DNA from: an uncultured Bacilli bacterium
GTDB lineage: Bacteria > Bacillota_I > Bacilli_A > RF39 > UBA660
Length of the DNA: 34,927 nucleotides
NCBI GenBank assembly: GCA_947629305.1
Contig: CANRDD010000006.1
Coordinates: 1 to 34,927 of the forward strand
Reading direction: 5' to 3'
Each line of letters opens with the position of its first letter. Within the stretch, counting starts at the first letter, position 1. The position numbers were made by a program, and so were the translations under genes. This document shows positions 1-34,927 of the stretch, piece by piece. The notes beneath the pieces were generated by a model, which saw only the letters and a list, made by a program, of their open reading frames with translations, ran no database searches and was not told the origin of the DNA.

Positions 1-139
1 CGGGAAGCCTCCTCCAAGATGAATTTTCCCATTCTTCGTGAAGTAAGATTCCTTGTAGACTACAAGGTTGATAGGCTAGAGGTGGAAGCGTAGTGATACG
101 TTGAGCTGACTAGTACTAATAGATCGAGGATTTAACTTA
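1..139 (+). rRNA. rrl: 23S ribosomal RNA, 3' end (partial)
   Basis: The first ~139 bases carry the conserved 3' terminal region of 23S rRNA, including the helix before GAGCTGACTAGTACTAATAG and the GATCGAGGATTTAACTT end. The rest of the gene lies to the left of the window. It is followed by a ~65-base spacer and then 5S rRNA, the usual order of a bacterial rrn operon. The spacer (140-203) holds no tRNA. The exact 3' end is approximate. Confidence 0.95.
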
Positions 140-203
140 TTTATTATTATTTTATAATTGATGTTGTTTGCATTATCAAGTTTTTTAAAGGACAAAATCC
201 TTT

Positions 204-308
204 ATTGGTGACGATAGCTTAGGTGATACACCTCTTCCCATCCCGAACAGAGTAGTTAAGACCTAATACGCCGAAGATAGTGATAAGCAAAAATAGGTAG
301 TCGCCAAT
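204..308 (+). rRNA. rrf: 5S ribosomal RNA
   Basis: The segment has the 5S core CCCATCCCGAACAG, a following GTTAAG, and the closing helix TTGGTGAC/GTCGCCAA. At about 105 nt it is shorter than the ~116-nt 5S of Bacillus and closer to the lengths seen in Mollicutes. The terminal helix runs straight into nine T residues (308-316), so the 5S closing stem probably doubles as part of the operon terminator. Ends are approximate to a few bases. Confidence 0.93.
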
Positions 309-362
309 TTTTTTTTGCCCAAAAATAAGTTTTAAAATAATTGTAAACTTAATTTAAATATA

Positions 363-391
363 TTTACTTAATTTTTAAAGCATAATATAAT
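363..391 (+). promoter_or_regulatory. sigma-A promoter of the tsa operon
   Basis: TTTACT (363-368) and TATAAT (386-391) are separated by 17 bases, in the gap between the 5S gene and tsaE, and point towards tsaE. An AGGAGG site lies just before the tsaE ATG. Confidence 0.7.
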
Positions 392-462
392 GATAATACG
401 AGAACGAAAGATATTATATTTTAAAAATTATATAATATTTATGTTGGAATTTAGGAGGAATT

Positions 463-915
463 ATGGATTATAGATTTACATCTCGTTCAATTGAAGATAC
501 TTTGCGAGTAGCGGAAAATATAGAAAGTGAAAAGTTTCCTAATATGGTAATATGTTTAGAAGGAGATTTAGGTTGTGGTAAAACTATGTTTACAAAAGGA
601 CTAGCTTCAGCTTTAGGTATAACGGAGACAATTACGAGCCCAACCTTTACTATTATTAAAGAATATTTAACAGGAGAATTACCTTTATATCATATGGATG
701 TTTATCGTTTAAATGAAAATAATCAAGAATTAGGTATTGAAGATTATTATAATAAAGGTGGAATTACAGTTATTGAATGGGCTGATATGATTAGTGATCG
801 TTTACCTAAAGAAAGATTAGTTATTAAATTTAAAATAATAGATGAAAATACAAGAGTTTTAGTATTTATTCCTTATGGGGAAAAATATGAAGAACTATGT
901 AATGCTGTGCTCTAA
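463..915 (+). CDS. tsaE: TsaE, ATPase of tRNA t6A synthesis
   Basis: A 150-aa P-loop protein of the TsaE family. It supports the TsaB-TsaD complex that attaches threonylcarbamoyl to A37 of ANN-decoding tRNAs in the cytoplasm. The Walker A motif GDLGCGKT is at residues 34-41, followed by the family motif SPTFTIIKEY near 59-68 and HMDVYRL near 77-83. Full length for the family. The start is supported by a TTAGGAGGAATT site directly upstream. The stop overlaps the tsaB start by one base (TAATG), so the two are translationally coupled. It is the first gene of the four-gene operon after the rRNA genes. Confidence 0.97.
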   Translation: MDYRFTSRSIEDTLRVAENIESEKFPNMVICLEGDLGCGKTMFTKGLASALGITETITSPTFTIIKEYLTGELPLYHMDVYRLNENNQELGIEDYYNKGGITVIEWADMISDRLPKERLVIKFKIIDENTRVLVFIPYGEKYEELCNAVL

Positions 916-1445
916 TGAAAACTGTATTTATTGATACCCATTTTAATGATATTTTAATTGTTTTATATAATGATGGTTTAGTTGTGGATAAATGTGAAGT
1001 TATCAACAAAAAAAATAATAGTGAATATATTTTTCCATCTTTAGTTAAAGTTATTGATAAGGTTAAATTAGATAATATCATCGTGGTAACAGGACCTGGT
1101 TCTTTTACAGGAGTTAGATTAGGTGTTACAATTGCGAAAACATTAGCTTATACTTTAAATATTCCTATCAGGACAATTACTTCTTTAGAATGTATGGCTA
1201 TAAGTAGTAATAATAAAAAAGTAGCTTTTTCTGATGGTAATGGTTATTATGTGGGAACATTTTCAAATGATTATAAAGAATCTAATTATGAATATATTAA
1301 AGAAGAAGAATTAAGTTTTGATGTTGTTATTAATCCGGCTTATGATTATGAATTAATATATAAGTATGTTAAAGAAAATAAAATAGATGAAAATCCTCAT
1401 GGGGTTAAACCTATTTATGTTAAGAAAATTGGGGTTGAAAATTGA
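915..1445 (+). CDS. tsaB: TsaB, partner of TsaD in t6A synthesis
   Basis: A 176-aa protein of the TsaB branch of the ASKHA fold, the inactive paralogue that dimerises with TsaD in the t6A-forming complex. The diagnostic TGPGSFTGVRLG motif is near residue 59. The C-terminal half is short: typical TsaB proteins are about 210-230 aa, so the second subdomain is reduced here. A shortened TsaB fits a streamlined genome but no key motif is missing. Coupled to tsaE upstream through TAATG and to the acetyltransferase downstream through TTGA. Confidence 0.95.
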   Translation: MKTVFIDTHFNDILIVLYNDGLVVDKCEVINKKNNSEYIFPSLVKVIDKVKLDNIIVVTGPGSFTGVRLGVTIAKTLAYTLNIPIRTITSLECMAISSNNKKVAFSDGNGYYVGTFSNDYKESNYEYIKEEELSFDVVINPAYDYELIYKYVKENKIDENPHGVKPIYVKKIGVEN

Positions 1446-1864
1446 TTCGTTTCGTTCAAAAAGAAGAATTAGAAAAAATTAATAATTTATCAAAACAATT
1501 AGATTCTTCTGTTAATGGTTTTAATAATTTAGAAGAAGAACTAAATAAAGATATAACTATATTATTAGTTGATATAGAAAATAAAGAAAAAAGAGGATAT
1601 TTATATGCTCAGAATTTAATAGATCATGTTGATTTATTAAGTATTGTTGTTGATTATAAATATCGAAAGAATAATATAGGTACTAATTTAATGAATTATT
1701 TAATTAATAACTATTGTTATCATAAAGATATATTTTTAGAAGTAGCTATAGATAATATACCAGCTATATCTTTATATACAAAATTAGGATTTAAGGTTGT
1801 TAATATTCGGAAAAATTATTATAATAATAAAGATGCTTTTTTAATGAAAAGAGGAGAGTTATGA
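1442..1864 (+). CDS. rimI: GNAT N-acetyltransferase (RimI-like)
   Basis: A 140-aa GNAT-fold acetyltransferase. The acetyl-CoA-binding region is around residues 68-84 (VDYKYRKNNIGTNLM, a degenerate R/Q-x-x-G-x-G/A), followed by LEVAIDNIPAISLYTKLGF, which matches the RimI family core. Position between tsaB and tsaD is classic for rimI, which acetylates the N-terminal alanine of ribosomal protein S18. The start is TTG at 1442 inside the tsaB stop (TTGA), a coupled start. The N-terminal part is divergent, so the substrate is inferred from synteny. Confidence 0.82.
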   Translation: MIRFVQKEELEKINNLSKQLDSSVNGFNNLEEELNKDITILLVDIENKEKRGYLYAQNLIDHVDLLSIVVDYKYRKNNIGTNLMNYLINNYCYHKDIFLEVAIDNIPAISLYTKLGFKVVNIRKNYYNNKDAFLMKRGEL

Positions 1865-2865
1865 AAGATATCTATATTTTAGGAATTGAATCATCTTGTG
1901 ATGAAACAAGTATTTCTATTGTTAAAAATGGTTCAGAAGTTATTTCCTTAAGTATTTTAACCCAAATGCAAGTTCATGCTAATTTTGGTGGTGTTGTTCC
2001 TGAGATAGCATCAAGAATGCATACCGAAAATATTACCATGGTGTTAGAAGATGCTTTAAATAAAGCTCATATGCAAGTTAGTGATGTTGATGCTATTGCT
2101 GTTACTTATAAACCAGGTTTATTAGGTTCTCTTTTGGTGGGAATTGAATTTGCGAAAACACTAGCTTATGTTTATCATAAACCTTTAATTAAAGTTAATC
2201 ATTTAATTGGCCATATTTATGCTAATGCCATTGATCATAAATTAGTTTTTCCTTTACTTGCTTTAGTTGTCTCAGGAGGACATACTGAGCTAGTTATTAT
2301 GGAAGATGATTATAATTTTAAATTACTTGGTTCAACAATGGATGATGCTATTGGAGAAGCCTATGATAAAGTAGCAAGAGTTTTAGGTATTCCTTATCCA
2401 GGTGGTCCTGGTATTGAAAAGAAAGCTTTGGAAGGACAAAATACTTATGATTTACCAAGACCTATGTTAGATGATAGTTATAATTTTTCCTACAGTGGGC
2501 TTAAAAGTCAAATTATTAACATAACACATAATTTAAAACAAAAGAATGAACCTTTAAGAGAAGCAGATTTAGCTTGTAGTTTTCAATATGTAGCTGTGGA
2601 AGAATTAACAAGAAAATTAGAATTAGCTTTAAAAAATACGGGTATTAAAAATGTTATTGTAGCGGGTGGTGTATCTGCGAATAAATATTTAAGAGGACAA
2701 ATAAAGGAAGCTTGTGCTAAATATGATGCCCAAGTTAATATTCCTGATTTTATTTATTGTACCGACAATGCAGCAATGATTGCCGCGGCGGCATATCCTT
2801 TATATTTAAAAAAAGACTTTACTGACTATAGTTTAAATGCTGAAAGTCAAGCCAATATTTGTTAA
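1861..2865 (+). CDS. tsaD: TsaD, tRNA threonylcarbamoyladenosine transferase
   Basis: A 334-aa Kae1/YgjD/TsaD protein that transfers the threonylcarbamoyl group from threonylcarbamoyl-AMP to tRNA A37. It begins with GIESSCDETS, carries the metal-site region ASRMHTENI (near residues 50-58) and VNHLIGHIYAN, the nucleotide loop VSGGHTEL, and ends with DNAAMIAAAAY. Full family length. Its ATG overlaps the upstream stop (ATGA). It is the last gene of the operon. The first hairpin with a T-run downstream is at 2953-2985. Confidence 0.98.
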   Translation: MKDIYILGIESSCDETSISIVKNGSEVISLSILTQMQVHANFGGVVPEIASRMHTENITMVLEDALNKAHMQVSDVDAIAVTYKPGLLGSLLVGIEFAKTLAYVYHKPLIKVNHLIGHIYANAIDHKLVFPLLALVVSGGHTELVIMEDDYNFKLLGSTMDDAIGEAYDKVARVLGIPYPGGPGIEKKALEGQNTYDLPRPMLDDSYNFSYSGLKSQIINITHNLKQKNEPLREADLACSFQYVAVEELTRKLELALKNTGIKNVIVAGGVSANKYLRGQIKEACAKYDAQVNIPDFIYCTDNAAMIAAAAYPLYLKKDFTDYSLNAESQANIC

Positions 2866-2908
2866 TTTAAACCTTTGTTCAAAAATTTTAACACAAAATT
2901 TAAAAACA

Positions 2909-2937
2909 TTGACTTGATTATTATTTTATGATATATT
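2909..2937 (+). promoter_or_regulatory. strong sigma-A promoter of a tiny transcript
   Basis: TTGACT (2909-2914), a 17-base spacer and TATATT (2932-2937). The same two hexamers and spacing recur at 3526-3554 before the other unidentified RNA. Confidence 0.65.
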
Positions 2938-2944
2938 CTATATT

Positions 2945-2987
2945 GATTGGTACTCAGGAAACTTATGAAGCCCTGAGTCAATTTTTA
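2945..2987 (+). ncRNA. putative very small RNA or terminator unit
   Basis: About seven bases after a near-consensus promoter begins a ~43-nt segment. It consists almost wholly of a hairpin with arms ACTCAGG (2952-2958) and CCTGAGT (2972-2978), an A/T-rich loop, and a T-run. It could be a short terminated transcript, an attenuated leader, or only the terminator of the tsa operon with a fortuitous promoter in front. Its 5' portion contains ATTGGTAC, also present at the start of the RNA at 3561. No homologous RNA family was recognised. Confidence 0.4.
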
Positions 2988-3077
2988 TTTATAAGGGAAT
3001 ATTATATGAAAGAATATAAACAAGGAATATAAATATAATCTGCTAGTTTATCTTGTATTAACACCTTTGTACAAAAG

Positions 3078-3106
3078 TAGACATTTTGGCAATTTTATGC
3101 TATAAT
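3078..3106 (+). promoter_or_regulatory. promoter of ssrA
   Basis: TAGACA (3078-3083) and TATAAT (3101-3106) with a 17-base spacer, ending 11 bases before the mature tmRNA 5' end. A palindrome TTTGTACAAA (3066-3075) sits just upstream of the -35 box. Confidence 0.7.
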
Positions 3107-3117
3107 TTAATAGTCAT

Positions 3118-3474
3118 GGGGTAGTAAAGGTTTCGACATATGTTACTAGACAGGATGGCAAGTGGTCGGCATGACCTAAAAAGGCAAAATTAAAATTAAA
3201 TGACGAAACTAATTACAGTTTCGCTCCTGTTTACGCTTAACATTTAGCTTGGGAGCACTTCTAATTAATTTGCTTATAGGTTAATCTAGGGGTTCATAGA
3301 TATAAGATATAATATTAGTAATGTTCTTGGTGCTAATATTGAATACTTACAGGACTTACTTATTAAGAGGTTAGTGTAGAGCCATTTAATAAGAAAATAT
3401 AAATCTACCTAAACTTGTAGAAGTCAGGTTATAGGGCATATTGGACAGGGATTCGATTTCCCTCTACTCCACCA
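3118..3474 (+). ncRNA. ssrA: tmRNA (SsrA)
   Basis: A 357-nt transfer-messenger RNA that rescues stalled ribosomes with SmpB. The 5' end GGGGTAG pairs with CTACTCC before an encoded ACCA end. The T-arm-like GGGATTCGATTTCCC lies just before it, and the conserved 5' GTTTCGACAT follows the acceptor strand. The tag frame ends at TAA 3238-3240. The clearest part reads NDETNYSFAPVYA from 3199, preceded in frame by a possible Leu resume codon at 3196. NDE-NY resembles the start of the E. coli tag, but the end (PVYA) differs from the common ALAA ending. A helix of CTCC/GGAG type encloses the stop codon, as expected for tmRNA helix 5. Confidence 0.95.
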
Positions 3475-3487
3475 ATAAGATATTTAT

Positions 3488-3512
3488 CCCCATATTTGGG
3501 GTTTTATTTTTC
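3488..3512 (+). terminator. tmRNA terminator
   Basis: A CCCCA/TGGGG hairpin (3488-3501) followed by a T-rich run, 13 bases after the CCA end of tmRNA. Confidence 0.85.
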
Positions 3513-3525
3513 CTAAATGCACTTC

Positions 3526-3554
3526 TTGACTAAGACTATATTATTTGTTATATT
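3526..3554 (+). promoter_or_regulatory. strong sigma-A promoter of an unidentified RNA
   Basis: TTGACT (3526-3531), 17-base spacer, TATATT (3549-3554). No open reading frame follows on this strand before a perfect terminator at 3653-3674, so it drives a noncoding transcript. Confidence 0.75.
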
Positions 3555-3560
3555 ATTGGT

Positions 3561-3674
3561 ACCGGAAGTACTAAGTACTTTGTCATGGTGGACAGATTTA
3601 TTCGTGGTCCGCGGACTATAGTAGTAATGGATTTTACACCACATAAACTGGGAAGTGGAGCAATCCACTTTTTT
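3561..3674 (+). ncRNA. unidentified structured small RNA, ~114 nt
   Basis: A free-standing transcription unit: a consensus promoter at 3526-3554, then ~114 nt without a coding frame, then an intrinsic terminator. Hairpins visible by eye include AAGTAC-TAA-GTACTT (3566-3580) and a longer-range GTGGT (3604-3608) with ACCAC (3638-3642). A GGAC/GTCC/GGAC triplet (3589-3592, 3607-3610, 3613-3616) offers two mutually exclusive pairings. It lacks the SRP RNA apical motif, the RNase P GAGGAAAGTCC core and an obvious 6S bubble, and no riboswitch class was recognised. It has its own promoter, lies just after ssrA, and points towards the 3' end of the convergent ABC exporter. Confidence 0.65.
3653..3674 (+). 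terminator. terminator of the unidentified RNA
   Basis: Perfect 7-bp stem AAGTGGA/TCCACTT with a GCAA tetraloop, followed by T residues. It ends three bases from the stop of the convergent permease gene. It has no T-run in the minus direction, so it would not terminate that gene. Confidence 0.9.
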
Positions 3675-3676
3675 AA

Positions 3677-4351
3677 TTATATTTCTTTTTTTAAAAATAT
3701 TTTTAAAGATATAAAGTAAGATATAACATATAATAAAATATTAATTATAAGACAAATAATAGGAATAAATTTAAGAATAGTATCTATTTTTATTAAATAA
3801 TATATATTAGGAAAAAGAATAAAAAGAACAAATAAAATAATAGCTAGAATAAAAACCATAACAACAGGAATAATGGTAGCTTGGATTCTTCCTTTTTCAA
3901 CACCCCATTTATAAATACAAGGCATATCTGTACAAATTAATAATGATGTACCTGTAAAAGCTAATAAACAAATATTAATATTATTAACAATATTACTAAG
4001 ATCACTTTTAAGATATAAAGCTATTATAAAACTAATCATAAAACCTATCATAAATGATAATAAATTATTAATTATCGCAAAAATATATTTAGCTTGAACT
4101 ATTTTTTTTCTTGTTAATGGTAAAGATAATAAATATTTATTACTATCTGCATTTTCATCATAAGAAAAAGTAGAAATACTATTTAAACCAAAAGATATTA
4201 AGAAAATAATAGTACCTGTTGTAATCATTTCTATTTTAAAAGAAGCAAAAAAAATAACTAAAATATCAATTATTAAAACAGAATAAATATTATTTTTATA
4301 ACTTTTAAATACATATAAATCTTTTAATATTAAACCTTTTATCATAATCAT
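3677..4351 (-). CDS. ABC-2 type transporter permease
   Basis: A 224-aa integral membrane protein with about six hydrophobic segments. It belongs to the ABC-2 permease class found in two-gene Gram-positive exporters (YtrB/PmtAB/bacitracin-type neighbours). The cytosolic loop DENADSNKYLLSLPLTRKKIV (residues ~62-82) is characteristic of these small permeases. It overlaps the upstream ATPase gene by four bases (ATGA), so the two form one exporter. Substrate unknown: lipid, antimicrobial peptide or toxin export are typical for the class. No terminator is visible in its own direction before the convergent small RNA. Confidence 0.85.
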   Translation of the reverse strand: MIMIKGLILKDLYVFKSYKNNIYSVLIIDILVIFFASFKIEMITTGTIIFLISFGLNSISTFSYDENADSNKYLLSLPLTRKKIVQAKYIFAIINNLLSFMIGFMISFIIALYLKSDLSNIVNNINICLLAFTGTSLLICTDMPCIYKWGVEKGRIQATIIPVVMVFILAIILFVLFILFPNIYYLIKIDTILKFIPIICLIINILLYVISYFISLKIFLKKEI

Positions 4352-5202
4352 TCTCCTTTAACTAGTAATAACATTATTTCTTCTAAACTAGGTTTTATTA
4401 TGGTAAAATTAGGATATTTATTATTAAATTTAGAAACATTATTTATTAATAATAAAGTTTTATTTTTATATTTTAATTTTTTAAAATAATAACTTGGATC
4501 AATTAGATCAATATTTTTTTGAGTATCTTTAATTAAACCATAATCTTTATCTAAAGTATCTTTAGAAATATCTAAAACAATTTGTCCTTCATCAATAAAG
4601 ACTAATTGATCCGCGATTAAATCTAAATCACTTGTTATATGGGTGGTAATTAAAATAGAATTTTCTTTATTACGGACAAAATTAGTAAATATATCCAATA
4701 TCTCATAACGGAAAATAGGATCTAAACTATTGGTTGGTTCATCTAAAATAAGTAACTTTGGTTCATGACAAATAGCACAAAGAACTTGAATCTTCCGTTT
4801 CATTCCCCCAGAAAATTCTTTTAAAGTCTTATTAAGAGGTATTTTAAATTTTTTTAAATAATCAAAATATAATTCTTCATTCCAATTATGATAAAAACAT
4901 TTCATTAATTTATTAATATCTTTAACATTTAGAATAGGAGAAAAAAAACTATCATCTAATAATACGCCAATTTGTTCTTTATCTAAAGAAGTTAATTTTT
5001 GATTATTTTTGCTAAATATTTTAATAGATCCTTGATCATAATTAATTAAATTTAAGATAGCTTTAATCGTCGTTGTTTTTCCACTTCCATTTTGGCCTAT
5101 AAAACCAACTATTTTTCCTTTAGAAACTTTAATATTAATATTTTTTAAAGTAAAATCAGCATATTTCTTTTCTAAATTTGTTATTTCTAAATTGTCTTTC
5201 AT
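4348..5202 (-). CDS. ABC transporter ATP-binding protein
   Basis: A 284-aa ATPase driving the adjacent permease. Walker A is GQNGSGKTT (residues ~36-44), the signature is EFSGGMKRKIQ, Walker B is LLILDEPTNSLDP, and the switch histidine is in ITTHI. The ~70-residue C-terminal extension after the nucleotide-binding domain is common in ABC-2 exporter ATPases. A promoter is visible on the minus strand (5221-5249). There is no GntR-type regulator next to it, unlike the Bacillus ytr operon. Confidence 0.93.
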   Translation of the reverse strand: MKDNLEITNLEKKYADFTLKNINIKVSKGKIVGFIGQNGSGKTTTIKAILNLINYDQGSIKIFSKNNQKLTSLDKEQIGVLLDDSFFSPILNVKDINKLMKCFYHNWNEELYFDYLKKFKIPLNKTLKEFSGGMKRKIQVLCAICHEPKLLILDEPTNSLDPIFRYEILDIFTNFVRNKENSILITTHITSDLDLIADQLVFIDEGQIVLDISKDTLDKDYGLIKDTQKNIDLIDPSYYFKKLKYKNKTLLLINNVSKFNNKYPNFTIIKPSLEEIMLLLVKGE

Positions 5203-5220
5203 ATAGCATCATCTATGGAT

Positions 5221-5249
5221 AATATAGCATACATTAGGAAAAATGTAAA
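5221..5249 (-). promoter_or_regulatory. promoter of the minus-strand ABC exporter
   Basis: Read on the minus strand: TTTACA (5249-5244), 17-base spacer, TATATT (5226-5221), ~20 bases before the ATPase start. Confidence 0.65.
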
Positions 5250-5327
5250 ATACCTTAAGTTTACAATAAATTAATTATAAGCTATTTTAAGAAAAGATGC
5301 GTTATAGTAATTTTAGGTGAATTATGG

Positions 5328-5693
5328 ATGGAAGAATTAAATTTAAAAAAATGTGATATATGTGGTAATTTAGTTAAAGTAATAAATGATGGACAAGGAG
5401 AATTATTTTGCTGTGGTCAAAAATTAAGAAAAGTAATAGCTAATAGTGTTGATGCTAGTTTGGAAAAACATGTTCCAAGTTATAAAGTAAATGGGCAAAA
5501 TATAGAAGTAGAAGTAAATCATGTGATGGAAGATGATCACTATATTATGTGGATTCTTTTTAAAACAAATAAGCAAGAACAAATAATATATTTTAAACCA
5601 GGGGATATAGCTAAAGCTACTTTTCCTTACCAAAAAGGAATACTTTATGCTTATTGTAATAAACATTCTCTTTGGTCTTGTGAAGTAAAATAA
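5328..5693 (+). CDS. superoxide reductase (desulfoferrodoxin)
   Basis: A 121-aa class I superoxide reductase that reduces superoxide to hydrogen peroxide in anaerobes without releasing oxygen. The N-terminal desulforedoxin-like Fe(Cys)4 site is visible as CDIC (residues 9-12) and a CC pair (28-29). The catalytic Fe(His)4Cys site is formed by the His in EKHVP, two His in the NHVMEDDH segment, and YCNKH near the C-terminus. EKHVP also supplies the Glu-Lys pair used in catalysis. The start has AGGTGA seven bases upstream. An out-of-frame ATG four bases earlier (5324) is not used. It indicates a strict anaerobe exposed to oxygen stress. Confidence 0.95.
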   Translation: MEELNLKKCDICGNLVKVINDGQGELFCCGQKLRKVIANSVDASLEKHVPSYKVNGQNIEVEVNHVMEDDHYIMWILFKTNKQEQIIYFKPGDIAKATFPYQKGILYAYCNKHSLWSCEVK

Positions 5694-5721
5694 TTTTTTA
5701 CATTAAAATTTAGGAGGGAAT

Positions 5722-6381
5722 ATGGATAAAATACTAACAAAAATGAATAAACTATATTCAAAAGAAGAATTACAAAAAGAATTAAAGAGTTATGAAAAAA
5801 TATTTAATCCAACAATTATAGCTTATTTAAAATCATTATTATCTTTGAAAATATCTGTTATTAAAAATTATCTAAATGGTCAAGATTCTGAACCATTAGT
5901 TAATTTAGATATATATAAAAATATAGCTATATATAATATTTATTATCGTTTATTAAAAATATTAGAAAATATTCATGGTTTAGAAATAAGTAAAGAACCT
6001 AATTTAAAAGCATATATAGAATTAAATAATGATTTAAAAGAAATATTTTGTTTTGATTTTAATAATTATCCAAGTATTTTAAATAATATGGAAGAAATAG
6101 GAACAATTACAATGCATCAAGTATTAGATATACCAAGAGAAAAAAGTAATTATAAATCATTATATGGAGATGAAAATAATTTTAAAGAAGATATATCTAT
6201 AGCTATGCAAAAAATAAAATTAAGTAATTTAAGTAATTTACCTAATTATCAAAAAAGAGAAATAATTATTACTAATATGTTATATTTAATGTTTATAGAT
6301 GAATTTGGGTTAACAAAAGGAACTATTTTAAAAAGAGAAAATCCTCGTTTAAAGATTTATAAACAAATAGATTATATATAA
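5722..6381 (+). CDS. hypothetical protein, 219 aa
   Basis: No family was recognised. The product is predicted to be soluble and mostly helical, rich in Asn, Lys, Ile and Leu, with no signal peptide or membrane segment and no metal motif. An AGGAGGGAAT site supports the start. It ends ten bases before the RNA methyltransferase gene and is probably co-transcribed with it and with the superoxide reductase gene upstream, 28 bases away. Nothing in the sequence states a function. Confidence 0.75.
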   Translation: MDKILTKMNKLYSKEELQKELKSYEKIFNPTIIAYLKSLLSLKISVIKNYLNGQDSEPLVNLDIYKNIAIYNIYYRLLKILENIHGLEISKEPNLKAYIELNNDLKEIFCFDFNNYPSILNNMEEIGTITMHQVLDIPREKSNYKSLYGDENNFKEDISIAMQKIKLSNLSNLPNYQKREIIITNMLYLMFIDEFGLTKGTILKRENPRLKIYKQIDYI

Positions 6382-6390
6382 GGATGATGG

Positions 6391-7275
6391 ATGGAAGAAT
6401 ATTTATTAAATTTATTAAAAGATAATTATGAAATAGATCAATATAAGAAAATAATAGATGGTTATAAAGAAAATAAATATACAACATTTAGAATTAATTT
6501 ATTAAAAGCAAATAAAGAAATAGTATTAAAAGAATTTAAAACTTATAATTATGAATTAGAAGAAGTTAATTGGTGTAATTATGCTTATGTAGTTAAAAAA
6601 GAAGGAAATAAACCGATTAGAGAATTAGATTCTTATTTAAATGGTTATATATATTTACAAAGTTTATCTTCTATGTTACCTGTTATAGTATTAGATCCTA
6701 AAAAAGAAGAAACAATTTTAGATATGGCAGCATCACCTGGTTCTAAAACAACGCAAATGGCGATGGTTGTTCAAAATAAGGCTTTAATTACCGCGGTTGA
6801 AAAAAATAAAATAAGGGAGAATAGACTAAAATATAATTTAAATAAACAAGGGGTAACATCTGTTACAGTACTTAATATGGATGCTACGAAAATAGATGAT
6901 TTATTTTCTTTTGATAAAGTTTTATTAGATAGCCCTTGTTCAGGTTCAGGTACGATAACTAAAAGTAATCAAAATTATAATATGTTTAATGAGCAAAATT
7001 TAGCTAATTTAAAAAAAACACAAGTAGCTTTATTAACTAAAGCTTTAAAAGTTTTAAAGAAAGGACATACTTTAGTTTATTCGACTTGTTCGATTCTTCC
7101 TTTAGAAAATGAAGAAGTATTAAAGGAAGTAAAAAAACAAATAGATTTTGCTTTTTTACCAATGGAATTAGATGAGACAATTCCTCTTTTACCAACAAGT
7201 ATTCCTTTAACTAAATGTATATGCCCAAGTAAATATTATGAAGGATTCTTTCTTGCCCATCTAATTAAAAAATAA
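6391..7275 (+). CDS. RNA m5C methyltransferase (NOL1/NOP2/Sun family, RsmB/RsmF-like)
   Basis: A 294-aa SAM-dependent cytosine-C5 methyltransferase acting on rRNA. The SAM-binding motif DMAASPGSKTTQMA lies near residues 110-123. The two family cysteines are in DSPCSGSGT (catalytic/release motif) and YSTCS. It lacks the N-terminal NusB-like domain of RsmB and the C-terminal PUA-like extension of longer RsmF proteins, so it is a compact version whose target base cannot be read from sequence. GATGATGG spacing puts the ATG eight bases after the upstream stop. A terminator follows at once. Confidence 0.92.
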   Translation: MEEYLLNLLKDNYEIDQYKKIIDGYKENKYTTFRINLLKANKEIVLKEFKTYNYELEEVNWCNYAYVVKKEGNKPIRELDSYLNGYIYLQSLSSMLPVIVLDPKKEETILDMAASPGSKTTQMAMVVQNKALITAVEKNKIRENRLKYNLNKQGVTSVTVLNMDATKIDDLFSFDKVLLDSPCSGSGTITKSNQNYNMFNEQNLANLKKTQVALLTKALKVLKKGHTLVYSTCSILPLENEEVLKEVKKQIDFAFLPMELDETIPLLPTSIPLTKCICPSKYYEGFFLAHLIKK

Positions 7276-7279
7276 ATTA

Positions 7280-7309
7280 AAAATGGACATTCACACTGGC
7301 CATTTTTTT
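7280..7309 (+). terminator. terminator after the methyltransferase gene
   Basis: AAAATGG (7280-7286) pairs with CCATTTT and is followed by T residues. The 5' arm ATGGAC (7283-7288) can also pair with GTCCAT (7315-7320), an alternative structure that would disrupt the terminator. Confidence 0.8.
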
Positions 7310-7343
7310 AGTTTGTCCATATTTTATATTAGGAGGTGAAATA

Positions 7344-8276
7344 ATAAATTATTTAACATATCCAACTAAAGTATTAAGTATAACGCAGTCTTATCTTGGC
7401 AAAGGACATATAAAACATAGTCAAGGAAAACCTAAAGATTATCCTATTGATGATAATGGAGGTAGCTCTTTAAAGGATAGTTATTTTTATTGTCCATGTG
7501 ATGAAATGGTTTTAAAAAGAATCTATGGAATAGGCAAAAGTGCTGGTAATACCTTATGGCTTGAATCAAAAGGGGAAGTTATAACCCCAACATTTCAAGA
7601 TTATATCACCATTAAAATAACGCATCCGAATGATTCGGCTTTTAAAAATTTAAAAGTTGGACAAGTTTTTAAACGAGGAGAGAAAATCGTTCTTGAAGGT
7701 GATGATGGTAAAGCAACAGGCTATCATTTCCATATTAGTGTAGGGCGAGGTAAAATGGTTGGCACAGGTTACATTAAAAATTCTTTAGGATCTTGGGTTA
7801 TTAATACAACTAAAGGAGGGATTAAACCTGAAGACGCTTTTTATATTGATCAAAATTTTACGACAATTAAAAATACCAAAGGACTTATCTTTCAAACTTT
7901 AAATGATAATAATGGCTTAAAATATATAAAAGAAAGTTTAAATGTTCGGATGGGTCCTGGGACAAGCTATAAAATTAGAAATACATTACCTGGAGGAACA
8001 AAAATTAGTGTTTTAGAAGAAAAAGGTTCTTGGAGTAAAATAGGTGATGATGAATGGGTGGCGAGTAATTATTTAACCAAAGATATTCCATCTAAAATCT
8101 ATCCAACGAAAAAAACAAGTGCTTCTTACTTAAATGTTCGCCTTAAACCAAAAGGAACAATTTTAACTATGAAAGCTCCTTTGCCAAAGAATACAACTGT
8201 TGCTATCATGAGTGAAAATTCCGGATGGACAAAAATTAATGAAGGCCGTTATGTATCATCTGCTTATTTAATATAA
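7344..8276 (+). CDS. M23-type peptidoglycan hydrolase with two SH3 domains, apparent AUA start
   Basis: A 310-aa cell-wall hydrolase. The reading frame is open well upstream of the first ATG (7506), and that upstream stretch is clearly coding (MNYLTYPTKVLSITQSY). The only strong ribosome site, AGGAGG at 7331-7336, is seven bases before an ATA codon at 7344; no ATG, GTG or TTG lies near it in frame. Residues 20-145 look like a divergent M23 metallopeptidase: H22/H25, D36/D37, THPND near 93-97 and the zinc motif HFH at 128-130. Two SH3b repeats follow (about 196-250 and 258-310: SLNVRMGPG and YLNVRLKPKG). There is no signal peptide, which resembles a phage endolysin, but no other phage gene is nearby. 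Confidence 0.85.
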   Translation: MNYLTYPTKVLSITQSYLGKGHIKHSQGKPKDYPIDDNGGSSLKDSYFYCPCDEMVLKRIYGIGKSAGNTLWLESKGEVITPTFQDYITIKITHPNDSAFKNLKVGQVFKRGEKIVLEGDDGKATGYHFHISVGRGKMVGTGYIKNSLGSWVINTTKGGIKPEDAFYIDQNFTTIKNTKGLIFQTLNDNNGLKYIKESLNVRMGPGTSYKIRNTLPGGTKISVLEEKGSWSKIGDDEWVASNYLTKDIPSKIYPTKKTSASYLNVRLKPKGTILTMKAPLPKNTTVAIMSENSGWTKINEGRYVSSAYLI

Positions 8277-8308
8277 TACCCTTTTATTGTTTAAAACTTT
8301 TAATGTAA

Positions 8309-8340
8309 ATATAAGAAGATTTAACCTTCTTATATTTTTT
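8309..8340 (+). terminator. terminator after the M23-SH3 gene
   Basis: A ten-base stem ATATAAGAAG/CTTCTTATAT (8309-8335) with a T-run. Confidence 0.9.
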
Positions 8341-8414
8341 ATAAAAATAACTTATTCTAAATAAATATTTGCTAACTAAAGATATTTGTTATAAAATATA
8401 GATAGGTGAAGTAA

Positions 8415-8858
8415 ATGACCTCGATATATAAAACGATTCAAGATTTTAAAAGCAAATATCCAGGAGGTGTTTCTTGGCGAATAAAAAAACATGCTCAAAT
8501 AATTGATAAACATCTTAATCCTGGCGAAGAAGTAATATTTGCTTTTCCAGCCCAAAAGAATAATGAATTTTATAATATTTTTACAACTTGTATTGTCGCT
8601 TTAACTAATAAAAGAATTTTAATTGGGCAAAAAAGAGTTGTCTGGGGATATTTTTTAAGTTCTATTACTCCAGATATGTATAATGATTTAAGAGTTTATC
8701 AAGGTCTTCTATGGGGACATATAACCATTGATACAATAAAAGAAGTAGTGGTTTTAAGTAATTTACCAAAGAGAAGTCTAGATGAAATAGAAACCCAAAT
8801 CACTGAATATATGATGGAAGAAAAGAAAAAATATCCTTTAAGGAATGATGAAATATGA
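8415..8858 (+). CDS. PH-domain-containing protein
   Basis: A 147-aa soluble protein. Residues ~25-115 look like a bacterial pleckstrin-homology-type domain: LNPGEEVIFAFPAQKN followed by CIVALTNKRILIGQK and a strand-rich region with IDTIKEVVVL. The ALTNKRI segment is the recognisable core of this fold in Firmicutes. It lacks membrane segments. It starts after AGGTGAAGTAA and overlaps the next gene by four bases (ATGA), so the pair probably works together at the membrane. The role is unknown. Confidence 0.8.
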   Translation: MTSIYKTIQDFKSKYPGGVSWRIKKHAQIIDKHLNPGEEVIFAFPAQKNNEFYNIFTTCIVALTNKRILIGQKRVVWGYFLSSITPDMYNDLRVYQGLLWGHITIDTIKEVVVLSNLPKRSLDEIETQITEYMMEEKKKYPLRNDEI

Positions 8859-9913
8859 AAAAGATAATAGGAATCATTTCTATTATAAGTCTTATTTTGC
8901 TTCTTTTCTTTCTTTTTTATTTTAAGAAAAGTAGTTATGAAGTAAAATATCAAATAAAAAATATAAATATTAAAGAAAGTTATCATAAAGAAGATGCTTA
9001 TTATTTAATAGAATTAACTTATAATAATAATGATTATGCTTTTTTAAGTTTTGATGATTATACTAGGGAAAGAAAATTAATTAAAGATATTAATATAACT
9101 TATGATGATAATTTAACTTGTTTAGAATTAAAATCAGATTATTTAAAAACTTATTCTTTATGTCATAATGGTAAAGAATTAATTAATTATAATAATGATA
9201 TAAATAATAATAAAGAACAAAGTTATGCTAATTTTTCTTATTATAATTTAAATGATTCTGCTTATTTATTATGGAATTATCATAACTTTGTATATTTAAA
9301 TAATAAAAATAAAAAAGAAATAAAGTTATTTGATCATGATGAATATAATTTAAATTTAATTACAACATATAATAATTATTTAATAATAGGAGATAAAGAT
9401 AATGGTTATACCTTTAATAAAATATATGTTATTAATAGTCAAAATGGTAAATTAGATACCATAGATTTACGTTATAATTTATATTATAATGATACTTATT
9501 TTTTAGGTAGTTATAAGCATAATTTATATTTATATGATAAGAAACAAGAACAAGAATATTATATAAATATGAAAAAAAATAAAATATATAAAACTAGTAA
9601 TAAAGTATTAATAAATAATGAATGGCAAGATATAAGTACTTATAAATTAAAGAATAATAATGTTAGTTTTCAAAAAGATAATGTGTATAACTATGAAGTT
9701 ATTAATAATAATTTATATGCTAGATATTTAAATTATAAAATAAAGATAAGTGATTTAAATGTTAAAACTATTGTTAAAACTAATAAATTAGATGTATATT
9801 TTTTAGTAGATGATACACTTTTATATTATAATCCATATATAGGAATAAAGAAAATAATTAGTTATCCTGAATGGAATTTTAATTATCAAAATATGATTTA
9901 TATTTTTGATTAA
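8855..9913 (+). CDS. hypothetical membrane-anchored extracellular protein
   Basis: A 352-aa protein with one N-terminal hydrophobic segment (residues ~4-24, a run of I/L/F) acting as signal anchor. About 325 residues, very rich in Asn, Tyr and Lys, follow and would lie outside the cell. The repeated strand-like pattern with YNNNY and YLxN motifs suggests a beta-propeller-like or beta-sheet fold, but no family was recognised. Translationally coupled to the PH-domain gene. No lipobox cysteine is present. Confidence 0.75.
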   Translation: MKKIIGIISIISLILLLFFLFYFKKSSYEVKYQIKNINIKESYHKEDAYYLIELTYNNNDYAFLSFDDYTRERKLIKDINITYDDNLTCLELKSDYLKTYSLCHNGKELINYNNDINNNKEQSYANFSYYNLNDSAYLLWNYHNFVYLNNKNKKEIKLFDHDEYNLNLITTYNNYLIIGDKDNGYTFNKIYVINSQNGKLDTIDLRYNLYYNDTYFLGSYKHNLYLYDKKQEQEYYINMKKNKIYKTSNKVLINNEWQDISTYKLKNNNVSFQKDNVYNYEVINNNLYARYLNYKIKISDLNVKTIVKTNKLDVYFLVDDTLLYYNPYIGIKKIISYPEWNFNYQNMIYIFD

Positions 9914-9959
9914 CAACTTTCTAGGTAAAAGCATAATTTATTACTAGGAAGTGATAATT

Positions 9960-10409
9960 ATGTATGATAAATACACCTTAAAAGAAAATGAAAGTTTAAG
10001 AGATGTGGCGAATAAGTTTAAAACAAGTATAGATGTTTTAAAAGATATTAATAATATTTATTTTGATAGTGATGTTAGAGTAGGGATGGATATAATAGTT
10101 CCTAAGAATAAACAACAATATTTTAATTATTATACAATTGAAGCTGGAGATTCTTTATATAAAATAGCTCAAAGATATAATATTAATCCTACTTTATTAG
10201 CTTCATTAAATGGTTTAAATATGAGTGATTATATTTATCCTAATCAAGAAATATTAATTCCTAAAAGTGGTTATAGTTATTATATAACCGCGGAAGGAGA
10301 TACACTTGATACAGTTAAAGATATGTTTAAAGTATCTAAAGAAAAAGTATTAGAAGAAAATCCTACAATTTATTTACTTAAAGATCAAGTATTAGTTACA
10401 AAAAGATAG
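9960..10409 (+). CDS. protein with three LysM domains
   Basis: A 149-aa protein made almost entirely of three LysM-like peptidoglycan-binding repeats, starting about residues 4, 58 and 106: YTLKENESLRDVANKF, YTIEAGDSLYKIAQRYNI and YITAEGDTLDTVKDMFKV. The middle copy is the most canonical. The start is placed at ATG 9960 because AGGAAG (9946-9951) is spaced eight bases from it; a GTG at 9951 overlaps that site. No signal peptide is present. Signal-less LysM proteins occur among spore-coat proteins such as SafA relatives and phage proteins, which is of interest given the GerQ homologue at 22417. A terminator overlaps the stop. Confidence 0.88.
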   Translation: MYDKYTLKENESLRDVANKFKTSIDVLKDINNIYFDSDVRVGMDIIVPKNKQQYFNYYTIEAGDSLYKIAQRYNINPTLLASLNGLNMSDYIYPNQEILIPKSGYSYYITAEGDTLDTVKDMFKVSKEKVLEENPTIYLLKDQVLVTKR

Positions 10410-10427
10410 CACTTCGGTGCTTTTTTT
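10408..10427 (+). terminator. terminator after the LysM gene
   Basis: AGCAC-TTCG-GTGCT hairpin with a UUCG tetraloop and seven T residues, starting within the stop codon. Confidence 0.93.
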
Positions 10428-10486
10428 CTAGCAATTTAGGTAAATATGTGCTAGAATATTAACTATTCAGGCAAGGGGGAATAATA

Positions 10487-12097
10487 ATGAATTATTTAAG
10501 TGAATTTTTAAATATTGTTAATAAATATAAGAAAGAAGCGGAAATACTAAGGGATAAGTGTCAAAAAGTTCATCAAGATTTATTTTATGAGCTTATGTAT
10601 AAAACGCAAACTGATTCAGAATTTAAAAATAAATTTTTAACTTATAATGGTATATTACAACAGAAAAATCCTGGTATTATTAAAAAATTAGTCGGGGATT
10701 ATTTTAATGTTCAACATCTTGATCCCAATAAATGTAATTTTGATGAAAAAACTAAATTATTTTATGTTTATCAAGCTGTAATTGTTGTTTTAAATAATAA
10801 TATAAAATATTATAATTATTTAATAAATTTTTTTAAGAAGAAAAATGATGTTACACTAGAAGTAACTTTAGTTTTACAGTTACTTCAATATGCTTATGTT
10901 TTAGAAAATTTTCCTATTGAAGGAGTATCGCAAGTATTAGGATTAACTTTTCATAAATTAAGTAAAGTAGTAGATAATAAGGAAATAAAAACATTAACTA
11001 ATTATTATAATATTGATGGAACATTTAAAAATATTGATTTAACATTATCTGATAAAGAATATGCTAATTATTTAGGTGATTTTAAAACTAATTTACTTAG
11101 TTTAAATCAAGAAATAACAGATTATATTATTTTAAGAAATGCTAATATATCTTTAAATTATGAGATTATGTTAGAACAAGTTAATAAATATTTTCTATAT
11201 AATATTGAAGAACAATTAGATAATTATTATAAAGTATCTTTATTACCAGATAAAAAAGAAGAAAAAAAAGAATTAGATCCTAAGGCAGCATTAAATTATG
11301 TCTTATTATCTTATCAAGATTTTTATTTAATAAATATACCAGAAGATTTATCTTTATTTAAAGAAGCTGTATCTATAGCTCCAATATCGGGGGAAGAAAA
11401 AGAATATATATTAAATAATTTAGAATATATTTTAAATGATCAATATATAACTTATTTTAAGGGAGAAAATTTAAGACGTTATTTAAAATTATTACAAGTA
11501 TTAAATGCATTAAACTTTAATAGTGATATTTATTTAAAACTCGCCGAAGCTCGGAGTTCATTAATTACAGCAATTAATTTACAAGAAGAAGCTATAGATG
11601 AAGAAGATCAAAAGATTATTAGGGAAGAACAAGAAAATATTTTAAAGAAATGGGAAAAGAATATTGATTTATATTTTAAAGAATTATTACCTCAAAGTAA
11701 ATTAATGTTATTAATGAAAGATAAAGATAGTTCTTTTATTGAAAGTGATATATTATCTTTAGGTGAAAATGCTTTAGAAGAAACAAAAGAAATGTTAACT
11801 TCTTTAACAAATGAATCTCTTTTAGATAAAGAATATATGGAAGTAAAAGATTTTTCTTTACCATGTTATGTCTTAACAAATAATCATTATAATTTATATA
11901 TAGCCCAACTTGCTCTTGGTATTTATGAAGTAATTGGTTTAAGTAGTAAACAAACTAAAAATAAAAATATGATGAAAAGAATCTTTTTAAATCGACATAT
12001 TATTGAAAATAATGCACATCAAATGTTTGAAATAAAAAGAAGAAATGAAGTTTTATATTGGGAAAAAAATCCTTTTATAAAAGTTTTAATTAAATAA
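10487..12097 (+). CDS. hypothetical protein, 536 aa
   Basis: A large, soluble, strongly helical protein with no recognised family. It contains charged helical stretches that may form coiled coils (about residues 370-400, EEAIDEEDQKIIREEQENIL) and no signal peptide or membrane segment. No nucleotide-binding or catalytic motif was seen. A CAAGGGGGAATAATA site precedes the ATG. It stands as its own transcription unit between a terminator at 10408-10427 and another at 12092-12122, in a stretch of envelope-type genes. Confidence 0.75.
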   Translation: MNYLSEFLNIVNKYKKEAEILRDKCQKVHQDLFYELMYKTQTDSEFKNKFLTYNGILQQKNPGIIKKLVGDYFNVQHLDPNKCNFDEKTKLFYVYQAVIVVLNNNIKYYNYLINFFKKKNDVTLEVTLVLQLLQYAYVLENFPIEGVSQVLGLTFHKLSKVVDNKEIKTLTNYYNIDGTFKNIDLTLSDKEYANYLGDFKTNLLSLNQEITDYIILRNANISLNYEIMLEQVNKYFLYNIEEQLDNYYKVSLLPDKKEEKKELDPKAALNYVLLSYQDFYLINIPEDLSLFKEAVSIAPISGEEKEYILNNLEYILNDQYITYFKGENLRRYLKLLQVLNALNFNSDIYLKLAEARSSLITAINLQEEAIDEEDQKIIREEQENILKKWEKNIDLYFKELLPQSKLMLLMKDKDSSFIESDILSLGENALEETKEMLTSLTNESLLDKEYMEVKDFSLPCYVLTNNHYNLYIAQLALGIYEVIGLSSKQTKNKNMMKRIFLNRHIIENNAHQMFEIKRRNEVLYWEKNPFIKVLIK

Positions 12098-12122
12098 TAG
12101 GTCTAGGCATCCTATTATTTTT
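12092..12122 (+). terminator. terminator overlapping the end of the 536-aa gene
   Basis: AAATAATAGG (12092-12101) and CCTATTATTT (12111-12120) form a stem ending in a T-run. Confidence 0.85.
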
Positions 12123-12154
12123 GTGATAAAATTTATTTAAAGGAAGGGATAAAA

Positions 12155-13747
12155 GTGATACTAAAAAAACCTTATGGCTTATTAATTAAATATTTTAAAT
12201 TAATTCACTTTATTCTTTTATTATTAACTATATATATAGCTAGTCAAACAAAAATAATCTTAAATTTTTTCCAAGATTATGTTGCTAATAATTATTATGT
12301 TAATATCTTAGATAATATGTCTTCTCATTATATATCATTATTTTTATATTTAGCTCTTTTATTAACTTTAGTTATGTTAATTGCTTTATATATTTTACTT
12401 AAATATAAGAAAAAACCAACAACCTTTTATTTAGTTTTTATAGGTTATTATACCTTTATTTTATTAATGGTTTTAGTATCATCATCTTTAATGAATAGTT
12501 TACAAAAAGGTTTTTGGGAAAGTGCTGTTGCCCTTCAATATAGGGATTTAGCTAGACTTATTTATTGGCCTGAGTTAGTCTTTGTTTTTCTCATGGGAGT
12601 TAGAACATTAGGATTTGATGTTAAAAAATTTGATTTTAAAAAAGATATTCAAGAACTAGAATTATCTGAAGAAGATAGTGAATTAGTAGAAATAAATTTA
12701 GGTTTTGATTTAAGTAAAATATTAAGAAGAATAAGAAGAATAATAAGAGAGTTTTATTATTATTTTTTAGAAAATAAATTTATATTTGTTATTATAGGTA
12801 TTATATTATTTGTTATATTATTATTTAATATTAAAAGTGATTATGAAAAAGTAACATTTAATTATAAACAAGGAGATACTTTTACTTATAATAGTTTTAA
12901 AATAAAAGTAATGGATAGTTTAATAACTAATTTAGATTATAAAGGTAATAAAATATCAGATGATAAATATTATTTATTAGTTAAATTAAATATAACTAAC
13001 AATGGAAATAGTAATCAAAAAATATCATCTGATGTCTTAAAACTTTATCGAGGTAATAAGTTTTATTATCCTTCATTAGATTTAGGAAATAGTTTTTTAG
13101 ATTATAGTGAACCTTATTATGGAGAATCTATTAAAATTAATGCTACTAAAACTTATTTAATACCATATGTTATTGATAAAAAAGAAAGAAATAAAGATTT
13201 TAAAATAACTATTTATAATGGTTTTTCTCTTAAAAATAATGAACCTAAAACAATTAATATTAAATTAAATCCCCTTATTATAGATGATGTATCATTAGTA
13301 AATGAAGTATCTTTAAATGAAGAATTATCTTTATCAGGTACATATTTATATAATTCCAAAATTAATATAAAGAATTATGAATTAACAGATAGTTATAATT
13401 ATAAATATAAAACTTGTGAAGAATGTAAAGAATATACTTCTTATATTATACCTTCTGTTTTAAGTTCCGAAAAGAAAACATTATTAGTATTAGATTATGA
13501 TTTTACTCTTGATCCTGATTCAGAATATTATGCTAGTGCCCAAACAATTCATACATTCTTAAAACATTTTGTTCAAATCCATTATGTCTATGATAATAAA
13601 GATTATATTGCAGGAATAGAAGATGTAACACCAACAGTAATGAATGATAAATTAGTTTTACAAGTACCAGCGAAAATGATGGATGCAACAAGTATATATT
13701 TTAATTTAACTATTAGAAATAAAAGTTATGTTATTCATTTATTATAA
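12155..13747 (+). CDS. membrane protein with extracellular DUF4352-like domain
   Basis: A 530-aa protein. Four hydrophobic segments fall in the first 155 residues (about 8-30, 58-82, 88-112, 136-153), then a charged cytosolic stretch, a fifth membrane segment (about 208-226), and ~300 extracellular residues. The first part of that domain (about 240-360: the GDTFTYNSFKIKVMDS segment, later KYYLLVKLNITNNG) resembles DUF4352-type immunoglobulin-like domains. A CxxC (CEEC) lies near residue 425. The start is GTG at 12155 after AGGAAGGGATAAAA. It is followed closely by the HIT gene (11 bases) and may be co-transcribed with it. Function unknown. Confidence 0.8.
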   Translation: MILKKPYGLLIKYFKLIHFILLLLTIYIASQTKIILNFFQDYVANNYYVNILDNMSSHYISLFLYLALLLTLVMLIALYILLKYKKKPTTFYLVFIGYYTFILLMVLVSSSLMNSLQKGFWESAVALQYRDLARLIYWPELVFVFLMGVRTLGFDVKKFDFKKDIQELELSEEDSELVEINLGFDLSKILRRIRRIIREFYYYFLENKFIFVIIGIILFVILLFNIKSDYEKVTFNYKQGDTFTYNSFKIKVMDSLITNLDYKGNKISDDKYYLLVKLNITNNGNSNQKISSDVLKLYRGNKFYYPSLDLGNSFLDYSEPYYGESIKINATKTYLIPYVIDKKERNKDFKITIYNGFSLKNNEPKTINIKLNPLIIDDVSLVNEVSLNEELSLSGTYLYNSKINIKNYELTDSYNYKYKTCEECKEYTSYIIPSVLSSEKKTLLVLDYDFTLDPDSEYYASAQTIHTFLKHFVQIHYVYDNKDYIAGIEDVTPTVMNDKLVLQVPAKMMDATSIYFNLTIRNKSYVIHLL

Positions 13748-13758
13748 AGGAGTAAAAA

Positions 13759-14190
13759 ATGTATTTATATAAAAGTAATAATTGGGAAGTAATTTTTGGG
13801 GATTGGAGTCAAAGTTTTATTGGTTATTGTATTATAACTTGTTCGAAAGAAAGTTTAAGTGATTTAACTGATGAAGAATGGATAGAATTAGGTAAGTTAG
13901 AAAAAGAATTAGAAAGAGTATGTAAAAAATTATTTGGAGCAACTATGTTTAATTTTTCTTGTTTAATGAATAACGCTTATCGAGATAAGGAAAAACCTCA
14001 TGTTCATTTTCATTTTATGCCAAGATATAAAGATAAAGTTTATATATTTAATAAAAAATATATTGATAAACATTTTGGTTATAATTTTTGGAAATGGGAT
14101 TTAAATAAAATAAAAAAACAAAAAGATATATTTAATAAAGAAGAAAAGAAAGAAATATATAATATGATGAAAAAAGAATTTAAATATTAA
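13759..14190 (+). CDS. HIT-family (histidine triad) hydrolase
   Basis: A 143-aa HIT-superfamily protein. The catalytic triad motif HVHFHFM is at residues 81-87 (H81, H83, H85, with H85 the likely catalytic base in a HxHxHxx pattern), followed by PRY as in many HIT proteins. HIT proteins hydrolyse or transfer nucleotidyl groups from dinucleoside polyphosphates or nucleoside phosphoramidates. The C-terminal third (Lys-rich, DKHFGYNFWKWDL) is unlike common HinT proteins. AAGGAG precedes the start. It converges with the minus-strand regulator, leaving only 11 bases between the stops. Confidence 0.88.
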   Translation: MYLYKSNNWEVIFGDWSQSFIGYCIITCSKESLSDLTDEEWIELGKLEKELERVCKKLFGATMFNFSCLMNNAYRDKEKPHVHFHFMPRYKDKVYIFNKKYIDKHFGYNFWKWDLNKIKKQKDIFNKEEKKEIYNMMKKEFKY

Positions 14191-14201
14191 TATTTCTTTT
14201 T

Positions 14202-15494
14202 TTATTTTAATACATAATATATATTTTTACCTGATCCTTTTTTAACTAAAATATTTTCATTTAATAATTTATTAATAATTTGTTTTGATCTTGTAGCTCC
14301 AATATTTAATAATTTTTCCACATCAATTCTACTTATTTTATTTCTTTTATTAATATAATTGGTAATTATTTCTTCTTGAGAAAAATTATTAAAATCATTT
14401 TTATCATTTTCAATATAATTTCTATTTGGTAATATTATTTTAAAAACATTTTCAGTTAATTCAATAATTGGTTTTAAATTAGAATCTTGATATTCATTAA
14501 TTATTCTTCCTATGCCTGTGCCATAATTTTCAACATAATTTAGTCTATGAAATATTTCGGCAAAATTAGGATTTCTTGATTCTGATACACCATTATAAAC
14601 ATCATTTAAAGATAAAGTACTAATTAATCCACCGGTTGAATTAATTTCCATTCTATCATCAAATATTGATAATAATATACTACCATTAAAATAATAATTT
14701 CGGTGTATTATAGCATTTAATAAAGCTTCTCTAATTGAAAAATCTGGATAGTCTTTTTTATCAATTCTTTGTAAACCCTTAAATGTGGAATTAATATGAT
14801 TGGCTAAGTTCATATAATAAAAGGCATCTTCGACAATTTTTAAGTATGAGCCAGATAATTCTTTTCGATCTTTAAATATAGTTTTATTTGTACCATCAAA
14901 TATAGCACATTTTACTGTGTATGGGTTTTGATCTGAAAGCAAAAGAGCTAAATTATTAAATTTGTTATCTGTTAACATTTTTAAACTTTTAAATTTTTCT
15001 TTAGAAAATTCAATATTTCTTTTTTTAAATAATTCTTTGGCATATGCAAAAGTTAAATCTTGATTATTGGCTATTTCTTCTTCAAAACTTTTTTTAGAAG
15101 ATTCTATTAACATTTTTCTAATTATTTCATCTGTTGCTTGAATAGTAGAAGAACCATGTCTTATAAATACACCACTTGATTTTAATCCTTTATCAGCTAA
15201 ATAATATGGTTTTTCGGGAGCGGAAGTAATATGTAATTCTATTATATCTTTTTTATCTATTTCTTTAACTTCTATATCTGTATAAGTTGTTAAATTGCCA
15301 ATTATACTTTCTCTTATCATTCCACTTAATGATTCAATATCACTTTTTATATCTTTTAGTCCGATTATTTCTCCATCATCAGTAATACCTATATAAATTG
15401 TTCCCCCTTTAGAATTAGCAAAAGCAACTATTTCCTTTTTTATATTTTTAGTTAATTTTTGTTTTAATGCTACTGTTTCAGATTCTATATACAT
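14202..15494 (-). CDS. AlbA_2/Schlafen-type ATP-binding transcriptional regulator (COG2865-like)
   Basis: A 430-aa protein. The N-terminal AlbA_2 (Schlafen-like) domain is marked by ESETVALKQKL and EIVAFANSKGGTIYIGITDDGEI (residues ~1-120). A HATPase_c_4-type region contains REALLNAIIHRNY, STGGL and RNPNFAEIFHRLNYVENYGTGIGRI. A winged-helix segment lies at the C-terminus (about 370-430). Family members are annotated as predicted transcriptional regulators or, in some phage-defence contexts, nucleic-acid effectors; the role here is unknown. The start is placed at ATG 15494 because AGGTGA on the minus strand lies six bases from it; an upstream GTG is inside that site. Two small genes precede it. 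Confidence 0.9.
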   Translation of the reverse strand: MYIESETVALKQKLTKNIKKEIVAFANSKGGTIYIGITDDGEIIGLKDIKSDIESLSGMIRESIIGNLTTYTDIEVKEIDKKDIIELHITSAPEKPYYLADKGLKSSGVFIRHGSSTIQATDEIIRKMLIESSKKSFEEEIANNQDLTFAYAKELFKKRNIEFSKEKFKSLKMLTDNKFNNLALLLSDQNPYTVKCAIFDGTNKTIFKDRKELSGSYLKIVEDAFYYMNLANHINSTFKGLQRIDKKDYPDFSIREALLNAIIHRNYYFNGSILLSIFDDRMEINSTGGLISTLSLNDVYNGVSESRNPNFAEIFHRLNYVENYGTGIGRIINEYQDSNLKPIIELTENVFKIILPNRNYIENDKNDFNNFSQEEIITNYINKRNKISRIDVEKLLNIGATRSKQIINKLLNENILVKKGSGKNIYYVLK

Positions 15495-15536
15495 TAAAAT
15501 CACCTAATACTATTATAGAAAATTATTGTTATTTTA

Positions 15537-15641
15537 TCAATGCTTTCTGCTCATTTTGTTGTCATATTCGGTCACTATTCGGTCACATTCGGTCACTTTC
15601 ATTTTTGAATATTGATCATCACTCGTTTGTAACCATCCCAT
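15537..15641 (-). CDS. putative 34-aa protein with VTE-type repeat
   Basis: The frame begins with ATG directly after the TAA of the upstream 93-aa gene (TAAATG), with AAGGAA about ten bases before it, and ends 42 bases before the AlbA_2 gene. The product reads MGWLQTSDDQYSKM, then KVTECDRIVTEYDNKMSRKH. The second half is encoded by three near-identical copies of GTGACCGAAT (15565-15597). VTE/CDR-type repeats are reminiscent of tails seen in some COG2865 proteins (recollection, not checked). It may be a real coupled small protein, a remnant, or an operator-like repeat array with a fortuitous frame. Confidence 0.4.
   Translation of the reverse strand: MGWLQTSDDQYSKMKVTECDRIVTEYDNKMSRKH
15565..15597. 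repeat. three tandem copies of ATTCGGTCAC
   Basis: Plus-strand ATTCGGTCAC is repeated three times with 11-12-base periodicity, about one helical turn, between the AlbA_2 gene and its small upstream neighbours. A partial fourth half-copy (GTCATATTCGG) lies at the left edge. GC content is locally higher than the surroundings. Confidence 0.85.
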
Positions 15642-15923
15642 TTATAATTTTTCCTTGATTTTTTGCTCTAGCATGAATTCAAAAGCATAAAATTCATTAC
15701 TAATATGATCAGTTAGTTCCGAAAAGGTATTATCAATATTTAACTCATAAATAATTTTTGATATCATTTTAACTTTTTTTAAATCTATTTTTTCCTCAAG
15801 TTTCATTTTTAGCTCAACAATACAATTTTCTAAAAAAGCGATATCAACATTCTCTAAATTATATTTGTTTGTTTTTTTTATTAAAGTAATATCATTAATT
15901 ATATTTTCTAAATGTTCTAACAT
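15642..15923 (-). CDS. hypothetical protein, 93 aa
   Basis: A small, acidic-to-neutral, predicted all-helical protein of unrecognised family, without signal peptide or membrane segment. AAGGAAGGATTATGCT precedes the ATG, a strong ribosome site. A minus-strand promoter-like TTGAAT...TACAAT is visible around 15950-15980. It is the first gene of a probable minus-strand operon with the 34-aa frame and the AlbA_2 regulator. Such small-protein plus regulator pairs can be toxin-antitoxin-like, but nothing in the sequence proves that. Confidence 0.7.
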   Translation of the reverse strand: MLEHLENIINDITLIKKTNKYNLENVDIAFLENCIVELKMKLEEKIDLKKVKMISKIIYELNIDNTFSELTDHISNEFYAFEFMLEQKIKEKL

Positions 15924-16012
15924 AGCATAATCCTTCCTTAAAGAATATTGTATACCAAAAAATTATAAATTCAACAAGCTTATCAAAATATCCTATGGGA
16001 TTTTTTATTAAA

Positions 16013-16040
16013 ATAAAAAATCATCTCTATTTAGAGATGA
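16013..16040 (-). terminator. terminator downstream of tRNA-Cys
   Basis: A perfect inverted repeat TCATCTCTA-TT-TAGAGATGA (16021-16040) with an A-run at 16015-16020 on the plus strand, which is a T-run for minus-strand transcription. A second small hairpin (TTCGAAC type, near 16053-16074) lies between it and the tRNA. Confidence 0.85.
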
Positions 16041-16081
16041 AATATATTTGAATGTTCGAATAAATCGAACAAATTTTTTAA

Positions 16082-16156
16082 TGGAGGAACCGACCAGATT
16101 CGAACTGGTGATCAGGGTGTTGCAGACCCACGCCTTAGCCACTTGGCTACGGTTCC
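16082..16156 (-). tRNA. tRNA-Cys (GCA)
   Basis: On the minus strand the acceptor arm GGAACCG pairs with CGGTTCC. The anticodon loop is CTGCAAC with anticodon GCA, the T-loop is GTTCGAATC, the discriminator base is U, and CCA is encoded (16084-16082). Total 75 nt including CCA. It stands alone rather than in a cluster and has its own terminator. Any plus-strand frame through it is fortuitous. Confidence 0.97.
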
Positions 16157-16253
16157 ATGTAACAAAAATATTCTATCGTAAAAATGCTATTTTGTCAAAT
16201 AAAGTCTATCTAATATTTTATATGTTTTAATAAGGTTAAAGTTTACAAATTAA

Positions 16254-16282
16254 TTGTATTAATTAAACATTTTTTGTATAAT
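16254..16282 (+). promoter_or_regulatory. promoter of the second ABC exporter
   Basis: TTGTAT (16254-16259), 17-base spacer, TATAAT (16277-16282), about 20 bases before the ATPase start codon. Confidence 0.65.
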
Positions 16283-16301
16283 AATTTTATGGTGATAAAT
16301 A

Positions 16302-17021
16302 ATGCTAAAAATAGTTAACTTTACAAAGAAATATAATAAGAATTTTACCGCCGTGGATAATCTTAATTTAGAAATAAATGATGGAGATATATATGCTTTT
16401 GTTGGTCATAATGGGGCAGGTAAAACAACAACTATTAAAGCTATTGCGGGTATTATTAATTTTGATGAAGGAGATATTTTTATTAATAATAAATCAATTA
16501 AACATGATGCACTTAAAGCTAAAATGGATTTAGCTTATATACCGGATAATCCTGATTTATATGAACATTTAAAAGGAATTGATTATATTGATTTTATAGC
16601 TAGTATGTATAATGTTGATGTAAATAGAAAAAAAGAATTAATTGAAAAATATGCTGATATGTTTGAAATAAAAGAAAATTTAGGAGATGAAATATCTAGT
16701 TATTCTCATGGTATGAGACAAAAAATAGCTTTAATTGCGGCTTTAGTTCATGAACCTAAAGTTTTAATATTAGATGAACCTTTTGTAGGCTTAGATCCTG
16801 TTTGTACCCATCATTTAAAAGAAGAAATGCATCGTTTAGCCCAAAATGGGTGTACCATCTTTTTTTCAACACATGTCTTAGATGTTGCCGAAAAATTATG
16901 TAATAAAATAGCTATTATTAAAAAAGGTAAATTAATATATCAAGGACTAATGGAAGAAGTAACTAAGAATAAAAGTTTGGAAGAATCATTCATGGAGATA
17001 GAAAATGAACAAACTATTTAA
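16302..17021 (+). CDS. ABC transporter ATP-binding protein (ABC-2 exporter)
   Basis: A 239-aa ATPase. Walker A is GHNGAGKTT (residues ~35-43), the signature region is SYSHGMRQKIA (a degenerate C-loop, as in many ABC-2 ATPases), Walker B is VLILDEPFVGLDP, and the switch histidine is in FFSTHV. GGTGATAAATA precedes the ATG. It overlaps the permease gene by 17 bases. The system is distinct from the minus-strand exporter at 3677-5202. Confidence 0.94.
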   Translation: MLKIVNFTKKYNKNFTAVDNLNLEINDGDIYAFVGHNGAGKTTTIKAIAGIINFDEGDIFINNKSIKHDALKAKMDLAYIPDNPDLYEHLKGIDYIDFIASMYNVDVNRKKELIEKYADMFEIKENLGDEISSYSHGMRQKIALIAALVHEPKVLILDEPFVGLDPVCTHHLKEEMHRLAQNGCTIFFSTHVLDVAEKLCNKIAIIKKGKLIYQGLMEEVTKNKSLEESFMEIENEQTI

Positions 17022-18576
17022 ATTATTAAGTTTAAATATGCGAGATTATTTAAACTTTTATAAAATACTTAATGCCCCAAGTTTTTCTTCTAAATGTCAA
17101 GAATTATTTAAATTTATTTTTATTATATTAGTATATTGTATATTTGGTTTCTTTATTTATATGTTTGCTAAATTATTATTAGAAACATTAATTACTTTAA
17201 AAATAGAATATGTATGTTTAGGAATCTTTTTTGCTTTATCTAATATTATAATCTTAATATCATCTTGTTTTTTAATTGATGGTTTATTTTATAATTCTAA
17301 AGATTATGATATTTTAAATAGTTTACCTATTTCTAAAAATATTATTATTACAAGTAAAATGCTTAATTTATATTTTTCTAATTTATTATTTACAATATTA
17401 ATAATGGTACCTGTTTTAATAGCTTATACTTCTTTAGTATCTGTTAATATTAGTTTTTATATTTTATATATTATAACTATTTTTATTATTCCTTTAATAC
17501 CAACAATTATATCTATTATTATTGGTTCTCTTATTACATTTATTTCTACACGTTTTCAAGCTAAAAAATTATTTCAATTTATAATAATGAGTATTAGTAT
17601 AGTTATATATTTTTATTTTTCTTTTAAAAATAGTTCTTTAAATGAAATCCAATTAGCCGAACTTGGGCAAAGTTTTTTAAATATGTTTAATAAAATATAT
17701 CCTCTTACTAATAATTATTTAGATTTATTATTAAATCATAATTTAAAATCATTATTAATATTTATAATATTACCTATTATATTATATATAATAACAACTG
17801 TTATTATTAGTTCTATATATAAAAATATTATATCGAAAATAGGGGAAAGAAAAAAACATAAAAATTATACTTTAAAAGTAACAAATAATAAACAATTTAT
17901 TAGTTTATTTAAAAAAGAACTTAAAAGATTATTATCATCACCTATGTATATATTTAATTCTTTATATGGATTAATATTACTTATTTTAGGTATAGTTATT
18001 ATTCTTTTTATGAGTCCAGAGAAAATAGCAACATTAACTGGATTTACGGAATTTGTAAATTTAATTAAAGATAAGAATGCTTTATTAATTGGTTTAACAT
18101 TATTACTTAGTTGTACAACTAGTTCATCTATTTCTTTAGAAGGTAAAAATCTTTGGATAGTTAAAAGTATTCCCGTTGATCCTTTAAAAATATTTTTTAG
18201 TAAAATAAATGTTAATTTTTGGATAACATTTATACCAGGTGTTATATCTATATTTATTATTAATTATTTATTTAAATTAGGAATAGGTAATTTATTATTA
18301 AATATTTTAATTATAAGTAATTATGCTTTTTTAGTATCTATATTAGGTTTAATTATTAATTTGCATTTTCCTTATTTTGATTGGAAAAATGAAGTAAGAG
18401 TTATTAAACAAAGTTTAGCGGTTTTCTTAAGTTTAACTTGTGGATTAGCTATTGGTTTAGTTTTTCTTCTATGTAATTTAAAATTAGAATTAATTATTAT
18501 TATTTTATTATTTATAAATATAATATTATTTTTATATCTTAAATATGTTGGTGTAAAGTTATGGTCTAAACTATAA
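17005..18576 (+). CDS. large ABC transporter permease
   Basis: A 523-aa polytopic membrane protein with about twelve hydrophobic segments in two halves, like YthQ/EcsB-type or 'ABC exporter' permeases of Firmicutes. The motif NSLPISKNIIITSKM near residue 107 resembles the SLPxxRxxI loop of ABC-2 permeases. A charged central loop with FKKELKRLLSSPMYIFNS separates the halves. Its start lies inside the ATPase gene (17-base overlap), so the pair forms one exporter. The substrate is unknown. Confidence 0.87.
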   Translation: MNKLFKLLSLNMRDYLNFYKILNAPSFSSKCQELFKFIFIILVYCIFGFFIYMFAKLLLETLITLKIEYVCLGIFFALSNIIILISSCFLIDGLFYNSKDYDILNSLPISKNIIITSKMLNLYFSNLLFTILIMVPVLIAYTSLVSVNISFYILYIITIFIIPLIPTIISIIIGSLITFISTRFQAKKLFQFIIMSISIVIYFYFSFKNSSLNEIQLAELGQSFLNMFNKIYPLTNNYLDLLLNHNLKSLLIFIILPIILYIITTVIISSIYKNIISKIGERKKHKNYTLKVTNNKQFISLFKKELKRLLSSPMYIFNSLYGLILLILGIVIILFMSPEKIATLTGFTEFVNLIKDKNALLIGLTLLLSCTTSSSISLEGKNLWIVKSIPVDPLKIFFSKINVNFWITFIPGVISIFIINYLFKLGIGNLLLNILIISNYAFLVSILGLIINLHFPYFDWKNEVRVIKQSLAVFLSLTCGLAIGLVFLLCNLKLELIIIILLFINIILFLYLKYVGVKLWSKL

Positions 18577-18615
18577 AACTTGCATATATTTGGTAAAATT
18601 AATTGATAGTAGAAC

Positions 18616-18644
18616 TTGCTATTTAAAGTTAATTTGGGTATAAT
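18616..18644 (+). promoter_or_regulatory. promoter of the SipW-like peptidase gene
   Basis: TTGCTA (18616-18621), 17-base spacer, TATAAT (18639-18644), ~26 bases before the GTG start. Confidence 0.7.
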
Positions 18645-18670
18645 AGATAAAGAATAGGGAAGTGTGGAAA

Positions 18671-19414
18671 GTGACAGAAGAAGCTAAGAATAGTGTTTCT
18701 TTAAAAGGAATATTTAGCTATATTTCAACTGTTATGAGTTGGACTGTTTTTACATTACTTATTATGATAGCCATATTACTTGTTTATTATGTTATATCAT
18801 TACAATTATATTTTCATTTAGGAGAAAAATATGCACCTGAGTTTTCTTTATATACCATCATGAGTGGTAGTATGGTTCCAAATATTAAAAAAAATGATGT
18901 TATTATTAATAAAAAAATAGATTCACCTGATGAACTAGGGATAAATGATGTTATTACTTTTACATCAGTTAGCCCTGAGTCAAAAGGAACAACAATTACC
19001 CACCGGATTGTGTCGGTTGTTAAAGAAAATGATACAGTTAGTTTTGTTACTAAAGGAGATGCTAATCCTATTCAAGATTCAACTCCTGTGCCTTTTTCGA
19101 ATGTAATTGGTAAGGTTGCTATAAAAATACCTTATTTAGGAGGTATTCAAGTCTTTATTGCCAGAAAGTTTGGTTGGCTTTTACTTTTATTATTTCCAGC
19201 CATATGTTTATTATTAAAAGATCCTATTAAAAAAATAGTTTATAAAGGGGTAGATGTTGATAATTATGTTGAAGATGAAGTAGATAAAGAAATATATGCT
19301 GAGGATATACCTGAGAAAAGAGATATGTTAAAGGAAAATCCAGAGGCTCATGTATATACTTTTAATCCTGATTTAGATAAAGAAGATAATCTTGATTTAC
19401 CAGATTTAAAATAA
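18671..19414 (+). CDS. SipW-like type I signal peptidase (S26B)
   Basis: A 247-aa signal peptidase of the archaeal/ER-type (SipW-like) class, which uses a Ser-His dyad. Nucleophile Ser67 is in SGSMVPN and the base His111 is in TITHRIV; GDANPIQD follows. Membrane segments are at about residues 22-45 (N-terminal) and 168-185. The ~60-residue acidic C-terminal tail is predicted to be cytosolic. The start is placed at GTG 18671 because AGGGA (18656-18660) is ten bases before it; the GTG at 18662 is too close. In B. subtilis SipW matures TasA-type fibre proteins; the truncated protein at 34000 has a matching signal sequence. Confidence 0.93.
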   Translation: MTEEAKNSVSLKGIFSYISTVMSWTVFTLLIMIAILLVYYVISLQLYFHLGEKYAPEFSLYTIMSGSMVPNIKKNDVIINKKIDSPDELGINDVITFTSVSPESKGTTITHRIVSVVKENDTVSFVTKGDANPIQDSTPVPFSNVIGKVAIKIPYLGGIQVFIARKFGWLLLLLFPAICLLLKDPIKKIVYKGVDVDNYVEDEVDKEIYAEDIPEKRDMLKENPEAHVYTFNPDLDKEDNLDLPDLK

Positions 19415-19415
19415 G

Positions 19416-19440
19416 TTCTCTTTAAAAAAGAGAATTTTTT
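19416..19440 (+). terminator. terminator after the signal peptidase gene
   Basis: TTCTCTT/AAGAGAA stem (19416-19434) with a six-T run, directly after the stop. Confidence 0.88.
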
Positions 19441-19564
19441 GGTGAAATGTATGTGAAAAATAAGTATTTTTGGTAAAATTGTAGTAAAATGGTTAAAGGT
19501 AGTAATAATTACCAATAGGCTAAATTAAATAATTTTGGTATAATTATTATACTGGAGGTAGTAA

Positions 19565-20257
19565 ATGAAACTAATTGAATTTAAGCAAGTTAGTAAAACC
19601 TATAAAAATGGGGTTACAGCTCTTGCTGATGTTTCTGTTTCCATTGATAAAGGCGAATTTGTTTTTGTTATTGGACTTACCGCGAGTGGTAAATCGACAT
19701 TTATTAAGATGTTATATAGAGAAGAAAAACCAACAAAAGGAACTGTCATTGTAGGAGGTCTTAATGTTGGAAAAATTAGAAATAGAAAAGTATATAAATT
19801 AAGAAGAAGAATAGGAATTGTTTTTCAAGATTTTAAATTACTTCCTAAATTAACTGTTTATGAAAATGTAGCTTTTGCCCTTGAATGTGTCGGTTTAAAA
19901 GAAAAAGAAATAAGACCAAAAGTAATGGAAGCATTAGAACATGTTGGGTTAAAAAATAAAGTTCGGAGTTTTCCAGGAGAATTATCAGGAGGAGAACAAC
20001 AAAGAGTATGTATTGCTAGAGCTATAGTTAATGATCCTAAAATTCTTATTTGTGATGAACCAACAGGAAACTTAGATCCAAAGACAAGTAAAGAAATAAT
20101 GGATGTTATTGAAAATATTAATAAAAATTTAGGAACAACAATTATTATGGCAACTCATGATCAAGATATTGTTAATCGTATGAAAAAAAGAGTTCTTCTA
20201 ATAAAACAAGGTATTTTAGCTGGAGATTATGCGAAAGGAAGTTATAAAGCAGGATGA
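19565..20257 (+). CDS. ftsE: FtsE, cell-division ABC ATPase
   Basis: A 230-aa ATPase of the FtsEX complex, which signals from the divisome to activate a cell-wall hydrolase outside the cell. Walker A reads GLTASGKST (residues 37-45, against the usual GPSGAGKST but with the essential GKST), the Q-loop region is VFQDFKLLP, the signature is LSGGEQQR and Walker B is ILICDEPTGNLDP. An ATACTGGAGGTAGTAA site precedes the start, and an extended TTGGTATAAT -10 box lies ~35 bases upstream. ATGA overlap with ftsX. Confidence 0.97.
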   Translation: MKLIEFKQVSKTYKNGVTALADVSVSIDKGEFVFVIGLTASGKSTFIKMLYREEKPTKGTVIVGGLNVGKIRNRKVYKLRRRIGIVFQDFKLLPKLTVYENVAFALECVGLKEKEIRPKVMEALEHVGLKNKVRSFPGELSGGEQQRVCIARAIVNDPKILICDEPTGNLDPKTSKEIMDVIENINKNLGTTIIMATHDQDIVNRMKKRVLLIKQGILAGDYAKGSYKAG

Positions 20258-21147
20258 AATTATTAAGAATTATTAGAAGAAGTATAAGAGATGGTTTTAA
20301 AAGTATTGTTCGTAATTTTGGTTTAAGTTTTGCTTCAATAATGTGTACCACGATTACCCTTATCTTAGTGGCTTTATCAATTATTTGTGCAGTTAATGTA
20401 GAACATGCAACAAAGTCAATTGAAAGTGAATTAAGTATTATTGTTTATTTAAAGAGTGATTTAACGGAAGAAGATATTAATAATATTGAGACAGATATTA
20501 GAAGTAGAAGTGCTGTGGAAAGTTTAACAACTAAAACAAAAGATGAATGGAAATTAGAACTTGAAGAAAGTGATGAAGAATTAAAAACAGTATTAGATTA
20601 TCTTGGGGATAATCCTTTAATGAATACGTTTGTTGTTTATGTTAATGATGTAACAGAATTAAAAGATACCGCGGAATATATTAAAAGTATTACAGGTGTT
20701 GAAACAGTTAAATATGGAGAAAGTATGGTAGAAACAGTTATTACTATTTTTGATATTTTAGAAAAAGTAGTAGTTGTTATTGTTATAGCACTAATATTAG
20801 TAACAGCCTTTCTTATTAGTAATACAATTAAATTAACAATCTTTAGTAGACGAAGTGAAATTGAAATAATGAGGTTAGTTGGAGCTAGCAATGGAGCTAT
20901 TAAATTACCATTTGTTGTGGAAGGATTTATCATTGGGATAATAGGTTCAATTATTCCTATTTGTATTACTATCTATGGTTATGTTATTTTGCATTCAAGA
21001 CTTCATGGTCATTTATTTACTAATGTTTTAACTTTAGTTAAACCATTTAATTTTGTTTTCTATGTTTCCATTGTTCTTCTTATAATTGGCGCTTTAGTGG
21101 GAATGCTTGGAAGCTTAAAAGCAGTAAGGAAGTATTTGAAAATATGA
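20254..21147 (+). CDS. ftsX: FtsX, cell-division ABC permease
   Basis: A 297-aa permease with four membrane segments (about residues 22-45, 170-192, 220-245, 265-288). The extracellular domain between the first two reads SIIVYLKSDLTEEDI and later SMVETVITIFD, as in FtsX. RRSEIEIMRLVGASNGAI is the conserved cytosolic loop of the MacB/FtsX permease family. In Gram-positives the extracellular loop contacts the coiled coil of a PcsB/CwlO-type hydrolase, which is the next gene here (ATGA overlap). Confidence 0.96.
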   Translation: MKLLRIIRRSIRDGFKSIVRNFGLSFASIMCTTITLILVALSIICAVNVEHATKSIESELSIIVYLKSDLTEEDINNIETDIRSRSAVESLTTKTKDEWKLELEESDEELKTVLDYLGDNPLMNTFVVYVNDVTELKDTAEYIKSITGVETVKYGESMVETVITIFDILEKVVVVIVIALILVTAFLISNTIKLTIFSRRSEIEIMRLVGASNGAIKLPFVVEGFIIGIIGSIIPICITIYGYVILHSRLHGHLFTNVLTLVKPFNFVFYVSIVLLIIGALVGMLGSLKAVRKYLKI

Positions 21148-22373
21148 AAAAAGTAAAAGATATTGTCTTTGGTTCTTTAAATATTTCTTTAAGTATAATT
21201 GTTCTTTTTGCTAGTTTTATGGTACTAGTACCTAAAGTAGAAGCATCTAGTAAAGAACCAAATACTATTGCCGAATATAGACAAGAACTAAATAATTTAA
21301 AAGCTAAGAAAAAAAGAATTGAAAATGAAAAGAAATTAACGCAACAAGAAATAAATGAAAAGAATTTAGCTATTAATAAAGCTCATCAAAATATAGAAGA
21401 ATCAGAAGCTAAAATTGAAGAAGCAAAAATAGAAATAGAAGCTAGTCAAACAGAAATATTAAAATATGAAGAAAAAACAAAAGAATTAATGAAATATAAT
21501 CAAGTTGTTAAAGGAGAAAATGCCTATTTAAATTTTGTTAATGATGCCTCTTCTTTAACAGAATTAATTATGAGACTTGATGCTATTAATTTAATTGCCG
21601 AATATAATAAAGATCAATTAAATACTTTAGAAGATTTAATTAATGAATTAGAAAAGAAACAAGTTGATTTAAAAAATTATGAAAAACAATTAAATAAAGA
21701 TATTGATTCATTTACCGCGCGAATTGATGAACTTGATTCTAGTTTACTAGCCTTTGATGATGATCGGATGGATTTAGAAGAAGAAATAAAGGCTATTGAA
21801 GAAAAAATAGAAATGTATAAAAATGCGGGATGTGGAGAAAATGAAGCATTAGATGTTTGTTTAGCTAAAGGGGGAACAAATAAAACCTTTATGAAACCAG
21901 TTACAAAAGGTTATATTACATCCTTATTTGGTTATAGAAATGTCTCTGGTCAAAGTAGTAACCATTCTGGTATAGATATTGGTGTTGCGGAAGGAACAAC
22001 CGTTTATTCGATGATTAATGGGGTTGTTGCTTTCACTGTTAAAAAAGCTAGCTGTGGTGGTAATAAAGTTTATATTGAAGGTATTGTAAATGGGCAAAAA
22101 TATACAGTTGTTTTTCTTCACCTTTTATCAATTAATGTTAAAGCTGGGGATGTTGTTACAACTCAAACAGTCGTTGGTAAATCTGGAGGGCGATCAACCG
22201 CGACACGATATGGAGGGTATGATCGTTGTACAACTGGAGCGCACTTACACGTTTCCGTATCTAAAGGTTATTGGAAAAATGATGCTACCTATCGGGCTAA
22301 TTTAATAAATCCTCCTGGTTTTCCAAAGACTAAAGGAGCTTGGTTCTATTCAAGAACGCAATGGTTTGATTAA
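21144..22373 (+). CDS. secreted coiled-coil M23 endopeptidase, FtsEX partner
   Basis: A 409-aa EnvC/CwlO/PcsB-like division hydrolase. A signal peptide spans about residues 1-35 (hydrophobic run, then VPKVEA before SSK). A long coiled coil runs from about 40 to 230 (heptad-rich Glu/Lys/Leu). The C-terminal M23 LytM-type domain has HSGID (H and D zinc ligands) and the HLH motif in TGAHLHVS, with SLFGYR at its start. The gene is directly coupled to ftsX, giving the textbook FtsEX-hydrolase unit. Several cysteines (CGENEALDVC, RCTTGAH) could form disulphides, unusual for a low-GC Gram-positive wall hydrolase. Confidence 0.95.
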   Translation: MKKVKDIVFGSLNISLSIIVLFASFMVLVPKVEASSKEPNTIAEYRQELNNLKAKKKRIENEKKLTQQEINEKNLAINKAHQNIEESEAKIEEAKIEIEASQTEILKYEEKTKELMKYNQVVKGENAYLNFVNDASSLTELIMRLDAINLIAEYNKDQLNTLEDLINELEKKQVDLKNYEKQLNKDIDSFTARIDELDSSLLAFDDDRMDLEEEIKAIEEKIEMYKNAGCGENEALDVCLAKGGTNKTFMKPVTKGYITSLFGYRNVSGQSSNHSGIDIGVAEGTTVYSMINGVVAFTVKKASCGGNKVYIEGIVNGQKYTVVFLHLLSINVKAGDVVTTQTVVGKSGGRSTATRYGGYDRCTTGAHLHVSVSKGYWKNDATYRANLINPPGFPKTKGAWFYSRTQWFD

Positions 22374-22390
22374 ATCAAACCATTTTTTTA
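22362..22390 (+). terminator. terminator of the ftsEX operon
   Basis: TGGTTTGAT-TAA-ATCAAACCA (22362-22382) and a seven-T run. The stop codon lies in the loop. Confidence 0.95.
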
Positions 22391-22416
22391 TAAAAATAGG
22401 ATGAATAAAATTCATC

Positions 22417-22767
22417 CTAATAAGTTTTTTCAGAATAAGAGTGCGAATAAATAATTGGTTCCATGAATTCAACATAATTTAAATAAATAATGCGAATTAA
22501 ATACCAAGTACCTGAGACATTATCTCGAATAATTAAGTGATCTTTTCCAGCTTCTTCAATAATACCTTCATAAACTTTATTTTGCCAAGCAGAAGAATCT
22601 GGATAAGAAACATAAGCTTTAACTCTTTGCCCTTTATTAAGTCTTAAGATATTTTCAATATAACTTTGTTCCATTTGTTTATTTACTTCTGTGACAGAGA
22701 TATTACCTGGAGGAGTTGTAAAATTATTAGTTGGAAAAGTAGGATTTTGATAATAACTACCATTCAT
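22417..22767 (-). CDS. gerQ: GerQ-like spore coat protein homologue
   Basis: A 116-aa protein. From residue ~35 it closely follows the GerQ (YwdL) pattern: YIENILRLNKGQRVKAYVSYPDSSAW, KVYEGIIEEAGKDHLIIRD, GTWYLIRIIYLNYVEF. The N-terminal 30 residues are Pro/Asn/Thr-rich and low in complexity, like the Gln-rich GerQ N-terminus that becomes transglutaminase-crosslinked in Bacillus, though here Gln is scarce. In B. subtilis GerQ localises the cortex hydrolase CwlJ to the spore coat. AGAGGTGAATT precedes the ATG. It is a monocistronic unit between the ftsEX terminator and the pheS leader. A sporulation role is inferred only from homology. Confidence 0.88.
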   Translation of the reverse strand: MNGSYYQNPTFPTNNFTTPPGNISVTEVNKQMEQSYIENILRLNKGQRVKAYVSYPDSSAWQNKVYEGIIEEAGKDHLIIRDNVSGTWYLIRIIYLNYVEFMEPIIYSHSYSEKTY

Positions 22768-22909
22768 AAAAATTAATTCACCTCTTCTAAAATATATGTA
22801 AGGTAATTTAATTAATGTTAAAATTTTTTAGAAATGTCCATTTTAATAATAAATTGTAATATAAAAAAGTAATTATTTAGGACTTGCAAAATAAATTAAA
22901 GATGTTAAA

Positions 22910-23140
22910 ATAATGAATAGAAAGGCAATGATTCAATACTTAGTATAGTTATAATATAATTCATAGAAGAGATAAAGTATAAAGCTGAGAATACTTTAAT
23001 GATGGTTATAATTAGAAATTCATATTGATGAGTCTTATGGGTAATTCCCTTATAATTAGAAAGAGTATGAAAAAGTTTCATAAACTAAGGTGGTACCGCG
23101 GATATTAATTCGTCCTTAACGTTTATGGAACTTTTATTTT
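22910..23140 (+). promoter_or_regulatory. T-box leader (Phe) upstream of pheS
   Basis: A tRNA-sensing T-box riboswitch. The T-box core AAGGTGGTACCGCGG is at about 23086-23101, followed by the CGTCCTTA side of the antiterminator. The competing terminator stem pairs AAAAGTTTCATAAAC (from 23069) with GTTTATGGAACTTTT and ends in TTTATTTT. In stem I a GAAGAGAT segment resembles the AG/GA bulge, and the likely specifier is UUC (23019-23021) within GAAATTCATA, the Phe codon. A promoter-like TTGCAA...TAAAAT lies at about 22884-22911. Uncharged tRNA-Phe would switch pheST on. Confidence 0.93.
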
Positions 23141-23155
23141 AAAGGAGAAGAGGAT

Positions 23156-24163
23156 ATGGAAAAAGAATTAGAAGAATTAAAGATTAGTTTAAAAAAAGAA
23201 TTAGAAAAAGGAAAAAAAGAAGCTGATATATTAAATATTAAATCTTTATATGTTGGAAAGAAAAGTCGTATTAGTGAATTATTAACTAAATTAAAAGATA
23301 TGTCTAATGAAGATAAAAGAAAATATGGTAGTTTAATAAATAATACGAAGAAAGAATTAGAAGAATTAGTAAATGAAGCTTTAGAAAAAATATCTAGTGT
23401 TAGTAATGTATCATTTGATGATACAGTTGATTATGATGTTGAAGTTGGATCTCTTCATCCTATTACAATTGTTGCTAAAGAAGTAACAGATATTTTAAAA
23501 AGAATGGGATTTACGGTAGTTCAAGGTTTTGAAATGGAATCAGAATATTATAATTTTGAAGCTTTAAATGTTCCTAAAGATCATCCAGCTAGAGATATGC
23601 AAGATACTTATTATTTAGATAATGGAATGCTTCTTAGAACCCAAACAAGTGGTGATCAAATTCATTCAATGGAAAAATTTGGAGCTCCTTTAAGAATATG
23701 TTCTCCTGGTAGAACTTTTCGAAATGAAGATTTAGATGCTAATCATGAAAATACTTTCTTTCAAATAGAAGGTATGGTTATTGATAAAGGTATATCTATT
23801 GAAAATTTAGTTTATGTTATGAAAGAAATATTAAGTGAAATATTTCATCAAGATGTTGATGTTCGTCTTCGGCCAGGTTTCTTTCCATTTACTGAACCAT
23901 CTTATGAACTTGACTGTAGTTGTTTAATATGTGGAGGAAAAGGTTGTCCTACTTGTAAACACAGTGGTTGGTTAGAACTTGCCCCAGGAGGAATGGTTCA
24001 TCCTAATGTTTTAAAAGCTGGCGGTATTGATCCTGAAGTTTACAATGGTTTTGCTTTTGGTATTGGTTTAACTCGTTTAGCTATGATGAAATATAAAATT
24101 AATGATATTAGAGTTTTAAATTCTGGTGATTTAAGATATTTAAGTAATTTTAAAATAAACTAA
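23156..24163 (+). CDS. pheS: phenylalanyl-tRNA synthetase alpha subunit
   Basis: A 335-aa class IIc synthetase catalytic subunit. Residues 1-85 are the coiled-coil tRNA-binding arm. The catalytic domain shows ENTFFQIEGMVIDKG (motif 2 region), RPGFFPFTEPSYELD, the Cys-rich CSCLICGGKGC/CPTCKHSGW insert normal for Gram-positive PheS, and motif 3 in NGFAFGIGLTRLAMM. AAAGGAGAAGAGGAT precedes the ATG. Regulated by the upstream T-box. pheT follows after 18 bases. Confidence 0.98.
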   Translation: MEKELEELKISLKKELEKGKKEADILNIKSLYVGKKSRISELLTKLKDMSNEDKRKYGSLINNTKKELEELVNEALEKISSVSNVSFDDTVDYDVEVGSLHPITIVAKEVTDILKRMGFTVVQGFEMESEYYNFEALNVPKDHPARDMQDTYYLDNGMLLRTQTSGDQIHSMEKFGAPLRICSPGRTFRNEDLDANHENTFFQIEGMVIDKGISIENLVYVMKEILSEIFHQDVDVRLRPGFFPFTEPSYELDCSCLICGGKGCPTCKHSGWLELAPGGMVHPNVLKAGGIDPEVYNGFAFGIGLTRLAMMKYKINDIRVLNSGDLRYLSNFKIN

Positions 24164-24181
24164 TAGAAAGAAGGTTATAAT

Positions 24182-26509
24182 ATGTTATTATCATGTAATA
24201 GATTAAAAAGTTATATAAAGGATAGTAAAACGATTGATTGGTTAAAAATATGGGATACGTTTACAATTAGAACAGCAGAAGTAGAAGGGGTTAAAGTTGT
24301 TGGTAATGGTTTTGATGGTGTTGTTGTCGCGGAAATTAAAGAATGCTGTGAACATCCTGATAGTGATCATATGCATATTCTCCAAGTTGACTGTGGAACT
24401 GGCGAGTTAGTTCAAGTTGTCTGTGGGGCGCCAAATGTTAGAGTTGGGTTAAAGACAGCTTATGTTAAAGTGGGAGGTCATATTGATTCGGTTGAAATTA
24501 AAGCCCGTCCTTTAAGAGGAGTATTATCAAATGGGATGTGTTGCAGTGGTAAAGAACTGGGAATTAGTGATAATCATGATGGTATCATGGAATTACCAAA
24601 TGATGCTCAAAATGGAATGAGTATAAAAGAATTATATCCTTTTATTGATGATATTATCGTGGAAATTGATAATAAAAGTTTAACAAATCGCCCTGACTTA
24701 TGGGGACATTATGGTATTGCTCGGGAAATTGCCGCGATAACGAACCATGAATTATTACCTTTAGAAATAGAAGAAGTACCTAATGATAAAGAAAATTTAG
24801 ATATTGTGATTAAAGATCCTCATCTATGTCTTCGTTACTGTGGTTTAAAAATCGAAAATATTAAAAATAATACAACGCCAATGGAAATGCAAGTCTTTTT
24901 ATATTATGTAGGTATGCGTTCTATTAATCTTTTAGTTGATTTAACTAATTATTTAATGATGGAATTAGGTCAACCGATGCATGCTTTTGATGCTCGTGTT
25001 GTTAAATCAATTGAAGTTGGTTTAGCTAATGATAATGATACCTATACAACTTTAGATGGTGAAGAAAGAAAATTAACCCATGATATGTTAATGATCAAAA
25101 ATGGTGATAAATACTTTGGTATCGCGGGCGTCATGGGTGGTCTTGATAGTGAAATCCTACCAGATACAACATCTGTTTTCTTAGAAAGTGCTACCTTTAA
25201 TGCGGGATCTATTCGCAAAACGGCAGTTGCCTTAGGTTTAAGAACAGAAGCAAGTAGTCGTTATGAAAAATCATTAGATCCAAATATGACAATTATAGCT
25301 TTAAAAAGATTAGTTTATTTATTACATCAAGAAAATCCTAATATGAAAATTGTCTCTAATTTAACAGATATTTATCCAACTAAAGTAACAGAAGGTCAAA
25401 TTACTTTAAAGAAAAAAACCGTTAATATGTATATGGGTAAAACCATGGATGAAGAAGTAATTAAGGATATTTTAGAAAGATTAGAGTTTAAAGTAAGGCT
25501 TGAAGATGAAGCTTATTTAGTAACTGTACCTACTTTTAGACATACCAAAGATATTTCAATTGAACAAGATTTAATTGAAGAAATAGCTAGAATATATGGT
25601 TTTGAAAATTTAGATCCTAAACCATTAAAATTAGATTTAGTTGCTGATGAAAAAGATTCTATTTTTAATCAAGAATATGAATTAAAACATTTATTAGCGG
25701 TTAAATATAATTTTCATGAAGTTCATAGTTATATTTGGTATGATACCGAAAATTTAAAAATGTTAAATATTACTAAAGATAATGTTAAAGTATTAGGTAA
25801 ACAAGAAAATAATATTTTAAGAGATGATTTAAGTTTATCATTAATGAATATAGTATATAATAATTTAAAAAATTATAATAAATTTAAAATAATGGAAATA
25901 GGAACTATTATTAAAAATAATCAAAATAAAAGAGTATTAAGTTTAATAATTGTTGATGAAGAAAAATATTTAGAAAATAGTTATAATGAAGCTAAGAATA
26001 TTGTTAAATATTTATTTAAAGTATTAAAAAATATTGATATAGAATATAAAGATAATGTTAATGAATATAGTTATTATAATGAATCTTTAGGTAAAGTAAT
26101 ATTAGTTAATAAAGAAGTAATTGGAGAAATTAATGTTTTAAATAAAAGTTATGCTAGTAAATTAGCTAAAAAGAAAGCTATTGTTTGTGTAGATATTGAT
26201 ATGGATAAATATGAAGTATTAAATAAAAATACAATATTAGCTCCTGAGGTAAGTAAATATCCAGTTGTAACTTTAGATTATACAATTATTTTAAATAATA
26301 AGAAATATATTGATTTACAAAATATCTTAAAAGAATTTAAAAATAAATTAATTTTAAAATGGGAATTAATAGGTATATTTGAAAATAAATATACTATTAG
26401 ATATACGATAGGTAGTTTAAATAAAACATTAGAACAAAATGATATAATGAAATTTAAAGAAAAAGTATTAGAACATTTAAAAAATAATAATTTATCTTTA
26501 GGGGAATAA
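24182..26509 (+). CDS. pheT: phenylalanyl-tRNA synthetase beta subunit
   Basis: A 775-aa beta subunit. An N-terminal EMAPII-type tRNA-binding OB domain (about residues 40-150, VVAEIKECCEHPDSDHMHIL) is followed by the B3/B4 editing region (QPMHAFDAR and the TLDGEERKLTHDML segment), the B5 domain, a catalytic-like domain (RTEASSRYEKSLDP), and a C-terminal FDX-ACB domain (KYPVVTLDYTI to the end) that clamps the tRNA. Length is normal. The second half is noticeably more A/T- and Asn/Lys-rich than the first. The next small gene follows after six bases in the same transcript. Confidence 0.98.
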   Translation: MLLSCNRLKSYIKDSKTIDWLKIWDTFTIRTAEVEGVKVVGNGFDGVVVAEIKECCEHPDSDHMHILQVDCGTGELVQVVCGAPNVRVGLKTAYVKVGGHIDSVEIKARPLRGVLSNGMCCSGKELGISDNHDGIMELPNDAQNGMSIKELYPFIDDIIVEIDNKSLTNRPDLWGHYGIAREIAAITNHELLPLEIEEVPNDKENLDIVIKDPHLCLRYCGLKIENIKNNTTPMEMQVFLYYVGMRSINLLVDLTNYLMMELGQPMHAFDARVVKSIEVGLANDNDTYTTLDGEERKLTHDMLMIKNGDKYFGIAGVMGGLDSEILPDTTSVFLESATFNAGSIRKTAVALGLRTEASSRYEKSLDPNMTIIALKRLVYLLHQENPNMKIVSNLTDIYPTKVTEGQITLKKKTVNMYMGKTMDEEVIKDILERLEFKVRLEDEAYLVTVPTFRHTKDISIEQDLIEEIARIYGFENLDPKPLKLDLVADEKDSIFNQEYELKHLLAVKYNFHEVHSYIWYDTENLKMLNITKDNVKVLGKQENNILRDDLSLSLMNIVYNNLKNYNKFKIMEIGTIIKNNQNKRVLSLIIVDEEKYLENSYNEAKNIVKYLFKVLKNIDIEYKDNVNEYSYYNESLGKVILVNKEVIGEINVLNKSYASKLAKKKAIVCVDIDMDKYEVLNKNTILAPEVSKYPVVTLDYTIILNNKKYIDLQNILKEFKNKLILKWELIGIFENKYTIRYTIGSLNKTLEQNDIMKFKEKVLEHLKNNNLSLGE

Positions 26510-26515
26510 GAAAAT

Positions 26516-26842
26516 ATGAATAGTATAGAAGAGATCTTGTTAAAATTAGGTATAAGTAATGAAGAATTTTTAGAATATATTAAACCAAGAACGAAAGTTT
26601 TAGATAATATTGATATATCTTGGTATGGAGTATTTCCTATTGTTGATTCGAAAGGAATACTTCAAGATATGAGAATGCTTGTACCTTCTGCTCAAACAGA
26701 ATTTATGATGTTAATTAATGTTCATGAATATAATCATGCTTATGAATTATATAATGAATTAGGAAATAAATATGTAGATGATAAAGAAACAAGAGAAATA
26801 AGAGCAAGAATTAAAGAAGAAGATTATAAAAAAATAATCTAG
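26516..26842 (+). CDS. small protein with HEXXH motif (possible mini metalloprotease)
   Basis: A 108-aa protein with no recognised family name. Residues 70-74 read HEYNH, an HEXXH zinc-binding motif flanked by INV and AYELY, as in the active-site helix of zinc peptidases. Glutamates at 91, 94, 101 and 102 are possible third ligands at spacings seen in gluzincin-like mini-enzymes. The N-terminal half contains strand-like segments (DISWYGVFPIVDSKGILQDM) that could form the edge sheet. There is no signal peptide, so it would act in the cytoplasm. It is co-transcribed with pheST (six-base gap) and ends in a terminator. It may also be a non-catalytic fold. Confidence 0.7.
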   Translation: MNSIEEILLKLGISNEEFLEYIKPRTKVLDNIDISWYGVFPIVDSKGILQDMRMLVPSAQTEFMMLINVHEYNHAYELYNELGNKYVDDKETREIRARIKEEDYKKII

Positions 26843-26852
26843 CTTCTTTTTT
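26815..26852 (+). terminator. terminator of the pheST operon
   Basis: AAGAAG-ATTAT and ATAAT-CT-AG-CTTCTT form a bulged stem ending in a T-run. The stop codon of the small gene lies within it. Confidence 0.8.
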
Positions 26853-26853
26853 A

Positions 26854-26883
26854 TTGATTTTTAATTATATTTGTTGGTATAAT
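26854..26883 (+). promoter_or_regulatory. promoter of the TetR-hydrogenase unit
   Basis: TTGATT (26854-26859), 18-base spacer, TATAAT (26878-26883). An AGGAGGGTGG ribosome site follows before the TetR start. Confidence 0.65.
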
Positions 26884-26920
26884 AAAAACATAAGTTACCA
26901 TATACTAGGAGGGTGGTTAA

Positions 26921-27487
26921 ATGCCTGCAGTTATTGAATTAAAAAAAGAACGAGTTGTTCAAGTAGCTGTTAAGATGATTAATGATTCAGGCTGGGATTC
27001 AGTTAATGCTCGAAGTTTAGCAAAAGCCTTAGGTGTTTCCACGAAGCCTTTATATCGTTTATATAAAAGTATGGATGAAATAAAAAATGATACTTATAAA
27101 GAAATATTAAAACAATATGATGAATTTATTTTAAGCCGAATTGATTCTAAAAAAGCATTATTAACTTTAGCTATAGCTTATGTTGAATTTGCTCAAAATT
27201 ATAAAAATTTATTTATTAGTTTATTTTTAAGTAATAATTTAAAATGGCAAAGATTAGATCAAGTCTTAGATCAAAAATGGAATCAATCAACTATTATTAA
27301 TTTAGTTAATAAACATGGTTTATCATTTGATGAAGCTAAAACATTATTTATGAATTTTTGGTTATATACTAATGGTTTAGCAACTTTAATTGCAACCAAT
27401 GAAATAAAGATGGAAGAAAAAGAAATATTAGTTAAATTAGTAACAATGTATAAATTATTAACAAAGGAAGTAACATGGAAAGAGTAG
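26921..27487 (+). CDS. TetR/AcrR-family transcriptional regulator
   Basis: A 188-aa regulator. The N-terminal helix-turn-helix (about residues 9-55) reads VVQVAVKMINDSGWDSVNAR and SLAKALGVSTKPLYRLYKSMDEI, typical TetR; the remaining residues are the ligand/dimer domain. The start follows a strong AGGAGG site. Its stop lies 13 bases inside the hydrogenase gene, so the two are translationally coupled. It probably represses its own operon in response to an unknown redox or metabolic signal. The operator was not identified. Confidence 0.92.
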   Translation: MPAVIELKKERVVQVAVKMINDSGWDSVNARSLAKALGVSTKPLYRLYKSMDEIKNDTYKEILKQYDEFILSRIDSKKALLTLAIAYVEFAQNYKNLFISLFLSNNLKWQRLDQVLDQKWNQSTIINLVNKHGLSFDEAKTLFMNFWLYTNGLATLIATNEIKMEEKEILVKLVTMYKLLTKEVTWKE

Positions 27488-28713
27488 TAATAGAAGAAAA
27501 TAATTTAAGTTTAAGCCGAATTGAAGAAAAATGTATTCATTGTGGTGTATGTTTAAAAACTTGTCAAACATATAATAATTTAAAAGAAAAAGATTGTCTT
27601 AACTGTGGACAATGTATATTAACTTGTCCAACGGGAGCTTTAGTTCCTAAGTTTGATTATAAAAAAGTATTAAATTATTTACATGATACTGATTATACTT
27701 TAGTCGTTTTAACAAGTCCAGCAGTTAGAGTCGCAATTGGGGATGAGTTTGGTTATGAAGCAGGAACATTTTTAGAAGGAAAAATGGTTAGTAGTTTAAA
27801 AGCCTTAGGTTTTGATTATGTTTTTGATACTACTTTTGGGGCTGATTTAACTATTATGGAAGAAGCAAATGAATTAGTCAATAAAATAAAAAATAATGAA
27901 AAACCTCTTTTTACAAGTTGTTGTCCATCTTGGGTTTTATATATGCAAAAATATCATCCAAATGATGTTAAATATTTAAGTTCTTGCAAAAGTCCTATTG
28001 CGATGCTTGGGGCGATGGTTAAAACTTATTTTGCTGATTATAATGAAATTGATGCTAAAAAAATTATTACCGTAGCCTTAACTCCTTGTGTTTCTAAAAA
28101 AACGGAGATGGCTAAATATCAAGATGTTGATTTTGTCATAACAACTAGAGAGCTAGCAATGATGTTAAGAGAAAGTGAAATTGATTTTACTCAATTAGTT
28201 GATGCTGAGTTTGATAAACTAATGGGAACAGGCAGTGGAGCTGGTTTAATTTTTGCTTCATCTGGTGGAGTGATGGAAGCAGCTTTAAGAACAGCATATT
28301 ATATGTTAAATAAAGTTAAAGCACCTGATGCCTTTTATAAACTAGAAAGTATCAGGGGAGAAAAAGATTTTGTTGAAGCGGAAATTGATATGCAAGTTAA
28401 AAAAATTAAAATTGCTGTAATTAATAAAATCGTTAATGTTGAAAAAAATTATGAAATATTAAAGAATTATGATTTTATTGAAGTTATGAGTTGTCCTGGA
28501 GGTTGTATTGGAGGAGGTGGTCAACCTATCTTGGCCACGAATGCTTTAGAAAGCTGCCGGCAAAAAAGAATTGCTAGTATTTATGCTAAAGATGAAAATA
28601 AAAAAATTAAGGAAAGTTTTTTGAATCCCGAGATCCAAGATGCTTATCGAACTTATATAAGTAAAAAAGAAGTTAAATTACATACCAGTCATGAGACTGA
28701 AGTTAAAAATTAA
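27475..28713 (+). CDS. hydA: [FeFe] hydrogenase, catalytic subunit
   Basis: A 412-aa iron-only hydrogenase that makes or consumes H2, normally with ferredoxin as partner. Two [4Fe-4S] clusters: C20-C23-C26-C30 and C41-C44-C47-C51 (ending CP). H-cluster motifs: L1 TSCCPSW (C149/C150 region), L2 TPCVSKKTEM, L3 MSCPGGCIGGGGQP. Upstream of L1, SPAVRVAIGDEFG matches group A enzymes. L1 has Ser where Gly or Ala is commoner. It lacks the extra N-terminal cluster domains and the small-subunit extension, so it is a compact two-cluster form. The HydE/F/G maturases are not in the window. Its presence implies fermentative anaerobic metabolism. Confidence 0.96.
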   Translation: MERVVIEENNLSLSRIEEKCIHCGVCLKTCQTYNNLKEKDCLNCGQCILTCPTGALVPKFDYKKVLNYLHDTDYTLVVLTSPAVRVAIGDEFGYEAGTFLEGKMVSSLKALGFDYVFDTTFGADLTIMEEANELVNKIKNNEKPLFTSCCPSWVLYMQKYHPNDVKYLSSCKSPIAMLGAMVKTYFADYNEIDAKKIITVALTPCVSKKTEMAKYQDVDFVITTRELAMMLRESEIDFTQLVDAEFDKLMGTGSGAGLIFASSGGVMEAALRTAYYMLNKVKAPDAFYKLESIRGEKDFVEAEIDMQVKKIKIAVINKIVNVEKNYEILKNYDFIEVMSCPGGCIGGGGQPILATNALESCRQKRIASIYAKDENKKIKESFLNPEIQDAYRTYISKKEVKLHTSHETEVKN

Positions 28714-28732
28714 GAATATAGTTTTAAAAAAC

Positions 28733-28761
28733 TTTACAAAGTTTAAAATTATTTTTATAAT
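28733..28761 (+). promoter_or_regulatory. promoter of the thioredoxin-like pair
   Basis: TTTACA (28733-28738), 17-base spacer, TATAAT (28756-28761), followed by AGAAAGAAGGAAG before the start codon. Confidence 0.75.
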
Positions 28762-28785
28762 AATGGTTAGAAAGAAGGAAGTTAT

Positions 28786-29388
28786 ATGAAAAAAATATTT
28801 ATTTTATTAATATGTTTAGTAGGTTTATTAACGTTTAATGTTCAAGCTAAAACATCTTTACCAGAAGTAACTGATCATGAAAAAGTTACGATTTATTTAT
28901 TCTATGCTAGTTGGTGCCCTCATTGCCATGATTTTCTCGAATATTTTGCCGAAAAATATGATGATGACTATGCTAAATATTTTGATATTAAAGCCATAAG
29001 AATTGATTCAGCTGAAGATACCGAAAAAAATGATCCAGATAATGCTGCTTTTGCTGATGAAGTAAGAGAAGCTTTAGGAGTAACAGAAACAGGTATTCCT
29101 TTAATTGTCTATGGAGATAAGTTTCAAGTTGGCTTTGGAACAGATGGTCAAAATATAATTGATGATGTTTTAAAATTATATCAAGATGATAGTTATGTTG
29201 ATAAAGTAAGTAGTGTTATTGAAGAAACAGAACATAATATAAAGATAGCTGATTTTGAAGAAACTTTAATTGCTAATGGGCTTAAAAGAGTAGAAGGATC
29301 TATTCCAGATTGGGCAATAATGACAATTATATTTGTTGTTTTAATCGGAGGTATAGGTGGTTTATTCTTCTTAGCTCGGAAAAAATAG
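28786..29388 (+). CDS. membrane-tethered thioredoxin-fold protein (CPHC)
   Basis: A 200-aa extracytoplasmic thiol protein. Signal peptide at about residues 1-21 (ends VQA before KTSLPE). The thioredoxin-like core has WCPHC with cysteines 44 and 47, the DsbA-like CPHC dipeptide. A cis-proline loop is in TGIPLIVYGDKFQVGFG. A C-terminal membrane anchor (about 174-196) has a short KK tail. The insert with NDPDNAAFADEVREALG is helical. Its likely role is disulphide formation or reduction at the cell surface. It is followed after eight bases by a paralogue. Confidence 0.93.
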   Translation: MKKIFILLICLVGLLTFNVQAKTSLPEVTDHEKVTIYLFYASWCPHCHDFLEYFAEKYDDDYAKYFDIKAIRIDSAEDTEKNDPDNAAFADEVREALGVTETGIPLIVYGDKFQVGFGTDGQNIIDDVLKLYQDDSYVDKVSSVIEETEHNIKIADFEETLIANGLKRVEGSIPDWAIMTIIFVVLIGGIGGLFFLARKK

Positions 29389-29395
29389 GTGTTTA

Positions 29396-29980
29396 ATGAA
29401 GAAATTATTCTTAATTTTAAGTGTTATTTGTTTATTAGGAATAAGTAATGTTGAAGCTAAGAATTGGCATATGCCAGATGTTAGTGATCATGAAAAAATA
29501 AAATTACATATCTTTTATGGAAATGGTTGTGAAGTATGTCATGATTTATTAAATTTTTTAAATGATAATTATGATATGTTAAAAGATTATATTGATATAA
29601 GAGGATATGAAGTTTGGGATAATAAAGATAATAATGATTTTATGGGAGAAGTTGTTGATTTATTAGTTCCTAAAAGTGAAGAAATAGGTGTTCCTTTTAC
29701 CGTAATTGGAGGAGAATATTTATTTGGTTTTGATGAAGATAAATTAATGGAATTAATTAAAAATAGTTATATTGATGATGGTTATAATGATCAAAACTTT
29801 GCTTTAATAAAAGATAGTACAGGACAAAATTATGTTGAAGATAGTTTTGATAAAATGTTAGTTAATTCACTTATTAAAGATCCTGATAGTAAGATGCCAG
29901 GTTGGCTTACCATTAGTATTATTGTAGTTATATTATTTGGAGGAATTGGAATATTATTTTATTTAGTATATAAAAAATAA
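29396..29980 (+). CDS. membrane-tethered thioredoxin-fold protein (CEVC), paralogue
   Basis: A 194-aa paralogue of the preceding gene. It shares the signal peptide, the DHEKI entry strand, a thiol pair at residues 45 and 48 (GCEVC), the cis-proline loop IGVPFTVIGGEYLFGF, and the C-terminal anchor with KK end. The active-site dipeptide is EV rather than PH, and the preceding Trp is replaced by Gly, so redox potential and partner should differ. The two proteins probably form an oxidant/reductant or donor/acceptor pair at the membrane. Terminator follows. Confidence 0.92.
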   Translation: MKKLFLILSVICLLGISNVEAKNWHMPDVSDHEKIKLHIFYGNGCEVCHDLLNFLNDNYDMLKDYIDIRGYEVWDNKDNNDFMGEVVDLLVPKSEEIGVPFTVIGGEYLFGFDEDKLMELIKNSYIDDGYNDQNFALIKDSTGQNYVEDSFDKMLVNSLIKDPDSKMPGWLTISIIVVILFGGIGILFYLVYKK

Positions 29981-30008
29981 GTTGCTTTAAATAAGCAGCT
30001 TATTTTTT
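29977..30008 (+). terminator. terminator after the thioredoxin-like pair
   Basis: AATAAGTTGCTT pairs (one G-U) with AAGCAGCTTATT and is followed by T residues. It lies between convergent genes and overlaps the stop region of the minus-strand gene. Confidence 0.88.
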
Positions 30009-31002
30009 ATTCTAAATTATATTTATTAATTGAATATATTCTTGAACCATCTAAGTTTAAATAATAGCTTTCAACCACTTCTTCAACATCATCATTTAAA
30101 ATAGATACTTCCATATGAATGGTATAACCTACTAAGCCATTGCCAGTTAAGTTTAAGACTGGTTGACTAGTTCGATTTAAATTCTTTTCTCCTTCAATAT
30201 TTAATTTACTAAATTCTTTTTGAATCTTTTCGGTTTCTTGTTCCATGATAGCATTAACACCATTTAAGAGAATATCACTTTGATAAAGATTTAAATCTCG
30301 ACCACAGCCATTTTCTGTTACTTTTAATGCTAGAATATATTGATCTTGATCATATTCATCATTACCAAAGGTACATAATGAAGGATCAACATGGATCTCT
30401 CCGTCCTTACTTTTAATGGTTAAATTTGCTTCTTGGACAACTTTATTATTTGATGAGTCATTAGCAACGATTTGCACAACATAATTACCTGGTGCACTAT
30501 AAGCGGTATAATCAATTCCTGTTGTATCATTAAAGTTAATTGCACATTGTTCATTACTATTATCTGTACAATCGATTATAAAATCATCTAAACTATATTT
30601 TTTTCCTTCCTCTAGTTCTAAATCTTTTAAAATAAGTTCAGGAGCTTGGGTATCTAGTACTTGCACTGTGGCATGATATTCTTCTCCAAAAACTTTAATA
30701 ACAACAGTATAATCACCAACTTTAGTAAGATCTACTTTGTCAAATGATACTTCAATCTCATCTTCACTAACATTTTCGAGTTCACTAAATAATAATGTTT
30801 TATCAGGGAGATTAGAGTTTATTTCAACAGCAATTCTATCCCTTAACTTAATGGTAGCTTTATTGTTATTATTTGGTTTACTTAAAAAATGATGAGCTAT
30901 TAAAAAACAAATTATGATTCCAATTAATGATCCAACAATGATAATAATTTGCATTGTTGTCTTTTGAGAACTGATACGTGAGTTAAAAAATTTTCTTGCC
31001 AA
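30007..31002 (-). CDS. membrane-anchored Ig-like surface protein
   Basis: A 331-aa protein. A basic N-terminus is followed by one membrane segment (about residues 18-39), then about 290 extracellular residues with at least two immunoglobulin-like (DUF5011/cadherin-like) repeats: VGDYTVVIKVFGEEYHATVQVLDTQAPEL and PGNYVVQIVANDSSNNKVV. The start is placed at TTG 31002 on the minus strand, because AAAGGAGGGG lies about ten bases before it; an ATG eleven codons upstream puts the ribosome site inside the gene. The C-terminal half (NGCGRDLNLYQSDI onwards) is unrecognised. Predicted adhesion or wall-associated role. Confidence 0.85.
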   Translation of the reverse strand: MARKFFNSRISSQKTTMQIIIIVGSLIGIIICFLIAHHFLSKPNNNNKATIKLRDRIAVEINSNLPDKTLLFSELENVSEDEIEVSFDKVDLTKVGDYTVVIKVFGEEYHATVQVLDTQAPELILKDLELEEGKKYSLDDFIIDCTDNSNEQCAINFNDTTGIDYTAYSAPGNYVVQIVANDSSNNKVVQEANLTIKSKDGEIHVDPSLCTFGNDEYDQDQYILALKVTENGCGRDLNLYQSDILLNGVNAIMEQETEKIQKEFSKLNIEGEKNLNRTSQPVLNLTGNGLVGYTIHMEVSILNDDVEEVVESYYLNLDGSRIYSINKYNLE

Positions 31003-31149
31003 TCTTTTTCGACCCCTCCTTTGTAAATTTATCATAACACATTTAAATTAAAGATAGCAAGTTTTAGCCTTTAATTTAAAATAATTTGACATATTTTGCT
31101 TGTTTTTTGACATATTATATGGTAATATTTTAAGTGCAATTATATTTAT

Positions 31150-31225
31150 TTTTTAAATATAATTAAGTGGAAGGGAAAGAAGCGGACTTGCCCGAGATTC
31201 CCACTTGCGCGTATACATTATTTAG
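31150..31225 (+). promoter_or_regulatory. rplK leader, candidate L1-binding hairpin
   Basis: AAGTGG (31165-31170) pairs with CCACTT (31201-31206), with an inner GGG/CCC stem (31173-31175 with 31191-31193) and an asymmetric internal loop, just before the AGGAGGT of rplK. In many bacteria L1 represses the rplK-rplA mRNA by binding a 23S rRNA mimic here; the assignment rests on position and shape. Two direct repeats TTTGACATATT lie further upstream (31085-31095 and 31106-31116). Confidence 0.6.
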
Positions 31226-31237
31226 GAGGTGTTAATC

Positions 31238-31843
31238 GTGGCTAAAGAAGTCGTAAAGAAAATTAAATTACAAATTGAAGCAGGGAAAGCTACTCCAGCT
31301 CCTCCAGTAGGTACTGTATTAGGACCAGCTGGAATTAACTTAGGAGACTTTTGTTCTAAATTTAATGAAGCAACAAGAGATAAAATGGGAGATATTATTC
31401 CTTGTGAAATATCTATTTATGATGATCGTAGTTTTGATTTTGTTTTAAAAACTGCACCAGCACCATTTTTATTGAAGAAAGCAGCTAAAGTTCAAAAGGC
31501 TAGTAAGAAAGGGGCTAATGAAATTGTTGCTACTATTTCCCAAAAACAATTAAGAGAAATAGCAGAAACAAAGTTACCTGATTTAAATGCTTATGATGTT
31601 GAAGCTGCTATGCGTTCTATTGCTGGAACAGCCCGTAATATGGGGATAGCTGTTGAAGGTATCAATGATACTGAACTTGCTGAACAAGCCAAAGAAGCAG
31701 CAGCTGAAGAAAAAGAACAATTAAAAAGAGAAGCTGAACTAGCGGAACTTGAAGCTGAAGCTAAAGAAATGGCTGAATCAGCAAGTGTTGAAGTTCCTGT
31801 TGCTAGTGATGAATCTGACGAAGAAACTACAGAAGAAAATTAA
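31238..31843 (+). CDS. rplK: ribosomal protein L11 with a long acidic C-terminal extension
   Basis: A 201-aa L11, which forms the GTPase-associated centre of the 50S subunit. Residues 1-142 are canonical: [30 protein letters not shown], and [16 protein letters not shown] near the end. Normal L11 is about 140 aa; here about 55-60 extra residues follow, rich in Ala and Glu, predicted to be one charged helix and ending in a Ser/Asp/Glu/Thr tail. The start is placed at GTG 31238, eight bases after AGGAGG; an upstream GTG overlaps that site. rplA follows after 49 bases with its own AGGAGGG. Confidence 0.97.
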
Positions 31844-31892
31844 AATATAAAATAAAAATCCGCTAATGAACCACAGTTAGGAGGGAAAATAA

Positions 31893-32591
31893 ATGAAAAA
31901 ACATGGTAAAAAATATGTGGAAGCATCTAATAATGTTGATCGGAATAAATTATATTCCGTTGAAGATGCAATTAAGTTAGTTAAAGAAACATCAACTACC
32001 AAATTTGATAGTACAGTTGAACTAGCTGTTAAATTAAATATTGATTCTAAAAAATCTGATCAACAATTAAAAGGTTCTTTATCTCTTCCAAATGGAACTG
32101 GTAAAACCAAAAAGATTTTAGTTATTGCTAAAGGAACATTTGCTGAAGAAGCAAAAAATGCTGGCGCTGATTATGTTGGTGATAAAGATTTATTAGATAA
32201 GATTAAAAATGAAAATTGGTTTGATTTTGATGTTTTAGTAGCTACACCAGATATGATGCCAGAAGTTGGAAAAATAGGGAATATTCTTGGACCAAGAGGT
32301 TTAATGCCAAACCCTAAAACAGGAACAGTTACGCCAAAAGTTGGAGCTGTTGTTGAAGACATTAAAAAAGGTATGGTTACCTATAAAAATGATAAATTTG
32401 GTAATGTTCATACAATAATTGGTAAAGTATCTTTTGATAATAAAAAATTAGAAGAAAACCTAGTATATGCTATTAATACAATAGCTAAAGCTAAACCAAA
32501 TAGTGTTAAAGGTGTCTTTATTGAAAATATTTCTATTTCTACAACAATGGGACCTGGAATAAAATTAGATAAAAATAGTTTTGACTTTTAG
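31893..32591 (+). CDS. rplA: ribosomal protein L1
   Basis: A 232-aa L1, the stalk protein at the ribosomal E-site, which also commonly represses its own mRNA. Diagnostic segments: GTGKTKKILVIAKG, ATPDMMPEVGKIGNILGPRGLMPNPKTGTV, and the C-terminal STTMGPGIKLD. Normal length. It follows rplK, as in most bacteria, and precedes the L10 leader of rplJL. Confidence 0.98.
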   Translation: MKKHGKKYVEASNNVDRNKLYSVEDAIKLVKETSTTKFDSTVELAVKLNIDSKKSDQQLKGSLSLPNGTGKTKKILVIAKGTFAEEAKNAGADYVGDKDLLDKIKNENWFDFDVLVATPDMMPEVGKIGNILGPRGLMPNPKTGTVTPKVGAVVEDIKKGMVTYKNDKFGNVHTIIGKVSFDNKKLEENLVYAINTIAKAKPNSVKGVFIENISISTTMGPGIKLDKNSFDF

Positions 32592-32611
32592 TTAAAAATA
32601 GAATATAATAC

Positions 32612-32685
32612 TTTTTAGAAATGCTTTAAACCCGAAGACAGTAGGCGAAAATAAGTCCTACCGAGGGGAAACTTAAAACTTAAAC
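32612..32685 (+). promoter_or_regulatory. L10 leader RNA
   Basis: The conserved L10-leader core is visible: CCCGAAGACAGTAGGCG...TCCTACCGAGG at 32629-32656, a kink-turn-like hairpin bound by the L10(L12)4 complex to repress rplJL translation or transcription. A -10-like TATAAT lies at about 32604-32609. Confidence 0.92.
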
Positions 32686-32690
32686 TTTTT

Positions 32691-32716
32691 AAGCTTCCCT
32701 TTCGTGGAAGCTTTTC
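32691..32716 (+). terminator. attenuator hairpin before rplJ
   Basis: AAGCTTCC (32691-32698) and GGAAGCTT (32706-32713) form a perfect stem followed by TTTTC. Located between the L10 leader and rplJ, it is the expected attenuator of this operon. Confidence 0.8.
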
Positions 32717-32737
32717 TAATAGTATAAAGGAGGAATT

Positions 32738-33235
32738 ATGGCAAGCGAAAAAATTCTAAACGAAAAAAAGCAAATAGTTAAAGAAATTACTGATAAATTA
32801 AAAAATAGTGAATCAGTAATAATCTTTCAATACCAAGGTATGACAGTTGATGAACTTAGTTCTTTAAGAAGAGAATTAAGACAAGCTGATGCTGAAGTAA
32901 GAGTTTATAAAAATACTTTGCTTAAAAAAGCTGCTGATGAACAAAATATTAATATTGATGAATTTTTAGAAGGACCAAATGCAATTTTATTTGGAAAGAA
33001 TTTACTTGAACCAATTAAGATTATATCTGATTTTGCTAAGAAGAATGATAAATTAAATATTAGAGTTGGTATTATCAGTGGTAATGTAGCAGATTTATCT
33101 GTTATTAAAGAATACGCAAGCATACCATCAAGAGAAGGATTACTTACTATGATTGCCGGTGGTATGATGCAATATGTTAGAGATTTAGCAATAGGTATAA
33201 ACCTTTATGCTGAACAAAAGGAAGGAAAGGAATAA
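32738..33235 (+). CDS. rplJ: ribosomal protein L10
   Basis: A 165-aa L10, the base of the L7/L12 stalk. The N-terminal rRNA-binding part includes VIFQYQGMTVDELSSLRRELRQADAEVRVYKNTLLKKA, and the C-terminal helix binds L7/L12 dimers. AAAGGAGGAATT precedes the ATG. Regulated by the L10 leader and attenuator upstream. rplL starts four bases after the stop. Confidence 0.98.
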   Translation: MASEKILNEKKQIVKEITDKLKNSESVIIFQYQGMTVDELSSLRRELRQADAEVRVYKNTLLKKAADEQNINIDEFLEGPNAILFGKNLLEPIKIISDFAKKNDKLNIRVGIISGNVADLSVIKEYASIPSREGLLTMIAGGMMQYVRDLAIGINLYAEQKEGKE

Positions 33236-33239
33236 GATT

Positions 33240-33608
33240 ATGGCAAAAATAACAAAAGATGAATTTATAAGTTCATTAAAAGAAATGACTATTCTTGAAT
33301 TAAAAGAATTAGTTGATGCAATGAAAGAAGAATTTGGTGTTGATCCAAGTGCTGTTGCAGTAGCAGCTGCTCCAGCAGCAGCTAGTGTAGATGAAGGACC
33401 ATCTACTAAAACAGTAGTATTAAAATCTGCTGGTGGAAATAAGATTGCAGTTATTAAAATTATTAAAGAAATTACTGGTTTAGGATTAGTTGAAGCTAAA
33501 GCTATGGCTGATAATGGTGGAAATATTAAAGAAAATATTCCTGCTGATGAAGCTCAAGCTATCGCAGATCAATTAACTGAAGCTGGTGCAGAAGTAGAAT
33601 TAGCATAG
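33240..33608 (+). CDS. rplL: ribosomal protein L7/L12
   Basis: A 122-aa L7/L12 stalk protein that recruits translational GTPases. The N-terminal dimerisation domain (about 1-35), Ala-rich hinge (VAVAAAPAAAS) and C-terminal factor-binding domain (KIAVIKIIKEITGLGLVEAKAMAD) are all present. The start is ATG 33240, after GGAAAGGAATAAG; earlier in-frame codons belong to the end of rplJ. A terminator follows, and rpoB is not adjacent, unlike in many Firmicutes. Confidence 0.98.
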   Translation: MAKITKDEFISSLKEMTILELKELVDAMKEEFGVDPSAVAVAAAPAAASVDEGPSTKTVVLKSAGGNKIAVIKIIKEITGLGLVEAKAMADNGGNIKENIPADEAQAIADQLTEAGAEVELA

Positions 33609-33633
33609 TTATATAAAATAAGAAATTAATAAT

Positions 33634-33669
33634 AAAAACTGAAGGATTATAAATAATTCTTCAGTTTTT
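33634..33669. terminator. bidirectional terminator between rplL and the XRE gene
   Basis: AAAAACTGAAG and CTTCAGTTTTT form a perfect 11-bp stem with T-runs in both directions. The XRE stop codon lies within the right arm. Confidence 0.9.
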
Positions 33670-33867
33670 ATAATCAATATTTTTAATAAATTTTATAATA
33701 TCAGAATCACTAAATTTTAAAATAATTAATAATTTACATATAGTTGAAAATTTAGCATTATTATAATTACCATTTTCTATTCTAAATAAATTACGCCAAG
33801 ATATATCACACAATTCCGCTAATTGTTCTAAAGTATATCCTCTTTTTAATCTATATTTTTTTAACAT
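33661..33867 (-). CDS. small XRE-family HTH repressor
   Basis: A 68-aa protein, essentially a single Cro/CI-type helix-turn-helix domain: LKKYRLKRGYTLEQLAELCDISWRNLFRIENGNYN and then TICKLLIILKFSD. The start is placed at ATG 33867, with AGTGAT just upstream; a GTG three codons earlier is within that site. It is divergently oriented to the surface-protein gene at 34000. The intergenic region holds TGTCAT/ATGACA elements at 33888-33893, 33913-33926 and 33970-33985, placed on both promoters. This suggests it represses both itself and the neighbour. Confidence 0.88.
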   Translation of the reverse strand: MLKKYRLKRGYTLEQLAELCDISWRNLFRIENGNYNNAKFSTICKLLIILKFSDSDIIKFIKNIDYKN

Positions 33868-33898
33868 AATTATCACTATGCCAATTATGTCATAAAAA

Positions 33899-33927
33899 TT
33901 TATATTCTAGTATGTCATACATGACAA
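33899..33927 (-). promoter_or_regulatory. promoter of the XRE gene
   Basis: On the minus strand: TTGTCA (33927-33922), 17-base spacer, TATAAA (33904-33899). The -35 box is part of the TGTCAT-AC-ATGACA inverted repeat. Confidence 0.65.
33913..33926. promoter_or_regulatory. inverted-repeat operator TGTCAT-AC-ATGACA
   Basis: A perfect 6-bp inverted repeat with a two-base spacer, overlapping the XRE -35 box. A related ATGAC-N6-GTCAT (33970-33985) covers the transcription start of the surface-protein gene, and a TGTCAT half-site is at 33888-33893 near the XRE start. Confidence 0.6.
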
Positions 33928-33936
33928 AATTTATAA

Positions 33937-33965
33937 TTGTAATTTATTTTGTTATGCTTTATAAT
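33937..33965 (+). promoter_or_regulatory. promoter of the surface-protein gene
   Basis: TTGTAA (33937-33942), 17-base spacer, TATAAT (33960-33965). The operator-like ATGAC-N6-GTCAT begins four bases after the -10 box. Confidence 0.75.
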
Positions 33966-33999
33966 TAATATGACACACAAGTCATAAGAGGTTGATGAT

Positions 34000-34927
34000 A
34001 TGAAAAATAAGAATTTAGCATTAGTTATAGTTACAATAGGTGTCCTCTTAGCATCTATAATTGGTGCAACATTTGCTTATTTTGCAGCTCAATTAGGTGA
34101 TGGAGCAGAATCGGATATTAATGCCTCTTCAGGAAGAATAGAATCATTAATGTTTGAAAAAACAGGTGATATTAGTATTACTGCCGATCAAACAGACTTT
34201 TATGATGGTGCTCCTGATAAATATGGTGAAGCAAGTGTTAAAGCTATTCTTACTCCATCTGATGTTAAAAAACAAGCTGAAAGAACTTATAATGTTTATT
34301 TTATTGTTGATGATAATGATTTTATTTATTCAACCAAAGAAGAAAAGAAACCTGAATTAATATTACAAATTAAAAATCCAAAGGGTAATATTGTAAAGAA
34401 TATTCCTGGTTTAACTTATATAGAAGACAAAGAAGGTTTTGATATTACTGAGAAAAGAACAATGGCATTTAAAATAGCTGAGAATTATGATATAAAAGCA
34501 ACAGATGATAAACCAACAACCCAAGAATGGCAAATAAAAGTAACCTTAGTTAATTTACCAACAAATCAATATGAAAATGCTGGGAAAACTTTCAGAGGTA
34601 GAATCCAAATAACAACAGATGATCAAGAAACATATAAATTAATTAATGTAAATAGTATAACCCCAGATAAAGACTGGCATAGTATAACAGCTACGACAAA
34701 TATAGATGAAGGAACAGCTGATGTTGATAAATATTATTTTGCAATCGAAAAAACAAATGAAGAACCAGCCACAATGTCTTTTAGAACTATTGCTGAAAAT
34801 TTAAGTTATACCTATCATGAAAGTTCAGATAATAATTATACATTTAAGACATTAGATGATGGAAGTGAATTAGAACCAAATCAAAATTATAAAATATATA
34901 GTTATGTCATAGATAAAGAAGGATATA
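34000..34927 (+). CDS. TasA/CalY-like surface protein with SipW-type signal sequence (3' truncated by window end)
   Basis: The frame runs from ATG 34000 to the window end, at least 309 residues, with no stop. The N-terminus has KNKNLA, a hydrophobic stretch and IIGATFAYFAAQLGD, the (G)TFAYF-type signal seen on SipW-processed proteins such as TasA and camelysin. About 290 residues follow that are Thr/Asp/Asn/Lys-rich and beta-like, with an NLxPNxNYKIYSYVID-like end suggesting a fibronectin-III-type or fibre domain. AAGAGGTTGATGAT precedes the ATG. It is divergent from the XRE repressor, with shared operator elements, and probably depends on the SipW-like peptidase at 18671. Other frames in this stretch are fortuitous. 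Confidence 0.88.
   Translation, partial: MKNKNLALVIVTIGVLLASIIGATFAYFAAQLGDGAESDINASSGRIESLMFEKTGDISITADQTDFYDGAPDKYGEASVKAILTPSDVKKQAERTYNVYFIVDDNDFIYSTKEEKKPELILQIKNPKGNIVKNIPGLTYIEDKEGFDITEKRTMAFKIAENYDIKATDDKPTTQEWQIKVTLVNLPTNQYENAGKTFRGRIQITTDDQETYKLINVNSITPDKDWHSITATTNIDEGTADVDKYYFAIEKTNEEPATMSFRTIAENLSYTYHESSDNNYTFKTLDDGSELEPNQNYKIYSYVIDKEGY

Follow-up and report, generated by a model that had tools for sequence, protein, structure and literature searches.

A DUF3800-I-like small RNA predicted as an orphan copy in the genome of an uncultured Bacilli bacterium

To our knowledge, the RNAs found in association with DUF3800 genes form a known set of motifs without an established function. 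One of them, DUF3800-I, is listed in Rfam as RF02969 (PMC11701678), and DUF3800 proteins have been described as having an RNase H fold and as being linked to putative non-coding RNAs (PMC10910872). We have analyzed a 34,927-nt stretch of DNA from an uncultured Bacilli bacterium (RF39; UBA660; contig CANRDD010000006.1 of assembly GCA_947629305.1), referred to here as the window, in which a small RNA resembling DUF3800-I is predicted (Table 1). The window RNA has the DUF3800-I architecture, with P1, a three-way junction closed by P2 and holding P3 and P4, and a terminator of its own. It is similar to DUF3800-I in length, in the order of the elements (P1, the closing P2, P3, a UAA linker, P4, terminator) and in the core words TACCGG, GTC..GGT, TAAG and CTGGGA, and its relatives share with DUF3800-I the position of the DUF3800 gene. 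In contrast to DUF3800-I members, the window RNA scores below the Rfam gathering cut-off of 44.2 bits and lacks a DUF3800 neighbour. P2 contains an A.A mismatch, the linker is longer, P4 has a bulged A, and the terminator stem is nearly invariant within the subfamily. Other DUF3800 RNAs, such as DUF3800-VII (RF02967), are likewise small RNAs adjoining a DUF3800 gene, and DUF3800-VII occurs in one locus (L105) together with a relative of the window RNA. However, its sequence and fold are different, and neither the window segment nor its relatives match RF02967. A resemblance to type III toxin-antitoxin RNAs, meant as a likeness in working only, without any claim of membership, lies in the combination of a small structured RNA with one protein gene, in the patchy distribution and in the solo copies. 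Unlike those systems, the RNA described here has no tandem repeats, and the protein is RNase HII-like rather than ToxN-like.

Table 1. Positions in the window of the RNA, its elements and the adjoining genes
Feature	Position	Strand	Basis or remark
tmRNA (ssrA)	3118..3474	+	incidental neighbour
Promoter	3526..3554	+	-35 TTGACT 3526-3531, 17-nt spacer, -10 TATATT 3549-3554; consensus scan
DUF3800-I-like small RNA, orphan copy	3559..3674	+	R2 (built without the window) 88 bits; R1 detects relatives
P1 hairpin	3560..3590	+	present in DUF3800-I consensus
P2, closing helix of the three-way junction	3593..3650	+	DUF3800-I consensus and covariation alignment
P3 hairpin, GUC-CGCG-GAC	3607..3616	+	all 3 pairs covary, 19 sequences
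P4 hairpin, GU(A)GUAA...UUACAC	3621..3639	+	100% of cells paired, 19 sequences
Intrinsic terminator	3651..3674	+	GCAA loop, T run; nearly invariant within the subfamily
ABC-2 permease gene	3677..4351	-	PF13346, 101.6 bits; ORF; context
ABC transporter ATPase gene	4348..5202	-	PF00005, 93.5 bits; context

A sequence-only reading of this DNA had proposed a free-standing structured RNA bounded by a promoter and a GNRA-loop terminator, and these elements are indeed present. The promoter matches 10 of 12 consensus bases and a TG precedes its -10 hexamer. Promoter-like matches as a class are not in excess (21 against 19.6 expected from shuffles); TTGAC and the -10 region are kept in position in all but one of the seven relatives of the window RNA. 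The terminator has its stem at 3653-3659/3664-3670 and its T run at 3669-3674, and six terminator-like sites occur in the region, with 0.5 expected. The segment folds with -32.0 kcal/mol compared to a shuffled mean of -23.4 (z = -3.0), and none of 200 dinucleotide shuffles reached this stability. The ORF list contains no frame of at least 60 aa within the segment, and the small indels among the relatives have lengths not divisible by three, so that the segment is very unlikely to be coding, as had been stated before. The 5' end placed by homology (about 3559-3561) agrees with the 3561 given earlier. Thus, the window contains at 3559-3674 a predicted free-standing, self-terminated, structured non-coding RNA.

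The exclusion of SRP RNA and of riboswitches was also borne out. The only RF00169 match of the genome lies elsewhere (C1:46411-46496), and Rfam families match the segment only below threshold, at chance level. At gathering score there was no match at all; those up to E <= 10 did not include DUF3800-I. Using blastn against 99 related genomes, we obtained just short chance-like matches, mostly to coding sequence, and the phage and plasmid collections returned just short pieces, many of them from the AT-rich tail. In the viral contigs the RNA pattern was not matched and the DUF3800 protein had no relative. We searched 386 genomes of the family with a covariance model, R1, for which the window RNA was the single input sequence. 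It identified one copy in G423 (92 bits) and two in G271 (77 and 66 bits), which align to the window RNA end to end, including promoter and terminator. Two further matches of R1, in G275 and G420 (24-26 bits), covered the terminator hairpin only and were discarded. A DNA pattern of conserved words, run on a collection of 84,980 species genomes, gave seven loci (L101-L107), three of which coincide with the R1 loci; all seven come from gut MAGs labelled Bacilli, Firmicutes or Clostridia. The window RNA is about 83% identical to these relatives.

It is through these relatives that the RNA can be connected to a described family. One of them, L107, reaches 51.2 bits for DUF3800-I, above the cut-off. 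The check by cmscan that had been proposed for a known family therefore has a divided outcome: the window itself gives no match, while its homologue passes the RF02969 cut-off. We built a second model (R2) from the seven relatives with a DUF3800-I-like structure, leaving the window out. With R2 the window RNA reaches 88 bits (E 1.5e-19), and 11 classical DUF3800-I RNAs, members above the Rfam cut-off, score 28-44 bits; over 190 kb, a set that contained DUF3800 genes of other clades at 12 loci, there was no further match up to E = 1. Because a model made without the window scores both the window RNA and the 11 members, common descent with DUF3800-I is indicated, and we are highly confident that the window RNA is a divergent relative of this family. 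The window RNA and its relatives are a divergent subfamily of a known kind of RNA that is mostly missed by Rfam. The RNA can hence no longer be called unidentified, and with homologues in other genera it is not specific to one lineage.

The helices of the RNA were compared over a joint alignment of 19 sequences. P1 consists of an outer helix UACC/GGUG (3560-3563 with 3587-3590) and an inner helix GAAGUAC/GUACUUU (3565-3571 with 3575-3581), which covaries with two-sided changes at five of six pairs. P2 has an outer part CAG.UU/AA.CUG (3593-3598 with 3645-3650) and an inner part GUG/CAC (3604-3606 with 3640-3642), in which the innermost pair has good support and the outer pairs are weakly supported. 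Over the whole alignment 93.5% of cells hold standard pairs, compared to 36-53% when the partners are slid. Two-sided changes occur at 23 of 36 pairs and none of 500 shuffles equalled the covariation score, a figure that leans high, as the model served to fit the alignment and a single split between the two subfamilies accounts for part of the change. The P3 variants of classical members (AUU/AAU, AAC/GUU, ACA/UGU) are independent of this split. The DUF3800-I architecture is backed by strong covariation in the joint alignment. When the window RNA is folded by itself, the structure of minimum energy joins the invariant GGTG to CACCA; we discarded it in favor of the comparative structure, where GGTG is part of P1. 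The sequence-only reading had also pointed to a GGAC/GTCC/GGAC set that might pair in two exclusive ways. The words are present, and GTCC with the second GGAC makes up P3, whose GUC:GAC pairs covary. In 78% of cells GTCC could instead pair with the first GGAC, but this alternative is lost in L120, L123 and L132, where P3 has changed independently and is still paired. Judged from the alignment, a conserved switch of this kind thus finds no support.

In most loci the RNA comes with a protein gene. Among the 24 other RNA loci, 19 have a convergent DUF3800 gene (PF12686) at the 3' end of the RNA, with gaps, measured from the aligned protein, of -41 to +71 bases. The gene lies on the 5' side of the RNA in two loci (L105 and L128), bringing the loci with an adjacent gene on either side to 21, and in the remaining three no DUF3800 gene was found in the flanks examined. 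In six relatives of the window RNA, DNA homology sets in shortly before the promoter and extends over around 890 bp, ending near the start of the DUF3800 gene, while the surroundings mostly differ (L102 and L107 share some further sequence), and hence RNA and gene behave as a cassette. The DUF3800 genes of L101 and L104 are frameshifted. The proteins beside window-type and classical RNAs form one group with an LDDSG motif, are 34-44% identical between the two sets and have the invariant residues D12, D13, E62, D145 and D205. In the predicted structure (pLDDT 90) the nearest solved folds are those of RNase HII (Foldseek E 1.4e-5, TM about 0.5), so the protein is predicted to have an RNase HII-like fold with conserved acidic residues, in agreement with the published remark on the RNase H fold (PMC10910872). 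In PADLOC just two DUF3800 proteins matched candidate families, and only weakly; NCBIfam gave no match.

The window contains no DUF3800 gene, and what it shares with the cassette of its relatives is just the RNA with promoter and terminator. The copy in the window is an orphan and lacks the protein half of the cassette. The place of the DUF3800 gene is occupied by a convergent ABC-2 permease gene, whose stop codon lies 2 nt past the terminator of the RNA; the homologous permease genes in two other genomes (G006 and G015) do not adjoin such an RNA. The sole PF12686 match of the genome is on contig C16 and belongs to another clade (27% identical to the protein of L106), and this gene is followed by a different RNA of its own. 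Since the assembly is about 94% complete, a partner elsewhere could have been missed. The proximity to tmRNA, to which the sequence-only reading had given weight, is incidental. Synteny behind the tmRNA gene is not kept in the genus, and the RNA was present at none of the tmRNA loci read in 24 other genomes of the genus, a few of whose contigs end early. In G010, the closest species by TsaD among those examined (87% identity), ssrA is directly followed by the gene found at 5328 in the window, which by eye encodes a desulfoferrodoxin. The RNA and the ABC transporter genes are missing there and were therefore either inserted in the window genome or lost in G010. On the other side of ssrA, at 2909-2990, a second promoter with the same hexamers (TTGACT-17-TATATT) is followed by a short CTCAGG/CCTGAG hairpin and a T-rich tail. 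It lies inside a tsaD-ssrA gap of about 250 bp, which in most relatives measures a few tens of bases, and by its sequence it could be another very small RNA.

How might such an RNA work? It would serve as a folded scaffold that is bound in trans by its DUF3800 partner, and binding would either activate or restrain the protein, making the RNA a cofactor or an antitoxin-like molecule. RNA and gene may travel together as a small selfish or defence cassette. The window copy would then have lost its protein gene or been transferred without one, and the solo RNA that persists could be of use to a DUF3800 protein that comes in from outside, or neutralise it. That the RNA acts as a DUF3800 partner and has been kept here without the gene falls slightly short of an even chance in our estimation, while we regard the whole explanation, identity and mechanism together, as evenly balanced. 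A wider idea is that bacteria keep solo DUF3800-I RNAs for a function, as a class of RNAs that act like antitoxins or decoys and protect them when DUF3800-RNA cassettes come in. DUF3800 and its RNA would in that case be a new kind of RNA-protein module for addiction or defence, its effector being RNase HII-like. We hold this to be quite unlikely.

The main rival sees in the window RNA a decaying remnant: the cassette would be dead, its DUF3800 gene having been deleted or never acquired, and the RNA half that is left may be transcribed but would no longer have a function. We consider this doubtful, yet it deserves serious weight: the partner gene is missing from the window, and the frameshifts in L101 and L104 demonstrate that cassettes do decay. 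Against it, the core helices and invariant core words are intact in the window, as are promoter and terminator, and at about 83% identity to the relatives P1 contains a compensatory pair (U-A for C-G). To judge from the sequence, these features argue mildly against a dead remnant. The rival that rests on the position of the RNA makes it an antisense regulator, which lies opposite the 3' end of a convergent gene and controls its mRNA. The ends do abut or overlap in most relatives, and the permease stop codon closely follows the terminator in the window. However, at most loci RNA and gene do no more than touch or share a few bases, covariation shows the fold to be conserved even though the convergent gene of the window is a different one, the DUF3800 gene is on the opposite side in L105 and L128, and other DUF3800 clades carry a structured RNA downstream on the same strand. 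We therefore see antisense control as very unlikely.

A structured RNA with its own promoter beside a nuclease-like gene could also suggest a programmable guide for the RNase-H-like DUF3800 protein, as in TnpB or IscB, and other DUF3800 proteins have been found with Cas12 systems (PMC10910872). But the RNA lacks a hypervariable single-stranded stretch, its variable positions being mostly in covarying helices or hairpin loops, and the protein fold resembles RNase HII and not the RuvC domain of TnpB; we give this possibility little credence. A lineage-specific switch or small RNA outside the known families, as initially read, would fit the lack of a credible Rfam match for the window itself and the existence of the GGAC/GTCC/GGAC words. 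It is hardly credible given the homology bridge to DUF3800-I through R1, L107 and R2, the breaks in the alternative pairing in three loci, and the fact that no gene lies directly downstream on the same strand to be controlled. The window and its relatives define the cassette as an RNA and one RNase HII-like gene, and an RNA without its protein allows the protein alone to be compared with the protein plus RNA, which would distinguish a cofactor from an inhibitor or another role.

Further DUF3800-associated RNAs were seen along the way. In the same genome as the window, on contig C16 (L119, 2164-2315), a promoter and a conserved RNA that looks structured (CGGCATATAAGCC...CTGCCG) directly follow the DUF3800 gene of another clade, an arrangement that recurs in L118, L113 and L116. 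This RNA has no credible Rfam match and is possibly an undescribed DUF3800-associated RNA. A DUF3800 clade with a YVYLDESGSIHKNS motif (L109, L110, L112, L114, L117, L134-L142) has a shorter RNA downstream on the same strand, AAGACCTGAGGTAGGTAGC...AAGTACG, and nearly all of these RNAs fall below the DUF3800-I cut-off. One genome of about 1.3 Mb (G207) has three DUF3800-I RNAs on contigs C5, C9 and C62 (L153, L151 and L124), one without a DUF3800 gene in the flanks examined and two with a convergent one. In the L105 locus (229-2367) several such elements seem to have piled up: a DUF3800 gene of another clade is followed by an opposite-strand DUF3800-VII RNA, by a short duplicate of that gene's 3' end and then by the window-type RNA.

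Follow-up and report, generated by a model that had tools for sequence, protein, structure and literature searches.

Small autoregulated XRE proteins with a divergent target are an already known kind of switch. SinR of Bacillus subtilis has an XRE DNA-binding domain, is described as repressing biofilm matrix genes and binds inverted repeats; its residues 74-111 are given as the tetramerising part, a SinI-binding C-terminus (PMC3163267). The cytolysin repressor of Enterococcus faecalis, CylR2, represses a divergent operon for an exported product, and its own promoter overlaps that of its target. CylR2 is reported to work together with a peptide signal and CylR1, which is a membrane protein (PMC3709268). 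Controllers of the C.Esp1396I type are described as small, single-domain XRE dimers with several quasi-symmetric operators and autoregulation, and C proteins as activating from OL and repressing from OR (PMC4041747). XRE paralogs that have radiated and are linked to adhesion have been described for the Caulobacter holdfast adhesin (PMC10688885). The vlhA and Vpma genes of mycoplasmas are multigene surface families in small genomes that undergo expression switching, and the vlhA promoters carry GAA repeats (PMC6258824, PMC2268961).

The window analysed here is one whole contig, C6, of 34,927 nucleotides, from G000, a 1.14-Mb, 93.6%-complete genome of an uncultured Bacilli bacterium. At the right end of the contig, 132 bp lie between an XRE gene and a divergent surface gene (Table 1). 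rplL and the XRE gene are convergent, and the XRE gene stands alone on that side without an operon partner. An initial annotation, made from the letters of this DNA, described the XRE as a 68-aa single-domain protein, which was confirmed by translation, by a score against HTH_3 (PF01381) of 36.7 bits (cut-off 23) that places it in the XRE/Cro-CI (HTH_3) family, and by an AlphaFold model with five helices (mean pLDDT 90; final helix, residues 54-67). The recognition helix is DISWRNLF, of the class that we call W below. The ATG at 33867 agrees with the N-terminus of relatives; a GTG in the same frame lies at 33876. Searched alone against the PDB sequences, the XRE gave no match. TAL-effector repeats topped the profile search of the PDB with the XRE and were taken as repeat artefacts.

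Table 1. Positions in the window of the XRE module and of the SipW-type signal peptidase gene
Feature	Position	Strand	Remarks
SipW-type (Ser/His) signal peptidase, 250 aa	18662-19414	+	TIGR02228, 102 bits (cut-off 51.85); SGSM...THRI read in the sequence
XRE/Cro-CI-type repressor gene, 68 aa, stop included in the span	33661-33867	-	translation, Pfam HTH_3, model, orthologs
Operator O4, ATGACATAATTGGCAT	33878-33893	-	at the XRE start; one mismatch to ATGACA-N4-TGTCAT
Possible XRE promoter, TTGTCA-N17-TATAAA	33899-33927	-	read in the sequence; absent from the scan list
Operator O3, perfect inverted repeat TGTCATACATGACA	33913-33926	.	over the presumed XRE -35 region
Surface-gene promoter, TTGTAA-N17-TATAAT	33937-33965	+	promoter scan, 10/12 consensus positions; consensus match alone
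Operator O1, ATGACACACAAGTCAT (ATGAC-N6-GTCAT)	33970-33985	+	presumed transcription start of the surface gene; one mismatch to ATGACA-N4-TGTCAT
Surface gene (P0002), cut by the contig end	34000-34926	+	hydrophobic N-terminal helix with SipW-type GATFAYFAAQ motif

Three sites in the gap all fit one operator, TGNCA-N4-TGNCA. Since TGTCA and TGACA are mutual reverse complements, TGTCAT-N2-ATGACA and ATGACA-N4-TGTCAT are both instances of this motif. The initial annotation had placed a perfect inverted repeat on the XRE -35 box and ATGAC-N6-GTCAT at the start of the surface gene, and both were found (O3 and O1), the -35 box itself being presumed. What it took for a half-site near the XRE start is a full operator with one mismatch (O4). 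O1 starts 4 bp past the -10 box of the surface promoter; in several relatives, O4 directly adjoins the XRE ribosome site. Two promoters with 17-base spacers had also been proposed. The one for the surface gene was returned by our promoter scan, which is weak evidence, as 12 promoter-like matches were obtained compared to 6.0 (sd 3.0) in shuffles. The one for the XRE gene can be read in the sequence and is left out by the scan rule, which asks for T at position 6. No -10 or -35 of the XRE gene was conserved among relatives in an alignment judged by eye, so the XRE promoter is a candidate only, its exact position unproven, and the repressing position of the XRE-side sites depends on the assumed promoter. 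With that promoter, both XRE-side sites lie where they would repress.

Within the window, the only copies of TGNCA-N4-TGNCA with no mismatch are O3 and O4. With one mismatch, one of the eight window copies falls in the gap, and copies with at most one mismatch number 10 compared to 5.3 expected. TGTCATACATGACA has a single exact copy in the 1.14-Mb genome. When the 190 bp preceding the XRE start were shuffled by dinucleotides, 2 of 20000 rounds produced one. The same 190 bp contain three sites with at most one mismatch, against a shuffle mean of 0.08, and three were reached in 1 of 5000 shuffles.

The sites are conserved in relatives, one of the points on which the initial annotation had staked its reading. 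For class W (recognition helix ISWRNL), we compared 12 intergenic regions, nine from the genus (including G000) and three from other GTDB genomes. They contain 40 sites with at most one mismatch, whereas 500 shuffles gave 1.0 on average (sd 1.0, never more than 5), and the enrichment peaks only at spacing 4, other spacings giving at most 9 sites. The geometry is fixed. O4 is present in 12/12 at -25 to -28 from the XRE ATG, and the O3-O4 distance is 34 bp in all 12 and also in G012:C2, a locus described below. Counterparts of O1 lie at -115 to -127 in six of the other 11 regions; O2 and O1 occur further upstream in part of the set, and O2 is absent from G000. In the class-W alignment, mean information per column is 1.44 bits for O3, 1.91 for O4 and 0.85 between them. 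Counts exclude G019:C1 and G001:C28, which have no start codon close to where one is expected, G019:C54, which is partial, and G016:C41, which holds the remaining half of the gene split from G016:C27; the class and cargo counts also exclude a second XRE on contig C30 of G000.

An XRE search across 288 genomes of the order found 23 with a match at E <=1e-14, in nine of 102 genera. Eighteen matched genomes lie outside the genus; 15 loci were taken from them and two (L179 and L182, which repeat L055 and L056) were removed, leaving 13 held-out loci from other genera that were unused in defining the motif. These contain 34 sites compared to 0.8 (sd 0.9) in shuffles, at least one in every locus. Judged by eye, O3 or O4 is at the expected place in 12 of the 13, the exception being L193, and the 34-bp pair is present in seven. 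In one locus, L186 (G205), the ortholog XRE is cut short by a TGA after 23 residues and its divergent SipW-like gene is open; this strain is possibly a natural derepressed one. The XRE gene of G016 is split across the ends of two contigs (G016:C27 and G016:C41), and several of the sibling surface genes of G000 (on C6, C21, C3, C26, C42, C39 and C30) end at contig edges; both are expected, because repeats break assemblies.

The genus holds a cluster of related single-domain XREs, whose classes we named W, P, N and D, and the sites match the XRE class. Exact GACA-N4-TGTC was present in 9/12 of class W (Fisher p 0.001), GACA-N5-TGTC in 8/11 of class P (helix.RQ.Q; p 1.6e-5) and CACGGT-N6-ACCGTG in 6/7 of class N (helix NTRT; p 8e-6), related loci being treated as independent in each test; class D has two members only. 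Because operators differ between paralogs that differ in the recognition helix, each XRE is probably specific for its own sites. There are two exceptions. G009:C11 combines a P-type helix with an N4 site of the W kind. G012:C2 combines an N-type helix with W-type sites and has no surface gene, which may have been lost or may never have been present; since the C-terminus of its XRE resembles class W, its recognition helix was possibly swapped. We also considered a one-residue insertion after the class-W helix as the determinant of operator spacing and dropped it, as classes N and D share the inner spacing of W without the insertion and only P differs. Directly behind the P-type XRE on C30 of G000 lies the second small XRE of the family (L049 1421-1618; recognition helix LNSETIKNIE), a possible heterodimer partner.

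The protein encoded across the gap, P0002, was modelled with a beta-rich domain (residues 49-205) followed by a partly modelled fn3-like domain (mean pLDDT 74.8). The best-listed structural matches were mainly fn3 for residues 210-309 (Z ~7) and Bd1399 for residues 48-207 (Z 7.1), a possibly unspecific range; TasA was not among the matches listed, which is not counter-evidence to TasA. Foldseek with this model returned nothing usable, and a PDB sequence search with a profile of 17 surface proteins gave nothing significant. P0002 scores 12.1 bits against TIGR04088 (SipW-dependent signal peptide; cut-off 19), a model that matches 7/17 related proteins at E 0.1 (best 0.0054). The TasA/camelysin model PF12389 does not match P0002 at E 0.1 and matches one of the 17 related proteins (E 0.0081). 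G000 has two TIGR02228 matches over the cut-off; one of them is in the window, ~15 kb from the module and outside an operon with it, and is the likely processor of the surface proteins. The hydrophobic GATFAYF helix, the weak matches of 7/17 relatives and the two SipW-type peptidases together make the SipW-type label for the surface protein likely but not proven.

A divergent gene that looks surface-type, its product anchored in the membrane or secreted, is present in 28 of 32 modules, 18 with WPxxGYxFN, eight with the SipW-type FAYF and two (L055 and L057) assigned by eye; the modules without such a partner are G009:C11, G012:C2, G019:C48 and G016:C27. Some cargos have fn3, GLUG or DUF6273 domains, the DUF6273 matches being below cut-off. 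In the held-out set, 8/9 visible partners are surface-like and six of these SipW-like, as judged by eye. At the rplL position, the XREs of G000 and G010 are 76% identical and their cargos unrelated (BLASTP E 0.82), and most other class-W members of the genus adjoin umuC/yolD-like genes (named by eye). Since G000 and G010 have similar XREs and the same rplL position but not the same cargo, and most other class-W modules of the genus lie elsewhere, switch and cargo are exchanged separately. In most class-W members of the genus (L036-L039, L041, L043 and L051), umuC-like and YolD-like genes lie downstream of the XRE behind a CGAAC-N4-GTTYG-like box that we take to resemble the Bacillus SOS box. 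The proposal of an XRE switch over a SipW-type surface gene is thus supported by sites that are conserved, lie at repressing positions under the presumed promoter and co-vary with the recognition helix, and the surface partner is SipW-type in some relatives only.

We consider it likely, on these comparisons of sequence, that the 68-aa XRE is a local, sequence-specific autorepressor that binds TGNCA-N4-TGNCA as a dimer and holds both promoters down, and that it is one of a family of modules with their own operators and exchangeable surface proteins. An XRE dimer would fill O3 and O4 and shut its own gene, and XRE at O1 would shut the divergent surface gene. The modules sit at several chromosomal places, and their specificity would have diverged among classes W, P, N and D. 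We infer dimer binding, repression rather than activation and the order in which the sites would be filled, and suppose a putative relieving signal. The initial annotation had further suggested that expression could be bistable. Autorepression alone tends to give steady, not bistable, expression, and two states would have to come from an antagonist, from cooperative activation or from outside input. At this locus, no antagonist, positive loop, cooperative activation or outside input was visible.

Bistability would be allowed by a switch of the controller (C-protein) type, in which XRE at low level, bound to one site, activates its own promoter or that of the surface gene, and XRE at high level represses. 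C.Esp1396I and C.BclI (~80-aa, single-domain) are close structural matches of the XRE, and the lack of a conserved -35 of the XRE gene speaks in its favour. However, with either reading of the promoter O3 lies on the -35 region instead of preceding it, O3 and O4 are separated by 34 bp rather than adjacent, and the core of the G000 surface promoter is good and needs no activator. No restriction or methylase gene was recognised by eye among the ORFs neighbouring the XRE. We therefore regard activation of this kind as rather unlikely, and favour autorepression from private sites.

The location of the sites bears on how far this repression would reach. Exact ATGACA-N4-TGTCAT was counted 14 times in 30 genomes of the genus, compared to four times for the reversed pattern as a control. 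Twelve of the 14 copies precede these XREs, and the other two (G019:C33 and G025:C22) are inside or beside unrelated genes. With at most one mismatch, the motif occurs at three places in G000, two of them in this gap (control, 5). A genome-wide regulon was rejected, as TGTCAT-N2-ATGACA with up to two mismatches is not enriched (50 compared to 65 in the control). The genome scan for further sites that the initial annotation proposed thus found almost none elsewhere in G000, and as judged from these counts the XRE appears to be a local private switch, not the head of a regulon.

The same annotation had likened the locus to SinR control in miniature, which, taken literally, would mean a biofilm master regulator with several matrix genes, scattered boxes and relief by an antagonist. 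The logic of a repressor over a SipW-type surface gene holds, a SipW-type peptidase is present, and the XRE has the DNA-binding domain of SinR among its nearest matches in structure and in sequence. Membership does not hold. The three near matches in the genome, two of them in this gap, argue against scattered boxes. The XRE ends after helix 5 in the model, so that its 68 aa lack a SinI-like oligomerisation part, the SinI-binding C-terminus described as tetramerising SinR (PMC3163267). It scores 19.8 bits against the SlrR equivalog NF046032 (cut-off 250), and no SinR model was among the matches listed. SinR has a GTTCTYT box at several promoters, whereas this XRE acts at one locus and none of the 22 GTTCTYT matches in the window lies within 33868-33999; the SipW-type gene is also ~15 kb off and outside the operon. 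As for a nearby SinI, ORFs of at least 60 aa were considered: only 52 bp separate the end of rplL from the XRE stop, and no gene fits between the XRE and the surface gene, the far side of which is past the contig end. A SinR-type master regulator is a quite improbable reading of this locus.

Still harder to uphold is the view that a prophage or other mobile element left its immunity region here, its Cro/CI-like repressor still on the old divergent promoter and the surface gene a mere neighbour. The small size of the XRE, the divergent promoters and the presence of several operators do recall a phage, and the location of the module varies between genomes. But its neighbours are housekeeping genes (rplL, umuC/yolD and others), no integrase or phage gene was recognised by eye in the listed surroundings, and the surface partner recurs in 28/32 modules and at 8/9 held-out loci with a visible partner, making a relic very unlikely. 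Chance inverted repeats in AT-rich DNA can practically be dismissed: near matches to the looser motif are common in the window and the two-mismatch form is not enriched genome-wide, but chance does not account for the conservation, the fixed spacing, the shuffle test in G000 or the 34 held-out sites compared to 0.8.

P0002 has 16 further matches in G000. The gene on C30 is 94% identical in DNA to the surface gene of the window over the compared coding stretch and lies under the P-type XRE, and the two loci do not align upstream of the start. A 130-bp leader recurs instead at about ten sibling loci, and its TA tract measures 13, 15 or 17 nt. The places with this leader are on C15, C19, C39, C3, C21, C57, C4, C49, C5 and C45 (L120, L123, L132, L126, L122, L121 and L171-L174), mostly before SipW-type surface genes of the family of the window's gene; G010:C19 (L178) has the same kind of tract. 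The tract is uninterrupted, lies between TTGCAT-like and TATACT/TATAAT-like boxes and varies in length in 2-bp steps only, which is the pattern that promoter-spacer slipped-strand phase variation would produce. Downstream of it, the presumed 5' leader RNA contains an inverted repeat, CTAGGAAA...TTTCCTAG, and folding z-scores in three copies are -3.4, -2.0 and -0.6. On C21, a sibling surface gene that is 93% identical (L122 5180-5330) has part of its N-terminus missing and its frame from the ATG broken, and appears to be a copy that has decayed or is silent. Divergent XRE-like genes from outside the XRE family described here accompany two further SipW-type surface genes in G000 (L124 3-593 on C42 and L127 4480-5163 on C26). 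More speculatively, a whole family of uncultured Bacilli might carry orthogonal one-gene switches, with helices and operators diverged in step and one exchangeable surface protein each, such that the cells of a strain show different surfaces and, in G000, one protein family falls under two independent variegation systems (XRE and TA-tract); we regard this as possible, though short of probable.

The modules offer a testable regulatory code that runs from XRE class to operator to the surface gene controlled, in uncultured Bacilli whose surface biology is nearly unknown. They also supply naturally occurring, very small pairs of repressor and operator in three or more specificities, with which repressor divergence and the exchange of cargo under a conserved switch could be studied. 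A literature search, judged from its result listings, found no description of a family of XRE modules that each combine private operators with an exchangeable surface protein. The vlhA and Vpma systems involve different proteins and mechanisms, and the TA-tract leaders here belong to sibling genes, not to the XRE module. The Caulobacter XREs regulate a common gene set and interact, whereas here each XRE appears to own private sites. In size and layout, the nearest described system is CylR2, followed by the C proteins and then SinR. The C.Esp1396I-type controllers are a close fold match; here, however, the operators are not adjacent and activation is not indicated. CylR2 is likewise a single-domain XRE, of 66 aa compared to 68 aa here, with a divergent gene for an exported product and sites in the shared promoter region. 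It has CylR1 as a partner, whereas none is seen beside this XRE, whose gene stands alone. CylR2 is also one system, whereas the XRE described here belongs to a family of modules with changing cargo.
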